Assembly: GCF_000316625.1 (NCBI RefSeq)
Contig: NC_019676.1
Location: 1,661,001 to 1,725,000, forward strand
Direction: 5' to 3'
Source of the DNA: Nostoc sp. PCC 7107
GTDB lineage: Bacteria > Cyanobacteriota > Cyanobacteriia > Cyanobacteriales > Nostocaceae
DNA: 64,000 nt
Part shown: in pieces, positions 1-64,000 of the stretch
How positions within the stretch are numbered: position 1 is the first letter of the stretch
Layout: the number at the start of each line of letters is the position of its first letter
Made by a program: the position numbers and the translations under genes
Notes under the pieces: generated by a model
Database searches by the model: none
What the model was told of the DNA's origin: nothing
What the model saw: the letters and a program-made list of their open reading frames with translations, nothing else

Positions 1-57
1 GCATTTAATGTTTGTATTGTCCAATCATTCCTGTTTGCACTAAAGTCAATTTTTACA

Positions 58-363
58 CTAGAAAAAGCGATCGCGGCCAATATGCACTTCCCACTCTACA
101 ACTTGCGCGGAGTCTGCTAACATCCCATCTCGCGCCCGCGGACTACTTTTAACAATAGCTTGAGCCTGTTCGATGTTCTCCGCCTGAATCACCCAAAGTC
201 CTGTTCCATCGTGGGGAAAAAACGGCCCGCAGCAAAGTAGTATACCTTTTTCTTGTTGCTCCAGAAACCACGACTGTTGATTTTGGTCATGTTCTGGGTG
301 AACTTGTTTGTATTCGTAATATTCTGGAACGGTTGCAACTACAACAGCAAAAAGCTTAGACAT
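58..363 (-). CDS. YciI-family protein
   Basis: A 101-residue protein with the compact fold pattern of the YciI/YCII family: a start such as MSKLFAVVV, a mid-protein GPFFPHDGTG segment and a WVIQAENIEQAQ helix followed by a short C-terminal strand. These small ferredoxin-like alpha/beta proteins form dimers. Their biochemical role is mostly unknown, although some members are dehalogenase-like or fused to signalling domains. The length is normal for the family. It is a single gene followed, in its upstream direction, by another small minus-strand gene, with no strong sign of an operon. The family assignment rests on overall pattern, not on a catalytic motif. Confidence 0.75.
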   Translation of the reverse strand: MSKLFAVVVATVPEYYEYKQVHPEHDQNQQSWFLEQQEKGILLCCGPFFPHDGTGLWVIQAENIEQAQAIVKSSPRARDGMLADSAQVVEWEVHIGRDRFF

Positions 364-404
364 GATGTATTGTGCAAATTTATTTCAAATTTTCAATTTG
401 CTAA

Positions 405-665
405 TTACCACTTCAAAAAGGAAGCTTCAATTCCTTGTTCGCGCCTAATCTTGCTGTCTTTTTCAAACCAACTAATAATTTGCTGCGTTGTTAAATCTTC
501 AATAGTCACGTTGTATTCTTGAGCAATTTGCTGCAAGAGTTTATGAGATGAAATAGTCAATCTTGTTAAAAACTTTTCCGGTGAAGATAGCAAGGCTGCG
601 TCAACTTTTGCTGACTCTTCCAGGGTTAAAAACTGGGTTGATGGTTGCTGTGATGGTAAATCCAT
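405..665 (-). CDS. Small conserved hypothetical protein
   Basis: An 86-residue acidic, mainly helical protein (LTLEESAKVDAALLSS near residue 14, IISWFEKDSKIRREQG near the end). No signal peptide, membrane segment or known catalytic motif is visible. The composition looks like a genuine soluble protein and similar small proteins occur in cyanobacteria, but I cannot assign a function. It lies just upstream of the YciI-like gene on the same strand with about 40 bases between them, so co-transcription is possible. Confidence 0.6.
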   Translation of the reverse strand: MDLPSQQPSTQFLTLEESAKVDAALLSSPEKFLTRLTISSHKLLQQIAQEYNVTIEDLTTQQIISWFEKDSKIRREQGIEASFLKW

Positions 666-809
666 AAACTAAATTAGTCAATAGTTATTTGTCAATACGG
701 CTGAGTCAGATAATTTTTCTCTGAACCCTTAGCTGTTGACTTGATAATTAGTAAAATCTATCACTAATTTGGCTATTAACTTTATCTTAATGTGGATGTG
801 AATCAGAAA

Positions 810-1511
810 TTAATTCTGCGGTTGCTGGCGAGCTTTAACTAAATAGCCACAGCGATGTTCACCATTAATAATCCAGTGGGTACGTTCTACTATACAGTCT
901 GGTAGTACAGCGGCAAACATTTCCAATTCGTGACCACAAACGCTAGGAAAAGACTCAGCGACGTTGGAAATGGCACAATGATGCTCTATTAACACAAAGC
1001 GATCGCCTTTATCGGCAGAATTTTGCTCATCTGGTTCTACAGAGTGGTATTCTGCCATGAATCCTTCGGCTTTTCGCAACTGGACTAAAGTTTCTACCCG
1101 TTCTTTTAAAGAACCTTTACCAACGCGATCGCGGTATTCTTGGGCTTTGCGTTCCCATTGTTTTTGTAAAATCGTCGTCATTTTGTCGTGGCCGACGGTT
1201 TCGGCCAAGGTATCCAGCAGCGAAACGGCAAATTCCCCGTAACCATCACCAAAGCGATCGCTTGTTGTGCGATGTAGGCGATCGCGTCCTTGACGACTCA
1301 GTTCATAAATATGTTGTGGCCGCCCCATCCCCGCCTGTGCCGTAGATGAATACATAATCAATTCCTCCGCCTCTAAATCTTTGAGATGACGGCGAATTGC
1401 TTGTGGGCTAACATTTAAAACTTCTGAAAGCTCAAAAGCAGTTGCTTGTGAGTGTTTTAGCAGATATTCGAGAATCTCTTGCTTCGTTGAGGACTGCTGG
1501 GTAGTCGCCAT
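810..1511 (-). CDS. sufR: SufR, Fe-S cluster-sensing repressor of the suf operon
   Basis: A 233-residue DeoR/ArsR-like regulator. An N-terminal winged helix (about residues 8-80, with FELSEVLNVSPQAIRRHL as the recognition region) is followed by a C-terminal half with four cysteines at 179, 192, 206 and 221. The first three have the C-X12-C-X13-C spacing known for SufR, which binds a [4Fe-4S] cluster and represses suf genes when Fe-S supply is adequate. It is divergent from sufBCDS with about 225 bases between the start codons. That gap holds two perfect SufR-type inverted repeats, which implies control of both the operon and sufR itself. Context and Cys pattern make the call firm. Confidence 0.95.
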   Translation of the reverse strand: MATTQQSSTKQEILEYLLKHSQATAFELSEVLNVSPQAIRRHLKDLEAEELIMYSSTAQAGMGRPQHIYELSRQGRDRLHRTTSDRFGDGYGEFAVSLLDTLAETVGHDKMTTILQKQWERKAQEYRDRVGKGSLKERVETLVQLRKAEGFMAEYHSVEPDEQNSADKGDRFVLIEHHCAISNVAESFPSVCGHELEMFAAVLPDCIVERTHWIINGEHRCGYLVKARQQPQN

Positions 1512-1548
1512 CTTAGTCCTAAAATTTTTTGAGAAATTTTGACTTTAA

Positions 1549-1562
1549 CAACATTGTTGTTG
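1549..1562. promoter_or_regulatory. SufR operator, sufR-proximal
   Basis: Perfect CAAC-N6-GTTG inverted repeat (CAACATTGTTGTTG) 38 bases from the sufR start codon. This is the recognition pattern described for cyanobacterial SufR. Its position suggests autorepression of sufR. Confidence 0.8.
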
Positions 1563-1593
1563 TTAATTTAGCGTAAAATGAAGATACGTTAAA

Positions 1594-1607
1594 CAACATG
1601 GGTGTTG
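1594..1607. promoter_or_regulatory. SufR operator, sufB-side
   Basis: Second perfect CAAC-N6-GTTG repeat, extended to AAACAAC-N6-GTTGTTT, centred 45 bp from the first. It lies about 130 bases before the sufB start and probably represses sufBCDS when Fe-S clusters are plentiful. Confidence 0.8.
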
Positions 1608-1736
1608 TTTTAATCTCCATCCTTATTCTAACAGCCGTGTGAACCACTCGATAATGCGAGATCGGCATCGGCGATAAACCAGCCCGTCTTCCATCCTTCA
1701 AGAGATCCATTTACGGAACACGAGAGACTACTACCG

Positions 1737-3176
1737 ATGAGTGCCACTGTCAAATCCCTAGTCAACCAACCTTACAAGTACGGCTTTATTACAGATATCG
1801 AAGCCGATACCATCCCGCGTGGACTTAGTGAAGACGTTGTTCGCTTGATTTCCGCCAAGAAAAATGAGCCGGAATTCATGCTCGACTTTCGTCTGAGAGC
1901 CTATCGCCAGTGGCAAAAAATGGTAGAACCAACTTGGCCTAGCGTCAAATATCCGCCGATTAATTATCAGGATATCATTTACTACTCTGCGCCCAAGCAA
2001 AAGAAAGCAAAACTCAACAGCTTAGACGAAGTAGATCCTACCCTGCTGGAAACCTTCGAGAAGCTGGGGATTTCCCTGTCAGAACAAAAACGTCTGGCAA
2101 ACGTCGCCGTAGATGCAATTTTTGATAGCGTTTCCGTCGCTACTACCTTCAAAGAAAAACTAGCTGAAGACGGCGTTATCTTCTGTTCCATTTCCGAAGC
2201 ACTACAGGAACACCCAGAATTAATCAAGAAATATTTAGGAAGTGTTGTCCCCATTGCTGACAATTATTTTGCCGCCTTAAACGCCGCAGTTTTCAGCGAT
2301 GGTTCTTTTGTCTATATTCCCAAAGGCGTAAAATGCCCAATGGAATTGTCTACCTACTTCCGCATCAACTCTGGCGATACGGGACAATTTGAACGGACTT
2401 TGATTGTCGCCGAAGAAGGTAGCTATGTTTCTTATTTGGAAGGTTGCACCGCGCCAATGTATGACAGCAACCAACTCCACGCCGCAGTAGTGGAACTGGT
2501 GGCTTTGGATAACGCGGAAATTAAATATTCTACTGTGCAGAACTGGTACGCCGGCGATGTTAACGGTAAAGGCGGGATTTACAATTTCGTTACCAAGCGT
2601 GGCTTGTGTCAAGGTGTAAATTCTAAGATTTCTTGGACTCAGGTAGAAACGGGTTCCGCAATTACTTGGAAGTATCCTAGCTGTGTGTTAGTTGGGGATA
2701 ACTCTGTGGGTGAGTTCTACTCGGTGGCGTTGACAAACAATATGCAGCAAGCCGACACCGGGACGAAGATGATTCATGTCGGTAAAAATACTCGCAGTAC
2801 GATTATTTCTAAAGGAATCTCCGCAGGTAATTCTAGTAACAGTTACCGGGGTTTGGTGAAAATCAACCCGAAGGCTGAAGGCGCGAGAAATTATTCTCAG
2901 TGCGACTCTATGTTAATTGGGGATAATGCTCACGCTAACACTTTCCCTTATATTCAAGTCCAAAATAAAGCTGCGAAAGTGGAGCATGAAGCTTCGACTT
3001 CTAAGATTGGGGAAGATCAGCTATTTTTCTTTGCTCAACGGGGCATTTCTTCTGAAGATGCTATTTCGATGATGATTAGCGGCTTCTGTAAGGATGTTTT
3101 TAATCAGCTACCGATGGAGTTTGCGGTGGAGGCTGATAAGTTGTTGAGTTTGAAGTTGGAAGGTAGTGTTGGGTAA
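1737..3176 (+). CDS. sufB: SufB, Fe-S cluster scaffold subunit
   Basis: The 479-residue SufB core of the SufBC2D complex, which assembles nascent [4Fe-4S] clusters in the cytoplasm. The sequence is full length and typical of the family, including [19 protein letters not shown], the beta-helix core, and the C-terminal region with Cys389 in NYSQCDSM and His417 in KVEHEAS, matching the Cys and His that SufB uses for cluster assembly and SufD contact. It is the first gene of the SufR-regulated operon. A tandem heptamer repeat separates it from sufC. Confidence 0.97.
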
Positions 3177-3179
3177 AAA

Positions 3180-3200
3180 GTGCTGAGTGCTGAGTGCTGA
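3180..3200. repeat. Heptamer tandem repeat (GTGCTGA)x3
   Basis: Three consecutive GTGCTGA units between sufB and sufC, of the short tandemly repeated type common in heterocystous cyanobacteria. A purine-rich GAGAGA tract follows and probably supplies the sufC ribosome binding site. Confidence 0.85.
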
Positions 3201-3239
3201 GTAACAAAGACGCGCGAAGAGAGAGAAGAGAGAGAGAAG

Positions 3240-4028
3240 ATGATTATTGAAAATAGTGCAGTTGTGCTGTCGGTGAAGGATTTGACGGCTGAGGTTGGTG
3301 GTACGCCGATTCTTAAGGGTGTGAATTTGGAGGTTCGCGCTGGAGAGATTCATGCGATTATGGGGCCGAATGGTTCTGGGAAGAGTACGTTTTCTAAGGT
3401 GTTGTCAGGACATCCAGCGTATACGGTGACTGGCGGTGAGGTGATTTTCCAAGGACGAAATTTGTTGGAAATGGAGCCGGAAGAACGCGCTAGGGCTGGG
3501 GTGTTTTTGGCGTTTCAGTATCCTCTAGAAATTCCTGGTGTGAGCAATTTGGATTTCTTACGGGTAGCGTACAATTCTCGGCAGAAGGCGCAAGGGTTGG
3601 AAGAGGTAGACGCGTTTGATTTTGATGATTTGATTGAGGAAAAGCTGGATGTGGTGAAGATGGATGCGGCTTTCCTCAGTCGAAGTGTGAATGAAGGTTT
3701 TTCTGGTGGTGAGAAAAAGCGGAATGAAATTCTGCAAATGGCGCTGTTAGAACCAAAGTTGGCAATTCTGGATGAGACAGATTCAGGTTTAGATATTGAT
3801 GCGCTGAAGATTGTCGCGCATGGGGTAAATCAGCTGACTAATCCAGACAATGCGACGATTATGATTACCCACTACCAACGTCTGCTGAATTATATTGTGC
3901 CGGATTTTGTTCATGTGATGGCGCGGGGACAAATTCTCACCAGTGGCGGGAAGGAACTGGCAGTAGAGTTGGAGTCTCGCGGTTATGACTGGATTTTGGA
4001 GGAAAGTGCGGTTGAGGTGGGTGTGTAA
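3240..4028 (+). CDS. sufC: SufC, ABC-type ATPase of the SufBCD complex
   Basis: A 262-residue ABC ATPase that powers Fe-S assembly with SufB and SufD. It is not a transporter. Visible motifs are Walker [10 protein letters not shown] (residues 42-50), a Q-loop in [10 protein letters not shown], the signature FSGGEKKR and Walker [13 protein letters not shown], followed by the H-loop MITHYQRL. Length is normal. Its stop codon overlaps the sufD start (TAATG), so translation is coupled and the two subunits are made in proportion. Confidence 0.97.
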
Positions 4029-5389
4029 TGTCTATTCAAGTTTCTCCTAGTGCTATTCCTAACTCAGATGCAGTCAGTTTGGTGTCTTCTCTGTTGGATA
4101 GAGATGCTTATTTGACTGGGTTGTTAAATCAAGTAAGTGTAACTGAAGCAGATGGGTTGCAGGAATTACGCCAACAAGCTGCAAATTGGGTACGTCACTC
4201 CACTATCCCTACCACCCGCGAGGAAGAATGGCGATTTACTGATTTGTCTGAGTTGCGGGGTGTGGAATTTCGCAAGGCGCAGCCAGTTAATAATGTAGCG
4301 GTGTTAAAGGTAACTTCTCTAACTGATAATCGGTTGGTATTTGTTAATGGGGTTTATGCGCCGGAGTTATCTGCTGTTAATTTACCTGATGGTATTGTTG
4401 TAGGTAATTTAGCTGGTTTAACAGTTGAAGGCGATCGCATCCGCAAGTACCTCGCTCAAGCTGAGGGAGCTTTGGAAGTATTCACGGCTCTCAATACGGC
4501 TGGTTTAACGGATGCAGCAGTTGTATGGGTGGGTAAAAATGTCGTGGTTGACACACCTATTCATCTGCTGTTTATTTCGGTTGCTGGTGAGACGGCGACT
4601 ATTTCCCAGCCGCGTTGTTTGGTGGTGGCGGAAACTGGTTCGCAGGTGACTTTGGTGGAGGAGTTTACGAACCGCAGAGACACAGAGGGCGCGGAGGGTA
4701 AGAGCTATTTTACCAATGCGGTGACGGAGGTTTGGGTTGGTGAGAATGCTGCGGTAAATCATACTAGAGTTGAGCTAGAAGGCGCAGAGGCGTTTCACGT
4801 TGGTAAGACTGCGGTTAACCAAGCTCGTTATAGTCGCTATACCTGTAATGCTTTTAGTTTAGGGGCAAAGTTATCACGCCATAATTTGGAGATTTTGCAA
4901 ACTGGTGAGCAAACTGAAACTACGCTCAACGGTTTGGCGATGATTTCTGGTAAGCAAGTTGCGGATACTCATAGTGCGATCGCTCTCAATTATCCTTATG
5001 GTAAAAGTGAACAATTGCACAAATGTATTGTTGGCGATCGCGCTCATGCAGTATTCAATGGTAAAGTATTTGTACCTAAGCCAGCACAGTTAACTGACGC
5101 AGCGCAGTTAAATCGCAATTTACTACTATCCTCCAAGGCGCGAGTCGATACCAAGCCCCAATTAGAAATTACCGCCGATAACGTCAAATGCGCTCACGGT
5201 GCAACTGTGAGTCAGTTAGAAGATGATGAAATCTTCTATCTCCAAAGCCGCGGAATTGATGAAAGTGCAGCGCGGAATTTATTAATTAACGCCTTCGCCA
5301 CCGAAATCATCAACAAAGTTCCTGTTGCTTCCCTCAGAGACATATTGCTAAACACAGTCACTAGCTTTAAGTCCCTAACCAATGACTAA
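4028..5389 (+). CDS. sufD: SufD, Fe-S assembly subunit
   Basis: A 453-residue SufD partner of SufB in the SufBC2D scaffold, needed for iron entry. It shows the N-terminal helical region (EEEWRFTDLSELRG), a central beta-helix and a C-terminal KCAHGATVSQLEDDE segment with the conserved His, then SRGIDESAARNLL. It starts at the ATG overlapping the sufC stop. A short stretch reading TNRRDTEGAEGKS (about residues 214-226) is encoded by a copy of a dispersed cyanobacterial repeat, which appears to have been inserted in frame without breaking the gene. Confidence 0.95.
   Translation: MSIQVSPSAIPNSDAVSLVSSLLDRDAYLTGLLNQVSVTEADGLQELRQQAANWVRHSTIPTTREEEWRFTDLSELRGVEFRKAQPVNNVAVLKVTSLTDNRLVFVNGVYAPELSAVNLPDGIVVGNLAGLTVEGDRIRKYLAQAEGALEVFTALNTAGLTDAAVVWVGKNVVVDTPIHLLFISVAGETATISQPRCLVVAETGSQVTLVEEFTNRRDTEGAEGKSYFTNAVTEVWVGENAAVNHTRVELEGAEAFHVGKTAVNQARYSRYTCNAFSLGAKLSRHNLEILQTGEQTETTLNGLAMISGKQVADTHSAIALNYPYGKSEQLHKCIVGDRAHAVFNGKVFVPKPAQLTDAAQLNRNLLLSSKARVDTKPQLEITADNVKCAHGATVSQLEDDEIFYLQSRGIDESAARNLLINAFATEIINKVPVASLRDILLNTVTSFKSLTND
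4669..4698. repeat. Dispersed repeat inserted in frame in sufD
   Basis: A GAACCGCAGAGACACAGAGG-type sequence. Its reverse complement matches the interior of the MITE-like element at 16106-16134 except for a few transitions, and degenerate relatives occur near 18520 and 19590. Here it is translated as part of SufD. Confidence 0.6.
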
Positions 5390-5396
5390 AAAAGTC

Positions 5397-5533
5397 TGAA
5401 TTCTGAAGTCTGAAGTCTGAAAAAATTTGCAGCATGAACAATGAAAGCTGAAAATCCGAAGAGTAAAAACTTAAGGACAAAATTTAAATATTTCACACTT
5501 CATACTTCATACTTCATACTTCACACTTCATTC
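5397..5533. repeat. Two heptamer repeat tracts between sufD and sufS
   Basis: A CTGAAGT-type tract (about 5397-5420) and a run of TACTTCA units (about 5492-5532) fill the sufD-sufS gap. The two tracts are roughly reverse-complementary in theme and could fold together in the mRNA. They may affect the transcript but do not separate the genes into different regulatory units in any visible way. Confidence 0.7.
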
Positions 5534-5546
5534 TTTTTCTTAACCA

Positions 5547-6809
5547 ATGACTTTTACAGCTACCAAAACTCTTGCAGATAAAATCCGCGCTGACTTCCCG
5601 ATATTACACCAGGAAGTCAACGGTAAACCCTTGGTTTATCTCGATAATGCGGCGACATCGCAAAAACCCTTGCTTGTCTTAAATGCCCTGCGGAATTATT
5701 ACGAGCAATACAATGCTAATGTCCATCGTGGCGCTCATACCCTCAGTGCTAAAGCCACTGATGCTTATGAAGCAGCACGCGATAAAATTGCCCAATTTAT
5801 TAATGCTGCATCTCGCCAAGAAATTGTCTACACCCGCAACGCCAGCGAAGCAATTAACTTAGTTGCTTATAGCTGGGGGATGAACAATTTGCAGCCAGGG
5901 GATGAAATTATTCTGTCGGTGATGGAACACCACAGTAATATTGTGCCTTGGCAATTTGTGGCGCAAAAAACAGGTGCAGTTCTAAAATTTGTTGAACTAA
6001 CACCAGAAGAAACATTTGATTTAGAACAGTTTAAACAACTGATTTCTGAGAAAACAAAACTGGTGTCAATTGTTCATGTTTCTAACACTTTGGGTTGTAT
6101 TAACCCAGTGAAAGAAATTGCTGATATTACTCACAGATACGGTGCGAAATTCTTAGTTGATGCTTGTCAAAGTGTGCCTCACATGAAAGTCGATGTTCAA
6201 GACATCGGCTGTGATTGGTTGGTGGCTTCGGGACATAAAATGTGTGCGCCAACGGGGATAGGCTTTTTATATGGCAAGCTGGAATTGTTAGAAGCAATGC
6301 CACCATTTTTTGGCGGTGGCGAAATGATTGCTGAGGTATATTTAGATCATTCTACTTATGCCGAATTGCCCCACAAATTTGAAGCTGGGACACCTGCAAT
6401 TGGAGAAGCGATCGCCCTCGGTGCTGCGATAGACTATTTATCAAGTATCGGTATGGATAAAATTCATGCCTACGAAGCTGAGTTAACCGCTCATTTATTC
6501 CAGCAATTAGAAAAAATTCCTCAAATTCGCATTTACGGCCCCAAACCTGATGCGAATGGAGAAAATAGAGCCGCTTTAGCTGCATTCACAGTCGGCGATG
6601 TCCACGCTAACGACTTATCTACATTATTAGATCAAGAAGGCGTTGCCATCCGTTCTGGACACCACTGCACCCAACCATTACACCGCTATTTAAGTTTGCC
6701 AGCAACTGCACGAGTAAGTTTATATTTCTACAATACTCGTGAGGAAATTGACGTATTCATCAAAGCATTAAAAGAAACTCTTGACTTCTTTGCTGGTATC
6801 TTCGGTTAA
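5547..6809 (+). CDS. sufS: SufS, group II cysteine desulfurase
   Basis: A 420-residue PLP enzyme that removes sulfur from L-cysteine as a protein-bound persulfide and supplies it to SufBCD. The PLP lysine is Lys231 in [10 protein letters not shown] and the catalytic cysteine is Cys374 in [11 protein letters not shown], both in the SufS/CsdB arrangement. Length is normal. It ends the suf operon, 157 bases after sufD. No sufE or sufU partner is seen in the window. Confidence 0.97.
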
Positions 6810-6903
6810 ACTTATTCAATATTTTCCGAATAATTGTGTCAACCCTCAGTCTCATACACGGCTGATAATTGGCACAATTTTAGTTTTGGGAGAAATTCTG
6901 CTA

Positions 6904-8235
6904 TTAACTATTGACGCTGATGGGAATTTCGATGATGAATTCTGCGCCATCACCCGATTGAGAATTGACAGAAATATTACCATGATGACTTTCAATAATT
7001 TGATAGCTAATTGCCAAACCTAAACCTGTACCTTTATTAATAGGTTTAGTTGTAAAAAATGGGTCAAATATTTTACTGTGAATTTCTGGTTCAATTCCAG
7101 AACCATTATCTATTATTCTAACTTTGATAGTTTGTGATTCAGTGATTTCAGTTCTAATAATAATTTGCTTTTGATCCTCAGAATTTTTATTCTCTAATAA
7201 ATTATCTATGGCATTATTAATAATGTTAAGGAATACTTGATTTAATTGTGCTGGGTAACATTCCACCAGTGGCAACTTTCCATAGTCTTTAATTATTTCT
7301 ATTTCTTGTTTCAGCCGATGATTTAACAGAAATAGAGTACTTTCAATGCCATCATGAATACTTACAGCTTTTCTATCAGCTTGATCAAGGCGAGAAAAGT
7401 TTCTTAAAGACAGCACAATTTCTTTAATCCGATCAGTGCCTATTCTCATAGATGAAAGAATTTTTTGAAAGTCTTCAATGATAAAGTCTAGGTCAATATC
7501 ACCAATTTCATCTTCCATGAATTTTTGAGCTTCAGGATACTCTTTTTTGTACAGTTCTATTAACCTTAAAAGAGTGTGAATATGTTCGTGAAGATAATGA
7601 AAATTCCCATGAATAAAACTAATAGGATTATTGATTTCATGGGCTAAACCACCAACCATCCTACCCAAACTAGACATTTTTTCTGTTTGAATTAGTTGCA
7701 CTTGAGTTGTTTGCAACTTATGAAGAGTAGTTTCTAGTTCCTGTGCTTGGAGTTTGGCTGTTGCAGTAGCAGTTGAGAGGGCTTTAAGGTTGTTATAAGC
7801 TTTGGAGTGATAACGAATGCGAGCAATTAATTCAATGGCATCTGGTAATTTTATGAGATAGTCATTAGCTCCCGCAGCAAATGCTTCTGCTTTGAGGATT
7901 GGTTCTTCTTTGCTCGATAGCATAATGATGGGAATTTCACAAGTTGATGGATGAGACCGGAACCAACGCAATAACATTAAACCATCCATATCTGGCATAA
8001 TTAAATCTAACAAAATCACCGTTGGCTCAAAGGCGATCGCATTTTGAATTGCGGCTGATGGCTGGCTAAGATAATTAAAGGTAATATCTGTTTCGTTCGC
8101 AATCATTCTACCAATTGCTTCACCAAATATTGCCTGATCATCAATTAATAAAATTTTGACATTCTCTGTGTGCAACTTTAATTCTGTGACTTGTTCTGAT
8201 GATGTTAACTGCATACTCAATTGAGGTAATAGCAT
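6904..8235 (-). CDS. REC-histidine kinase, output protein of the Wsp-like cluster
   Basis: A 443-residue protein with an N-terminal receiver domain (about 25-145, phosphorylatable Asp77 in LLDLIMPD), a coiled-coil linker (about 150-190), a HisKA helix with His199 in GGLAHEINNP, and a HATPase domain with GSGIEP and GTGLGLAIS motifs. It has no membrane segment. It is the last gene of the chemosensory cluster, about 260 bases beyond cheB, in the position where Wsp systems carry the REC-GGDEF protein WspR. I infer that phosphoryl groups from the CheA-like kinase reach this receiver and modulate a second phosphorelay. Its downstream target is not in the window. Confidence 0.85.
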   Translation of the reverse strand: MLLPQLSMQLTSSEQVTELKLHTENVKILLIDDQAIFGEAIGRMIANETDITFNYLSQPSAAIQNAIAFEPTVILLDLIMPDMDGLMLLRWFRSHPSTCEIPIIMLSSKEEPILKAEAFAAGANDYLIKLPDAIELIARIRYHSKAYNNLKALSTATATAKLQAQELETTLHKLQTTQVQLIQTEKMSSLGRMVGGLAHEINNPISFIHGNFHYLHEHIHTLLRLIELYKKEYPEAQKFMEDEIGDIDLDFIIEDFQKILSSMRIGTDRIKEIVLSLRNFSRLDQADRKAVSIHDGIESTLFLLNHRLKQEIEIIKDYGKLPLVECYPAQLNQVFLNIINNAIDNLLENKNSEDQKQIIIRTEITESQTIKVRIIDNGSGIEPEIHSKIFDPFFTTKPINKGTGLGLAISYQIIESHHGNISVNSQSGDGAEFIIEIPISVNS

Positions 8236-8497
8236 TCGTGTTTCTCGCCTATAAAGGTGAAGTTATCTAGATTATTAATGTAATAATTAATTAATTTAAA
8301 AAGTCTTCGTAGATGTTTTTAGTATTGCCTTATTATAACTTAATGTAAACAAAGGTAAATATGACTTTAGATATAAAAATTAGCATATTAATACTTCAAG
8401 AAAACTAACTAATAAATATAAAAGAAATGGACTGAATTAAGTATATTTACATCAGAAAAACAGTAAATTTACTGTAGTAAAATTCATTTTATTTAGC

Positions 8498-9493
8498 TTA
8501 ATTTGCCGACATCCGTAATATCTTGGTGCAAGCATGAGCGATCGCCTCAACTGGCAAAACTTCCACGGCAGCTTTTAAATCTACCGCTGCTTTCGGCATA
8601 CCATAAACAATGCAAGTTTCTTGGTTTTGAGCAATTGTATGCCAGCCTGCTTCGCGCAAGAGTTTTAAACCTTGAGCGCCATCTTTTCCCATCCCAGTCA
8701 GCAACACCCCAATTCCTTGATCCATCCAATGTTCTGCCACACTTTTGAATAAGACATCAATGGATGGCCGATAAAGACAATTGGATGGTTGTTCATGATA
8801 GTCAAAACTCAAGTTAGAATTCATAACGAGATGATGATTTGTCCCAGCTAAGAGAATTTTTCCTGGTTGTGGTCTTGAACCTATACTGGCTATTTCCACA
8901 GATAAGAGAATTTGTTCATTCAACCAAGTTGCAAAACCTGGTGCAAACTGAGCATCTAAATGCTGCACAATCACTACAGCCGCCGGAAAATTTGGGGGAA
9001 ATTGCGCGAGAATCTGAACCAAGGCTTGAGGGCCGCCAGTGGAAGCACCAATGACAATAAGTGGTGGGAATAATTTGGGGAAAAGTCTAGGTTTTTTCAC
9101 TGTTCGCAGTTGAGGGGATTTGCCAATTAATTTGGCGATGGTAGCAATTTTCTTTAATAAACCTGTACTACCCTCAGCAGGTGTATTGATAGCATCTAAC
9201 GCCCCATAGGTCATAGCTTCCAAAACATTAGCTGCATACAAATTCACATTGGCAGTGACGATGATAATTGCACAAGGCGACTGACTCATAATTTGCCTTG
9301 TGGCTTCCACTCCATCCATGCAAGGCATCAAAACATCCATCAAAATTAAATCAGGGGTATCAACAGCACATTTGCTAACAGCTTCTGCACCATCGTAGGC
9401 AACCCAAGCCAAATCATATTCTGGGATTGTGGCTAACATCCGCCGCAATGCTTCTACCACTATCCGCATATCGTTGACAATGGCAATTCTCAT
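8498..9493 (-). CDS. cheB: CheB, chemoreceptor methylesterase
   Basis: A 331-residue response regulator fused to a methylesterase. The receiver has Asp53 (LILMDVLMP) and the C-terminal catalytic triad is Ser151 (GASTGGPQ), His178 (VQHLD) and Asp271 (GMGKDGAQG). It removes methyl groups from receptor glutamates and adapts the pathway, equivalent to WspF. Only three bases separate it from the cheA stop codon, so it is co-translated with the kinase gene. Confidence 0.93.
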
Positions 9494-9496
9494 TAC

Positions 9497-11737
9497 TCAT
9501 CCTTGACCAATTAAGTCAATTACGGCTTGTAATAAAGTGTCATCATGAAAGCTGCTTTTGGTGAGATAGTAGTCTGCACCTGCTTCTAAACCTTGAATTC
9601 GGTCTTCTTGGCGGTCTTTGTAGGAGACAATAATCACGGGTATCTGTTTTAACTTAGTATGAGTTTTGATGTGATTTGTGAGTTCAAAGCCATTCATTCT
9701 GGGCATATCAATATCTGTAATTACTAAGTCATAATCACTCCCACGCACTGCGTTCCAACCATCCATTCCATTAACTGCCACATCGACTTGATAACTGTGA
9801 TTTTCTAAAAGTTTGCGTTCCATTTCCCGAACAGTAATGGAATCATCAACTACTAATATTCGCTTGTAAGTTTTGGTCAATTTCTGCTGCTTCGCCTGAT
9901 TTACCTGACTAATTTGCCCACTAGCAACAACCTTGGCAATAGAACGAACTAAATCTTCCACATCGATAATTAAAACTGGAGAACCATCATCCATGAGGGC
10001 GGCGGCGCTAATGTTGGGAACTTTACCCAGGCGAGGATCTAAAGGCCGAACAACTAAAGTGTATTCGCCGATAAATCTGTCAACAACTAATCCATAATGA
10101 TTTAGGCGATCGCTAATCACAACTACTGCTAGTGCATCGGGATTGACCACAGGTGGAGGTAACTCTAAAACTTGACGGGCGGAAATTAACTCTACAGGTT
10201 GGTTGTCTAGCAAGAAAAACGGACGATTTTCTGAGGTAGCAATGTCTGATTTGGCTAACATCAGCACTTGCTCAATTCTGGCTAACCCAAAGGCATAAGG
10301 TTCATCTCCAATCTCCACTAACAAGGTGCGAACGATGGATAGGGTAATGGGTAACTGCAAGTACAAACTCATCCCTTTTCCTGGTTGGGAAACTGCCCTG
10401 ACTGTACCGCCAACTTCTTGCACTGTGCTGTGGACAATATCTAAACCTACACCCCGTCCAGAAATTTCCGTGACTATTTGTGTGGTAGAAAATCCTGGTA
10501 ATAATAGAAATTCCATTAATTCAGCTTCGGTCAGTTGAATTGCCATGTCTGCGTTGACTAGTTGTTGCTGGACAACTTCTTGACGCAAAAACTCGATATC
10601 AATTCCCTGTCCATCATCAGAGACAGTGATCAATAGCATCCCAGCGCGATGGACAACTTCAATGATAATTGTGCCTTCTTCTGGTTTACCTTGAGCGACT
10701 CGTTCTGAAGGAGATTCTATCCCGTGATCAACAGCATTGCGGAGAAGTTGAGTTAAGGGAGCTTCCAATCGCTCAAGAATATCTCGATCTACCAAGGTAG
10801 ACTTACCTTTGATTTCCAGCTTGACGCGCTTACCCAAGTGCCGAGAGAGGTCGCGTACCATGCGCGGAAACCCTTGCGAACCATCAGCAAAAGCACACAT
10901 CCGCGTGGCAATTACTTCTCGATAGGAGCGATGGGCAAGGTTGCCAAAACGTTGCGAAAATGATTCTAATTCGTTGTGCCGATCGCTAATTAAATGCGTA
11001 CATTCGCTGCTTTTTTGATGTATGATATTTAACTGTTCTTGAATGTGTTGACCAAGTTGGCGATCGCTCAATAGTTCTTGTAACTTAGTCACAAGCTGGG
11101 ATAACTCGATTTGATTAGCTCTGACTTGCAAAAATGAGTTGGTAAATGATTCTAACCACTTGTTGGCAACTATTGTTTCTCCCGCTAATCCCATCAAGCG
11201 ATTGAGATTATCTGTACTAACTCGCACTGTGCGGTTTTGCGGACTAACTAATGCTTCTGGAGTGATTTCTGGTTTTAGCGGTTCTCTCTGGGGTGTTGGC
11301 TGTAGAATCTTGACTTGGGGAATAATTGCCGGGATAGTTACAGCATTGGAAATATTGGCGATCGCATTCACTAAAGATTGAATATGAGGATGATTTCCTT
11401 GTTGCAAATTTGGGTTATTGGCGATGTTTTGCAGCATATCTACCCCTTGCAACAACAGATCAACGCAATCTGCTGTTAAATTAACTTTTCCCACTTGCGC
11501 CCCACTAAAAAAATCTTCCATCACATGGGCTAGGGCGACAGCTGGTTCAATTTGGACAATTCTGGCAGCACCTTTAATACAATGGGCTGCCCGCATTAAG
11601 GCTGCTAATTCTGATTTGGGGTCAGGGTTAGTTTCTAGCGCCAACAAACAGTTATTTAGCACCACAACTTGGGTTTTGACTTCCATGTTGAATAAATCCA
11701 ACAAAGACATTTGGCTGAGATCGGAGTCTTCTATCAT
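9497..11737 (-). CDS. cheA: Hybrid CheA histidine kinase with C-terminal receiver
   Basis: A 746-residue CheA-REC hybrid. In order: an HPt domain with His52 (AAHCIKGAAR), a dimerisation region, a HATPase domain (NAVDHGIE, DDGQGID, GRGVGLDIV), a CheW-like domain (about 480-610) and a receiver (about 625-745, Asp in VITDIDMPRMNG). This is the WspE architecture. It phosphorylates the receivers of CheB and probably of the REC-kinase next to it. Its start overlaps the stop of the preceding CheW gene (TAATG). The P2 substrate-binding domain of chemotaxis CheA is not evident, as usual for WspE-like kinases. Confidence 0.93.
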   Translation of the reverse strand: MIEDSDLSQMSLLDLFNMEVKTQVVVLNNCLLALETNPDPKSELAALMRAAHCIKGAARIVQIEPAVALAHVMEDFFSGAQVGKVNLTADCVDLLLQGVDMLQNIANNPNLQQGNHPHIQSLVNAIANISNAVTIPAIIPQVKILQPTPQREPLKPEITPEALVSPQNRTVRVSTDNLNRLMGLAGETIVANKWLESFTNSFLQVRANQIELSQLVTKLQELLSDRQLGQHIQEQLNIIHQKSSECTHLISDRHNELESFSQRFGNLAHRSYREVIATRMCAFADGSQGFPRMVRDLSRHLGKRVKLEIKGKSTLVDRDILERLEAPLTQLLRNAVDHGIESPSERVAQGKPEEGTIIIEVVHRAGMLLITVSDDGQGIDIEFLRQEVVQQQLVNADMAIQLTEAELMEFLLLPGFSTTQIVTEISGRGVGLDIVHSTVQEVGGTVRAVSQPGKGMSLYLQLPITLSIVRTLLVEIGDEPYAFGLARIEQVLMLAKSDIATSENRPFFLLDNQPVELISARQVLELPPPVVNPDALAVVVISDRLNHYGLVVDRFIGEYTLVVRPLDPRLGKVPNISAAALMDDGSPVLIIDVEDLVRSIAKVVASGQISQVNQAKQQKLTKTYKRILVVDDSITVREMERKLLENHSYQVDVAVNGMDGWNAVRGSDYDLVITDIDMPRMNGFELTNHIKTHTKLKQIPVIIVSYKDRQEDRIQGLEAGADYYLTKSSFHDDTLLQAVIDLIGQG

Positions 11738-12450
11738 TACTGCGCCTTCCTCGCCAAACTGGTAAATAAGAGTTCATCATCCAAATAACCAACAGTGTGG
11801 GATGTCGGGCAATTCGTTGGTTGCCAGGAGAATAATCCTTTAGTATAAGTTTGGGTTGTTTGCGTGACCTTTCTAAAAGCATCGTGTAATTTGCGACGAT
11901 GAAATCGGTGGACACCATATATTTCATCAACCGGAAATACCCAAGCGTTACCCGCCTTTTCAATGACGGCCATCCGAGAATGAGATACTAGACTTAATCC
12001 TTGTCGGAGAGTATCGCTAGATTCAATATTCAACAAGTGGCTTAAGGAAACACACAACAGCAATTCCCCACGAATATTGATTAATCCGCGTAAGACTTGG
12101 TTTTGTCGATGGGGTAGAGTATGAATCACACTCGGAGGTGTGGTTTCTTTGAAAACCTGTGCAGGAAGCGCCAGCCATTCCTGTTGTAAACGAAAAATCA
12201 CAACTGTCAACGTTTCTTTTGTCCGCAAAGCGTATGTAGGCAGATGCGAAGTTTTTTCGGTGGGAGATTCCGCCAGTAATTGTGTCCACTCATGACGATA
12301 TTTTTCTGGCGTTGGGCGTTCTAATAGGTAGCGACCAGCCGCCGAGTAAACTGGACAATTGCGACAATGAGTATGTGTAGCTAATTCCGCACAAGTGCGA
12401 TCGCCTTCAATCCCAATTACATTCCAACAACTTTCAACTTGAGTGGTCAT
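11737..12450 (-). CDS. CheW-like adaptor with N-terminal Cys motif (WspD-like)
   Basis: A 237-residue protein. The N-terminus carries CWNVIGIEGDRTC and THCRNCPVY, a cysteine cluster typical of WspD-type adaptors, followed by a CheW domain (about 75-220). CheW proteins couple receptors to the CheA kinase. The Cys cluster could bind a metal or Fe-S cluster, which is inference. Its stop overlaps the cheA start. With the other CheW at the head of the cluster, it gives the two-adaptor layout of Wsp systems. Confidence 0.88.
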   Translation of the reverse strand: MTTQVESCWNVIGIEGDRTCAELATHTHCRNCPVYSAAGRYLLERPTPEKYRHEWTQLLAESPTEKTSHLPTYALRTKETLTVVIFRLQQEWLALPAQVFKETTPPSVIHTLPHRQNQVLRGLINIRGELLLCVSLSHLLNIESSDTLRQGLSLVSHSRMAVIEKAGNAWVFPVDEIYGVHRFHRRKLHDAFRKVTQTTQTYTKGLFSWQPTNCPTSHTVGYLDDELLFTSLARKAQ

Positions 12451-12497
12451 AAGTCAATCGTCAATAGTCATTTGTTATTTTTCACCTTGCCTCTTGG

Positions 12498-14168
12498 TTA
12501 AGCTGCTGCATCAACTGGCGTGAAGGATGCAGGATCATCGGTCTTGACTTTGAAGATCGAAACTTCTTGACGTAAGCCACGGGAAACTTGATTAAGTTGG
12601 GCGATCGCCTGATTAATTTCCCTGAGTGAATCAGTAGTCTGGACTGAGGTACTACTTAACTGCACCATTGCCTCACTAATTTGTTGCGCTCCTAGTGACT
12701 GCATTTCCATCCCTTGATTTACAGATGCAAAATAAGGATTTAAATCTTGTACTTGCTGGATAATTTGCCCAATCTGCATACTAATATTGCTGACATCTGT
12801 CACACTCCGCCCAACTTCCGCTGCAAATTTGTCCATTTCCATCACCCCTGTCGATACAGAAGATTGCATCTGTTTGACCATCTGTTCTATGTCCAGAGTG
12901 GAAACTGCTGTTTGGTCTGCTAATCTGCGAATTTCTCTGGCGACTACGGCAAAACCTAAGCCATATTCTCCGGCTTTTTCCGCTTCGATAGCGGCGTTTA
13001 ACGATAACAAGTTTGTTTGGTCGGCAACTTTGGTAATTGTCAGGACTATATTGTTGATGTTGTTCGCTTTTTCGCTGATCATGCCCAATCTGTTGGCAAT
13101 TGTATTTGTTGCTTCTGCCAATTGACGCATACTAGTTTCCATTCGCAGCAAATCTTTTTGGCTGATGTTGGCGGCGCTAGTTGTCGTTTGTGACATTGTG
13201 ACCACTTGTTCCATTGTGTTGACTAGTTCTTTGGACGTGGCGGCTATTTCTTTGGCTGTGGCTGTGACTTGATTTGTTGATGCTACTTGTTCTGTCAGTG
13301 TTGCTTCTAATTGTTTCCCAGACGCGGCTATTTGCGTGGCTGAGATGGTAACTTGAATACCTGAGCTTTGGACTTGACGAATTAAACTACTCAATTTCTG
13401 CGTCATCGTTTTTAGTGCCGCCATCAACTTACCAATCTCGTCATCAGCAGTGATTTCCACATTACTAGTAAAATCACCCGCAGCCACTCGGTCTGCTAAA
13501 TGAAATGCAGTTTGCAAAGCCCGCGCCAACGCTCGGCTAGGAATGAGAATAATCCCTAAACAAACAGCAATGGTGACAATCACAATACAAAAGAAATTTC
13601 CCCAATTCACAAAGACTGCAAAGTTTTGAATTTGATTAGCTTGCTTTTTGCGTTCTGCTAAACTTTGGTCTTCTACCTCTAACATGACATTCATTTTTTC
13701 CCTGATTTCATCCATGATTTTTTTGCCTTTATCTGACAAAATCACAGTTAATAATTCTTGTTCTTGACCAACTTGCTTCATATTGATAGTTGTTTCCAAT
13801 TCATCTACTTTGGCTTGGCTTAATTTTTTAATTTCTCCAAGAGTTTTAATTTGTGCTGAATTGTCAGAAATTTTGTTGTTGATTTCCAAAAATGTATTTT
13901 TTAATTTTGTTTTTGCTAAATTAAATGGTTCTAAATACCTTTTTTCTTTTGTAATGATGAATCCCCGTTGACCAGTTTCAGCATCAATTAAAGATTTTTC
14001 GAGTTCTTTTAACTGGGTTTTAATTGCATAAGTATGATTAACCCACTTATTAGACTCTATGAGAGAATTGGTAGTTGAGTTAGAAATATAGCTGGCAAAA
14101 CCGGTTAACCCAACAATAATTGCACAGCCAACGATCACAAATTGATTAATTTTAATATTTTGTGGCAT
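12498..14168 (-). CDS. Methyl-accepting chemoreceptor with CHASE3-like sensor
   Basis: A 556-residue transmembrane receptor. One N-terminal membrane helix (about 8-28) is followed by an extracytoplasmic helical region with DAETGQRGFIIT, characteristic of CHASE3. Then come a second membrane helix (about 185-210), HAMP (about 212-265) and the MCP signalling hairpin with [15 protein letters not shown]. The last 290 residues are almost identical to those of the next MCP upstream, while the sensor halves are unrelated at sequence level. It is likely to respond to an envelope or surface cue and to drive the CheA-REC kinase. Confidence 0.9.
   Translation of the reverse strand: MPQNIKINQFVIVGCAIIVGLTGFASYISNSTTNSLIESNKWVNHTYAIKTQLKELEKSLIDAETGQRGFIITKEKRYLEPFNLAKTKLKNTFLEINNKISDNSAQIKTLGEIKKLSQAKVDELETTINMKQVGQEQELLTVILSDKGKKIMDEIREKMNVMLEVEDQSLAERKKQANQIQNFAVFVNWGNFFCIVIVTIAVCLGIILIPSRALARALQTAFHLADRVAAGDFTSNVEITADDEIGKLMAALKTMTQKLSSLIRQVQSSGIQVTISATQIAASGKQLEATLTEQVASTNQVTATAKEIAATSKELVNTMEQVVTMSQTTTSAANISQKDLLRMETSMRQLAEATNTIANRLGMISEKANNINNIVLTITKVADQTNLLSLNAAIEAEKAGEYGLGFAVVAREIRRLADQTAVSTLDIEQMVKQMQSSVSTGVMEMDKFAAEVGRSVTDVSNISMQIGQIIQQVQDLNPYFASVNQGMEMQSLGAQQISEAMVQLSSTSVQTTDSLREINQAIAQLNQVSRGLRQEVSIFKVKTDDPASFTPVDAAA
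12547..13382 (-). repeat. MCP signalling-domain repeat, copy 1
   Basis: About 836 bp that recurs at 14375-15210 at a constant offset of 1828 bp with only a handful of substitutions and no gaps that I can see. Similarity stops abruptly at both ends, within the two MCP genes. Confidence 0.9.
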
Positions 14169-14340
14169 ATTATCTTATTTTAATATTTGTGTTTATTGAA
14201 ATAGCTGTTAATACCTAATAAATAAAAGTCATCATTTATGGGTTTGAGTTTGCCACAAAATTTGAACCTAAGCGAATTAGCCATTAATAGCCTTTCTGGA
14301 GTCAGATTGACATCCGTATTTGAGGATGATTATTTTGAAA

Positions 14341-15993
14341 TTACGATAAAGTCGGCTCAACAATATTATTGTTAACTTTGAAGATCGAAACTTCTTGACG
14401 TAAGCCACGGGAAACTTGATTAAGTTGAGCGATCGCCTGATTAATTTCCCTGAGTGAATCAGTAGTCTGGACTGAGGTACTACTTAACTGCACCATTGCC
14501 TCACTAATTTGTTGCGCTCCTAGTGACTGCATTTCCATCCCTTGATTTACCGCTGCAAAACGTGGGTTTAGCTCCTGTACTTGCTGGATAATTTGCCCAA
14601 TCTGCATACTAATATTGCTGACATCTGTCACACTCCGCCCAACTTCCGCTGCAAATTTGTCCATTTCCATCACCCCTGTCGATACAGAAGATTGCATCTG
14701 TTTGACCATCTGTTCTATGTCCAGAGTGGAAACTGCTGTTTGGTCTGCTAATCTGCGAATTTCTCTGGCGACTACGGCAAAACCTAAGCCATATTCTCCG
14801 GCTTTTTCCGCTTCGATAGCGGCGTTTAACGATAACAAGTTTGTTTGGTCGGCAACTTTGGTAATTGTCAGGACTATATTGTTGATGTTGTTCACTTTTT
14901 CGCTGATCATGCCCAATTTGTTGGCAATTGTATTTGTTGCTTCTGCCAATTGACGCATACTAGTTTCCATTCGCAGCAAATCTTTTTGGCTGGTGTTGGC
15001 GGCGCTAGTTGTCGTTTGTGACATTGTGACCACTTGTTCCATTGTGTTGACTAGTTCTTTGGACGTGGCGGCTATTTCTTTGGCTGTGGCTGTGACTTGA
15101 TTTGTTGATGCTACTTGTTCTGTCAGTGTTGCTTCTAATTGTTTCCCAGACGCGGCTATTTGCGTGGCTGAGGTGGTCACTTGAATACCTGAGCTTTGGA
15201 CTTGACGAATCAAGGTATTTAGCTTTTGCAGCATAGTCTTAAAAGATGCCAATATTTGCCCAATTTCATCTTTACTATTAAAGTCACTTTCAGCTAACGA
15301 GGAAGTTAAATCACCAGCAGAAATCTGATTTGCTACAGTTACAGCAGTTTCAACTCTGTTGCCTAAAGACTTAGAAATTAATAAAGTGACAAAAACGGCG
15401 ATCGCCACAGTCGAAAGTGTTACTAACACCGCTAATAAGCTCATCAAGTTGAGCATTAATTTTGTCCCTTCAATCTTTTGTCCCATCATTTCCTTTTGTC
15501 GATTGGCAAACTCCTCATTTATTTGACGAAACCTATCTGCCATATCTTTGGACTTTTTGAGATATTGATTAATTAAATCTTTATTTTTCTCGAAGTTTGG
15601 AGTTGTAATTGTCATTTTAACTAAAGCATCAAATTCCTCCAACATATTTTGCATTACTTGCAATCTTTGATTCTGTAATTCATCTTCAATCACATTAGAT
15701 GAGCGATTGAAACCATCTTGAAAACTTTTGTAAAAAATTCTGTATCTCTCCAGTGCATCCTGATGCTTTTGCGGATCAAATAAATATCTCCGAATTGCCA
15801 AATTCATATTAGATATGCTCAAAGCCATATCATTTGTGCCGATAATTGCTTCGTTTGACCTTCCCACTTGTCTATAGATGATTCTTGTCTGATTGCTAGT
15901 AGCATAAACTATGACGCTAAACACAAAAATCAACACTGTGGGTACACAAAATCCTAATAATGTTCTGTCTTTGAGTTTCCAATTATCTAACAT
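14341..15993 (-). CDS. Methyl-accepting chemoreceptor with four-helix sensor
   Basis: A 550-residue receptor with two membrane helices (about 15-33 and 180-208). Between them is a helical extracytoplasmic region of roughly 145 residues, similar to 4HB/CHASE3 sensors, then HAMP and an MCP hairpin. The signalling half is nearly identical to that of the adjacent receptor, which points to tandem duplication with gene conversion and implies that both feed the same CheA. About 170 bases separate the two MCP genes, with no obvious terminator. Confidence 0.9.
14375..15210 (-). repeat. MCP signalling-domain repeat, copy 2
   Basis: Partner of the segment at 12547-13382. It covers the cytoplasmic hairpin from just after HAMP to a few codons before the C-terminus. 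Confidence 0.9.
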
Positions 15994-16070
15994 TTTTAGT
16001 TTTTTAGGTTTAATAATGATGAAGTGTAAGCTTAATAATATGAATAAATTTTCTAGTCTAAAATATTTTT

Positions 16071-16163
16071 TAGGACTTACGCAAAAAACCTCTCAAACTC
16101 TCATTCCTCTGTGTCCTCTGCGTCTCTGTGGTTCGTTATTCCGTAACTTGTGCGTAAGTCCTA
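16071..16163. mobile_element. MITE-like element with 13-bp inverted ends
   Basis: A 93-bp element bounded by perfect inverted repeats TAGGACTTACGCA and TGCGTAAGTCCTA, with TA at both outer ends, as expected for TA-targeting (IS630/mariner-like) non-autonomous elements. It encodes nothing. Its interior (16106-16134) contains the same dispersed repeat found inside sufD. It sits between the second MCP gene and cheR. Confidence 0.7.
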
Positions 16164-16352
16164 TTTTTATTAGACTCCTATTAAAACTATCAAAGCTCAC
16201 AAATACTAAAATTCCCAAATTCAAATCCAAAGTAACAATTAATATATTTAAATTTTGCTAAAGTTTATTAATTTACTTAAATAAAGGTAAATTTTTCTCA
16301 ATTTAATTCGATGGCAGTCAGATCTTATACAGTGTAGGTTAAGCTAATTTTT

Positions 16353-17591
16353 TTAACGTTGTAATCTGTAGATGCGCTGCCAAAGTAAACTAGCACCAGC
16401 CCTATCTCCCTGCTGTTCTTTGAGTAATGCTAAATGAGTTAATGCTGCTTCGTGATTAGGTTGTAGATAAATTGCTTTCTGAAAAGATTGTACAGCCCGC
16501 TCATTTTGTCTCATTGCTTGCTGCACTTCACCAAGCAGAACATAAGCCTCAGTATTCATTTGATTTTGATTGAGGTAGTCATTGCATAGTTTTACTGCAT
16601 CCTCTAAGCGACCTTGATTAGCCGCAGTTTTAGCTACGTCTAATAAGTTGCTGTTGAAGTTGTTTGCTAATATTGGTTTCTGGGAAGAAATTTCTTCCTT
16701 GTTCTTGATCGGAAATTCAGTAGTGTTTTGGGTTGCTAACTGAGGACGAATTGTTGATTGATAATTAGTATAATTTTCCTGAATAAAATTTTGAGGGTTA
16801 ATTAACTTTTGATAGGCGATCGCTGAAAAATGCCGCACAGGTACCAACTGAGTTTTCATCAGCAATGCCGCTTCCGCAGCGGCAACAAATAATAATCCGC
16901 CTGCAACTATTAATTTTTCTAAAATGTCAATAGTTTGTGCTTTAGTCTGGTGATCAAAGTAAATTAATAAGTTACGACAAAAAACTATATCATAAACCTG
17001 TGTATTACCTAAAAAATGAGTATCTGCTAAATTGCCCTTGATAAAATTGACAGAACTTTTAACTGAGTTTTGTAGATAAGATTCTGAATTAATTGATTGA
17101 AAATAGCGCTCATAAAACTCAAAATTACTACTACGAAATGAGTGTTTATCGTAAATTGCTTTTTTGGCTTTTAACAAGCACTGTTGACTAATATCAACAG
17201 CATCTATATGAAATTGAGCAGATGTTAATCCAGCTTCTAGAAGAGCGATCGCAATTGAGTATGGTTCTTCACCTGTGGCGCAAGGTACACTCAAAACCCG
17301 CAAAACTTTTTGGGAGTTTTGCGGCAGCCATTCTGATAATACATAACTTTTGAGCAACGCAAATGATTCCGGCTCCCGAAAAAACCAAGTTTCTGGTACA
17401 GTTACGCTATCAATTAGTGCTTGCCATTCTTGCGGAGAATCTTGCAAATATCTTAAATAGCTGGACATCTGCGATATGTTACAGTCTGCCATTCTTTGAT
17501 TAACAGCACTAGCGATCGCAGCAGAACCAATTGAGTTAACATCCAAACCAATTTTGCTTCTCAGTAAAGCTTCGATGACAGATTGTGCCAT
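16353..17591 (-). CDS. cheR: CheR methyltransferase with TPR tail (WspC-like)
   Basis: A 412-residue protein. An N-terminal CheR methyltransferase (about 1-275) shows ETWFFREPE, the SAM-binding CATGEEPYSIA and VFCRNLLIYFD motifs. It is followed by a linker and two to three TPR repeats (about 315-410, for example AYVLLGEVQQAMRQNERA). It methylates receptor glutamates from S-adenosylmethionine, opposing CheB. CheR-TPR fusions are the WspC form. A 21-base gap separates it from the cheW gene upstream. Confidence 0.93.
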   Translation of the reverse strand: MAQSVIEALLRSKIGLDVNSIGSAAIASAVNQRMADCNISQMSSYLRYLQDSPQEWQALIDSVTVPETWFFREPESFALLKSYVLSEWLPQNSQKVLRVLSVPCATGEEPYSIAIALLEAGLTSAQFHIDAVDISQQCLLKAKKAIYDKHSFRSSNFEFYERYFQSINSESYLQNSVKSSVNFIKGNLADTHFLGNTQVYDIVFCRNLLIYFDHQTKAQTIDILEKLIVAGGLLFVAAAEAALLMKTQLVPVRHFSAIAYQKLINPQNFIQENYTNYQSTIRPQLATQNTTEFPIKNKEEISSQKPILANNFNSNLLDVAKTAANQGRLEDAVKLCNDYLNQNQMNTEAYVLLGEVQQAMRQNERAVQSFQKAIYLQPNHEAALTHLALLKEQQGDRAGASLLWQRIYRLQR

Positions 17592-17612
17592 TATTACTGT
17601 CTTTCAACTAAT

Positions 17613-18083
17613 CTAAATAACTGTGTTTAAAAGATTTTCTGACAAGAAATTAATTTGCTCTGTTTCAGATAACAAGTTTTCAATTTGAATGCAATGAATT
17701 ATCCCTTGTTTATCTAAGAGGATCTTGCCTAAGTATGGCGCTGCATCTATGTGAATGTGAGAATCAACCAACTCACTTTCAGATTTGTGCAATGTTTCTA
17801 CAACTTGTTCTGCCATCAAACCTAAAACATTTTGAGTATGATTACCTCTACAATAGTTAACTAAGATAATTCGCGTACTCAAGTTATTGCTACAAGGTTT
17901 ACTCCGTATCAATTGGCATAAATCGAGGACTGGTACAATGCGACCACGGTAGTTAAATACACCAGCTATATGTTCTGGTGTATGTGGCAAAGTTTTGAGC
18001 AAAACCATTGGTAGAACTTCGATTACCTCTTGAGAAGTGATCGCATATCTCTCATTACCAATTTTGAAAAGTAACATGAGCAT
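17613..18083 (-). CDS. cheW: CheW adaptor (WspB-like)
   Basis: A 156-residue single-domain CheW protein (RYAITSQEVIEVLPM near the N-terminus, AGVFNYRGRIVPVLDL in the middle). It bridges receptors and CheA. It is the first gene of the chemosensory cluster on the minus strand. The next gene, cas2, ends about 110 bases upstream of its start and is not obviously part of the same transcript. Confidence 0.9.
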   Translation of the reverse strand: MLMLLFKIGNERYAITSQEVIEVLPMVLLKTLPHTPEHIAGVFNYRGRIVPVLDLCQLIRSKPCSNNLSTRIILVNYCRGNHTQNVLGLMAEQVVETLHKSESELVDSHIHIDAAPYLGKILLDKQGIIHCIQIENLLSETEQINFLSENLLNTVI

Positions 18084-18193
18084 AGATATATTTCTTTATG
18101 TTACTTACTCAAGTTACCCATTTTATGCACTAAACGAACTTAATTTTGACATTTACTCAAGCTTGATTTTCTATAATTTATCCATTTATCTAC

Positions 18194-18487
18194 TCACTCT
18201 GCAAAGAAAATGGTTTCGTTGCGGGGTTGTTCACCGCCGATGCGTTCGATTTTATCAAAGCAGCAAGCGCAGAGAAAGTAAAAGCGGATGCTGTCGGTGT
18301 CTGGTTTAATTAGTTTGTGCAAGCGCGATCGCAATTTCGCATACTGAGTTTCGGTCAGCTGGCACTCAAACACACTATACTGCACCCACTGTCCATAAGA
18401 TTTGAGTATTTTGTGAATTTTAGTGCGGCGTTTGTCCTCTGGAACATCGTAAGATACAACGACTTTCTTTTTTAACTTTTCTGTCAT
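18194..18487 (-). CDS. cas2: Cas2, CRISPR adaptation protein
   Basis: A 97-residue Cas2 with the beta-strand start VVVSYDVPEDKRRTKI, where the Asp is the conserved metal-site residue, and SVFECQLTETQ in the middle. Cas2 dimers bridge two Cas1 dimers to integrate new spacers. It is the last gene of the type I-D set. Degenerate copies of a dispersed repeat lie in the short gap to cas1. Confidence 0.95.
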   Translation of the reverse strand: MTEKLKKKVVVSYDVPEDKRRTKIHKILKSYGQWVQYSVFECQLTETQYAKLRSRLHKLIKPDTDSIRFYFLCACCFDKIERIGGEQPRNETIFFAE

Positions 18488-18547
18488 TTTTTTCTTGAGC
18501 GTTGTTGAATTTTTGTCTCACCCAGAGGCGCAGAGGAAGAGTAAGAG

Positions 18548-19552
18548 TTATTTCAAAACCAGTGGCGGATATTTCTCTGTTTCACCCATGAGATATTTCG
18601 CCAATAGTCGCCCTTGGAGTTCAAAGGCTTCTTGATAAGTGCATTTGCGCCACATAACGGGATGTTTAAATTCGGATTGTTTTTTCTGTTGATATAAGCG
18701 CAAGAATGTTTTACGTCCTTCGGGTGTGAGGGAAACTGCACCGCTTAAGGGTTCAGTGATAAAGTCTGCGGGTGTTAGCAGTTGCTTGTTTAAAGTAGAT
18801 AAAACTACTGCATCTACCACAAGCGGACGAAATTCTTCCATTAAGTCTAATGCGAGAGAGGGTCTTCCATAGCGATCGCAATGCAGATATCCTAAATATG
18901 GATCAAACCCAACTATATTAATCGCCCCTTGCACATCATGGCGCAATAATGAATAACCAAAGCTGAGTAAGGAATTCACCGGATCTGTTGGCGGACGGCG
19001 CAGGCGGTGAGAGAATTGAAATTCTACGTTGCGAATTAGTTCGTTAAAACAACCAAAATAAGCTGCACTTCCCGCACCTTCTAAACCACGCAGTGAGTTG
19101 ATATTGTGAGTTGTGTCAATTGGTGCGATCGCTTGTTCTAATTGTGTAATCTTTTTAGATAAATCTATATCTGAAGATTCGCGCTGACGACGGGTGAGAA
19201 TCTGACGATAATTTTTCAATTTACCACGGACAAATCCTTGGACAACATGAATCGCCTGGGGTGATTCTCCGGCGGCTTGCCATTGGGCTTTGCGAACAAA
19301 TATATTTTTAGTTACTTCTGGTTCTATGCGTCCTAAATAACGACCATTTTCTGTGAGGAATGTTAGGGGAATACTGCGTTGTAGCAGTTCAGAAATCACA
19401 GCAGGCGAAACGGTCGCGCGTCCTAAAATTACTACGCCATCTATTTTGATGAGTGGTACATCTAAAATTATCTTTTTCTCGAATTTGACGCTGAGACGTT
19501 CGTCAATTTTGCCAATGAAAGCATCTTCTTGGGAAATGTAAACTGTACCCAT
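18548..19552 (-). CDS. cas1: Cas1, CRISPR integrase
   Basis: A 334-residue Cas1 that integrates spacers into CRISPR arrays with Cas2. The metal-binding Glu lies in RGLEGAGSAAYFG, the His in YLHCDRYGRPS and the Asp/Glu in LALDLMEEFRP. All are intact and the length is normal, so adaptation should be functional even though no array lies in this window. A 139-base gap containing a degenerate repeat separates it from cas4. Confidence 0.96.
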   Translation of the reverse strand: MGTVYISQEDAFIGKIDERLSVKFEKKIILDVPLIKIDGVVILGRATVSPAVISELLQRSIPLTFLTENGRYLGRIEPEVTKNIFVRKAQWQAAGESPQAIHVVQGFVRGKLKNYRQILTRRQRESSDIDLSKKITQLEQAIAPIDTTHNINSLRGLEGAGSAAYFGCFNELIRNVEFQFSHRLRRPPTDPVNSLLSFGYSLLRHDVQGAINIVGFDPYLGYLHCDRYGRPSLALDLMEEFRPLVVDAVVLSTLNKQLLTPADFITEPLSGAVSLTPEGRKTFLRLYQQKKQSEFKHPVMWRKCTYQEAFELQGRLLAKYLMGETEKYPPLVLK

Positions 19553-19691
19553 GATTGTTTCCTTATTAGAGGTGAAAGAAAGTTTTTTAACGCAGAGTTT
19601 CGCGGAGTTCTCGCAGAGTTACACAGAGTTATTGTTGCGTTCTTTTTTGTGCCTTTGCGTGAGGCTTAATAGTATTAGTATGAATTACAAA

Positions 19692-20285
19692 TTAACTAGC
19701 TTCTTGATAGCGTTTTACTTTATCGGCTGATTGAGGGAGACATTGAGGAGATAAGCTGCATCCGTCACAGCGTTTGGTTTTGATTGCTTTGGGCATTGCG
19801 CCTGTAAACAATAGCATTTGTACGGCTTCAATTGTGGCGATCGCACTTTGGCGTAATTCATCGTTAATTTCTACTAGTTGACGTTGGTGTGAATGTGCGT
19901 AGTAAATATAGCCAGTGTTGATAGATTTCCCTGTCATTTCTTCTAAGCACAAAGCTTGAGCGCAGACTTGCAATTCATCATTATCCCATTCACCTTTGCG
20001 TCCGCGTTTGTATTCTACAGGGTAGCATTCACTGTTTTCTAATTCTATTAAATCGGCTTTACCAATAAGTTTATACTTGTCTGATTTCAACCAAATTGCC
20101 CGGATTTGCCAAGTTTCTTCTCGCTGTCCTTCACCTATAGTATGGACGCGATCGTGTAAAGTTGTACCTTCAATTGTGTATTGATTATCAACAAATTCTC
20201 CTGCACAAAACATCCGCCAGCAGCGATGCGAACAGTAGGCATATTGGTTTAATGCCGCAATTGGAATATATTCAATATCGTTCAT
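19692..20285 (-). CDS. cas4: Cas4, RecB-like nuclease for spacer processing
   Basis: A 197-residue Cas4 that trims prespacers and selects PAM-proximal ends for Cas1-Cas2. Four cysteines for an Fe-S cluster are present (Cys18, Cys22, and the C-terminal CDGCSLSPQC group). The RecB nuclease residues are in IGKADLIELE and YPVEYKRGRKG. Both signatures are complete. Confidence 0.95.
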   Translation of the reverse strand: MNDIEYIPIAALNQYAYCSHRCWRMFCAGEFVDNQYTIEGTTLHDRVHTIGEGQREETWQIRAIWLKSDKYKLIGKADLIELENSECYPVEYKRGRKGEWDNDELQVCAQALCLEEMTGKSINTGYIYYAHSHQRQLVEINDELRQSAIATIEAVQMLLFTGAMPKAIKTKRCDGCSLSPQCLPQSADKVKRYQEAS

Positions 20286-20321
20286 AATTTATTTCACACT
20301 TCAGACTTTATACTTCATACT

Positions 20322-21161
20322 TTAAATTCGATGCACCATGCCTAAACCCATTGTTGTTTTACGTCCGACTCCTGCATATACAGCAAAGTTAGCTAAGGTG
20401 TTCAGTTGTTTAATTTGCATGGGTTCAGCTTCACCTAATATGCGATAATTAATTTCGCCAATAATGCCAATAAATTTGCTACGAGAGTCAGCTAATATTT
20501 CTGTATGAATGTTAATAAAAGACGGAAATATTGACTCAAGAGAAATTCCAGATAATTCTATCCCGCTATATTTATTCCACCGCGAAAGTAGGGAATTAAA
20601 AACACATTCTCTGGTAGGGAGAGTTGTATCAAAATGTCCTTGACGGAAGGCGGTGGGTGTGGCGAAGCTCAAGTTAAGAGAGCGTTCAGTTTTACTAGCT
20701 TCCTCGTACAATTGACTATAGGTGCAAGCATTTGCCCAAGGTTGCGTTGATTGGGGTGTGCCTTGAATACTGGTAATATACAAGTCAGCCGGGCCAAGAT
20801 GCCAAGGGTGGCGAGGATTAAGATTGAGCCATAGTTGCGTTAGTTGACTAAACAGGGTGTCATCTAACAAGGAAACACGCCACCAGCAAGGAGTTCCGGC
20901 GGGAATGGGTTGTTGATGTTCCCAGCGTAGTTTAGATCCCCCTCTACCACCCTTCAAAAGGGGGGAGTTAGTGTTGTGATTAATTTGCAAAGGGGAGAGG
21001 GTAAAGGCTTTATCTGCGGTGGAATCGTGGAGGCGATCGCCTAATTGTCGATCTACAGAACTGACAAGGGTTAAAAATAAAGCGTGTAAATGTCTCCCCG
21101 TGAGATACTGCGGCGGAATTAGCGACTGAGGAAGGAGGTTAAGGACTAGGCTGTGCGGCAT
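20322..21161 (-). CDS. cas6: Cas6, CRISPR RNA endoribonuclease
   Basis: A protein of about 279 residues with the Cas6 layout and the glycine-rich C-terminal loop YAGVGRKTTMGLGM. It cleaves pre-crRNA within repeats. I chose the ATG at 21161; a TTG ten codons upstream would also be in frame. With the ATG start it overlaps the oxygenase gene by 23 bases. The segment SPLLKGGRGG near residue 58 is encoded by a palindromic repeat element (20935-20971) that appears to be inserted in frame. A histidine in RHLHALF near the N-terminus could serve catalysis. Confidence 0.9.
   Translation of the reverse strand: MPHSLVLNLLPQSLIPPQYLTGRHLHALFLTLVSSVDRQLGDRLHDSTADKAFTLSPLQINHNTNSPLLKGGRGGSKLRWEHQQPIPAGTPCWWRVSLLDDTLFSQLTQLWLNLNPRHPWHLGPADLYITSIQGTPQSTQPWANACTYSQLYEEASKTERSLNLSFATPTAFRQGHFDTTLPTRECVFNSLLSRWNKYSGIELSGISLESIFPSFINIHTEILADSRSKFIGIIGEINYRILGEAEPMQIKQLNTLANFAVYAGVGRKTTMGLGMVHRI
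20935..20971. repeat. Palindromic repeat element inside cas6
   Basis: A GATCCCCCTCT...AGGGGGGAG palindromic unit. Such CCCCCT/AGGGGG repeats are widespread in cyanobacterial genomes and, read in this frame, encode SPLLKGGRGG-like peptides. Here it extends cas6 without a frameshift. Confidence 0.7.
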
Positions 21162-21771
21162 ACTTTTTTTTCTTTGTGGTAGACTGAGCAACTCTGGACT
21201 CTATAGTAAACTCTGGTATATCTACGAGTTCAGTTTCACTCAAACTATACTGTTCACAAACAAGACTTAGGCGATTTCCTGGGGTTTTGACAGCATTAAC
21301 CGAATGGGTTAAATCACCTTGAAAATAAACTAAAGTATTGAATTGGGGCTTAATTTGTCCAAGTTGGCGTTTGTGCGATCGCAATACCAGTTCTCCCCCT
21401 TCCATATCCGCAGGTACGCGCACATAGAGGACACTGACAACAGCAGGCGGTTCTATGGTTTTGGAGTAGGAACGCAAAGAGCGATCGATATGCGGATCGA
21501 CGCGGGAGCCTTCTTTTAGTTGTAAAGGATTGAGGTAAAAAGCATTACAATTCGGCTGGAGAGCTAAATCGAGGTAAGGTTTGAAGTAGGGAAATTGCTG
21601 TTCTACTTTTGCTAATCCAGAACGCTGAAATACTACAGAAAATCCTTTAGTGGCGACAAAATCACGGTTGAGATTGTTGATAGCAAAGTAAGGACAAGCT
21701 TGGATTTCTCCCCATAAGTTGTTTAGGTAATCGCTGGGGAAGGCGTTGGTTTGTTGCTGGTAATGCTTCAC
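21139..21771 (-). CDS. Fe(II)/2-oxoglutarate-dependent oxygenase in the cas operon
   Basis: A 210-residue protein with a complete 2OG-oxygenase active site: the HxD pair in DPHIDRSL, the distal His in LTHSV and the 2OG-binding Arg in GNRLSLVCEQ. GGELVLRS also fits the prolyl-4-hydroxylase/PiuC group. The start is a GTG with no clear ribosome binding site. The C-terminus is Lys-rich (TTKKKKYAAQPSP) and is encoded in the overlap with cas6. The substrate is unknown. It lies between cas3 and cas6 on the same strand, so it is probably transcribed with them. Its link to CRISPR is inference. Confidence 0.85.
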   Translation of the reverse strand: MKHYQQQTNAFPSDYLNNLWGEIQACPYFAINNLNRDFVATKGFSVVFQRSGLAKVEQQFPYFKPYLDLALQPNCNAFYLNPLQLKEGSRVDPHIDRSLRSYSKTIEPPAVVSVLYVRVPADMEGGELVLRSHKRQLGQIKPQFNTLVYFQGDLTHSVNAVKTPGNRLSLVCEQYSLSETELVDIPEFTIESRVAQSTTKKKKYAAQPSP

Positions 21772-21812
21772 TGGGGATGTGAGAAAAATATACTTATAAA
21801 TCGATGTTCTAC

Positions 21813-21841
21813 AAATTCTCGCACCAATAGTGCGAGAATTT
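21813..21841. terminator. Perfect 12-bp hairpin between cas3 and the oxygenase gene
   Basis: AAATTCTCGCAC and GTGCGAGAATTT flank a five-base loop. On the minus strand it follows the cas3 stop by about 10 bases. There is no long U-run after it, so it could be a weak terminator, an RNA-processing or stabilising hairpin, or a protein operator dividing the effector genes from the cas6-4-1-2 block. Confidence 0.55.
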
Positions 21842-21850
21842 AATTACTTA

Positions 21851-24130
21851 TCACACAATAAAAACCTCATCATCTGGAAGACGTAATTGTTTAAACTTCA
21901 TTGCCATTGTTAAAATTCCTGACAAGCCTGAAAAGAATCTATATTCTTTCTCCATATCATTGCAAACAATAGTTATTGGATAAGAAGTAATTCCTTGCTT
22001 GTTTAATTGAAAAATAACAGCAGCATTTGTTCGGGGACAAATAATTACTCCTGGTAAAAGATGCCTATTCAAAGCTTGTATTAGGGGTGTGGGTCGTATT
22101 GCTCCTCCTGCACTGCGGATAATTTGACAATTTTTAAAAGCCGTTAGTTTGTTCAACTCTGTACTGATAAATTCTTGCCAGTTATCAGTGTAGCGTAATT
22201 CAAAACTCAATTGATAAGTTTCAGTAGCGCGACTGGTGACTTCAATATAATCACCATTTTGGACAAATTCGTAATAGCGTAATAGGTGAAAAGGATCTAG
22301 TCTTGTTTCCTCCGATTCATCTAGAATCAAACCATGAGGGTCACGAATGGAAAGACTTTCAAACAGACTAGAACGAAAACTAAATAAAGGTGCATAACTT
22401 GTACTAAAAACTTCAGCAAATTCTTTTAACTCAGCTAGTGTCTCTTCATTTTTTTGAAATAAATCTATGTATTTGTCTAAAGTTGTACGTCCAGTTTGTA
22501 AGTCATCCCAATCTTCAGGAAATTTAGCTTTGATAAAGGTTCTGACAAAAGCCTGACCACCTTTGATATACTTCCAATCTTTTTTGATTTCTTTGAGAGA
22601 TTTTTTCGCAATAGTTTCAGCGCCTCGTAAAAGTTTCATTCTATAGCGATAATCATCCCAAGTTCTGTTTCCTTCAAAAATAGATTTTAGAGTATTGAAT
22701 AACTCCAAAATTAATTTTTCTTCAGCTAAACCTTCAAGCATTTCTTCCAATTCCAACAAGGGACGGGCAATTTCTAGAAATGCTTCTGAACGCCAGTAAG
22801 CTTTTAAAAAAGGCTTATCTAAACAGGGAAGTGTTTCAAGTAAGTCTTTTAGCGCTGTACGTCCCCCATTAGTATCTACAGAGGTCAAACCTTCTTCCCA
22901 GGCGTTAGCAGGTAAGTAAGCAATGGCTTCTGAATCAATATTAGTTTCAGATTTACCTAAAACACGCCCTACTCTACCAATTCTCTGCCAAAATGCGGCG
23001 CGATCGCGTGCTGAAAAAATCAACCAATCTAAATTTTGCCGTTTCGGTTCAGGATGTCTTTCAAAGTTAAATCCTACATCTACAGTGCTAGTAGCTAAAA
23101 TGATTTGACACTGCATAGCCCTTTGTCTATCTTTTTTGGGTGCAGGGCCTGTAATGCGCCCGATGTCATCACCAAGTCCTTGTTGACGAAGTAAATCTGA
23201 GAGACGATTAATATTATCAAGAGAGTCAAGAATTACAGCACCATTTTCATCAGGTCTTTCTCGAAAACGTTGGACAACTTCTGCTGCTAACTCTGCTAAC
23301 CACTCTTCCTTACTATCTGGTTTTGGTCTTAATTCCAGATTAACTGCTGTTTGTGATGGTAAAAGGTTATTATTACCAGCTTCTCCATCAATTCTTGCTA
23401 TATTCACACCAGCCTGTTTTAAATTCTGCAATGCTAATTCACAAGCTGGTTCTGGTGTTGCTGTTAGCAAAACTATTTTACGCCCGTCTTGAAAAAAGCG
23501 GAAAACTTGAGAATAAGCGAGATAAAACAACATTCCTACTAGCTGCTTAGCATCGTAGAGGTGAAATTCATCAAAAATGACTGTCGAAAATTTGGTGTAA
23601 AAACTACTGGCGATATTACCTCTATCTAGGTTGTTATATGCAAAGAAAGTTGCATAGTAAAAGATATCAGGATTTGTGACTAAAATGATGGGTGTATTAG
23701 CCCCAACATCAGGAAAAACTGTAGCTGGATTCCGTAATACATTATAGAGCTTTTCCCCCGAACGACTGCCAACTTTATCGTTAAACCAGCTTTTAATGTC
23801 TTTAGCAGAAGCTGATTTGACTATATGAGGTAAGTTAGCTTCCCTAACAAACTTTTTTACTGCTTCTGTTTGCTGTTCAATTAAAGCATTAGTTGGAGCA
23901 ATGTAAACAGCACTTTTATTTGGTTGATGTTTTAATACTGTTAGTCCTGCGTTGGTTTTACCTGTGCCAGTTGGTGCTAAATCAAGGATAATATCTGCAT
24001 CCTTAGATTCTTCAAATACATCAACTTGATGTTGAAGTCCATTCTCCATAAAAGATAGTTCATCTGGCAAAGATGCACAAGCTGAAATACAGCGCGGTTC
24101 TAATCTGATAACTAATCTTTGATTACTCAT
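21851..24130 (-). CDS. cas3: Cas3 helicase of type I-D (no HD domain)
   Basis: A protein of about 759 residues forming an SF2 helicase with Walker A APTGTGKT, DEFH box VIFDEFHLYD, motif III LLTATPEP and a C-terminal helicase half with ATSTVDVGFN and QRIGRVGR. No HD nuclease is present, as expected for type I-D, where the HD domain sits on Cas10d. It unwinds target DNA after Cascade binding. I chose the ATG at 24130, which overlaps the csc1 stop by 8 bases, over a start 14 codons upstream. Confidence 0.92.
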   Translation of the reverse strand: MSNQRLVIRLEPRCISACASLPDELSFMENGLQHQVDVFEESKDADIILDLAPTGTGKTNAGLTVLKHQPNKSAVYIAPTNALIEQQTEAVKKFVREANLPHIVKSASAKDIKSWFNDKVGSRSGEKLYNVLRNPATVFPDVGANTPIILVTNPDIFYYATFFAYNNLDRGNIASSFYTKFSTVIFDEFHLYDAKQLVGMLFYLAYSQVFRFFQDGRKIVLLTATPEPACELALQNLKQAGVNIARIDGEAGNNNLLPSQTAVNLELRPKPDSKEEWLAELAAEVVQRFRERPDENGAVILDSLDNINRLSDLLRQQGLGDDIGRITGPAPKKDRQRAMQCQIILATSTVDVGFNFERHPEPKRQNLDWLIFSARDRAAFWQRIGRVGRVLGKSETNIDSEAIAYLPANAWEEGLTSVDTNGGRTALKDLLETLPCLDKPFLKAYWRSEAFLEIARPLLELEEMLEGLAEEKLILELFNTLKSIFEGNRTWDDYRYRMKLLRGAETIAKKSLKEIKKDWKYIKGGQAFVRTFIKAKFPEDWDDLQTGRTTLDKYIDLFQKNEETLAELKEFAEVFSTSYAPLFSFRSSLFESLSIRDPHGLILDESEETRLDPFHLLRYYEFVQNGDYIEVTSRATETYQLSFELRYTDNWQEFISTELNKLTAFKNCQIIRSAGGAIRPTPLIQALNRHLLPGVIICPRTNAAVIFQLNKQGITSYPITIVCNDMEKEYRFFSGLSGILTMAMKFKQLRLPDDEVFIV

Positions 24131-24881
24131 TGTTACTTTCTCTACCGCAAAAATGTAACCCTGCTGGTACAATCATTTCTCCAACTTGCCAAGCAGCACC
24201 CCGAAAACGCAGATTTTTAATGATGGGTGCAGGAGGAATAGAAATTAAATCGAATGCTAAAGCCTCTATTTTCTGTGGTAAATCGGCAGCATTTAGATAA
24301 TGTTGACTTTGATATTCACCTTCTGGTAGTAAAGTCACAGGAAATTCATTCAGCACATTCACCTTGACTTTACTCATGAATTTACCAAGGCGAATATAAT
24401 TTGGTAATTGATTATTTCCAAATACCAAAGTTTGAAATTTGTTTCTGCGTTCAATCATCCGTAGTCTTCCAGTTTGCGGAAAATTACTTGGTCTAAATGA
24501 ACTTGGTTTTTTCCCTTGACGTTGTAATGGTAAATCTTCCCGCGCCGTAGCAACACGGTTATTAGTCATTGCATACCAATAAGAATCAGAAAGAGCATTG
24601 AAACGTTCAAATCTGAATGTAACTCTACCTACTGGTGAAGCTGGTAAAATATAAAAATCCTGTGCTATTGGTTGGAAATCTTCTTTGTAGGTTGGTCGTC
24701 CTGTAGCCTGACCTTGGAGGCGATAGGGGGAATTTACCTTACCTAAAGCATAGGTAAGAGCATAATTCCCAATTACCCCCTCAGTGTAATAGGTATCAGA
24801 CAACTCCCTAGAGGCAAAAAAGACTGGTTCAAGACAGTATAATTCAACAAGTTTTGCCTGCTGAAAAGGAATTGTTGACAT
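24123..24881 (-). CDS. csc1: Csc1 (Cas5d-type), type I-D Cascade subunit
   Basis: A 252-residue Csc1, the Cas5-like RAMP subunit that holds the 5-prime handle of the crRNA in type I-D Cascade. The assignment rests on length, the region FRFERFNALSDSYWYAMTNN and its position between csc2 and cas3. The start lies three bases from the csc2 stop, so the genes are translationally coupled. Confidence 0.9.
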   Translation of the reverse strand: MSTIPFQQAKLVELYCLEPVFFASRELSDTYYTEGVIGNYALTYALGKVNSPYRLQGQATGRPTYKEDFQPIAQDFYILPASPVGRVTFRFERFNALSDSYWYAMTNNRVATAREDLPLQRQGKKPSSFRPSNFPQTGRLRMIERRNKFQTLVFGNNQLPNYIRLGKFMSKVKVNVLNEFPVTLLPEGEYQSQHYLNAADLPQKIEALAFDLISIPPAPIIKNLRFRGAAWQVGEMIVPAGLHFCGRESNNE

Positions 24882-24884
24882 AAT

Positions 24885-25922
24885 CTAAATCTCTACTTCA
24901 ACTGGTGTATTCTTGCCTTTCGCCTTAGCCTTTTTCTTCTCAGGTGCAACCTGACGGAACGATTCATAGGATTGCGTTAAACGCTTGAGAAAATTATCAC
25001 GTTCAGCTTCTGACCAATTAGTTTCTACATCAGTCAGTAAATTAGCTAATTCTTCTTCAGATAGTTGCACAGAAACCCCTCTCTTATTTTTCCAATTAGC
25101 AATTACTTGTTTGCTTGCTGTAATTAATTGATTAATATTCAACGGATGTTCTAAAGGCTTACCTAAGACATCATAAGTAGCTTGTACAAGTTCCAGAGTA
25201 CTAGGAAGTTCGGTAATACTACCAAATACACCTAATATCTCGTTTTCCATACGTCCAACACGACTGGAAACCGCACCATAACGACTTGTAAAAAGAATGT
25301 TACCGATGATATAGCGCAATTCATCCGCAGTTACATCTTTTAGGGTGACGACATCCAAAAAATGCACGCCTGGTTTGATGTATTCGCTAGTATTTAAAGC
25401 TGTTGATGCTTTCGTATCTTCATCTTTCTTTAACCGCATTGTGCCATTTTCGTAGATGGCGTTTATGGTGCGATCGCCTACAACATCACTAGCAGGTAAA
25501 ATACTAAAAGCATCTTCAGTCCAAATGCGACTTTTTTGAGCGCCACCCCCACCAGCCGCGAAGCCGTAGAGGAAACAATCTACACACATTTCACAAGGTG
25601 CATTAGTGTTTAAAGAACAAAGAGAGCCATCTTTAATGTTGGTGTATAAAAGCTCATGCGCTCTTAAATGTTCTCGTCCGTAGCGTCTTTCTGGTGCTAC
25701 TTGTTTACGCTTAGTCATTACCAAGCGTTGAATTATAGTTTTTTGATTTTCACCCTCTAAACCAGCTTGGACAAATTCGCTACACATTGGTTCACCTGAA
25801 CCTTCTGTGCGAAAGATAGTTTCAGAATGGGTTGTTCTTAAAACAACTAAAGTGATAAAACGTCCTTTGGGGAAGTTCTCATAACTTGTTGCTAGTACCG
25901 AGGAAAGTTTTGAAATAGACAT
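24885..25922 (-). CDS. csc2: Csc2 (Cas7-type), type I-D Cascade backbone
   Basis: A 345-residue Csc2 protein that polymerises along the crRNA. Characteristic parts are LRTTHSETIFRTEG, a Cys-rich segment CEMCVDCFLYGFAAGGGG (probably zinc-binding) and RYGAVSSRVGRMEN. Csc2 usually follows cas10d, as here, with 20 bases between them. The C-terminus is Lys-rich. Confidence 0.93.
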   Translation of the reverse strand: MSISKLSSVLATSYENFPKGRFITLVVLRTTHSETIFRTEGSGEPMCSEFVQAGLEGENQKTIIQRLVMTKRKQVAPERRYGREHLRAHELLYTNIKDGSLCSLNTNAPCEMCVDCFLYGFAAGGGGAQKSRIWTEDAFSILPASDVVGDRTINAIYENGTMRLKKDEDTKASTALNTSEYIKPGVHFLDVVTLKDVTADELRYIIGNILFTSRYGAVSSRVGRMENEILGVFGSITELPSTLELVQATYDVLGKPLEHPLNINQLITASKQVIANWKNKRGVSVQLSEEELANLLTDVETNWSEAERDNFLKRLTQSYESFRQVAPEKKKAKAKGKNTPVEVEI

Positions 25923-25942
25923 GATGAAAAACTCCTAATTAT

Positions 25943-28636
25943 TTAAACAGTTGTAGTTGTTTCGACAGAATCATCTTCAGATTGACTCTTTAGTTGCTTA
26001 CGTGCCTCTTCAAGGAAGAATAAATAAGCAGCTTCTAAAGTTTTTTGGTCAGATAAAAACTTTTCAGGACGTGCTGAATAAACCTCCTCATATAGTTTTC
26101 GTAATAGCTCGTAATAACGTTTCACCTGTTCATACTTTGTCGCACCTACACCATGCTCACGGATACGGTCTAAGCGAGTATGATATTGCTGTACTAAAGC
26201 AGCAAAAATTACATCTAAACCCAAATAAGGCTTTTGAGAACGAATAGCAGCAATAAAAGCTGTAAACGGTTCTGCTTGAGCAGTTCGTTTAAAAGAACTT
26301 CCCCAAATTTTTCCCTCTGCTGCAACTTGAGCAGCTTCTCGAAGATATTTAGTTAAGAGTAAGTTTTCATCCGGCATAAAGCTCTCCAGTAAAGTATTTA
26401 ACGGCTCACAAATGCGACCCCAAATAATACTCAAGTTTGGTTCGTCTTGTTCTCGCAGAGTCCAACGTAACAAGACATAATAAAGTTCAATTGGTCTGAC
26501 ACAAGCACGAGCCAAATCATACAAACAATCATCAGCTTTCTGAATACTTGCAACAGATGTTGCTAGTTTGCCAATGCAACGTAGTCGCTCAAGAATTTTT
26601 TCTGCATCTTGGCGTTGCTGATATTGTCCATTTCCTAATAAAGTTTGCAGTGCAGAAGGAATTCCTTCTATTCGCCCGTAAACATCATTAGATAACTCAA
26701 CTTCTAGATTGCTACTCAAGGTAAAAGGAAAGCCAATATCTAAAGACAAGGAAATTTCTAAAGCAAGCCTCAGTGATTTTAGTAAAGCTAAAGAATTATT
26801 AACATCTCCCCAAAGTAAAGGAATAATGACAGATGTATGAACAAAATCAGGACGTTTTGGTAATGCCAAACCAACTACTTTGTTAGCTTTAAATTCAAGC
26901 TGGTTATCTTTATATAATTTCAATTCATCAATAGTGACAGTACCACCTTCAGCATTTGTCGCTGCAAGTTGTTTTAAAAGTTCACGCCAAATTCTCAACA
27001 GTTCTGGAGCAGAACCTTTAGGTAATGCTAAGTGCAAATAAAGCGGGTCTTGTTTTTTAACAGCAGGAAAGTTTGCCCCAACTGCCATTAATTGGTAGGC
27101 TAAAGCTGCAATTGAATCTGCTTGTCTTTTCGGTTCAGCACTGATACCACCCGGTAAGCGATTAGAAAAAGCCTGTACTTTTGTACCAGGGGGCATATTA
27201 TCTGAAATTAGCTCATCTATATCAGTAGAAGTAGAACCTAAAGAGCATCTTTGTCTGGGATTTGCTTCTACATAAGCATTTAAATCATCGGCTCCATTTA
27301 ACCGAATAGCAAAAGGTAAATTTACCATTCGGCTAACGGCTGCAATCATTTCTTCAGATACTTCTGTTTCTTCAGATATTTGTGTACTTTCCTTTCTTAG
27401 TTGGAAAGATTCTTGTAGAGCTTCTTTAATACCCTGAATTCCCTTAACAGCAGCCTTAGCAGCAAATAAAGGTCGTCCATATTGACCATTAAATGGCTCA
27501 ATTGCAGTACGCTGAAGTTGGGATATACCAGTATGATTAGCGATTTTATCCCAAACTTCTTTAGGGCTTAATCCGGCTTCTCTATAACTGAGGTAAGCTG
27601 CTTTTAAACCTTCAGATATAGCAAATTCTTCTGCATTACTTACAGGTAATAACTGAAGTTCAGTCGCTTTTATTAGTGCATCTGCACCAGCCGCTTCACC
27701 CCACTTAGTTACATCGTTAGCAATCTTGTCTGATTTATATCCAGCTTTTTTCCTTTCTAAAAGAGCTTCAACATTTACTAAAACTTCCTCAATGTTTTGT
27801 TGGATGGCTTGATGAGTAACTTTAATACCATCTTTAGTAGCTCTGACAAGTCTTTCGATATTATTGCCAAAAACTTGGTCAATTTTACTTTGCCAAACAG
27901 CAGCTATTTCTTTTGTAAAATCTACATTTGGTAAAGCTTCTCCTTCAAAAAGTTCGCCATCAGGGAAAATTGCTAAAGGATTTAACCCATACTTTTGTAA
28001 AACCTCTTCGCAAGCACCCAGCAACAGGGCTGTAATATAGCCTTTATCTTCAGAAATACTGATTCTAAAAAGGTTACAGCTTCGCCCAAAAGCAACGGTT
28101 AATTCTTTTTCCAGTTTGCGAAAACGTTGTGCATCTGGAATTCCTAAATCAAACAAGTCCGCAGCTGTAAGCATCGCCGCCCAACGTTCAATATTTGGGT
28201 CTTCTGGTAAAAATCTTGCTCCATCGCTGACGTTATGACCTGAATGGCGCTCAATTAGCTTTCTGACTAACTCCAAATCATCTTCTGAGATAACAAAGCT
28301 AAGTACACAAGCCTTTTCAAGTTGTTCTCGTAAAAATTCCTGATTTCTAGCCAGGGTTTTAACATTGCGTCCTTGGGTATCTAATTTATTGAGGTCATGT
28401 ACAGCAGTTGCAGCTAGTAGCAAAGGTCTTTTATCTTCTGGGACTTCTGCTATTCGGCTGACTGTCAAAATGAACTGACACGCAGAATCGAGGTGTTCTG
28501 CAAGGGTCGTACCCTTTCTTACGCCGTATTGATGATGATGTGCATGATTTTCGTAAAGCTGGGGGCGGATTTCACTGAAATAAATCTCCTCCAAAGACTT
28601 TGGAGGATTATTCAAAAGCCGACTGCGCTTAATCAT
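25943..28636 (-). CDS. cas10d: Cas10d (Csc3), type I-D large subunit with HD nuclease
   Basis: The 897-residue signature protein of type I-D. The N-terminal HD nuclease is intact: His48, the HD pair 80-81 (AVHDLNK), His131 and His134 (IERHSGHN) and Asp160. A Cas10-like core follows without an obvious GGDD cyclase motif, consistent with DNA cleavage rather than cyclic oligoadenylate synthesis. It heads the cas operon. The 110-base gap upstream, next to the DUF5615 gene, should contain the promoter. Confidence 0.93.
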   Translation of the reverse strand: MIKRSRLLNNPPKSLEEIYFSEIRPQLYENHAHHHQYGVRKGTTLAEHLDSACQFILTVSRIAEVPEDKRPLLLAATAVHDLNKLDTQGRNVKTLARNQEFLREQLEKACVLSFVISEDDLELVRKLIERHSGHNVSDGARFLPEDPNIERWAAMLTAADLFDLGIPDAQRFRKLEKELTVAFGRSCNLFRISISEDKGYITALLLGACEEVLQKYGLNPLAIFPDGELFEGEALPNVDFTKEIAAVWQSKIDQVFGNNIERLVRATKDGIKVTHQAIQQNIEEVLVNVEALLERKKAGYKSDKIANDVTKWGEAAGADALIKATELQLLPVSNAEEFAISEGLKAAYLSYREAGLSPKEVWDKIANHTGISQLQRTAIEPFNGQYGRPLFAAKAAVKGIQGIKEALQESFQLRKESTQISEETEVSEEMIAAVSRMVNLPFAIRLNGADDLNAYVEANPRQRCSLGSTSTDIDELISDNMPPGTKVQAFSNRLPGGISAEPKRQADSIAALAYQLMAVGANFPAVKKQDPLYLHLALPKGSAPELLRIWRELLKQLAATNAEGGTVTIDELKLYKDNQLEFKANKVVGLALPKRPDFVHTSVIIPLLWGDVNNSLALLKSLRLALEISLSLDIGFPFTLSSNLEVELSNDVYGRIEGIPSALQTLLGNGQYQQRQDAEKILERLRCIGKLATSVASIQKADDCLYDLARACVRPIELYYVLLRWTLREQDEPNLSIIWGRICEPLNTLLESFMPDENLLLTKYLREAAQVAAEGKIWGSSFKRTAQAEPFTAFIAAIRSQKPYLGLDVIFAALVQQYHTRLDRIREHGVGATKYEQVKRYYELLRKLYEEVYSARPEKFLSDQKTLEAAYLFFLEEARKQLKSQSEDDSVETTTTV

Positions 28637-28747
28637 ATTGAAAGATATAGATTTAATACCAAACTCAGTCTCACAAAGTGGTCAACAAACACCATAGTCT
28701 GTCTTAATTTATTGCGCCACTAGTACGAGTTTTTACTGAATGAATTT

Positions 28748-29107
28748 TCAAGCCCTATTTTCAGGTGGGCGAATTCTGACTCTATCTAATTCAGCAGTTA
28801 CAATTGCACCAGAGAATAATTCATCTCCGTAAAGCTGAAGTACCCGCAAACAAACTATTGATTGTTCTTTGGTTGAGAGATTAACTAAGCGCAAGATACC
28901 ACAGTGAGGATTTCCCCGCAGAATTGCTAACTCTCCAAAATCTTTATCAAGGGTGACTAAAATCCTACTTTCACGATAGGCGGTTGCTAAAATTTCCTCG
29001 TCACCTGGATCTTTTGGCCAATCTCCAGACCAAACTACATCATACCCGGCCGTTTGTAAATCGGTACGCACCCTAGCATTAATGCAAGTATCTAGCAATA
29101 TTTTCAC
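28748..29107 (-). CDS. DUF5615 PIN-like toxin candidate
   Basis: A 119-residue PIN-like protein with acidic residues in KILLDTCINARVR, DPGDEEILATA and VTLDKDFGELA, the metal-binding pattern of DUF5615/Mut7-C-type ribonucleases. It overlaps the DUF433 gene by four bases (ATGA), the standard arrangement of this toxin-antitoxin pair, with the antitoxin first. It lies immediately upstream of cas10d on the same strand, so read-through into the cas genes is possible. Confidence 0.85.
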   Translation of the reverse strand: MKILLDTCINARVRTDLQTAGYDVVWSGDWPKDPGDEEILATAYRESRILVTLDKDFGELAILRGNPHCGILRLVNLSTKEQSIVCLRVLQLYGDELFSGAIVTAELDRVRIRPPENRA

Positions 29108-29355
29108 CTTGGGGACTCTATCAATAAAGGTTCAACCCGTTCATGACCAACTAACCTTCGTGCATAGACTAAACAGGCTTGTACATCTTCACGTTCTAAC
29201 CAGGGATAAGCTTCTAGCAAAGTTTCAATAGTATCTCCTACTGCTAACATTCCTAAAATATGTTCAACAGCTAGACGACGACCTCGAATAATCGGTTTAC
29301 CGCCAAAGATTTGGGGGTTAAATGTGATTCTTTCTAGTAATGTTTGTTCGTTCAT
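29104..29355 (-). CDS. DUF433 antitoxin candidate
   Basis: An 83-residue DUF433 protein (ITFNPQIFGGKPIIRGRRLAV), a small winged-helix family usually paired with DUF5615. It probably binds the toxin and autoregulates the pair. Its stop overlaps the toxin start. Confidence 0.87.
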   Translation of the reverse strand: MNEQTLLERITFNPQIFGGKPIIRGRRLAVEHILGMLAVGDTIETLLEAYPWLEREDVQACLVYARRLVGHERVEPLLIESPR

Positions 29356-29518
29356 GGTTTATACGATGACATCTAATACAAGGTTTACCGAAACAAATAT
29401 TGGAGTCAAGGGAAATTCTGGACAGCAAATGATCATCGGTCATGGTCGTTGACCTCACTAGCCGCTTTTTCAGAAATGGGAGTAGTAGTAACTACCCCCG
29501 ATAGTTTAGAAATACTGT

Positions 29519-29725
29519 TTATGCGATCGCTTTTGACTCTACTACTAGCCGCCACTCTCGTCGTTGGCCTTCAATACGACGCTCTTCAAAAATATAACCT
29601 CGTTTTCTCAGAACATACATGGTTGCAGAGAATCGATGGCTAATTTTCTTGACCAGTTCCTCGGTAGAGTACCAGGAACCATCTGACATAAGCCGAAGCA
29701 TACGCTCTGGAAGGTTGTCTTTCAT
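29519..29725 (-). CDS. Small winged-helix-like hypothetical protein
   Basis: A 68-residue basic protein (LRLMSDGSWYSTEELVKKI, then a helix, then RGYIFEERRIEG) that looks like a winged-helix DNA-binding fold: helix, turn, recognition helix, beta wing. A good ribosome site (GAGGTGA) lies nine bases before its ATG. It is not part of the TA pair, which starts 160 bases downstream. The upstream gap has several palindromes that could be operators. Function is unknown. Confidence 0.6.
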   Translation of the reverse strand: MKDNLPERMLRLMSDGSWYSTEELVKKISHRFSATMYVLRKRGYIFEERRIEGQRREWRLVVESKAIA

Positions 29726-29761
29726 AAGAAATCACCTCAATCGGTTTGCGCCGAAAAAGTC

Positions 29762-29830
29762 GTGTTAGTGCTAACCTATGAGATACCACTCAACATAGGT
29801 GAACTGAAACGACTTTGTTTCGGTTCTCCT
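29762..29830. promoter_or_regulatory. Palindrome cluster upstream of the winged-helix gene
   Basis: GTTAG-TG-CTAAC (29764-29775) and ACCTATG...CATAGGT (29774-29800) overlap, followed by a GAAAC...GTTTC pair. They lie 40-100 bases before the 68-residue protein start and could be its autoregulatory operator. Confidence 0.35.
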
Positions 29831-29929
29831 GAATATAACACAAAACTGTCTGTAGGAAAAAAATGATAAAGTTAGCCTCGTGAGCAAAAAAATATTCACC
29901 GAGCTTTTTGAGATGTATACTAAAGAAGC

Positions 29930-30031
29930 CTTGAGACTACACCCTAATCCCTAGCAGGGATTGAAATTGTAGAAAAGATGTGATCAAGGCGTTAACATAA
30001 CTTCATGAATCCCTATCAGGGGTTGTAAGCC
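29930..30031. CRISPR. Two degenerate CRISPR-repeat-like elements (no true array)
   Basis: AATCCCTAGCAGGGATTGAA at 29946 and AATCCCTATCAGGGGTTGTA at 30008 carry the 7-bp stem and near-GATTGAAAC end typical of cyanobacterial CRISPR repeats. They are 62 bp apart, their 5-prime halves do not match, and the second copy is mutated. This is best read as a decayed or minimal array remnant. The rest of the 29726-30171 gap holds the palindromes and terminator listed separately and no gene. Confidence 0.4.
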
Positions 30032-30053
30032 AGAGTATACCTCTGGCTTTTTT
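30029..30053 (+). terminator. Rho-independent terminator after the repeat-like elements
   Basis: AGCCAGAG-TATAC-CTCTGGCT is a perfect 8-bp stem followed by a T-run. It would end a plus-strand transcript crossing the two repeat-like elements. Confidence 0.75.
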
Positions 30054-30171
30054 CGTACCTGCCTAGCGAGTAACATTGTGTTTTTTGGTATTGAAATTAT
30101 TGATTAACTTGGTATACATATAAAATAGCTAGAAATACTATTTATGTCAATAGTGTAATTACAATTTATAA

Positions 30172-31038
30172 ATGCCGAGAAAAAAAGAAACGATTACACT
30201 GTCAATTCCGCCGGGAACTAAGGAACAACTAGAAGCGATCGCTCGCCAACTCAATATAACTTGGGGCAAAGAACCGAGTATTTCGGGCTTAATAGTGGCG
30301 ATTGCACAACAGTCTGTAGAGGTCGGAAAGCCTTTCACGCTTGACTCTAACCAAGTTAATGCCTTACAACAAGCGATTAAAGCTTTGAATGATGCAGGTC
30401 ACATAGGAGAAGCGCAAACTGTACTTGCACTTTTACTAGAACGTGGCAATCTCGAAGCACCTCTTCGTCAATTGCTGATGAAACAACTTAGTCAACCTAT
30501 CCAAGAGTGGCGAAATACGATAGAAGAACTAACTAAAGCCAAACAGCCTTTCTACCTTCTCTATTCCAACTCTCAAGGTCAGGAATTAGATTACAAAGTT
30601 CGTCACGCTGAGGTGCGCTTTTTTGAGAAACGCTTTTATCTCATGATTTGGTGCGAAGAGACAGCAGACGTAGAAAACGATATCCCAGAATTACCCGAAC
30701 TTTGGCACAATCGTTGCTTAAGCTTTGAGCGAATTAAGTCTGTTGTACCTACTAGTGGTGATTGGCGGGGTGAACTTGACTATGTAAAAGTGCAATTACA
30801 CTTTCGGGGTTGGCTAGCCAAAGCCTATCAACCCAAAGAAGATGATATTGAGGATGACATGATTAATAATGTGCGTCAGGTTGTGCGGCGAGTAGCTAAC
30901 CCTTTCTGGCTGATTCGAGAAGTATCACGGTATTGGGAAGATTGCGTGATTGTATCACCTGAGAGTCTGCGCGATCGCCTCAAACAAAAACTCCTCACTT
31001 TATGCGATTTATATAATATCGAAACCAAGAGATTGTAG
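30172..31038 (+). CDS. WYL-domain regulator adjacent to type I-D cas genes
   Basis: A 288-residue protein with an N-terminal ribbon-helix-helix-like region (RKKETITLSIPPGTKEQLEAIA), a helical middle, and a C-terminal WYL-type domain (FYLLYSNSQGQELDYKVRHA, KRFYLMIWCEE, VVRRVANPFWLIREVS). Proteins of this kind are found with cyanobacterial type I-D loci; in Synechocystis Sll7009 is reported to affect crRNA accumulation of its I-D system. It is divergent from the cas operon, with the TA pair and small gene between. Ligand and target are unknown. A partial copy of its last codons follows the stop. Confidence 0.8.
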   Translation: MPRKKETITLSIPPGTKEQLEAIARQLNITWGKEPSISGLIVAIAQQSVEVGKPFTLDSNQVNALQQAIKALNDAGHIGEAQTVLALLLERGNLEAPLRQLLMKQLSQPIQEWRNTIEELTKAKQPFYLLYSNSQGQELDYKVRHAEVRFFEKRFYLMIWCEETADVENDIPELPELWHNRCLSFERIKSVVPTSGDWRGELDYVKVQLHFRGWLAKAYQPKEDDIEDDMINNVRQVVRRVANPFWLIREVSRYWEDCVIVSPESLRDRLKQKLLTLCDLYNIETKRL

Positions 31039-31118
31039 CACCAGAAAATGTGCGATCGCTTATCAAAGAAAAACTCAAAACCCTCTGCCAGCATTATGAT
31101 TTAGAAGTTAATTCCTGA
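31032..31118 (+). pseudogene. Duplicated C-terminal fragment of the WYL gene
   Basis: Twenty-eight codons beginning IVAPENVRSLIKEKLKTL and ending in TGA, offset to another frame. They resemble the true end of the preceding gene (IVSPESLRDRLKQKLLTL). It is a remnant of a second WYL gene or of a recombination that replaced the original tail. Confidence 0.75.
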
Positions 31119-31125
31119 TATAACC

Positions 31126-33606
31126 TTACCAAGGTAAACGCCCGGAATAATTATTTCCCCGGCGTTCACCTTCTATCTCCAAACGCTGTTTTAGCATTTT
31201 GTAGACTTCTCGTGCAAGAGTATCCAAGTTTTTTAATTCATCTACCGAAACAGCATCTTCATTCCTCTGTGAATCATGATTATTGTCCTCAATTGAATCG
31301 CTTGAAGTTGAATTTTCAAAGCGTGCTTGGATAACTTGCCCAGAAGTTTCAGGGTTTATAATATCAGCCTTTTTTGGAGTTTTAAAATGTTTTAAAACTT
31401 TTAATTTATTGTCCCATATTTTCTTATCTCGAAGCGGTTGTACAACCGTCTTCTGACTAACATTCTCAGCTTTACTTTCACCAAACAATTCAGCAATATT
31501 CGACCATGAATCTGGTATATCTTGTTCTGGTGATTTTTGGATATGGTGAGCAGGAGCATAAGAAATAGGAACAGAACGAGGTACATCCAGGGAGTCGATT
31601 TCATCTGTAACTTTAGGTGATACCAAGTTCAATGAGTTAGAAATAGGGTTAAAAATAGAAATATTTTTTAATACTTTAGTTAATGGGATATTGTCTTCTT
31701 TATATTGAGAATTTTGCTCTATATATTTATTTGATACACCATCAATTTTTGTATTATTACTATTTCTTGATGCCTGAATAATTTTCGATTCTGTATTAGT
31801 ATTTGTTAGGGTATTTTCTTCGGGTTTAAATGTTGTTGCCATGCTCTCAATTATTGAACTGCTAACAGAATCATTGTTGTCTCGTTTTTCTTGAATAATT
31901 GCTAAGTCTATGTCAGTATTTGATGTAGCGTTTTTAATTGCTGACGATGTTGTTACTAGACTCTCAATTACTGGACTTACAATAGAATTATTACTTTCTA
32001 ATTTTGCTTGAATAGCTTTTGAATCTGGGTCATTAGTTGATGCGAATGTTTCTGCTGGTGGTGATGTAGTTGCTAGACTCTCGATTATTGGATTTGCAAT
32101 AGAATTATTACTTTCTAATTTTGCTTGATTAATTGCTGAGTATAAGCTAGTAGTTGATGTGGCGTTTTCTGCTGGTGGCGATGTCGTTGATAGACTTTCA
32201 ATTATTGGACTTACAATAGGATCATTACTATCTAATTTTGCTTGAATAGCTTTTGAATCTACATCAGTGGTTGATGCGGATTTTTTTACTGCTTGAGATG
32301 TAGTTGCTAGACTCTCGATTATTGGACTTACAATAGGATCATTACTATCTAATTTTGCTTGAATAGCTTTTGAATCTACATCAGTGGTTGATGCGGATTT
32401 TTTTACTGCTTGAGATGTAGTTGCTAGACTCTCGATTATTGGACTTACAATAGGATCATTACTATCTAATTTTGCTTGAATAACTGTTGAATCTAAGCTA
32501 GTAGTTGATGTGGCGTTTTCTGCTAGTGGCGATTTCGTTGATAGACTTTCAATTATTGGATTTGCAATAGAATTATTACTATCTAATTTTGCTTGAATAA
32601 CTGTTGAATCTAAGCTAGTAGTTGATGTGGCGTTTTCTGCTAGTGGCGATTTCGTTGATAAATTTTTAATTATTGGACTTACAATAGAATCATTACTTTC
32701 TAATTTTGCTTGAATAACTGTTGATTCTGTAACAGTAGATGCTATGGCTGGTTGATGATAAACAGAATTACTAGTTTGTGTTTTTGCCTGAATAACTGTT
32801 GAGTCTGGGTCATTAGTTGATGCGAATGTTTCTGTTGGTGCTGATGTCGTTGATAAACTTCCAATTATTGGATTTGCAATAAAATCATTACTTTCTAATT
32901 TTGCTTGAATAACCACTGAATCGACATCAGTAATTGATGTGGCGTTTTCAGTTGATGGTGATGTCGTCGATAGACTTTCAATTATTAGATTTGCACTAGA
33001 ATCATTGCTATCTCTTTTTGCTTGATTAATTGCTGAGTCTAAGCTAGTAGTTGATGCTGTATGTTCTGGTGTTTGGAGTGGTATTGATATACTCTCTATT
33101 GTTGAACTTGCAACAGAATCATTACTGTCTCGTTTTGCTTGGATAATTGTTGTGTCTATGCTATTAATTGACGGTGTACTAATATTTCCGATCGCTTCAG
33201 GTCGATTTAAATTTATATCTATATTTCTTTTTGATAAAATTTTTCTGTTTACAGCAGAATTATTAGTTTCTAATTTGTGCTGAATAGTTGTTGTTTTTGA
33301 AGTGGTTTTTAGTGCTTCATTTGCAGTTGTTAGATTTGAATCATTGAAATTTTGTGAGGTAGATTCAGAAAAAAAAGGTGAATCTTGAAATTGATTATCT
33401 ATTATATTGGAATCTATCGGTTGTGAATGCAGGAAAATTGAGGGATCAAAATTGGATAGTGTTTTTGCTCCTAATGGTGATAAAAACTTGGGACTGATTA
33501 ATTTCCGTCTCCAAGGTTGATGAGCTAATAAAGGTTGCTTTATACCTAGATTTAAGTTTGGTTCTGAAGATTCGGAGGCAAAAGCTGGTGTCAGATTTTC
33601 TATCAT
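31126..33606 (-). CDS. Large repeat protein linked to a contractile-tail gene
   Basis: An 826-residue protein built mainly of about 13-15 imperfect 39-residue repeats, each starting VIQAKLDSNDS-like and continuing with PIIESLSTTS and a Ser/Thr-rich linker. Two neighbouring units are identical. The N-terminus (PWRRKLISPKFLSPLG) and C-terminus (LAREVYKMLKQRLEIEGERR, then SGRLPW) are not repetitive. No signal peptide or membrane segment is visible. IQAK-type linkers are seen in DUF4157 proteins of contractile injection systems, but that domain is absent. It lies six bases after the tail-tube gene, so it probably belongs to the same complex. Function is unknown. Confidence 0.75.
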   Translation of the reverse strand: MIENLTPAFASESSEPNLNLGIKQPLLAHQPWRRKLISPKFLSPLGAKTLSNFDPSIFLHSQPIDSNIIDNQFQDSPFFSESTSQNFNDSNLTTANEALKTTSKTTTIQHKLETNNSAVNRKILSKRNIDINLNRPEAIGNISTPSINSIDTTIIQAKRDSNDSVASSTIESISIPLQTPEHTASTTSLDSAINQAKRDSNDSSANLIIESLSTTSPSTENATSITDVDSVVIQAKLESNDFIANPIIGSLSTTSAPTETFASTNDPDSTVIQAKTQTSNSVYHQPAIASTVTESTVIQAKLESNDSIVSPIIKNLSTKSPLAENATSTTSLDSTVIQAKLDSNNSIANPIIESLSTKSPLAENATSTTSLDSTVIQAKLDSNDPIVSPIIESLATTSQAVKKSASTTDVDSKAIQAKLDSNDPIVSPIIESLATTSQAVKKSASTTDVDSKAIQAKLDSNDPIVSPIIESLSTTSPPAENATSTTSLYSAINQAKLESNNSIANPIIESLATTSPPAETFASTNDPDSKAIQAKLESNNSIVSPVIESLVTTSSAIKNATSNTDIDLAIIQEKRDNNDSVSSSIIESMATTFKPEENTLTNTNTESKIIQASRNSNNTKIDGVSNKYIEQNSQYKEDNIPLTKVLKNISIFNPISNSLNLVSPKVTDEIDSLDVPRSVPISYAPAHHIQKSPEQDIPDSWSNIAELFGESKAENVSQKTVVQPLRDKKIWDNKLKVLKHFKTPKKADIINPETSGQVIQARFENSTSSDSIEDNNHDSQRNEDAVSVDELKNLDTLAREVYKMLKQRLEIEGERRGNNYSGRLPW
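32219..32452. repeat. Perfect 117-bp tandem duplication in the repeat protein gene
   Basis: Two identical 117-bp units (start points 32219 and 32336) with the period continuing at 32453. Each equals one 39-residue repeat. Identity at DNA level indicates a very recent expansion. Confidence 0.9.
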
Positions 33607-33612
33607 ATACTA

Positions 33613-34116
33613 TTAATTACTAGAAAATGAACCTGAGCTATCGCGTCCAGACAGAATTGATGCACCGCCAGACCTTGTTTTATCAACTTTCAAGCCTTCG
33701 TAAGTTAAAGTTAATTCTTCAATAGCGACTGTGCTAGAGTCTGCACTTAAACTTGGTGCTTTCCATGAAATGGGTACAGCACCGATTAAAGTCCAACATT
33801 GCATGGTTTCGCCTGCTTGATTAAAAACTAAAATATTGACGTTACGTCGTTCTATTGCACCCGTTAAAATTTTATTGAGCCAATTCCAAAATGTTAGGTC
33901 ATCAGTAATGCCACGTTTGAGGGTAACATCAGAAAAATCTGCGGGATTTAACAATACTCTTTGTTGATTATTAACACCACCTTCAGCAAATTTTTCAGTT
34001 TTGATATTCACACCCAAGCCTTGGCATTCTGTAAAACATGCGGTGATATTACTTTCAATTTCTACATAAAATCTATTGGCAGTAACGTAGTTTAATTCTC
34101 GGCTAGTATTAGCCAT
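33613..34116 (-). CDS. Contractile-tail inner tube protein (gp19-like)
   Basis: A 167-residue protein of the T4 gp19/PVC tube family: ANRFYVEIESNITACFTECQG at the N-terminus, ADFSDVTLKRGITDDLTFWNW in the middle, and a C-terminal EELTLTYEGLKVD strand. Such proteins stack as hexamers inside a sheath in phages and extracellular contractile injection systems (eCIS). GGAG lies just before its ATG. Sheath, baseplate, spike and AAA+ ATPase genes are not in the window, so this is either an isolated fragment or a satellite of an eCIS elsewhere. Confidence 0.88.
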   Translation of the reverse strand: MANTSRELNYVTANRFYVEIESNITACFTECQGLGVNIKTEKFAEGGVNNQQRVLLNPADFSDVTLKRGITDDLTFWNWLNKILTGAIERRNVNILVFNQAGETMQCWTLIGAVPISWKAPSLSADSSTVAIEELTLTYEGLKVDKTRSGGASILSGRDSSGSFSSN

Positions 34117-34137
34117 TAGTCACTCCTAAGATAAGTT

Positions 34138-34281
34138 TTAAATTCGTTCTTTTTGTTGCTGTAAGTCGTCTTTCATGAGTTCATAGACTTTATCAGTCAG
34201 CTTCCATAGCAGTTGACGATCGCGCATTACTTTAGCTGCTAACTTAGCAAGTGCTTTTTGCTGATCACTATCATCGTTCAT
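34138..34281 (-). CDS. 47-residue helical protein upstream of the tube gene
   Basis: A short, charged and mostly helical protein (MNDDSDQQKALAKLAAKVMR, then LLWKLTDKVYELMKDDL). It starts at 34281 and ends 21 bases before the tube protein start. Small proteins next to the tube gene are usual in contractile injection loci. Its C-terminal helix matches the C-terminal helix of the 826-residue protein at the positions L..L...VY..xK..L....ER. Confidence 0.7.
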   Translation of the reverse strand: MNDDSDQQKALAKLAAKVMRDRQLLWKLTDKVYELMKDDLQQQKERI

Positions 34282-34361
34282 ATAGGAAAAATTTGAGAAA
34301 TAGATTTATATATATCAACAAAGTTTACATTATGACTACTAACCGATAGTATACTTCTTCT

Positions 34362-36581
34362 CTATTGATCATGTAGCGGTACTAAGCCAGTTTTCTCTAA
34401 TATTTGCTGTACTTCTGTGGTTCTCAGCATTTCAGCAAATTTTTGACCAATAGGCGGACGGCTGTTATCCCCTGGATATAATACAACTAATGGATAACCA
34501 AGTGGATAGCTACGTGTTTTAAAAACTTCAATATTAGGCTTATAACTGCCCTTATCATCACATAGATCAGTATTGGGATCTATTGATTTACCATTATCTT
34601 GTACTAAAGTTTGAACCGCGGTGTTATTACCATCTGCTATCGCTAAAGGATAAGCAGAACATTGACCAAATACTTGACTAAGTGTTGCAAAACCTATACT
34701 CCCTGTACGAGTAGTAATATCGTCTTTTTCAAAGTCATTCAATACTTGCTGAAGCATATTTATGGTAGATAAAGATGTGATATTAATTGTAGAGTTTTTT
34801 AAACTATGAAAAGCATTAATTGCGCTTTCACTCTTGAGTACTCTATGTTCAAATATTCTGATTGATTCTGCATCATTTGGTATGTAAAGTTTTACTGGTA
34901 AATCAGGTAGATTTCTTCCTTTTAATTGTTTCCAATTAGTAATTTTACCTGTATATAAATCTTGTATTTGCTCAATACTAATTTGACCATTCAATGCTTG
35001 AGGTAGACTTTGATCACGTTTTGAGTAACTAAAAGCCACAAATACAACTAAACCATCATAAGCAAATGCTTGATGTTTTAGTTCGGGACTAAATTGTTCA
35101 AACATATTAGCGATCGCAAAGTCTGTTTTGCCTAATTGAATATTAGCAATTACTTGGTCTATACTATCTTCTGGCTTGTAACTTAACTGCAATTTAGGCT
35201 GACTTGCTTTTAACTTTTCTTCTAGGGTTTGATTTTGCAATATCAAGTTGCTTTGTCTTCGGATAAAACTCCAAGTACTTTCTTTTTCCCCAGTGTAGTT
35301 AAATTTTCCCGCAGGTACACCAGTCACAGTTTTTAAACAACAAACTACAGGTTCTCCAACTAGAGTTTCTTGATATTTAAATTTTTGGAATAACCAAGCA
35401 ATTAATCCTAGAATAAAGATTGCCACTAAGATACTTAATATTAATATTGAAGGATGATAAAGTTTATTTTTATTATTTTCTGGTTTTTCGTTGATTATTA
35501 ATACTTGTCTAGGCAAAGCTTGATAAAGATTTAATAATGCTTGCCTTGCTTCCTCGGCATGATTAAATGGTAAATCAAACCCTAAAAGTTTGAATAAAAA
35601 AGCTTTAAAATCTGGAGTTACTGATTGCCAATATTGCTCTTTTTTTGGGTCAATATCTGAATCTAAGGTATTACCTGCTAACAGATAAAAAGCCACATAG
35701 CCTAAATCTACTAAATCTTGAGTAACAGTCGGAATAATATTTTTATTAGTTGATAAATCAAACAAATTTTCCCATAGAGCTAAATCACTTAAATGAATAA
35801 AAAACTCTTTGGTATCTGCCATAATCAACAGACTATCTAAATTAATATTACCGTGGGCGATTCCCTGTTGTATTTGTCCAGTTGGAAGACTAAATTTTTG
35901 ACCGTGGAGAAATTGTAGAGTTTGTAATACTTGGTCAAGAACACGGTACACATCCCTCTCTGACATAGATTGATTCGTAGTTGTCAGGTATTGTCTGAGG
36001 GTGGGATAAGCATCAATATTGCCATTAGTAACAAGATAGCAGCGTTCGGCAACTGGATCAGCGATCGCATCCCAAGGAAAATTCAAGCGAATATCTTGAA
36101 TTCTTCCATCAGCTAAACTTAAACCCGCCAGGCGTTCAAAGGCTTGTTTCCGGTCTCTAGTTTCCTCGGCGTTAAAAGCCTGTTGGGGTAATAAATATTC
36201 TTTAATAATTGCTGGTTGTTGGTCTGTTAGCTGAATTCCCTGATATAAACGACCTAGACCGCGATTTCCGATATAGTTATCAATGCGATATCGCCCTTTA
36301 TATCCTCGGAATTCAGTTTTTGGCGGGATAATTCCTGGAAAACCACAGTTTTGGCAGGTTTTAGCCGTAGGGTTTTGTTCTAGCGTTTTTTTTGGCCATT
36401 CGCAGCCTATAGGATTTCCCATCCAGCAGCGATATTTGCGGTAGATGACATCTACCTCCATAGCCGTTGGTGGTTGCAGAGTTACAGGTGTTACAAGCGG
36501 TTCCGGTTCTGTAACTGGTGGATTTTCAGCTTTAGAGAAAAATCTCTGAGGTAATTTGGCTTTGATTTGTTCATAAACCAC
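34362..36581 (-). CDS. Pseudokinase-membrane-PstS-like fusion protein
   Basis: A 739-residue fusion. Residues 50-80 hold a likely zinc ribbon (Cys52, Cys60, Cys76, Cys79). Residues 97-350 are a Ser/Thr-kinase fold in which the catalytic HRD is replaced by HGN (243-245) and no DFG is seen, although a Lys127 remains; it is probably a pseudokinase. One membrane helix follows (379-398), then a PstS-type phosphate-binding-protein domain (about 410-739, SIEQIQDLYTGKITNWKQL). The cytosolic part may sense or scaffold while the outer part binds a ligand. It lies 80 bases upstream of the 47-residue gene on the same strand. Confidence 0.8.
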   Translation of the reverse strand: MVYEQIKAKLPQRFFSKAENPPVTEPEPLVTPVTLQPPTAMEVDVIYRKYRCWMGNPIGCEWPKKTLEQNPTAKTCQNCGFPGIIPPKTEFRGYKGRYRIDNYIGNRGLGRLYQGIQLTDQQPAIIKEYLLPQQAFNAEETRDRKQAFERLAGLSLADGRIQDIRLNFPWDAIADPVAERCYLVTNGNIDAYPTLRQYLTTTNQSMSERDVYRVLDQVLQTLQFLHGQKFSLPTGQIQQGIAHGNINLDSLLIMADTKEFFIHLSDLALWENLFDLSTNKNIIPTVTQDLVDLGYVAFYLLAGNTLDSDIDPKKEQYWQSVTPDFKAFLFKLLGFDLPFNHAEEARQALLNLYQALPRQVLIINEKPENNKNKLYHPSILILSILVAIFILGLIAWLFQKFKYQETLVGEPVVCCLKTVTGVPAGKFNYTGEKESTWSFIRRQSNLILQNQTLEEKLKASQPKLQLSYKPEDSIDQVIANIQLGKTDFAIANMFEQFSPELKHQAFAYDGLVVFVAFSYSKRDQSLPQALNGQISIEQIQDLYTGKITNWKQLKGRNLPDLPVKLYIPNDAESIRIFEHRVLKSESAINAFHSLKNSTINITSLSTINMLQQVLNDFEKDDITTRTGSIGFATLSQVFGQCSAYPLAIADGNNTAVQTLVQDNGKSIDPNTDLCDDKGSYKPNIEVFKTRSYPLGYPLVVLYPGDNSRPPIGQKFAEMLRTTEVQQILEKTGLVPLHDQ

Positions 36582-36688
36582 GACGGAAACCCTTAGCGAT
36601 CGCTTTTATCTGTGGCATCCTACACTGAATTTTTGCTCAAAGCTATTAGACTTTCCGCTAAAATTTATCAAACCTCTGCATGAAAAAA

Positions 36689-39600
36689 TCAAATCCCTGT
36701 AATTATAAATCCTGCCCAATAATAAGGATGATTGTATGGCTTTTTATCAGGCACAATTTTGCTAATTCTATATAAATGTGTGGCTAAATAGGTTCTAATT
36801 CTTAATTCATCAGGATGCAGAGTTTTGATTAAATTTTCATACCATATAGTCAATTCTCCGGCTGTAACTTCTTGCAACCATGTAGTAGCTTCTGTTAAAG
36901 CGGTGTTTGATGATTTATTTACTTGGAGTCGGCGATAAAATTCGATAATTAATAAGGCGCTGGCAGATGATTCAACGTTCCAAAGAGTGCTGATAATTTG
37001 GGGAACTCCGCCACAAAGAAAACTATTAACTATCGAGACATATTCTGTAGCCACACTCTGGTTTATATTACTCACAAATTTACAGGCTGAGAGTAATACT
37101 AAGTCGTAACTAGTAAGATTTTTTTGGCAGATTTCTGTAAGTGTCAGTTTGTCTTCCCCAGCTAATATCAATTCTGATTTTGTCGGTTCAACAAAATTGT
37201 TAATAACTTGACCTGTAAAATGAAAAATATTGAAATTTTCAGATAATGCCTTCTCTACATTAGTTTTATTTGCTGCTTCCTCTTGGATACGATGAGGATA
37301 ATCAAACATTTGGCTAATCACTTCTGATTCCAATTTGGTAAATTTTGGTGGAGAATAATTTGCCTTAGCGGGAGATTCAATACTGAGAAATTTTTGTTCT
37401 CGCAATTGCTCTATATTTCTTGGTTGTAAGTTTACACCTATTTGGATGCTAGGCAAATAATTAGTAATAAATCTCGACTGAATATGTAGGTTTTCTGATT
37501 CAGAATTAGGCAGGTTAAATAGAACATGTAAAGGTAATCTTGATAAATCGCGGTGAGGTATTAAAATCAGATTTGTGATGCCTTCAAGTTCCTGGGTAAT
37601 TGTGGAAATTTCCAGAAGTTTTTGCAGATGTAAGAGTCTGTGTTCCATCTGCGATCGCCAAGGATGATTACTTTTAGTTTGCGGGTCTTGGGCTTGGTCG
37701 CAATAATCTTGGTATGTTTGATGCCAATCTTCTAACCAATGTTCAAATGCAATCAGTCTTCTAGTCGCTTCTGGTAAAGGTAACTCTTGCAGCGGCTTAC
37801 TAATTTCTGATGATCTATTTCCTAGTTCTTGGACAGGAGTAAATACCAAAATAGGTGAGGGAGCGCCATCTTTAATAATAAAGGTGTGCAGAGCAGCGGG
37901 GCTAATATGCCAGTAAATAATTGCGGTGGTGGGGTTAAGTAAATGTTGAACTGAACTATAGTTGAGGGAATAAATTTCATCTTGCCAGCTAAACAGCAAC
38001 CACTGTAAACAAGCATTTTTGATCTGTTCTGCTAGTTCCCAAGCTTCTACCAAATCACCAGATTCTACTAAAAAATCAACGCCTAATTGCCCAATTCCCG
38101 CAAATCTGAGTGCCAACTGTTTTTTACTTTCATCAGAACGCCCAGGGTCACTAAATAATTCTTGCAATAAATTAGCGGCACGTTGTTGTAATTCTTGTGC
38201 TTGTGTAGTTTGCCCTAAACCCAACAGGACTTTAATTAAAGATTGCAGTATTTCTAAATGTAGTAGGGGAAATCCTTCCCAACTGAGAGTTAATAATGCT
38301 TGATTATATTCAAATACAGATTTGCGCCAATGTTGCCGGGGTGCAGGTTGTTTTTTACCTTGTTCATAATGGGTATTACCAATAGCTAAATGCAGCCTTC
38401 CCCAACCCTCTGGGTGAGTATCTGGGCGGATATATTTTAACCCTTGTTCATAGCTGGCGAGTTTACCTGCGTAACCACCTTGTTTTAAGGCGGGGTTAAT
38501 GGCGGCGACGTTAGTTAATAAATGCTCAAGTGTTTCTGTATCAGGTACATGACCGATCGCTGTACCTCGACCAATCCAAGCTTCCCAATAATCGAGTTTG
38601 ATTTGTAAGGCGTTGTCATAAGCCACGATCGCCTCAGTATATCGTTCTAAATAAAACAGGGCGACGGCTTGATTGTACCAAGGGAGGTGAAAGTCAGGTT
38701 TGATAGCGATCGCTTTTTGATAGGAGGCGATCGCTTCTTCTCTTCTGACTAAGTTATCTAGCGCTACACCTCGGTTATACCAAGCTAAATAAAAATCAGG
38801 TTGAGCAGCCAGGGCTTTATCCCAAGAAGCGATCGCTTCTGACCACTGTTTTAAATTAAACAGCACCACACCCCGGTCAATCCAAACTTCGTAATAGTCT
38901 GGTTGTAGTTCTAACGCTTGATTGTAAGAGGCGATAGCTTCTGTATATTGCTCACTCACAGCAAAAGCAATACCCCGGTAATACCATGTTTCCGGGTCTT
39001 GGGGTTGCAATTCTAAGGCTTGATCGTAACTGGTAATGGCCTCCCAAACTTGCCCTAATTTCAGCAGCGCTAGAGCCTTACTCGCCCAAGCTTCTGGATA
39101 ATTGGGATGGATTTCGATGGCTTGACTAAAAGACGCGATCGCTTCGGCAAATAATCCCAATTCTCCCAAAGTTCCGCCGCGATTGTACCAAGCTTTGTAA
39201 TGGTCTGGTTTCAGGTCAATCGCTGTGTCATAGGCCGCCACGGCTTCAGCGAAACGTTCTAAATGGAACAAAGTCAAGCCGCGATTAAACCAATATTCAT
39301 AAGATTCCGGTTGCAATTCAATGGCGCGATCATAAGAAGCGATCGCACTTGCCAAATCTCCGGTTTTGGCTTGTTGCAAACCTTGATAAAACCAAGCTTG
39401 TGCTTGAATTGCTGTATTTGCCGGATTAGTTGTCGTAGTCGGAGACGGGTTAGCTTGTGTTGTCAGATTCATCGCCAACTGCTGTACTAAATGTGCGCTT
39501 TGGTCTAACCTTCCCAACAATTCATCTAGAGTATAGGCGACATTTGGATCTAAATTTGCTAAATACTGCTCCCAAGAATTTCCTGAATATTCTTTTCTAA

Positions 39601-40696
39601 CCAGCCTTGTCTGTTCTTCAGGGTATTCCAAAGACAATTCACTTAAATTACCAATCACATCTTCCGCCGCCGGAGCCAGAAAAGCTACTGCTGTGGTCGG
39701 AGCAAATTCCTCTCCAGTATATTCCCAAGAGATTTTTTCCTGATTTTCTGCTGCCATTTCCTGGGGTGATGTAGTAGTGAATTCTTCCCCTGTATACTCC
39801 CAAGCTGATACATCTGTGTTCTCTATTGGATATTCCTGGGGTGATGTAGTGGTGAATTCTTCCCCTGTATACTCCCAAACCGATACATCTGTGTTCTCTA
39901 TTGGATATTCTTGGGGTGATGTACTATCTGCTAATTCTGCTTCTGTGTACTCCCAACGGATTTCTGCTAGATTTTCCGTTGCAATTTCCTGGGGTGGTGT
40001 AGTAATGAATTCTCCCCCTGTATACTCCCAAACTGGTACATCAGTGTTTTCTATAGGAGATTCTTGAGGTATCGTCCGAACTACAAATTCTTCCCCTGTA
40101 TATTCCCAGATGATTTCTTCGACATTTTCTGTAGAAACTTCATCAACTGCGTTTGCTGGCGGTTGTGCAGTCGCTGGAGGTGCTAATTCGTCATATTCCC
40201 ACAACGATTCACCCAAGTTACGCAGTAAACTTTGTCCCGGAGTATTTACCACAGAATTACTTTCTTGACTCTCCCCAACGGCTTGATCCCATTCATCCGT
40301 ATCCCGCGTCATTAATCGGATACCAATGTCATAGGACAGTTCACCAACTTTGCCAATGTTGAGTTCCCCAAGTTGTACCATCTGCGTTCCTAACTGCTGA
40401 TTAGGCGCAGGTGAGATTAACAATCTTTCACCAAAGCTGAGTAACCAATCTATCCAACGTTCTGTACTAATACGGTCTTCCATGCGTTGGAGATATCTGA
40501 TAGCCCATATTTGTCCTCGTCCTTGATGTACCCCTTCTAGCAGTTGGGTAAACAGAAGTTCCAAATCAGCATTAGTTAATTCAGGAGGTGGTTCTACCAT
40601 CTCCTGTTCCCTAAAGGTTTTTAAAGTCTGTTTACTACCAGTGGGCTGGTTTGAATGTGTTTTAAGCCACTGCCATAGCTGCGTGAGCATCTGCAC
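36689..40696 (-). CDS. TPR-CHAT protein lacking the catalytic His
   Basis: A 1335-residue protein. An N-terminal domain (about 35-135) also found in the next gene is followed by six or so copies of a WEYTGEEF repeat spaced by about 25-30 residues (about 210-340), roughly ten TPRs (about 430-790), a helical linker and a C-terminal CHAT (caspase-like) domain. The nucleophile Cys1205 (LLSACK) is present, but the catalytic His position reads HFTGQV instead of HFAGHG (Gln1163). It may be a non-catalytic CHAT or use another His. CHAT-TPR proteins often act in bacterial defence and cell-death pathways. Confidence 0.82.
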   Translation of the reverse strand: MQMLTQLWQWLKTHSNQPTGSKQTLKTFREQEMVEPPPELTNADLELLFTQLLEGVHQGRGQIWAIRYLQRMEDRISTERWIDWLLSFGERLLISPAPNQQLGTQMVQLGELNIGKVGELSYDIGIRLMTRDTDEWDQAVGESQESNSVVNTPGQSLLRNLGESLWEYDELAPPATAQPPANAVDEVSTENVEEIIWEYTGEEFVVRTIPQESPIENTDVPVWEYTGGEFITTPPQEIATENLAEIRWEYTEAELADSTSPQEYPIENTDVSVWEYTGEEFTTTSPQEYPIENTDVSAWEYTGEEFTTTSPQEMAAENQEKISWEYTGEEFAPTTAVAFLAPAAEDVIGNLSELSLEYPEEQTRLVRKEYSGNSWEQYLANLDPNVAYTLDELLGRLDQSAHLVQQLAMNLTTQANPSPTTTTNPANTAIQAQAWFYQGLQQAKTGDLASAIASYDRAIELQPESYEYWFNRGLTLFHLERFAEAVAAYDTAIDLKPDHYKAWYNRGGTLGELGLFAEAIASFSQAIEIHPNYPEAWASKALALLKLGQVWEAITSYDQALELQPQDPETWYYRGIAFAVSEQYTEAIASYNQALELQPDYYEVWIDRGVVLFNLKQWSEAIASWDKALAAQPDFYLAWYNRGVALDNLVRREEAIASYQKAIAIKPDFHLPWYNQAVALFYLERYTEAIVAYDNALQIKLDYWEAWIGRGTAIGHVPDTETLEHLLTNVAAINPALKQGGYAGKLASYEQGLKYIRPDTHPEGWGRLHLAIGNTHYEQGKKQPAPRQHWRKSVFEYNQALLTLSWEGFPLLHLEILQSLIKVLLGLGQTTQAQELQQRAANLLQELFSDPGRSDESKKQLALRFAGIGQLGVDFLVESGDLVEAWELAEQIKNACLQWLLFSWQDEIYSLNYSSVQHLLNPTTAIIYWHISPAALHTFIIKDGAPSPILVFTPVQELGNRSSEISKPLQELPLPEATRRLIAFEHWLEDWHQTYQDYCDQAQDPQTKSNHPWRSQMEHRLLHLQKLLEISTITQELEGITNLILIPHRDLSRLPLHVLFNLPNSESENLHIQSRFITNYLPSIQIGVNLQPRNIEQLREQKFLSIESPAKANYSPPKFTKLESEVISQMFDYPHRIQEEAANKTNVEKALSENFNIFHFTGQVINNFVEPTKSELILAGEDKLTLTEICQKNLTSYDLVLLSACKFVSNINQSVATEYVSIVNSFLCGGVPQIISTLWNVESSASALLIIEFYRRLQVNKSSNTALTEATTWLQEVTAGELTIWYENLIKTLHPDELRIRTYLATHLYRISKIVPDKKPYNHPYYWAGFIITGI

Positions 40697-40844
40697 ATAC
40701 TCTGAAGGTTTTGTTTATCCTAGATTGTAGCGATCGTTATGTCAAAAAAGCCTAGATTTGCGTGAAACCCACTGCTATTAAAGGGTTTATCTGGTAGATG
40801 TTTATCAAAAATATACAAAACTTTGTTAGTTGTTATCCATTGAC

Positions 40845-41549
40845 TCACGCTGGTGCTTCATCTGAAGTTGAGTTACTAGGCATATAGTATTGATTCACCA
40901 ACTCCTTGATAATCACTTCTGGATCGTCAGATTCAATTCCGAGTTGCTGAGAAATCTGCTGACGTAAGTTGTGATCTTCCTGCATCATGCCAAACAACTG
41001 TTCTAAGGTGACAGTTTGGTAATCTCCTTCTGAGCCATTGTCAACTGTTTCTGTGTCTTCTGATTCTACATAGTTTTCTGATGATGGGAATGTGCCGACA
41101 GCATCTGGCCCGTCATATTCCCAGATAGATTCACCAGAATTACCAGAATTACGGGTTAACAACTGCATTCCAATTTCGTAAGCCTCATTACCAATTTCTC
41201 CAACACCTAAATCACCCAGTTGGACTAACCGCGCGGCTAACTCATTATTTGGTGTAGGTGCTGCTAGTAATCTTTCGCCAAAGCGGCGTAACCACTCTAT
41301 CCAACGTTCTGAAGAAACACGATGCTCAATATTGTGCAGCCACTTGAGCGCCCAAGCTTGTCCTCGCGCCTGATTTACTCCTTCTAAAAGTTCAGTGAAC
41401 AGAAATTCTAAATCCGTATCACTCAGAGGCGGTGCTGACTCTTGTTGGACATTCACCTCGGCTTTTTTAGGAGTCGATTTTCTCCCAAACAAACTCTGGA
41501 AGAGGTTTTTGAGCCATTGAATTAACCGCTTGAGCATTTGCCGCACCAT
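40845..41549 (-). CDS. Short paralogue of the TPR-CHAT N-terminal domain
   Basis: A 234-residue protein whose residues 40-150 match the N-terminus of the TPR-CHAT protein (for example DTDLEFLFTELLEGVNQARGQ against NADLELLFTQLLEGVHQGRGQ). It includes a SIWEYDGPDAV motif that matches the repeat core there, and the C-terminus is acidic (VTLEQLFGMMQEDHNLRQQI). It lacks TPR and CHAT. It lies about 150 bases upstream on the same strand and may assemble with the larger protein through the shared domain. Confidence 0.7.
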   Translation of the reverse strand: MVRQMLKRLIQWLKNLFQSLFGRKSTPKKAEVNVQQESAPPLSDTDLEFLFTELLEGVNQARGQAWALKWLHNIEHRVSSERWIEWLRRFGERLLAAPTPNNELAARLVQLGDLGVGEIGNEAYEIGMQLLTRNSGNSGESIWEYDGPDAVGTFPSSENYVESEDTETVDNGSEGDYQTVTLEQLFGMMQEDHNLRQQISQQLGIESDDPEVIIKELVNQYYMPSNSTSDEAPA

Positions 41550-41769
41550 AAAGTGTATTGTCTACCCTAAGATTGTAGCGATCGCTCTGGACGATGGCGT
41601 TGGTGCAGTTAAGAAAATGTACATTCTTAGTCATTAGTCAATGGTCTGCACTTACTTAGTTCAAATGTACTATAATAAAAAACAGACACGCTGCGTTTAA
41701 AATATGTGAACGCCAAGTTAGGCGTTTAATCTCAAATTTATTCTGAAAATGGACTGACATTTTCCTTCC

Positions 41770-44700
41770 ATGCCTTACGAACCCCTGCACCACAAGTATC
41801 GTCCAAAAAGTTTTGCTGAACTAGTGGGGCAAGAGGCGATCGCTACCACCTTAATTAATGCTATCCGTACAGCTAAAATTGCCCCGGCTTATTTGTTTAC
41901 CGGGCCAAGAGGTACGGGTAAAACATCTAGTGCCAGAATTCTGGCGAAATCTCTCAATTGTCTCAAAAGTGACACTCCAACAGCCGAACCTTGTGGTGTC
42001 TGTGATGTCTGTCAGGGAATCACTAAAGGCTATTCTTTAGATGTAATTGAAATTGATGCGGCCAGTAACACTGGTGTCGATAATATCCGTGAACTGATCG
42101 AAAAATCACAGTTTGCCCCAGTGCAGTGTCGGTATAAAGTATATGTAATAGACGAATGCCTCACTGGAGATTCTCTGGTATTGACTGATGAGGGACTTAT
42201 TAGAATTGACAATCCCAAACTTAAAGGCAAGAGAGTTCTTAGTTATAACGACTCATCTGGCCAATGGGAATTTAAAAAAGTACTTAGATGGTTAGACCAA
42301 GGAGAACGCCCTACTCTGGTCATTAAGACAACGAAGGGCTTAATCAAATGTACTGAGAATCATTTAATTAGAACAGCGCAGGGATGGATACCAGCAAAGA
42401 ACGTAAAAGAAGGAGCGAAGATACTATCCCCTGTGAATGTGGCTGCGGCAACTTCATTTACAAATATGGTACGGATGGACGCATCCGGCGATTTGTTAGC
42501 GGACACCAGTTTAAAGGCAACAAATACGGGCAAAGATCCTACGACTTGGAATCTATTCTTCAAGCAGCAGAATTGCTCCGACCTTTGTGTGCTTGCGGAT
42601 GCGGAGAAAAACTCCATGTCCCTACCTATTTACAGCAAAAAGGTAAAGGCATTACCAGCATACAATCTCATTGGCGAAGAAATCCGTATAAAAAAGGACA
42701 CGGGATTTGGCAACTTAGAACAGAAAGATTTCTGGAAAAAGCCTCTGTTCTACAACCAGAGGTATTCGGACTTATCTACGGCACTTTGCTGGGGGATTGT
42801 GCCATCTCTTACCCCAACAAACACAGTAGATTCCCTAGATTGTGTTGGACACATGGTGAAAGCCAGGGAGAATGGCTGGAATACAAAGCACATCGCCTTC
42901 AACAATTGTGTCCCAAGCTGGGAATTACAGATAACAAAGGATATGGAAACATATCAGTTACCTGTAACACCATGTGTCATCCCCAACTCAAAGATGTCTT
43001 TGAGATCGTCAAACCGAATGGGGATAGAAAAATTGTGTCAATGGACTGGCTCAATCGAATTACTCCAGAAGGACTTGCTTGGTGGTATTGCGATGATGGC
43101 TCACTCAGCCTTACACCAGCAGGTAGCCCTCAAATTCAGTTACATACAGAAGGATTCTCTGCTCAAGAAAACCAACTTATTGCCAGTTGGCTTACAAATA
43201 TGGGATACACAGCAAAAACAAAGTGTTACATCAGAAATAGTACAGGTAAGCAATACAACTATATTTGGATGGGCGCAAATAGTAGTAGAAAATGGTTGGC
43301 AGAACTCCAACAATATTCCATCCCAACAATGGATTACAAGTTTGGAAACGGTAGAATCTGTTCACCTCGATGGAATTGAGCGAGTTTATGATATTGAAGT
43401 CGCGGACAATCATAACTTTGTGGCAAATGGACTTTTAGTTCATAACTGTCACATGCTCAGTACCCAGGCATTCAACGCATTACTCAAAACACTAGAAGAA
43501 CCTCCTAAGCACGTAGTATTTGTACTAGCAACCACCGACCCCCAGCGAGTTTTACCAACAATTATTTCTCGCTGTCAGCGGTTTGATTTTAGACGCATTC
43601 AACTAGAGGCGATGGTGAAGCATTTAAATGCGATCGCCTGGAAGGAAAGTATTGATATTTCCGAAGCAGCCGTCACCTTAGTAGCGCAAATATCCCAAGG
43701 TGGGTTACGGGATGCGGAGAGTTTACTTGACCAATTAGCCTTGTTATCTGGGCAAGTCACACCCGATAGAGTGTGGGATTTAGTTGGTTCCGTCAGCGAA
43801 CGAGATTTGTTAGCATTATTGGGTGCGATCGCTCAAGATAATCCAGAAGCAATTTTAGATTGTAGTCGTTACATCCTTGATCGGGGTAGAGAACCACTAA
43901 CTATTCTGCAAAATCTCGCTAACCTCTACCGCGACTTACTCATTGCCAAAACTGCACCCAATCGCCAAGATTTAGTGGTTTGTACTGGGCAAACTTGGTC
44001 AGCCTTAATTGAATTGGCACAAAATTTACACATCAGTACAATTTTGGCAGGACAACAACACCTGCGAACAGCGGAAGTTCAAATTAAAAATACGACTCAG
44101 CCGCGTTTGTGGTTAGAAGTAACATTGCTCGGATTATTACCCAGTGCCAGTATTCAGCCAGCCGCCACAGTTGTTTTACCAAAAGTCAGCATACCTGCAC
44201 CACAAAATAATCATCACCCATCACCACCAGCAACTCAACCAGCCGCCCCAGCACCTTTACAGCAGCAAGCTATCTCACCGCCACCACCACCAATTACTTC
44301 ACCAGCACCCACACAGCCAGTCACCCCTGTAACAGTGGCCGCAGAATTAGATTTAACCGCAATTTGGCAGCAAGTACTCAGCAACATTCAGCAAATTCCC
44401 CGTCGGGCATTGTTAGGGCAAATGTGCCATCTCATAGAATTTGATGGTAATAGTGCGCGTGTAGGTGTAAAACCTGCATGGTACGACAAAGTTAAGTCTG
44501 ATCTCACTATGATTGCAGGTGCTTTTCAGCAGACTGTCAACCGAAACGTTGAAGTGAGTCTTGAAAAAGCTACGGCTGCAACGTCTTCTACCGCAAAAAA
44601 AGAACCATCAAACAACGTTTCTAATGGTGTTCAGCAGCCTGCACCTGCTAAAAACAACAACCATCATCAAGCACCAGCACCGCAGTCCTTCACACCTCCA

Positions 44701-44952
44701 CCAATACAAGTACAGCAATCACCAGTCAAAACCGAATTTTCCGCAAATGGTAATGGTACTGTTAATATCCAACCTGTACCGCCACAACCTACGCAAAATT
44801 CTTCTGAAGAATGGGAAGAAGTGACTAGAGCCGCGCAACATTTAGCCCAATTTTTCGACGGGCAAATTGTCCGCTTTGCCGATGATGGTTCAGAATTCTC
44901 TGGTTCTATGACTCCATCTGACTGGGTAGATGAAGCAGAAGTAGATGATTAG
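41770..44952 (+). CDS. dnaX: DnaX, DNA polymerase III clamp-loader subunit, with intein
   Basis: A 1060-codon dnaX. The N-extein is residues 1-129 (Walker A GPRGTGKT, Cys zinc module, KVYVIDE Walker B) and the C-extein runs from Cys560 (CHMLSTQAFNALLKTLEEPP) through the AAA+ and collar regions to a Pro/Gln-rich tail. Residues 130-559 are an intein between VIDE and CHML, in the middle of the Walker B box. After splicing the DnaX product should be about 630 residues. A -1 slippery heptamer (A AAA AAA) near codon 942 could give a shorter gamma-like product. dnaX is essential, so the intein must splice. Confidence 0.95.
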   Translation: MPYEPLHHKYRPKSFAELVGQEAIATTLINAIRTAKIAPAYLFTGPRGTGKTSSARILAKSLNCLKSDTPTAEPCGVCDVCQGITKGYSLDVIEIDAASNTGVDNIRELIEKSQFAPVQCRYKVYVIDECLTGDSLVLTDEGLIRIDNPKLKGKRVLSYNDSSGQWEFKKVLRWLDQGERPTLVIKTTKGLIKCTENHLIRTAQGWIPAKNVKEGAKILSPVNVAAATSFTNMVRMDASGDLLADTSLKATNTGKDPTTWNLFFKQQNCSDLCVLADAEKNSMSLPIYSKKVKALPAYNLIGEEIRIKKDTGFGNLEQKDFWKKPLFYNQRYSDLSTALCWGIVPSLTPTNTVDSLDCVGHMVKARENGWNTKHIAFNNCVPSWELQITKDMETYQLPVTPCVIPNSKMSLRSSNRMGIEKLCQWTGSIELLQKDLLGGIAMMAHSALHQQVALKFSYIQKDSLLKKTNLLPVGLQIWDTQQKQSVTSEIVQVSNTTIFGWAQIVVENGWQNSNNIPSQQWITSLETVESVHLDGIERVYDIEVADNHNFVANGLLVHNCHMLSTQAFNALLKTLEEPPKHVVFVLATTDPQRVLPTIISRCQRFDFRRIQLEAMVKHLNAIAWKESIDISEAAVTLVAQISQGGLRDAESLLDQLALLSGQVTPDRVWDLVGSVSERDLLALLGAIAQDNPEAILDCSRYILDRGREPLTILQNLANLYRDLLIAKTAPNRQDLVVCTGQTWSALIELAQNLHISTILAGQQHLRTAEVQIKNTTQPRLWLEVTLLGLLPSASIQPAATVVLPKVSIPAPQNNHHPSPPATQPAAPAPLQQQAISPPPPPITSPAPTQPVTPVTVAAELDLTAIWQQVLSNIQQIPRRALLGQMCHLIEFDGNSARVGVKPAWYDKVKSDLTMIAGAFQQTVNRNVEVSLEKATAATSSTAKKEPSNNVSNGVQQPAPAKNNNHHQAPAPQSFTPPPIQVQQSPVKTEFSANGNGTVNIQPVPPQPTQNSSEEWEEVTRAAQHLAQFFDGQIVRFADDGSEFSGSMTPSDWVDEAEVDD
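42157..43446 (+). mobile_element. DnaX intein (430 residues)
   Basis: Starts at Cys130 (CLTGDSLVLTDEG, block A), with block B as TTKGLIKCTENHLI, then a middle of about 320 residues with no LAGLIDADG motif in this frame, and ends with block F VYDIEVADNHNFVANG and VHN before Cys560. Splicing residues Cys1, block-B His, terminal Asn and +1 Cys are all present. The middle region overlaps an endonuclease gene in another frame. Confidence 0.95.
42384..43379 (+). CDS. LAGLIDADG homing endonuclease overlapping the intein in another frame
   Basis: A 331-codon reading frame offset by -1 from dnaX. It begins in the codons after block B (first ATG after an in-frame TAG) and stops just before block F. 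The protein has two N-terminal C-x-C-G-C-G motifs (CECGCGNF and CACGCGEK, probable zinc or DNA contacts) and two LAGLIDADG-type motifs, FGLIYGTLLGDC and GLAWWYCDDGSL, with FSAQENQLIASWL, of the LAGLIDADG_2 family. There is no ribosome site at good spacing, so expression may depend on internal initiation or frameshifting. It should cut intein-less dnaX. Confidence 0.88.
   Translation: MDTSKERKRRSEDTIPCECGCGNFIYKYGTDGRIRRFVSGHQFKGNKYGQRSYDLESILQAAELLRPLCACGCGEKLHVPTYLQQKGKGITSIQSHWRRNPYKKGHGIWQLRTERFLEKASVLQPEVFGLIYGTLLGDCAISYPNKHSRFPRLCWTHGESQGEWLEYKAHRLQQLCPKLGITDNKGYGNISVTCNTMCHPQLKDVFEIVKPNGDRKIVSMDWLNRITPEGLAWWYCDDGSLSLTPAGSPQIQLHTEGFSAQENQLIASWLTNMGYTAKTKCYIRNSTGKQYNYIWMGANSSRKWLAELQQYSIPTMDYKFGNGRICSPRWN
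44595..44601 (+). promoter_or_regulatory. Possible -1 frameshift heptamer in dnaX
   Basis: Seven A residues read as GCA AAA AAA in frame. A slip by -1 would give seven further codons and stop at TAA 44622-44624, mimicking the gamma-producing frameshift of some bacterial dnaX genes. No stem-loop was confirmed downstream. Confidence 0.3.
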
Positions 44953-45037
44953 AAGGTAAAAGTAAAAAGTAAAAAGGCAAAAGTGTCTCAACAGCTAGTA
45001 GATTTTATCGGAGAAGAAGTAATCTCTAGACTTGATA

Positions 45038-45838
45038 TTACTTAGCTTTTAGCTCTCCAACTAAAGGTTCTTGAGCAATTTTCGCTAAGTCTACAGATTC
45101 TAAGAGAGTTTGCCAATCAGCCTTTAATCCAGCATCCTGAAATTTTTTGAAACGTAATTCAGCTAAAGTCTTCAAGCTATCATCCCAAATGCCAGATGCT
45201 GCTAAAATAGCTGCACGTTCTCTGAGTGAAGTCTTTTGTAAGTTAGTTGTTAAGCTTTTTTCAAGATTAATTCGTTTTAAATATCCCCCCACAACTAAAT
45301 CTCTAGAACGATCTGAGTAATCGCAAATTGCTGAGAAAATCCATCTGTAATCTTGATTAATTTTAAGTAAAGGCTGATTTAACTTAGCTGGCACGCTGAT
45401 TTTAAAAACTCCAGGCTGATTATTTATTTTAAAACTTTCTTGATAAACGACCTCTTTATTTGCATTTTCTAAAATGAAATCAAAGGCTTTTACATAGGTT
45501 TTAGATGTTTTGGGAAGATAGAAAAAAAAGGTTGGATTCTCAGAAGTCGTCAGTACAGGATTATATTTTGGTATTAGGGCGGTTAAAACTTTATCTTCAG
45601 TTTTTCTAGCATCACTCAAGCAATGATTAGTGTATAGTCTTGCTGGCATCTGCCGATTTGTTACTCCGTGGTTAGCACCTTGATATTTTATGGGTACTCC
45701 TGATGATACTTGAACAAGCGAATCTTTTCTCAAATGTGCCGATTGTATTTGAGCCGTTGTTATACTGTTGGTTAATAGGAAAGCTGTGATGGAAATTGTT
45801 GCTAAATATTTCATATTAAACATAGCTAGATATTTCAT
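45038..45838 (-). CDS. DUF928-family secreted protein
   Basis: A 266-residue protein with an N-terminal hydrophobic signal (about 10-28), then a DUF928 region (YNPVLTTSENPTFFFYLPKT, VFKISVPAKLNQPLLKINQ and DYRWIFSAICDYSDRS). DUF928 proteins occur in cyanobacteria, often near CHAT/TPR signalling genes. Their function is unknown and they are probably periplasmic. The first codons contain two near-identical copies of ATGAAATAT, giving two possible starts 24 bases apart; the second, at 45814, gives a more standard signal peptide. Confidence 0.8.
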   Translation of the reverse strand: MKYLAMFNMKYLATISITAFLLTNSITTAQIQSAHLRKDSLVQVSSGVPIKYQGANHGVTNRQMPARLYTNHCLSDARKTEDKVLTALIPKYNPVLTTSENPTFFFYLPKTSKTYVKAFDFILENANKEVVYQESFKINNQPGVFKISVPAKLNQPLLKINQDYRWIFSAICDYSDRSRDLVVGGYLKRINLEKSLTTNLQKTSLRERAAILAASGIWDDSLKTLAELRFKKFQDAGLKADWQTLLESVDLAKIAQEPLVGELKAK

Positions 45839-45911
45839 AAAATTTTAAAGAAAATAAAGTTTTATAATTATAAATTTGAATAAGCTTATTATTTAGTTTT
45901 TACATTATACA

Positions 45912-45944
45912 AAAAGGCAAAAGAAATACATTCTTTTGCCTTTT
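45912..45944 (-). terminator. Terminator downstream of the glucosyltransferase gene
   Basis: A 14-bp stem AAAAGGCAAAAGAA / TTCTTTTGCCTTTT with a five-base loop and, on the minus strand, a following T-run. It would end the transcript of the gene at 45965-47371. Confidence 0.65.
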
Positions 45945-45964
45945 ACTTTTTAATTTTTGCCTTT

Positions 45965-47371
45965 TTAATCTCCACTACCAGAATGCACTGTCTTTACCCA
46001 TTTCAGGCGCTTTGGCCTAAAGGACATCCGGGCAGTGGTACTACTCATCACTACTAACCAGTGCAACATATATAATGTACCGCGTAGGGTTTGTAGTAGT
46101 AACACTGGATAGGTAGCAACAGTGAATTTTTGCTCTTGGCGTATCCGTCTCAGTCCGGCAAACATGCCAAAAACAGACATAGACACAGATAAGGTCGTGA
46201 CTGGGCCTAGTAGTGGTAGGCGATGCCGAGAAATTGCCATTAATAAATCTGGGATGGCAGCTGTTGGCAAGATGTACATGGTGATCATAAACATGAGCAT
46301 ATCCCAGGTTTTGCGGGTACCCATGCGGTTTTTCAGAATCAGATCCCAGTAATCTAAATAACGCTGATAGCCACCTTCTGCCCAACGGTTGCGCTGATGC
46401 CAAAGCGCGATCGCATTGGTGACACCTTCTTCTTGCACGGCTGGGGAGAATACGCACTCAATATCCCAGTTGTCTAAGTGCAAACGAAAGGTCATATCCA
46501 AGTCGTCGGTGATAGTTTCCTCGTTCCATCCACCACAACTGTCTAAGGCTGTACGTCGGACGAATTGACCGTTACCTCGCAGTTCGCCAAGTCCACCTAA
46601 AGCAATGCGCTGCTGTTGGAACCAAGTGTCCAGTGCCATTTCTGCCATCTGACCCTTAGTCCAAAAATTTTCTTTGGCGTTGGCGATCGCTTTCCGCACC
46701 TGCACCGCGCCGACTTTTTCTCTTTGAAACAAAGGTACTATCTGGAGTAGCAAGTCTGATGGCACTTGAGCATCAGCATCAAACACAGCGATAATTTCGC
46801 CTTTCGTTTGTGGCAAAACCTGATTTAAAGCTCCCGATTTACCACCACCTGCTTGGGGTGAACGCCGTAGGACTTTGAGTTTTTTGTATTGTTGTGCGAG
46901 TTCTACTAAAATTTGCGGTGTTTTATCAGTACTGTTATCGTCAATTATCCAGACTTCATATTGCCCATCTGGATATTCCAGACTGCAAAGACTCTTGACT
47001 AATTTACCAATTACCGCTTCCTCATTTTTTGCAGCTACTAACAAAGATACAGAGGGTAATTCGCCCTGCATTTCTTTTTGATAGCGGCGGGGTCTAGAAA
47101 ATACCACTACTAGGGCATGAAGTCCCATAATTGTGGTCAATCCTAGGACAAATATATAAGCCCAAGAAGCTAAGTGTAGAGCGATCGTTCCACTCCAAAC
47201 TATTGACAATACCAGAGCGGCTTTACGTCTACGTCCTTGAAACCGGGATGGTTGAGACAAATTATTTGTCTCAACTAATGACTCTTCCGTAGCTGATAGG
47301 TCAACTAACAGAGAATCAAGCGGGTCAAGCTCTTTGTATGAATCGTTTTCAGGCCAGGAGTTCGCTGGCAT
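45965..47371 (-). CDS. mgdA: Family 2 glycosyltransferase, probable glucosyldiacylglycerol synthase
   Basis: A 468-residue GT2 enzyme. Cytoplasmic N-terminus, two membrane helices (about 50-90), the catalytic domain with IIDDNSTD, FDADAQ, ITDDLDM and the QRNRW (Q..RW) motif, and three to four C-terminal helices. The arrangement fits cyanobacterial beta-monoglucosyldiacylglycerol synthase (Sll1377 type), which makes the precursor of MGDG, the main thylakoid lipid. A cellulose-synthase-like role is the alternative. It is a single gene with its own terminator. Confidence 0.75.
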   Translation of the reverse strand: MPANSWPENDSYKELDPLDSLLVDLSATEESLVETNNLSQPSRFQGRRRKAALVLSIVWSGTIALHLASWAYIFVLGLTTIMGLHALVVVFSRPRRYQKEMQGELPSVSLLVAAKNEEAVIGKLVKSLCSLEYPDGQYEVWIIDDNSTDKTPQILVELAQQYKKLKVLRRSPQAGGGKSGALNQVLPQTKGEIIAVFDADAQVPSDLLLQIVPLFQREKVGAVQVRKAIANAKENFWTKGQMAEMALDTWFQQQRIALGGLGELRGNGQFVRRTALDSCGGWNEETITDDLDMTFRLHLDNWDIECVFSPAVQEEGVTNAIALWHQRNRWAEGGYQRYLDYWDLILKNRMGTRKTWDMLMFMITMYILPTAAIPDLLMAISRHRLPLLGPVTTLSVSMSVFGMFAGLRRIRQEQKFTVATYPVLLLQTLRGTLYMLHWLVVMSSTTARMSFRPKRLKWVKTVHSGSGD

Positions 47372-47892
47372 AGTTTATTTAATGCAATACCAGTATTTTT
47401 CTACACCCATAAATAAGCTGGGAATTATTTAACGTCAAACATCCACTCTGCTATCTGTGTTTATCTGCTGCATCAACAACAAGTTGCCTTGGGATGGCAA
47501 CTCTAAATTAAGCAAAGCAATCGCAAGATAGGCACAGCTTATAGTTGTGAGACATTGCAATCAGCGCGTTTATTACCTAAATAGTAGGTTTTTTTGCCGC
47601 TACTGCCCCAGCTTTGAGAAAAGCTAATGCAGCCTTATTGTAACCGAAATTTTAATATTTCTTAGTAGTAACTTTTGTATTGCTATCACAAAGTCAAAAC
47701 TAAAAAGACAAAATGCAAAGAATTACTTATTTTTTGTTTACGTAAATTAATATTTTTTTTGCACTATGGCATGTTTTGACCCGTCCTCTTCAGACTAGTT
47801 CCTTTGTAGTGTGTATTACAGCTATTTTTTTGGGAATACTATTGACAACTACTAATATCCCCAGTTTCAACTAACTTGAGGAATATTCAACA
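47372..47892. other. Intergenic region upstream of the EbsA-like gene
   Basis: About 520 bases with no convincing gene. It is AT-rich, with T-runs (47751-47760 and 47826-47832), and should contain the divergent promoters of the glycosyltransferase and EbsA-like genes. No operator was recognised. Confidence 0.5.
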
Positions 47893-48267
47893 ATGTCTAT
47901 TGAGCAACTACAGCCTGCCACTCAGCAGCAAGCAAGCGTCTATTTGCCGTATATTCAGGGTACAAAACGGAATTTCTTGCCCTATGCCATCAGTCTCTAT
48001 CAAAAAGGCATTGTCGAGGGACACCGCAAAATAGAAGCCAGTGACAATATTCCCTTTGTGGCTTCCTGGAATGTGGCCACCCTGCCTTCAGACTTGACAC
48101 GCTGCCGAATGCAGTTTGATGGTAATGCTGATCTCAATTATGAAGTGATGATGGCCAGCTTTGAGTTTATTGGTTTTTTAATTGAATTAATGGACAATTA
48201 TAAACGTTATCGGGTGACTGACTTTTCCCAATCATTTTACCGAAAGTTGCTGCGTATTGATGAATAA
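47893..48267 (+). CDS. Small conserved protein, EbsA-like (type IV pilus factor)
   Basis: A 124-residue soluble protein conserved in cyanobacteria. Its pattern (YIQGTKRNFLPYAISLYQKG, then ASWNVATLPSDLTRCRMQFDG) resembles EbsA, a small protein needed for type IV pilus assembly and biofilm suppression in Synechococcus. The assignment is from memory of the family and is not certain. A TTGAGGAA ribosome site precedes the ATG. A hairpin follows the stop. Confidence 0.55.
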   Translation: MSIEQLQPATQQQASVYLPYIQGTKRNFLPYAISLYQKGIVEGHRKIEASDNIPFVASWNVATLPSDLTRCRMQFDGNADLNYEVMMASFEFIGFLIELMDNYKRYRVTDFSQSFYRKLLRIDE

Positions 48268-48317
48268 AACAATTCCCTGAAAGTCTAGGTTATGGGATAG
48301 CAAGGGAAATTGTTTTC
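48266..48317 (+). terminator. Terminator after the EbsA-like gene
   Basis: AAACAATTCCCT pairs with AGGGAAATTGTTT (one bulge) followed by a TTTTCCCTT tract. Likely transcription end. Confidence 0.5.
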
Positions 48318-48703
48318 CCTTGAACCTAGCTCAGGTATTGGTTATTGCAAACATTGAGATATAGTCTATTTCATAGACTTAGCATCAAGCCTAAAACAGT
48401 TAAAGCATTATTTTAAATACCCAGTAGTTAGTAACTTTCTAGAATAAATACTGTGAATAAAAGCTATTTTTTTAACCAAAAAAATGTTAATTCTCAAAAA
48501 CTATGCTCACTAAGAGCGTAAGTCTTTTGCTGGAACAAACTAAAATTAGGAAACACCTAGTACGTCACAGCGGAAATAGGCAGACCATTGGAAATGGGTA
48601 AAAGCTTGCGTTATGAGTATTCTTTCTTTTTACTTTTGCCTTTTTACTTTTGCCTTGTTGTACTAGCTGGGTTCTACTTCCTTTTGAATTTAGGAGTGCA
48701 TGT
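48318..48703. other. Intergenic region with TTTACTTTTGCC repeats
   Basis: About 385 bases without a gene. Near 48624-48655 two copies of TTTTTACTTTTGCC form a short tandem tract, just upstream of the DRTGG gene. Related tracts occur near 44960 and 45945. Confidence 0.5.
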
Positions 48704-49798
48704 GTGCCAAAATCTGCTAAACATCTGCTGATTGGATCAACCGAAACTTATAGCGGAAAATCTGCAACAGTTTTGGGTTTGTCTTATCAGCTACAGCAAA
48801 AAGGGCTGGATATAGCCTACGGTAAACCGCTGGGAACTTGTTTGAGAACATCTGGCGGCACCATAGTTGAAGAAGATGTCCAGTTTATTGCTTCAAGCCT
48901 TAACCTAGCAGCAAACCGCATTGCGCCTACAATGCTGGCTTTAGATGAAGTCAGTGTCCAGAAACGTTTAAGCGGCGAAGATAACAATAATTATCGGCAG
49001 TTGCTAGTACAGCAATATTTGCAAGTTGCTCGCGGAGATTTAGTCTTACTGGAGGGGCCAGGCAATTTAACAGAAGGGCATTTATTTGATTTATCGACTT
49101 TACAAGTAGCAGAAGAATTAGATGCTGCTGTTTTGTTGGTAACTCGTTACAACTCGTTACTGTCCCTAGATGCTTTATTAGCGGCGAGAGAGCGTGTAGG
49201 CGATCGCTTGGTTGGTGTTGTCCTCAATGATATTCCAGCCAAGGAATTAGAAATTGTCAAAAATCTTGTTAGTCCGTTTTTAGAACAGCAAGGTATAGCC
49301 GTACTAGGAACACTACCAAAAAATGACTTACTGCGAAGTGTCAGCGTGGGTGAACTAGTAAACCAGTTAAAAGCTGAAGTTCTCTGTCGCAGCGATCGCT
49401 TAGATTTGATGGTAGAAAGTTTGGCAATTGGCGCAATGAACGTCAATGCAGCCGTCAAGTATTTCCGCAAACGGCGTAACATGGCAGTAGTCACAGGAGG
49501 CGATCGGGTAGAAATTCAACAAGCAGCTTTAGAAACCTCAACCCAATGTCTGATCCTCACAGGACAATTACCACCCCCGCAATTTATTCTCAGCCGTGCT
49601 GAAGAACTAGAAATTCCGATTTTGTCCGTTGACTTAGATACCCTCACAACTGTAGAAATTGTTGACCGGACTTTTGGTCAAGTCCGCGTCCACGAACCGA
49701 TTAAGGTACAGTGCATCCGCCAGTTGATGAATGAGCATTTTGACATTGAGCGTCTATTACTTAAACTTGGCTTAAGTCCAGCAGCAACATTGTCCTAG
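48704..49798 (+). CDS. Phosphotransacetylase-like protein (BioD-like P-loop plus DRTGG)
   Basis: About 364 residues from a GTG start with TAGGAG seven bases upstream; an ATG 54 bases upstream lacks this. The N-terminal dethiobiotin-synthetase-like P-loop domain (about 1-215, GSTETYSGKSATVLGL) is followed by a DRTGG domain (MVESLAIGAMNVNAAVKYF). This corresponds to the N-terminal part of long phosphotransacetylases without the catalytic acyltransferase, so it is probably regulatory or ligand-sensing rather than an acetyltransferase. The family is common in cyanobacteria, with function unproven. Confidence 0.75.
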   Translation: MPKSAKHLLIGSTETYSGKSATVLGLSYQLQQKGLDIAYGKPLGTCLRTSGGTIVEEDVQFIASSLNLAANRIAPTMLALDEVSVQKRLSGEDNNNYRQLLVQQYLQVARGDLVLLEGPGNLTEGHLFDLSTLQVAEELDAAVLLVTRYNSLLSLDALLAARERVGDRLVGVVLNDIPAKELEIVKNLVSPFLEQQGIAVLGTLPKNDLLRSVSVGELVNQLKAEVLCRSDRLDLMVESLAIGAMNVNAAVKYFRKRRNMAVVTGGDRVEIQQAALETSTQCLILTGQLPPPQFILSRAEELEIPILSVDLDTLTTVEIVDRTFGQVRVHEPIKVQCIRQLMNEHFDIERLLLKLGLSPAATLS

Positions 49799-49882
49799 CC
49801 AGAACAAAACGACCCAAGATGCCAGTTAGCTATGCAGCTAAAAGTTGTGTTTTTGCTTCAAAACTAGCATTCGTCATGGTAC

Positions 49883-50314
49883 TCAGTGTCTTTCTTCAGC
49901 CAGCTTGCGGAGTTTATCCATCACTTCTGGTAACACTTTTTGAAATTTTCGACCTAATAGGTTGCTGAATAAAAAAGACAAAAGACCAGTGAACGAAATC
50001 TCATGTGTAAAGAATGTACCGCTTTGGTTTACGGTGAGATAACGTCTAACGTTGAGCTTGCATAAAGGCAACTGAGTGGTAAATGTATAGCTCTTTTTTG
50101 ACTCGAATTCCGAGATAAAAAACACAGACACAGGAGCATTCTTGGGTTTTAGCTTTCCTTTAGCACATAGGGTGAAATCTCCTTCAATAGATGCGAACTC
50201 TAGTTCTGTATCCCATTTTTGCCAGTTATTCACATCAACCCATATCTCCCAGATTTTTTCCGGTGCGGCGTTGGTTGTGACTGTATGACTGAATTTCATA
50301 TTTTCCAAAAACAC
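49883..50314 (-). CDS. SRPBCC-family protein
   Basis: A 143-residue START/Bet-v1-like protein (NAAPEKIWEIWVDVNNWQKW is the typical opening; EISFTGLLSFLFSNLLG and the final helix also fit). Such proteins bind hydrophobic ligands. The exact role is unknown. A second in-frame ATG (MKFSHTV) five codons downstream is a possible start. It is convergent with the gene at 48704. Confidence 0.75.
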   Translation of the reverse strand: MFLENMKFSHTVTTNAAPEKIWEIWVDVNNWQKWDTELEFASIEGDFTLCAKGKLKPKNAPVSVFFISEFESKKSYTFTTQLPLCKLNVRRYLTVNQSGTFFTHEISFTGLLSFLFSNLLGRKFQKVLPEVMDKLRKLAEERH

Positions 50315-50548
50315 GTAGATGTGGTGAATTTCGCATTCAGGCTACCTCACTCATCCCGGAGGGGTCAATAAGTCCAGAGTCCAAAAAAAGGCTGATTTTG
50401 ACCATTGATCATTGACTATTTACACAAGTATCCAGCTACTTAGTTAAATAATTCCAAAAATTGTAGCAATCTCTAACTTCATCTAGCTTCCTACCTACAC
50501 TCTGTTTGGTAAGATATCTAGGTCGTTAAATTCTAATTAATTCTATCT

Positions 50549-51052
50549 TTGAGCCAGTCAATAGACCTAATTAACCTTGATACATTGGCGCAAGAACTGG
50601 CGACAATTCAGCAAACAGGTTCTAAGCGAATCGCTTTGCTGGGTTCTCGTCATGTGCCGATTACGCATCAAAATCTGATTGAAATGATGACATACGCTTT
50701 GGTGTTATCAGGCAATCGAATTATTACCTCTGGGGCTACAGGAACGAATTCAGCCGCCATCAAGGGCGCAATGCGGGCTGATCCCAATTTGCTAACTGTG
50801 ATTCTGCCCCAAAGCTTGGAACGCCAGCCTTTAGAATCTCGGCAGCAGTTAGAACAGGTAATGCACTTGGTCGAAAATCCTAGTAATGATAACCTGTCTC
50901 TGGCTGAAGCTAGTTACATCTGTAACAAAGAGATTGTCTCGCGTTGTCAGCAATTAATTTGTTTTGCTTTTCATGACAGTCGCACTCTGCTACAAACCTG
51001 TGGAGATGCTGAAGAACAAAGAAAAGTAGTAACTTTGTTTTACTTTGATTAG
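50549..51052 (+). CDS. Rossmann-fold protein related to DprA/lysine-decarboxylase-like proteins
   Basis: A 167-residue protein with KRIALLGSRHVPITHQNLIE and NRIITSGATGTNSAAIKGAM, a Rossmann-type nucleotide-binding pattern close to the DprA/Smf and LOG-like families. The start appears to be TTG, with no clear ribosome site; no closer ATG precedes the conserved part. It could bind DNA or a nucleotide. The evidence does not go further. Confidence 0.65.
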   Translation: MSQSIDLINLDTLAQELATIQQTGSKRIALLGSRHVPITHQNLIEMMTYALVLSGNRIITSGATGTNSAAIKGAMRADPNLLTVILPQSLERQPLESRQQLEQVMHLVENPSNDNLSLAEASYICNKEIVSRCQQLICFAFHDSRTLLQTCGDAEEQRKVVTLFYFD

Positions 51053-51059
51053 TCATTTA

Positions 51060-51146
51060 TCCGTTGTCATTTGTCCTTTGTCATTTGCAATTTACTAATG
51101 ACCAATGACCAATGACTAATGACTAATAACTATGGACTATTAACTA
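51060..51146. repeat. Inverted heptamer tract (TGTCATT / AATGACC)
   Basis: Alternating TTTGTCATTTGTC units followed by ACTAATGACCAATGACCAATG, potentially forming an imperfect hairpin between the Rossmann-fold and MAPEG genes. Confidence 0.7.
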
Positions 51147-51542
51147 ATGACTATTTTTTTGTACTGTATTGCAGCGGCGGCTATATTGATTTATCTGCCG
51201 TTTTTGGTGGTTGGTTATGCCCGTGTCAGTGTGGGATATGATATTTCCGCGCCTCGCGCTATGTTTGATAAATTGCCACCTTATGCTCAAAGAGCGACTT
51301 GGGCGCATCAAAATTCTTTTGAAACATTTATGATTTTTGCTGTTGCAGCACTGATGGCCTATATAACTCAGGTTAATTCTCCTGTGGCTATGGTGGCGGC
51401 GATCGCTTTTGTGGTGGCGCGTTTGCTATACTCTATCTTCTATATTTTGAATATACCGCTTTTGAGATCGTTGATGTTTGCTATTGGTTCTTTGGGTTCT
51501 GCAACTCTCTTCTTCTTTAGCATCCTGCAAGCAAATAATTAA
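51147..51542 (+). CDS. MAPEG-family membrane protein
   Basis: A 131-residue integral membrane protein with four predicted helices (about 3-24, 55-75, 80-95, 108-127) and the MAPEG pattern RATWAHQNSFETFMIFAVAAL. MAPEG proteins include glutathione transferases and peroxidases of lipid metabolism. The bacterial members have unknown substrates. It is a single-gene unit with heptamer repeats upstream. Confidence 0.85.
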   Translation: MTIFLYCIAAAAILIYLPFLVVGYARVSVGYDISAPRAMFDKLPPYAQRATWAHQNSFETFMIFAVAALMAYITQVNSPVAMVAAIAFVVARLLYSIFYILNIPLLRSLMFAIGSLGSATLFFFSILQANN

Positions 51543-51612
51543 AATCAGGGAAGAGGAGAGATAATACCAATTACCAATTGACTCATCCACAATCCCAAAT
51601 TCAACATTTTCT

Positions 51613-52104
51613 ATGGCTTCAACTTACTCCTTTGACATTGTGAGCGATTTTGATCGACAAGAATTAGTTAACGCTGTTGATCAAGTTGTCCGAGATATTA
51701 CCAGTCGATACGACCTGAAAGATACTAAAACTACGGTTGAGTTAGGTGAAACAACGGTTACTGTGAATACAGACAGTGAATTTACCCTAGATTCTGTACA
51801 CAACATTTTGCGAGAAAAGGCTGCCAAGCGTAATCTCTCTCAGAAAATTTTTGACTTTGGCAAAGTTGAATCTGCTAGTGGTAATCGTGTACGTCAAGAA
51901 ATTACCCTCAAAAAAGGTATCAGCCAAGATATCGCCAAGCAAATTTCTAAATTGATTCGTGATGAATTTAAAAAGGTACAAGCTTCAATTCAAGGTGATG
52001 CTGTACGAGTTTCTGCAAAATCAAAAGATGATTTGCAAGTTGTCATCCAACGGCTAAAACAAGAAGACTATCCAGTTGCATTACAATTTACAAATTATCG
52101 TTAG
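51613..52104 (+). CDS. YajQ-family nucleotide-binding protein
   Basis: A 163-residue YajQ/UPF0234 protein: [20 protein letters not shown] start, two ferredoxin-like halves, and [21 protein letters not shown]. Family members bind nucleotides, including cyclic di-GMP in some species, and act as regulators. Full length. A terminator follows. Confidence 0.9.
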
Positions 52105-52135
52105 AAAATGCCTCAATTTAGTTAAAGTTTTTCCC

Positions 52136-52182
52136 ATAAACTGCCAGCGAGTTTTTGTTTGTTGGCAGTTTATTTTATTTTC
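52136..52182 (+). terminator. Terminator after yajQ
   Basis: ATAAACTGCCA pairs with TGGCAGTTTAT across a 16-base loop, followed by a T-rich run. Confidence 0.75.
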
Positions 52183-52294
52183 AACGCCAAGATAAGCAGA
52201 AGGCAGGAGGCAGAAAGCAGGAGTAAAAGTCTTACTATTCCTGGCATTCAAGCTTCCAAATTGTCCTAACATATCTGACTACCGCTATACATCT

Positions 52295-53833
52295 TTATAG
52301 AGAATTTGTAGAAGAATTAATATTGTACTTCCTCTGCCGTCTCAGCGGATTCATCCACACTTCTAATTTGCTAAATACTTGGGAAGAAAGTAGTGTCAAA
52401 CACAAATAAACTAAAGCTATACCGGCATAAATTTCAAAGGCGCGATAGTTACCAGCAATAATCAGTTGTCCTTTACGTAGCAATTCTTCAAAACCGATAA
52501 CTGAAACCAAGCTGGTATCTTTTAATAAACTAATAAATTCATTACCCAAAGGTGGAATCATCCGCCGGAAAGCTTGGGGAAAAATTACATAGCCCATAGT
52601 TTCTGTTGCACTTAAACCGAGTGATTGCGCTGCTTCGGTTTGCCCTGGTTCAATAGATTGAATCCCCGCACGGACAATTTCGGCAATATAGGCGGCGCTA
52701 TTTAAACTTAAAGCGAATACTCCCGCAACTAAGGGGTTAAAGTTTAAGGTAAAACCAAGTTGTTGAGCAAGTGCTGGTATGCCAAAATAAATCATAAAAA
52801 TCTGTACCAGCAAAGGCGTTCCGCGAAAGAAATCTATATATGCTCTTGCTAACCAACGTACAGGTTTAATCAGAGAAAGGCGAACAATTCCTATTAGGGA
52901 ACCACCAACTAAACCCAGCACAACAGAAAGAATTGTTAATTGCAGTGTTACCAATGCACCTTGTAAAAGTAAGGGAAAAGCCCGCCAAATTATACTTAAG
53001 GATGTGAATAAATTAGCTTTATTTCCATTAGCCTGATTTTTAAAAGGAGACTTAGCGGGTAATAATGGTGGTTCTGCTTTAAACCATTTTTTGTAGATTT
53101 GGAAATACTCGCCATTTTTGAGAACTCTATCTAAACCATCATTAATGAGTGTTAAATGAGGCGAGTTTTTCGCTGTGGCAATTCCATAATATTCTTCTGT
53201 GAGTAATTGCTGAATGATTTTAATTCCTTGCAAGTTACCTGTATTAATGGCATATAAAGTTACAGGTGCATCGTTAATTACTGCATCCACATTACCATTC
53301 AGTAATTCTTGCAAGGCTAAAGGTGCAGAATCAAAACTGCGAATTTGCACACCGGGAATACTTTTAGCCTTTTCTGCGCCAGTTGTGCCAATTTGGACGG
53401 CTAGTTTTTTATTCTTGAGACTATCCAAACTAGTGATATCTTGATTGTTGTTACGAACTGCGATCGCTAATCCCGCTTTAAAATAAGGACGGGAAAAATC
53501 AACTGTCTGGGCGCGTTCTTTGGTAATTGTGATCGAACTAATCGCCGCATCTATAGTTTTGGCTTGGACTGCGGGGATAATGCCATCAAAAGGTATGCTT
53601 TGAAAACTTACTTTAAAATTAGCAGCAACAGCGATCGCATTCATTAAATCATAGGAAAAACCTTGCAATTTGCCGCCTGCGTCTTGAAACTCAAAGGGCG
53701 GAAACGCTGGTTCAGTTGCTATCCGCAGAGTTTTGCTAGTACTATCATTCACACTACACCCAGTTAGTAAGGCACAACTCAAACCAACTACCAACAACCA
53801 GCGCCACCAACGCCTAAAATTTAATCTAATCAT
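52295..53833 (-). CDS. Amino-acid ABC transporter: substrate-binding/permease fusion (BgtB-like)
   Basis: A 512-residue fusion. A lipoprotein-type signal ends at LLTGCSVND, a polar-amino-acid-binding domain follows (about 35-262, [14 protein letters not shown]), then a HisM/GlnP-type permease (about 285-500) with five helices and the EAA loop [17 protein letters not shown]. Fusion of binding protein and permease is the form of the cyanobacterial basic amino-acid/glutamine transporter BgtB. The ATPase gene is divergent, with only 18 bases between the starts, so both may share a promoter region. Confidence 0.88.
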
Positions 53834-53851
53834 CTTTATTTATCATGGGCT

Positions 53852-54607
53852 ATGAAAAATTCTAACCCTATCATTATTTTTGAAAATATTGAAAAAAACT
53901 TTGGTTCCCTCAAAGTTCTCCAAGGAATCACAGGCGAAATTCACTCAGGGGAAGTTGTAGCGGTGATTGGTGCTTCTGGTTGTGGGAAAAGTACTTTACT
54001 GCGATGCTTCAACCGTTTAGAACGAGTTGATCACGGTTCCTTGGTAGTGAATGGAATTGAATTATCTCAATCTAACTTCAACAATCAACAACTACGTCAA
54101 CTTCGTACCCAAGTCGGGATGGTTTTTCAACAATTCAATTTGTTTCCCCATCTCAGCGTATTGGAAAATTTAACACTTGCACCGCGTAAAGTTTTAGGCA
54201 AAACTGCCAAAGAAAGCGCCCAACTCGCAGGATTATTTTTAGAAAAAGTGGGTTTATTTGATAAAGCCTCAGCTTATCCCGAACAATTATCTGGCGGACA
54301 AAAGCAAAGAGTGGCGATCGCTCGTAGTTTATGTATGAATCCCCAGATTATGCTATTTGATGAGCCTACCAGTGCCTTAGATCCTGAACTTGTGGGTGAA
54401 GTTTTACAAGTTATGCAGCAATTAGCAGCCGAGGGAATGACAATGGTAGTCGTCACCCATGAAATGCAATTTGCCAAAGAAGTTGCCCATCGGGTGATAT
54501 TTATGGATAAAGGTGTAGTAGCTGAACAAGGTACAGCTTACGAATTGATCACAAATCCCCAAAGTGATCGCCTGCGTACTTTCCTTAGCCGCCTGAGTGC
54601 TAAGTAA
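53852..54607 (+). CDS. Amino-acid ABC transporter ATPase (BgtA-like)
   Basis: A 251-residue ABC ATPase of the polar amino-acid class: Walker [11 protein letters not shown]-loop [13 protein letters not shown], signature [12 protein letters not shown], Walker [14 protein letters not shown] and H-loop VVTHEM. It energises uptake through the divergent permease fusion. Confidence 0.92.
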
Positions 54608-54667
54608 GCTCAGGAATAAGGGGTACGGAGGAATAATTTATAACTTTTCACTCAGTACGCAGCACTC

Positions 54668-54919
54668 TTAAAGATATTCCCGCAAGAAATCAAACGGATC
54701 ATCTTCCCAACAAGGTTCAGGAGTCCTCAAGTGCAAATTGTTGTTGATGTCCGCTTCAATTTCGTCGCTATCTTCTCTGTCAAAAAGTTCTATCAACGCT
54801 TTCCAGTCGCGTTGTCTAAGGGAATTTAACACAGGTGCATACATTTGTAGATTGATTAGAGAGTTCACACGCAAGATTTGAGTTGGGTTCTGTAACAAAT
54901 TTGTCGCCTTGTTGGTCAA
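54668..54919 (-). CDS. Small acidic hypothetical protein
   Basis: An 83-residue acidic protein (YAPVLNSLRQRDWKALIELF, then DREDSDEIEADIN and a C-terminal FDFLREYL). No known domain. It looks like a genuine soluble cyanobacterial protein but has no visible function. Confidence 0.55.
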   Translation of the reverse strand: MTNKATNLLQNPTQILRVNSLINLQMYAPVLNSLRQRDWKALIELFDREDSDEIEADINNNLHLRTPEPCWEDDPFDFLREYL

Positions 54920-55027
54920 CCACCATATTTTAACTTGCTTAGATATAGAACAAAGTTACATTGATGGATACTAAGTAGTATTTCAAACTAAATCAACTCT
55001 CACCAGAACAAAATTGTTAAATTGCAA

Positions 55028-55699
55028 TTACTCAGTGGATTCTACGACATCAACATCAAACACATCTGCAAAACATTGCACAACATGAGGACGCACCTCT
55101 TCGCAGGTAATATCAGGAATCCATTCGGCTAAACTAGCCACTGGTTTATCTGCGATACCGCAGGGGACAATATATTGAAAGCCTGTCATATCAGGACAAA
55201 CGTTTAATGCAAAACCGTGCATGGTAATCCAACGGCTAACTTTAATGCCGATCGCTGCAACTTTGCGATGTTCTAACCATACACCAGTGAAACCAGTCAG
55301 GCGATCGCCAGTCAAACCATAAATTGCCAACACCCGAATAATCACTTCTTCCAGTTGACGCAAGTACCAATGCAAATCTTTACAATGACGTTGCAGATTT
55401 AAAATTGGATACCCCACCAGTTGACCAGGACAATGATAAGTCACTTCGCCGCCGCGCTCAACTCTGTGAACTTCAAAATTACTGTGTTCCATGTCGAACT
55501 TGAGAAATTCTGGTGTTGCTCCTTGTCCCAAAGTATAGACAGCAGGATGTTCTAGCAAGATTAGCACATCATCAAGGCTAGGGTCTTGAACACGCTCAGA
55601 AACAAGCGATCGCTGCCATGCGTGTGCATCTGTATAAGATATCAATTTTTTGTTATATAACAAACAGCGGTTGAGGAGTGGTCTATTACTACGGATCAT
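55028..55699 (-). CDS. lipB: LipB, octanoyl transferase
   Basis: About 223 residues from the ATG at 55699; a GTG 18 codons upstream is the alternative. Signature parts: [18 protein letters not shown], the lysine in [12 protein letters not shown] and the catalytic Cys in [14 protein letters not shown]. It moves octanoate from acyl-carrier protein to lipoyl domains of 2-oxoacid dehydrogenases. Full catalytic set present. Confidence 0.93.
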
Positions 55700-55753
55700 G
55701 CCAAAAATCAACTGAAAGAATAATGAAATATATTGCAAGTTAGATAGTTGCAC

Positions 55754-56133
55754 AAAATAATTGTCAAGCTATGCAAAGGATTTTAAAGGAACATCAAGGG
55801 AACCTGCTACAGAAAATACAAAGTGCTAGTTTGAATATATAAATAACCGCAACGGTCTTAGGAGGAATTCTCTGCAATAAGCATCACGCCAAAACAAGAG
55901 AAAAGAATGAACTGGCTGATGACTCTAAGAATTAAGATACAAGCGCAGATATCCACTGAGGATATAAATCAAGGGAACGCGTGAAAATTGAAAGCAGTAA
56001 ATTTAGAGCAAACTCAACAGTACATCAAACTACAACAAAACTTGTTTTGGCGACAGTCATAGACCTTACCGCAACTTCCTTTCTCACAAAACAAACTCAC
56101 ATCACACATCACATATAGAGCGGGAGATTTTAC
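55754..56133. other. Leader region of the hibernation-factor gene
   Basis: About 380 bases without a gene, divergent to lipB. It includes a strong AGGAGGAA at 55860 with no start codon at proper distance and a short direct GGGAG before the ATG. In cyanobacteria lrtA has a long 5-prime leader affecting mRNA stability, and this could be the same. Confidence 0.45.
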
Positions 56134-56784
56134 ATGAAGCTTGTCATCCACGGCAAAAATATTGAAATCACCGAAGCAATTAGGGATTACGTGCATCAAA
56201 AGATAGAAAAAGCGGTTAGTCACTTTCAGAACATTACAAATGAAGTGGATGTCCACCTAAGCGTAGCCCGCAATCCCCGAATTAACCCGAAACAAGCAGC
56301 TGAAGTCACTATCTATGCAAATGGTAGTGTCATCCGTGCCGAGGAAAGCAGCGAAAACTTATACGCCAGCATTGATTTAGTCGCAGATAAAATAGCACGT
56401 CAATTACGCAAATATAAAGAAAGGCGGCAAGATAAGAAAACTCATGCTCAATCTACAACCGAAGTAGTTGTACCAGAACCAGTTGTACCAGATTTAATTG
56501 GCGATCGCACTCCCGAATTACCTAGCGAAGTCGTCAGGACAAAATATTTTTCCATGCCACCAATGACTTTGGCAGAAGCATTAGAACAATTACAATTAGT
56601 GGGACACGACTTTTATATGTTCCGCAATGCCGAAACTGGAGAAATTAATGTGATTTACGAACGCAATCATGGTGGTTACGGCGTAATTCAACCGCGGAAT
56701 AATAACGGCCATACCAACGGCAAAAACGGTAAGGTCGCCCACAACAACATCATTATGCAGGAGAAATCACACTCAGCTAAATAA
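56134..56784 (+). CDS. lrtA: Long-form ribosome hibernation factor (LrtA/HPF)
   Basis: A 216-residue long HPF. The N-terminal S30AE domain (about 1-100, [19 protein letters not shown]) and the C-terminal dimerisation domain (about 145-195, [21 protein letters not shown]) are both intact, as is the low-complexity linker. It dimerises 70S ribosomes into 100S in darkness or starvation. Cyanobacterial lrtA is repressed by light. A tail rich in Asn/Gly/Lys follows the C-terminal domain. Confidence 0.93.
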
Positions 56785-56858
56785 AGAGTGCTGAGTTGAA
56801 AGTGCTGAGTTCTGAGTATTTTTTTCTTACTTAGTACTCAGCACTCAGCACTCAGCAC
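56785..56858. repeat. Inverted GTGCTGA/CAGCACT repeat between convergent genes
   Basis: AGTGCTGAGTTGAAAGTGCT pairs with AGCACTCAGCACTCAGCACT after a T-rich loop. It is a strong hairpin likely to end transcription from both the hibernation-factor gene and the peroxiredoxin gene. Confidence 0.85.
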
Positions 56859-57317
56859 TCACTTACTGAGAGTTTGCAAAGTTTTCAGCGCCTCTGTAAC
56901 GTGTCCTTGAAAGTTCAACATCGAATCAAAGACATACTGCACTAATCCCTGTTGGTCGATAACATAAGTCACGCGACCAGGAAACAAACCAAAAGCCGCA
57001 GTTGCACCATACTGCTTACGCACTTGGTCGCCTTTGTCACTCAAAAGAACGAACGGTAAATTATATTTCGCAGCAAATCGTTGGTGAGATTCGCTGGAAT
57101 CACCACTGACACCAATCACTTCAGCGCCAGCATCTTTAAACACTTCATACTGGTCACGGAAAGCACAAGATTCGGCTGTGCATCCAGGTGTATCATCTTT
57201 AGGATAAAAGTAAAGTACAACAGCTTTTTGACCACGGTAGTCTTTTAAGCTGACTGCTGCACCATTTTGAGCAGGTAAGGTGAAATCAGGAGCAATATCT
57301 CCAACTTTAACGGCCAT
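56859..57317 (-). CDS. Peroxiredoxin Q/BCP
   Basis: A 152-residue thiol peroxidase with peroxidatic Cys46 and resolving Cys51 in [15 protein letters not shown]. It reduces hydrogen and alkyl peroxides with thioredoxin. Length is normal. It starts 68 bases after the cupin gene stop on the same strand and could be co-transcribed with it. Confidence 0.95.
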
Positions 57318-57385
57318 AGGTATTGCAAAATTGCGATCGCATATTTTTAACTATGAATGATATTATGCCGTTTTCGTCAGCATTG

Positions 57386-57934
57386 CTACTTGTTCAGAGA
57401 ATCGCTCAATTGAGTACCTGTGTAATTGGGAACCCAACCCTCCGCTGAGGGAAAGTAGCGCACAGCTTTAAATTTTAACGCTGCTGTCAGACTACACCAA
57501 TGCTCCACACCAGCGGGGATAGAAATGTAGTCTTGAGATTGAACTAAAAGCTGTATTTGGCTACCATCTGGTCTGACAAAGCCAAAAATCATCTCTCCAG
57601 CTAAGACATACAAGGGTTCAGCCGCAGTATGTGTATGGTAACGACTATATGTATCCAGCAGCATCTTCAGATTAGGCACACCTGGATGCACATTCAGCAA
57701 ATCACACCAGAGTGAACCATTTTCTTGTTGGAGAAATTCAAAGACACTGTTATGCAAGTCCACAATGTAGTCTTTCTCGAAAGCATTTAAAACATCCTGT
57801 TCTAGAAGATTGGCGAATAGCAGCGATGTTCCTGGTTCATAATGCTTGAGATACACACCAACAGGCGCAAGTTCACGCACTATCTCACTTAAATCGCTTT
57901 CGACTATACCATTTTCTAGTAATAGGATCGCCAT
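57386..57934 (-). CDS. Cupin, acireductone-dioxygenase-like
   Basis: About 182 residues from the ATG at 57934, which fits the conserved start MAILLLENG better than an ATG 17 codons upstream. The first cupin metal motif is YHTHTAAEPLYVLAGEMIFG and the second is SIPAGVEHWCSL, as in ARD-type cupins of the methionine salvage pathway. The usual EH.H..DE spacing is relaxed here (HTHTAAE), so a different cupin activity remains possible. Confidence 0.6.
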   Translation of the reverse strand: MAILLLENGIVESDLSEIVRELAPVGVYLKHYEPGTSLLFANLLEQDVLNAFEKDYIVDLHNSVFEFLQQENGSLWCDLLNVHPGVPNLKMLLDTYSRYHTHTAAEPLYVLAGEMIFGFVRPDGSQIQLLVQSQDYISIPAGVEHWCSLTAALKFKAVRYFPSAEGWVPNYTGTQLSDSLNK

Positions 57935-58334
57935 GACAAAAAATTTATAATTAACTGTTAAAAAATTATACTCAAATTTAGCCAAATAAACCGCAATTAC
58001 CTATCGACATATTGTAGTATTTGTATATCTTATATAAATATAGAATTGTATATAAACATACACTAAAATCGAACTATTCTAGATTTTAAATCAAACTAAC
58101 CAACACAAATTATGGATGACGACATTTTGAAAATGCCAATATCAGATATAGTAATTGATTTAGCGTATCTACGATTTCTTGCTTTCTGCGATAGAATAAC
58201 CATTGTGGCAAGTTATTCTGACTAACATAACTACTACAGTTTAGGGATTAATTTTAAGCAGCCAAATCGTCTTGAAGTAAGTCAAGTTAGAGAAAATCAC
58301 AGAATATACTTAAATGAGTCAGACTACGTTAAAC
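57935..58334. other. Intergenic region upstream of the cupin gene
   Basis: About 400 bases, very AT-rich. A 37-codon plus-strand reading frame at 58111 (MDDDILKMPISDI) has no ribosome site and is not called a gene. Nothing else is recognised. Confidence 0.4.
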
Positions 58335-58784
58335 TCATAAGCTCTGATTTTTTACCATTAAAACTTGCAAGATTTTAATAGCACTATCACGAGGAATATC
58401 TAAAGACTGATATAAATCGGTTAAAAAATTTTTTTCTTCTTCTGTGACTATACTTTCAGTCATTACCAAATCAGCAGCGACAGCGAAAGCGACTTCTCTG
58501 AGTTCTGGTGATAAAGATTCTTTAGCTGCATTAAATAAAGCATTAAAACCATCATGACGAAGAATGTTGAGGTTTTTTTCTAACAAATTCTCAATGAAAT
58601 CTTCGGAATAACTGCTAAAAAGCTTGAGTCGTGACAACACAGAAGATATATTACGCACTTGTTGCTCTGAAAGCAAATCATCTGAAGTAACTGCGACCAA
58701 AGCAATAGCAGCAAAAGCTTCAGCCGATGTCAATTTTTCTGGGGCTTGGTTTTCTCTCCCCAAAATTGTGTCTAATAAATTCAT
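58335..58784 (-). CDS. TerB-like protein
   Basis: A 149-residue helical protein resembling the TerB/tellurite-resistance family (KLTSAEAFAAIALVAVTSDD and EEEKNFLTDLYQSLDIPRD), with the repeated acidic helix pairs of that fold. Its biological role in cyanobacteria is not established; TerB proteins bind metal and act at membranes. It appears to be the last gene of a small minus-strand unit with a decayed middle gene and a small membrane protein. Confidence 0.72.
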   Translation of the reverse strand: MNLLDTILGRENQAPEKLTSAEAFAAIALVAVTSDDLLSEQQVRNISSVLSRLKLFSSYSEDFIENLLEKNLNILRHDGFNALFNAAKESLSPELREVAFAVAADLVMTESIVTEEEKNFLTDLYQSLDIPRDSAIKILQVLMVKNQSL

Positions 58785-58808
58785 GGTTTTTGCTCCTGGA
58801 TTTGGGTC

Positions 58809-58967
58809 TCAGTAGCGTACAGTTACCTGTAGGTTCTGAACTTGCAGGTAGTTCTGCAACGCTGTGAGACTTTCAAAATCTAGTGTTCCCAGGATTTCTT
58901 TATGTCGAACATTTACTTGCACTTGGCGGTTTTTGGCAAGTAGTCAACCTTCAAGGTCAAAAGTTAG
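58809..58967 (-). pseudogene. Decayed small gene in the TerB unit
   Basis: One frame reads LTFDLEG, a TGA stop, then LLAKNRQVQVNVRHKEILG and onward to QNLQVTVRY, 53 codons in all. It lacks a start codon and has a single internal stop. It would be restored by an ATG at the overlap with the membrane-protein stop (TAATG lost to TAAC) and a TGG in place of TGA. The composition is protein-like. It lies between two same-strand genes, 24 bases before terB-like. Confidence 0.45.
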
Positions 58968-59101
58968 CGTTCTCCTGTTTTTTCAATTGTTTCTATCACT
59001 GCCAATCCTATACCAGAAGCTGCGATTAGCAGGACTGCTGATAGCAAATAGGCGTTAGTAAGCATCCGAAGGGCTTCATCAAAGAAAATATAGGTGGTCA
59101 T
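58964..59101 (-). CDS. 45-residue membrane protein
   Basis: A short protein with a single membrane helix (NAYLLSAVLLIAASGIGLAV) and a charged C-terminus. It starts at 59101 with AAAGGTGA eight bases upstream. It heads the small unit with the pseudogene and the TerB-like gene, which suggests a membrane partner of that system. Function unknown. Confidence 0.6.
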   Translation of the reverse strand: MTTYIFFDEALRMLTNAYLLSAVLLIAASGIGLAVIETIEKTGER

Positions 59102-59708
59102 TGCGTCACCTTTGAACTCTGTGTGGCTAGTGGTAATTATTTTTCAACACGCTGACTATGATTCCCGTTGAAAAATTCCTAGCAATTGCATCTTAACAAA
59201 ACTTTAGCTACTAAGTCAGAGTTTTCTAAATTTTTCTTTCTGAAGATTCTGTAAATTCCAGCAGAATTTGGTAAATAAAAATACGGAAAATTTTTATTGT
59301 AGAAAATTATGCTGTCTAAATAACCGCAAAATTAGCTATTCAATCAGTAAGCTAAATAACATATAACGTTTATTTTTGTATAACTTTCAGTTGCTAAATA
59401 AGCATAAAATCCCTCTTTTAACAGCAATATAGCCGTTAAAAATACATAATATTGTCAATTACATACTGATGAGAAAAGTTGTGGTAAATTTATTTTTAAC
59501 CTTTAACTGTTTTTTCAATAAATTTTTTGATTAGTTCATTACTACTAGGAATACAAAAGATGATTAGACTACTAGTCGTAATTCTGAACCAATTTTTGTA
59601 AAGAATTGTAAACAAAATTGAGATCAACGGCTGTCATTGAAGCGATAAACCTGGATTTGCTAAGATTTCCAGTGCGTAAACATTGAAACAGAGCAACTTT
59701 TCACTACC
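59102..59708. other. AT-rich intergenic region
   Basis: About 600 bases with no convincing gene on either strand. It contains long A/T tracts and no recognised operator. The ygfZ promoter is expected in its last part. Confidence 0.5.
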
Positions 59709-60695
59709 ATGCCAACATCAACAATTGACGGTAAAGACGCAGCAGCTATCCAAGCCGCAAGAGAAGGAGTGGCTGTGTGCGATCGCTCTTTTTGGGGACG
59801 CATCCGCGTTGCAGATGACGACCGCATCCGCTTTTTACACAATCAAACTACTAATGATTTTCAAAGCCTAAAACCAGGACAAGGCTGTGATACTGTGATG
59901 GTCACACCCACTGCCCGCACAATTGATTTAGTGAGTGCATACATTCTTGATGATGCAGTACTGCTGCTAGTCTCGCCCCATCGCCGAGAGTTTTTAATGC
60001 AATGGCTAGATCGCTACATCTTTTTTGCTGATAAGGTGCAATTAACCGATGTCACAGAAGAAACTGCAACCTTTAGCCTGATTGGCCCAAATAGTGATGC
60101 CATTATAGAAAAATTAGGTGCTAGGGCAATTATTGGTCAACCAGACAGCAATCATTTGTTAGTTGATGGTGGTGTGATTGTGGCTGTGGGTAGTGGCTTG
60201 GCTTCGCCTGGATATACCCTAATTCTGCCAGCTACTGAGAAACAAAAAGTGTGGCAGCAAATTTTAACATTTGGGGCTGTAGAATTAAGCGATCGCGCCT
60301 GGGATACGTTACGCATTATTCAAGGAAGACCAACCCCCGATGCCGAACTAACAGACGATTACAATCCCCTAGAAGTGGGTTTATGGCAGACTATTTCTTT
60401 AAATAAAGGTTGTTACATAGGACAAGAAACCATTGCACGGTTAAATACCTATAAAGGAGTCAAACAAAACCTTTGGGGAATTCGCCTCAGCGCCCCGGTG
60501 GAAGTTGGTAGTGCGATCGCCCTTGGAGAAGAAAAAATCGGTAAACTTACCAGTTATACCGAAACCAGTGAAGGTTACTTTGGACTTGGTTACATCCGCA
60601 CCAAAGCTGGCGGTGTTGGTTTAAAGGTAAAAGTCGGCGAAGTTGATGGTGAAATTGTGGACATCCCATTTATCTCTCATGAGTATCCACAGTAA
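59709..60695 (+). CDS. ygfZ: YgfZ, folate-binding Fe-S cluster repair protein
   Basis: A 328-residue GcvT-like folate-binding protein with the YgfZ signature KGCYIGQETIARL. It helps maintain or repair certain Fe-S enzymes, in keeping with the suf genes elsewhere in the window, though they are not linked. The start MPTSTIDGKDAAAI is short but fits the family. Confidence 0.9.
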   Translation: MPTSTIDGKDAAAIQAAREGVAVCDRSFWGRIRVADDDRIRFLHNQTTNDFQSLKPGQGCDTVMVTPTARTIDLVSAYILDDAVLLLVSPHRREFLMQWLDRYIFFADKVQLTDVTEETATFSLIGPNSDAIIEKLGARAIIGQPDSNHLLVDGGVIVAVGSGLASPGYTLILPATEKQKVWQQILTFGAVELSDRAWDTLRIIQGRPTPDAELTDDYNPLEVGLWQTISLNKGCYIGQETIARLNTYKGVKQNLWGIRLSAPVEVGSAIALGEEKIGKLTSYTETSEGYFGLGYIRTKAGGVGLKVKVGEVDGEIVDIPFISHEYPQ

Positions 60696-60714
60696 CTAAA
60701 CTATTTTAATCAGT

Positions 60715-60745
60715 GAACAGTTATCAGTTATCAGTTATCAGTCTC
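60715..60745. repeat. Heptamer repeat (AGTTATC) tract
   Basis: Consecutive AGTTATC units just after the ygfZ stop. Confidence 0.75.
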
Positions 60746-60769
60746 TTATTTGACCTCGACTGAAACCTA

Positions 60770-60786
60770 CCACTTTATAGAAGTGG
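60770..60786. other. Hairpin resembling an IS200/IS605-type end
   Basis: CCACTT-TATAG-AAGTGG followed by GGGACTGTGACCC. Similar hairpins flank IS200/IS605 and TnpB elements of cyanobacteria. No transposase is present, so this is at most a remnant or solo end. Confidence 0.3.
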
Positions 60787-60811
60787 GGGACTGTGACCCA
60801 AGGATAAAAAA

Positions 60812-61017
60812 TCATTCTTCACTTTCTGCCTCAACTGCCATATACCAGTTGTCATAGGTTCTAATTAATTCTGGTTGTACCTGCTAAAAAATAACTTGGG
60901 AACGTTGTTTGAATGTTTCTCGTTTAGCATTCCATTGAGCTTTTTGTTCTTCCGTCCACTGAATTTCCGGAAATATTCTTCCCCGACGTAAGTATGAGTA
61001 GACTTTGCTTTAGTCAT
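60812..61017 (-). pseudogene. Frameshifted fragment of a conserved cyanobacterial small protein
   Basis: One frame reads VYSYLRRGRIFPEIQWTEEQ, continues to SQVIF, meets a TAG stop, then continues QVQPELIRTYDNWYMAVEAE. The natural ATG at 61017 is in another frame. The pattern resembles small proteins that open with SYLRRG and end with a DNWY region. The gene has at least one frameshift and one stop, and lacks its expected C-terminal part. Confidence 0.6.
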
Positions 61018-61022
61018 GGGAA

Positions 61023-62438
61023 TTATTTAAACGGAATTTTGTTGCGAGTAGTGACTAACTGGACTGTAAAAGTAGATCCTTCATCTAGTTTACTTCTCAC
61101 AGAAATAGAACCTCCACAGCGCCACAATAACCGTTTAACAATAGTTAAGCCTAATCCAGCACCACTCAAGTCCTCAGTGGTTCCTGAACGCACCCGATAA
61201 AAGCAGTCAAAGATTTTGCCAATTTCGGTTTCCGCAATGCCAATACCTGTATCACGAAATTCTAACTGTACGTAATCTCCTTGAACACGCGATCGCACCC
61301 ACACTTGCCCACCTTTAGGGGTAAATTTAATGCTGTTATGTAGCACATTAATTACTATCTGTTTCAGTCCACCTGTGACACACCAAACGTCTGGTAGTTC
61401 TGTAGGTACAGTGTAGGCCAGCATAATACCTTTTTCTTGAGCTACAGGCTGGTAGGTGCTAACTACTCCGGGGACGATATCCGCTAGACGGACTAATTCT
61501 AGGCTTGTGGCTTCTAAATTATGTTCTAGATTGACAAGATCTAATAGACCTGTGATGAGGATACTCTGGCGATCGCACTGAGTATTCAGCATTTGTAAAT
61601 ATCGTTGTCGCTGGGGCGGTTTAAGTGTGGGGGAATTTAACAGCGACAATGCTGTTTTCATGTGTGTTAAAGGTGTCCGCAGTTCCTGACACACACTGCT
61701 TAAATAATCATCTTTGAGTTGCTCTTTATTTTGCAGCTTTTGATTTTGGACTTGTAATTTTGCAATACGTTTATTAGTAATTTGACGTTGAATGGAATTT
61801 TGGCGTTGGAGTTGTTTCGCCAATAGTTGACTGATGAGTGCTGGTTCGGTTGTACTTGGGTAAATCAACTCAGCCGGAAAAACTTCAGATGATTCCGGTG
61901 CAGCCACCTGTTTTAGACTATCTAAAACTTGCTGAATTATTCTCCCTTCCATTGTCATTACCGCTAGTAATGACGGAATTTTACTGGACTTGCTTTTATT
62001 AGAGTGGCGATTTTGATTTCTTTTTCGTGGTCGCCGCGCCACAATTAAACTACAAAATTGCGGCGAGGATACTATGAAAAAGTATTCTCGCCGTAATTGA
62101 TAGTTTGATAATAGTTGTACACAATTTGGCTGAGTTGGGATAGTTTCATCTGTAACTTTTTCTTCTTCCTCAGCATTTATTTTCTCTATTCGACAAATAT
62201 TAATAACTCCAGTTCCATTCATCGCAGATTGATAACGTTTTAATTCTGCGTGCCAAATTTTTCCTGGTGGTAACTTAACCCAAAAAGTTGCGGGAATTTG
62301 CTGTTCAATCAATAAATCGATTTGCGACCGCAACAGCGATAACATACTCGCAGGATTGCTTGGCAATGGTTGAGGTGGTGTTTCCACTCCCAAAGCCAAC
62401 TGATATACGGATAACTCCTTACGCAGAGAATCATTCAT
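61023..62438 (-). CDS. Sensor kinase-like protein lacking the phospho-accepting His
   Basis: A 471-residue cytoplasmic protein. An N-terminal sensor-like region of about 200 residues is followed by a coiled coil (about 205-245), a HisKA-like helix and a HATPase domain with NSIKFTPKGG, DTGIGIAE and GAGLGLTIV. The H-box reads VCQELRTPL, with Gln251 at the position of the His. Such a protein cannot autophosphorylate in the usual way, although ATP binding looks intact. It may act as a scaffold or regulatory partner of another kinase. It sits after murE with heptamer repeats between. Confidence 0.8.
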   Translation of the reverse strand: MNDSLRKELSVYQLALGVETPPQPLPSNPASMLSLLRSQIDLLIEQQIPATFWVKLPPGKIWHAELKRYQSAMNGTGVINICRIEKINAEEEEKVTDETIPTQPNCVQLLSNYQLRREYFFIVSSPQFCSLIVARRPRKRNQNRHSNKSKSSKIPSLLAVMTMEGRIIQQVLDSLKQVAAPESSEVFPAELIYPSTTEPALISQLLAKQLQRQNSIQRQITNKRIAKLQVQNQKLQNKEQLKDDYLSSVCQELRTPLTHMKTALSLLNSPTLKPPQRQRYLQMLNTQCDRQSILITGLLDLVNLEHNLEATSLELVRLADIVPGVVSTYQPVAQEKGIMLAYTVPTELPDVWCVTGGLKQIVINVLHNSIKFTPKGGQVWVRSRVQGDYVQLEFRDTGIGIAETEIGKIFDCFYRVRSGTTEDLSGAGLGLTIVKRLLWRCGGSISVRSKLDEGSTFTVQLVTTRNKIPFK

Positions 62439-62556
62439 GAGTCAAGCACAACAAGGGAGAAATAATTATGTCATTGATTGTCAATTTCATGTATGTGATT
62501 TTTACAAAAAGACTACGTAAAATACATTAAGTTATAAACGGGCATAAAAGAGGAAG

Positions 62557-62705
62557 AAAGTATGAAGTATGAAGGATGAAACCATAGCTAATGTGAATTA
62601 GACGGTGAAATCCTGGCAATTTTGTTGATGATTCTAACATTATGGTTTTGGACGAGCCGAGAAACCTGATTCACAATTTCATACTTCATACTTCATACTT
62701 CACAC
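62557..62705. repeat. Heptamer tracts between murE and the kinase-like gene
   Basis: AGTATGAAGTATGAAGG near 62557-62578 and CATACTTCATACTTCATACTT near 62680-62700 are complementary. They may form a long-range hairpin or a weak terminator at the murE end. Confidence 0.7.
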
Positions 62706-64000
62706 TTCAGGTTTTCCTTGTCTGGACAATAAAGCCTCCCGTGCGTGTTCTCGGTCATCAAAGTGGATTTTTTCTGTACCGAGAATTTGATAGTCTTCAT
62801 GACCTTTACCCGCTAACAATACTCCATCGCCGGGTAGAGCTTGTAAAATTGCGGTACGAATAGCTGTCGCCCGATCGCAAATTACAGTCGGTTGCACGGT
62901 GTCGGGGATTCCAGCTAAAACATCTTGCAGAATTTTTTCTGGGTCTTCTGTGCGGGGATTGTCGGAAGTGATAACAGCCACGTCTGCTAACTCTGCGGCG
63001 ATTTTACCCATTTTTGGCCGTTTAGTGCGATCGCGATCGCCACCACAACCAAACACGCAAATCATTTTACCGGGAATAAACGGCCGTGCAGCTTTGAGTA
63101 AGTTTTCTAAGCTATCGGGGGTATGGGCATAATCCACAATCACGCTGATTTCTTGGTTTGGCTCAATTTGCACTCGTTCCATCCGGCCGGGAACACCAGG
63201 AAAATCACTAATTGCAGCGGCGATTAACTCTAAATCTAGTCCTAAGTGGAGAACTGCACCCACCGCAGCCAAAACATTTTCTAAATTATATTGACCAACC
63301 AATGGTGAGCGAAAAGCTACTTCACCCTTGGGTGTATGTAAAACACCGCTCACACCATTGGGCTGATAATTTAAATCGCTCATCCACAAATCAGCATGGC
63401 GATCGCTGACACTGTAACTCCAAACTTGTTCTGATGGTAATCGGGCGATTAATTGTTTACCGTAGGAGTCATCAGCGTTGATTACTGCCTTTCCTTTGAG
63501 ATATTCGGGGCTAAATAACAACGCCTTCGCTGCGAAATAATCCTCCATATCGCTGTGATAGTCCAGATGGTCTTGGGTGAGATTGGTAAATACTCCCACC
63601 TCAAACGGACAACCCAAAACTCGGCCTTGCGCTAATGCGTGAGAACTGACTTCCATTGTGCCAAACTCACAACCAGCATTGACGGCGGCTGCTAACTGCT
63701 GTTGTAGTTCCACCGCAAAAGGCGTAGTGTGAATAGCAGTCTGCACAAAACCCGGCCAGCGAGTGTATAAAGTCCCCATCAAAGCCGTAGCGAGATGAGC
63801 TTTATTCAGGAGAAATTCAATCAGGTGAGTAGTGGTAGTTTTACCGTTAGTGCCGGTCACACCCACTAATTTGAGTTTTTGTCCGGGATAATCGTAAAAA
63901 GCCGCTGCTATTTGCGCGCAAGCTTGATTCATATCACTAGCACTAATCACTACAGCCTCCGGCGTGGGAGGATTTTTTTCGGCAGCTTCGGCAGAAACGA
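62700..64000 (-). CDS. murE: MurE, UDP-MurNAc-tripeptide synthetase (partial)
   Basis: The reading frame remains open to the window edge, so the N-terminus lies outside; the visible part is about 433 codons. Motifs: VTGTNGKTTTTHLIE ATP-binding loop, VDYAHTPDSLENLL and the DNPRTEDP motif that marks specificity for meso-diaminopimelate. It adds that residue to UDP-MurNAc-L-Ala-D-Glu in peptidoglycan synthesis. Confidence 0.93.
   Translation of the reverse strand, partial: VSAEAAEKNPPTPEAVVISASDMNQACAQIAAAFYDYPGQKLKLVGVTGTNGKTTTTHLIEFLLNKAHLATALMGTLYTRWPGFVQTAIHTTPFAVELQQQLAAAVNAGCEFGTMEVSSHALAQGRVLGCPFEVGVFTNLTQDHLDYHSDMEDYFAAKALLFSPEYLKGKAVINADDSYGKQLIARLPSEQVWSYSVSDRHADLWMSDLNYQPNGVSGVLHTPKGEVAFRSPLVGQYNLENVLAAVGAVLHLGLDLELIAAAISDFPGVPGRMERVQIEPNQEISVIVDYAHTPDSLENLLKAARPFIPGKMICVFGCGGDRDRTKRPKMGKIAAELADVAVITSDNPRTEDPEKILQDVLAGIPDTVQPTVICDRATAIRTAILQALPGDGVLLAGKGHEDYQILGTEKIHFDDREHAREALLSRQGKPEV

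Follow-up and report, generated by a model that had tools for sequence, protein, structure and literature searches.

A LAGLIDADG endonuclease gene nested out of frame in the intein of cyanobacterial dnaX

In canonical bifunctional inteins, such as PI-SceI, the HINT domain is split between blocks B and F by DNA encoding an endonuclease, the host is an essential replication gene, and mini-intein derivatives occur. The dnaX intein of Nostoc sp. PCC 7107 shares these features, but its endonuclease is of the I-SceI type (PF03161) and lies in another frame, as a separate putative protein, and a linker that is predicted to be unfolded takes the place of the in-frame domain. The Ssp DnaX and Spl DnaX inteins interrupt the same host gene. 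According to the available sections of PMC3443213 and PMC3620165, the Ssp DnaX intein splices in E. coli when shortened or split; the latter attributes complete or partial putative endonuclease domain sequences to 12 of 14 natural inteins without singling out Ssp DnaX, and the same sections of both papers do not mention an out-of-frame endonuclease. The nearest published parallel in the literature covered is that of PMC11855218, which describes out-of-frame HNH endonucleases in mycobacteriophage methylases, in the ShiLan domain and the Pacc40 insertion. As in dnaX, these lie in an insertion that is open in the host frame and has a disjunct distribution; unlike in dnaX, the host methylase is a non-essential phage gene and the authors found no intein or intron splicing, whereas the dnaX element carries a LAGLIDADG_2 enzyme in a splicing domain. 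I-SceI and I-WcaI have the fold and both motifs in common with the dnaX-nested endonuclease, but they are intron-encoded, lack the N-terminal CxCGC clusters, and do not overlap a protein-splicing domain. In the literature we searched, part of it as excerpts, no account was found of an intein that encloses an endonuclease in a different frame; Gorbalenya 1998 and the Ssp DnaX report of 1997 lie outside this coverage. Because the accessible part of PMC11855218 cites Gorbalenya 1998 (Non-canonical inteins) for overlapping reading frames, and that work may be an earlier notice of the Synechocystis dnaX case, we do not claim first discovery for dnaX. As far as this literature shows, what is new is only the breadth of the phenomenon, the per-frame analysis of selection, the series of decayed inteins, the existence of a second register, and the form with a split host gene.

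The window, i.e., the whole stretch of 64,000 nucleotides that was analysed, comes from a finished genome of one contig (6,329,823 bases); its relatives are Nostoc and other filamentous cyanobacteria. A first-pass annotation made from the letters alone had proposed that dnaX carries a complete intein devoid of an endonuclease in its own frame, and that a full LAGLIDADG endonuclease with two motifs is encoded out of frame between the splicing blocks. The analysis bears out each of these points at the coordinates given in Table 1. The intein starts with Cys1, ends in LVHN, and is followed by a +1 Cys. Relative to the TENH motif, the endonuclease ATG begins 20 nt past the His; its stop codon ends 4 nt ahead of V410, the first residue of the C-terminal splicing motif. 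Position 1 of each endonuclease codon is position 3 of a dnaX codon. A sequencing or frameshift error, which the annotation had named as one way in which it could be wrong, is ruled out because the genome is a single contig and many other genomes show this overlap as well. Elsewhere in the window, positions 36689-40696 (-) encode a 1335-aa protein with internal WEYTGEEF-type repeats followed by TPR-like units, a family named by eye only.

Table 1. Features of the dnaX locus, in positions of the window.
Feature	Position	Strand	Evidence
dnaX (DNA polymerase III gamma/tau) precursor ORF, intein-interrupted, 1060 codons	41770..44952	+	NCBIfam PRK14948, E 4.6e-255
Intein in dnaX frame, 430 aa, between DE and CHML	42157..43446	+	Pfam Intein_splicing 1.5e-12; intein_Nterm 5.3e-6; intein_Cterm 4.8e-9; PDB 7cfv (Spl DnaX mini-intein) 2.5e-39
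Splicing domain, N-terminal half, residues 1-96	42157..42444	+	pLDDT blocks mostly 89-96
dnaX-frame linker, residues 97-388, shadow of the endonuclease gene; open, hydrophilic, without predicted structure	42445..43320	+	pLDDT <50 throughout; pN/pS 1.23
Splicing domain, C-terminal half, residues 389-430	43321..43446	+	pLDDT 87-95 in the last four blocks
331-aa ORF of the putative homing endonuclease, lying within the intein in the -1 frame	42384..43379	+	PF03161 2.8e-22; AlphaFold2 mean pLDDT 83.4; Foldseek I-WcaI 2.4e-11, I-SceI 1r7m 4.8e-11
Presumed ATG start, spanning dnaX codons GGA TGG	42384..42386	+	ATG in 54/57 intact relatives; GGA in 51/55 scored intact relatives
Endonuclease N-terminal part, two CxCGC clusters, zinc-finger-like (label by inspection)	42432..42686	+	near-invariant C17, C19, C21, H41, C69, C71, C73, W97, H100
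LAGLIDADG-type motif 1, LIYGTLLGD (D138)	42771..42797	+	G137, D138 invariant in 24 aligned
LAGLIDADG-type motif 2, LAWWYCDDG (D237, D238)	43074..43100	+	W233, W234, D237, D238, G239 invariant in 24 aligned; aligns to LAYWFMDDG of I-WcaI

The dnaX frame encodes a class 1 intein, with an N-terminal Cys, blocks A and B including TxxH, and a C-terminal His-Asn before the +1 residue. C1, T66, H69, H429, and N430 are invariant in 22 aligned inteins, and the codon of the +1 Cys is TGC or TGT. No endonuclease family of Pfam matches this frame at E up to 1, and no Pfam family of any kind matches its middle. In the structural model, a confident splicing domain encloses a middle (residues 97-388) that has a pLDDT of about 24, below 50 throughout, and no predicted secondary structure. 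The other frame encodes a LAGLIDADG_2 protein of the I-SceI type, with acidic residues in both motifs and a predicted I-SceI fold: I-WcaI and I-SceI are the best Foldseek matches of its model and PI-SceI comes later (2e-6). An endonuclease modelled with the fold of I-SceI, opposite an intein middle modelled without structure, argues that the endonuclease is the ancestral gene, a relative of I-SceI, and that the dnaX-frame linker is its by-product. The initial description of the element as overprinted is thus kept but changes direction, the intein linker being the overprinted part and the endonuclease the old gene. Three relatives (L039, L105, and L106) have longer endonucleases, of 405-441 codons, with extra N-terminal CxCGC units, which suggests repeat expansion of a putative DNA-binding part.

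Both frames are open beyond what chance would allow. With the protein and codon usage of the window endonuclease fixed, the dnaX frame acquired 6.1 stops on average over 1000 synonymous shuffles, only one of which was stop-free. The same procedure on 57 intact endonuclease genes predicts 5.7 dnaX-frame stops per gene (range 2.7-8.2; 0.13% of shuffles stop-free on average) and none is observed in the 57, whereas the third frame behaves as predicted (19.5 stops observed versus 20.6 expected). Conversely, with the dnaX-frame protein fixed, 14.2 endonuclease-frame stops are expected and none is found. This is what had been proposed, namely that selection keeps the two frames free of stops. Amino-acid constraint is seen for the endonuclease frame only. 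Among the 540 pairs, out of 1540, that form the class of highest divergence, substitutions at positions 1, 2, and 3 of the endonuclease codons amount to 0.35, 0.28, and 0.58, and the third position, where differences gather, is position 2 of the dnaX codon. Over 53 closer pairs, pN/pS is 0.21 for the endonuclease, 1.23 for the dnaX-frame middle, 1.41 for the third frame, 0.14 for the extein, and 0.16 for the splicing domain; the statistic is biased for overlapping frames and the pairs are not independent, but the contrast is large. Amino-acid identity is 0.57 for the endonuclease versus 0.30 for the dnaX-frame middle. The suggested test of purifying selection on each frame therefore comes out positive for the endonuclease and negative, at the amino-acid level, for the dnaX-frame middle, which is kept open and hydrophilic and is otherwise free to vary.

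Two further measurements bear on how free the dnaX-frame middle is. Fourfold sites, in 18 independent pairs binned by extein divergence (binning by the divergence of the endonuclease itself exaggerated its slowness), diverge least in the endonuclease core (0.165), more in the splicing domain (0.221), and most in the extein (0.256), the core being lower than the splicing domain in 12 pairs and higher in four. Since these sites are slower in the core, a mild further constraint on the dnaX frame is possible, as is gene conversion. The hydrophilicity of the dnaX-frame middle also exceeds that of the corresponding frame in 18 cyanobacterial relatives from outside dnaX (-0.41 versus 0.03, p 2.6e-4) and, in 56 of 57 cases, what recoding with extein codons predicts. 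It does not exceed that of shuffles with the gene's own codons (-0.39 versus -0.41), so that selection for hydrophilicity is only suggested. At fourfold sites, the third positions of the endonuclease are rich in A (0.34 versus 0.21 in the extein) and poor in G (0.10 versus 0.23).

The overlap is widely conserved, and where it decays it is the endonuclease that is lost. A scan of GTDB contigs returned 17 relatives of Nostocales type, all open in the dnaX frame; 13 have a full endonuclease and the other four carry nonsense codons in the endonuclease frame only. The endonuclease matches at E up to 0.001 in 38 of 388 genomes of the class, and in all 30 class loci that were fetched the match lies inside a dnaX intein and in the same register, none being in frame. 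The order-level search, over 388 genomes that overlap the class set, gave matches in 88, some of them weak and outside dnaX. We extracted 106 inteins from 107 records (L001-L106 and the window, leaving out L093, whose contig ends first), of which 81 are distinct. All 106 can be read through in the dnaX frame without meeting a stop, and their lengths, from 387 to 1566 nt, are all divisible by 3 except in L031, which is cut by a contig end. An endonuclease-frame ORF of at least 275 codons from stop to stop is present, in the same register, in 57 of the 81, counting L027 and L085 although they are truncated. The remaining 24 comprise five inteins of similar size with shorter ORFs, two whose length is about 1 kb, and 17 mini-inteins (387-729 nt); in all 24, the dnaX frame is open and the length is divisible by 3. 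One genome (G084) has a second, shortened dnaX copy (L146:911-2905, minus strand) with its own nested intein, where the endonuclease match contains two TGA stops.

The distribution and phylogeny of the element are those expected of a homing mobile element, sporadic and, to judge from the pattern, spreading horizontally to empty sites. Counting matches that reach into the intein, it occupies the dnaX site in at least 50 of the 388 class genomes, dnaX itself being matched in at least 367, and presence is mixed within single genus codes (e.g., g5). In trees of 54 records, which exclude L099 and L087 for misaligned exteins, supported splits of the exteins contradict six of the 22 supported splits of the endonuclease (by clades, seven of 23 are in conflict, two of these seven being the sides of one split). 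In two species of one genus code (L022 and L039), the exteins are 92% identical and the endonucleases 45%. Identity gradients around the endonuclease are mixed in close pairs, L033 and L035 having inteins more alike than their exteins; the claim of mobility therefore rests on the trees.

We hold it probable that this is a mobile intein made of two overlapping genes, one for a splicing intein with an unfolded linker and one for an independent out-of-frame endonuclease that homes to dnaX. Computation establishes the two proteins and the register that relatives share, selection in the endonuclease frame and the absence of stops from the dnaX frame, as well as the decay series and horizontal movement. 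Frame 1 would be translated through the whole element, and the HINT domain (the first 96 and last 42 residues) would excise itself and join DnaX, the 292 residues in between acting as an unstructured hydrophilic linker. Frame 2 would yield an I-SceI-type endonuclease with N-terminal zinc-finger-like clusters, which would cut intein-less dnaX at the DE/CHML codons and let the element be copied in by repair. Because the dnaX frame must stay open, loss of the endonuclease would proceed by point stops or in-frame deletions and lead to mini-inteins.

How the endonuclease might be translated can be judged from its start. The annotation had placed it apart from the spliced protein, and the different frame agrees with this; separate expression would follow from the gene arrangement, with internal initiation, probably at the conserved ATG of GGA-TGG, as the likeliest route. 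GGA fills this position in most scored relatives (Table 1), and GCA, which also gives ATG, in two more; among Gly codons in general, GGA accounts for 259 of 1123 in the extein and for 189 of 485 in the rest of the splicing domain. The codon is also present in 16 of 17 mini-inteins, which lack the endonuclease, and may therefore simply be inherited, so that conservation of the start is not specific proof. No Shine-Dalgarno match precedes the ATG of the window; among the 57 intact relatives, AGGA lies 10 nt before the start in 21 and no match of at least four bases is found in 30. One sigma-70-like site occurs on the plus strand of 42000-43500, inside the endonuclease gene, versus 2.8 expected in shuffles, and an internal promoter was rejected. 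The endonuclease could instead be made by -1 ribosomal frameshifting, as a fusion of N-extein, intein, and endonuclease. The frame relation is indeed -1, the endonuclease start overlaps the translated splicing domain, and bacterial dnaX genes are known for programmed frameshifting. We nonetheless think this route unlikely: only five of the 57 have an X XXY YYZ heptamer in the stretch from the preceding endonuclease-frame stop to codon 20, at no common site, nearly all have the ATG, and in 53 the endonuclease frame is closed by a stop no more than 10 codons before the start.

The nature of the element itself can be read in other ways. Among the 62 distinct inteins that reach 1100 nt or more, five carry an endonuclease-frame ORF shorter than 275 codons, and L027 and L085 are truncated too, as one might expect of a fossil or chance ORF without function, but the low pN/pS of this frame, catalytic motifs that are near-invariant in 57 sequences, and the roughly 14 stops that shuffles predict in it largely refute such a reading, which we consider extremely improbable. 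Still harder to credit is a reading in which the endonuclease belongs to an RNA intron or twintron and the dnaX frame is open only incidentally. To judge from molecule names, I-SceI-type enzymes are typically encoded by group I introns, and one viral relative (L121) does have a group I intron match; yet Rfam gives no sign of a catalytic RNA, with no intron match in 41700-45000 at E up to 1 and no match at gathering threshold in 12 nested or split viral loci, the intein blocks are complete, and all of the endonuclease-less derivatives retain an open frame of a length divisible by 3. A functional domain in the dnaX-frame middle, with both frames encoding working proteins across 1 kb, would suit its hydrophilicity relative to non-dnaX relatives and its slightly slow fourfold sites, and is highly improbable given that this middle has no Pfam family, is modelled at very low confidence, is far less conserved than the endonuclease, and is missing from mini-inteins. 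Finally, proteins resembling homing endonucleases can serve as regulators or maturases, and the enzyme could be active in a role other than intein homing. This too is very unlikely, as the patchy presence, the conflict between endonuclease and extein trees, and the decay to mini-inteins form the pattern expected of a homing cycle.

The arrangement is not special to dnaX, since viral ORFs for helicases and terminases also enclose members of the same endonuclease family in another frame. When viral contigs, records of phages and plasmids, and 18 cyanobacterial loci other than dnaX were scanned with profiles, this family was found at 112 distinct loci: 12 out of frame within an open host ORF, 25 in frame in a long ORF (sorted by frame alone, intein presence not being checked one by one), and 75 other or free-standing. 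Among the in-frame members, L113 is a viral ORF that also has an intein match, L123 is annotated as an intein-containing RNA ligase of a phage, and L124 is a plasmid protein of the RNA ligase family. Of the 12 nested cases, 11 are viral and one (L146) is cyanobacterial, in the truncated second dnaX copy described above. Four ResIII-type helicases (L107, from Xanthomonas phage FoX3, L108, L110, and L153) have the dnaX register; the gpA-type terminases L111 and L114, the Terminase_6 proteins L163 and L165, and the Hel308-like helicases L167, L170, and L171 have the other. PF03161 is above cut-off in all 12 endonuclease frames. In the host frames, Intein_splicing is above cut-off in L107, L108, L110, L146, L153, and L163, and intein_Cterm additionally in L114, L165, L167, and L171, while the intein call for L111 and L170 relies on weaker matches and a visible C-terminal motif. 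Shuffling five viral cases predicts 2.8-14.5 host-frame stops and none is seen, whereas an alternate frame is stop-free in only two of 100 non-nested loci (medians of 13 and 19.5 stops), both where the match is only partial (31 and 79 residues). In the 18 loci of cyanobacteria outside dnaX, the alternate frames contain at least two stops. The insertion follows DE in both dnaX copies and in nine of the 11 viral cases, L163 and L165 being different.

In the three loci that were examined, out of seven such records, the host gene is split. In coliphage AN_ECEAS (L147) and Pectobacterium phages Amona and Ymer (L148 and L149), the endonuclease sits at the DE-Cys site of the helicase in the dnaX register, with 13, 13, and 10 host-frame stops between the halves (L148, L149, and L147, respectively), and the helicase is annotated as two genes that end and start inside the endonuclease. 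By inspection, the two halves bear N- and C-terminal intein motifs, and each locus thus looks like a naturally split intein whose halves are overlapped by the endonuclease gene. Dassa et al. 2009 reportedly described fractured genes in which split inteins are accompanied by an endonuclease; L147-L149 resemble them in that the host gene is split at the intein with the endonuclease in between, but here the endonuclease overlaps both halves in the dnaX register, and in the window the host frame is unbroken. We put at about even the chances of a wider proposal, that there is a widespread class of dual-coding mobile inteins with a separate out-of-frame endonuclease and a stop-free, meaningless linker. 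This class would have arisen at least twice, once per register, and would move between cyanobacterial DnaX and viral helicases and terminases, largely at one motif (after DE, in the Walker B region), and host-frame stops would finally break it up into a naturally split intein whose halves the endonuclease gene overlaps, the loci of the coliphage and the Pectobacterium phages being examples.

Overlaps of about 1 kb in which both products can be recognised are rare in bacteria, and here the roles are clear, one frame folding and being selected and the other being merely passable. With 57 intact and 24 decayed inteins, several hosts, and two registers, the element offers a replicated natural experiment on the constraint that a second frame imposes. 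It accounts for long inteins that seem to have no endonuclease, hints at a path from nested to split inteins, and implies that homing endonucleases are missed if only the host frame of inteins is scanned. If the wider proposal is true, the endonuclease is uncoupled from the spliced precursor, and its dose and timing would be free to evolve apart from those of DnaX.
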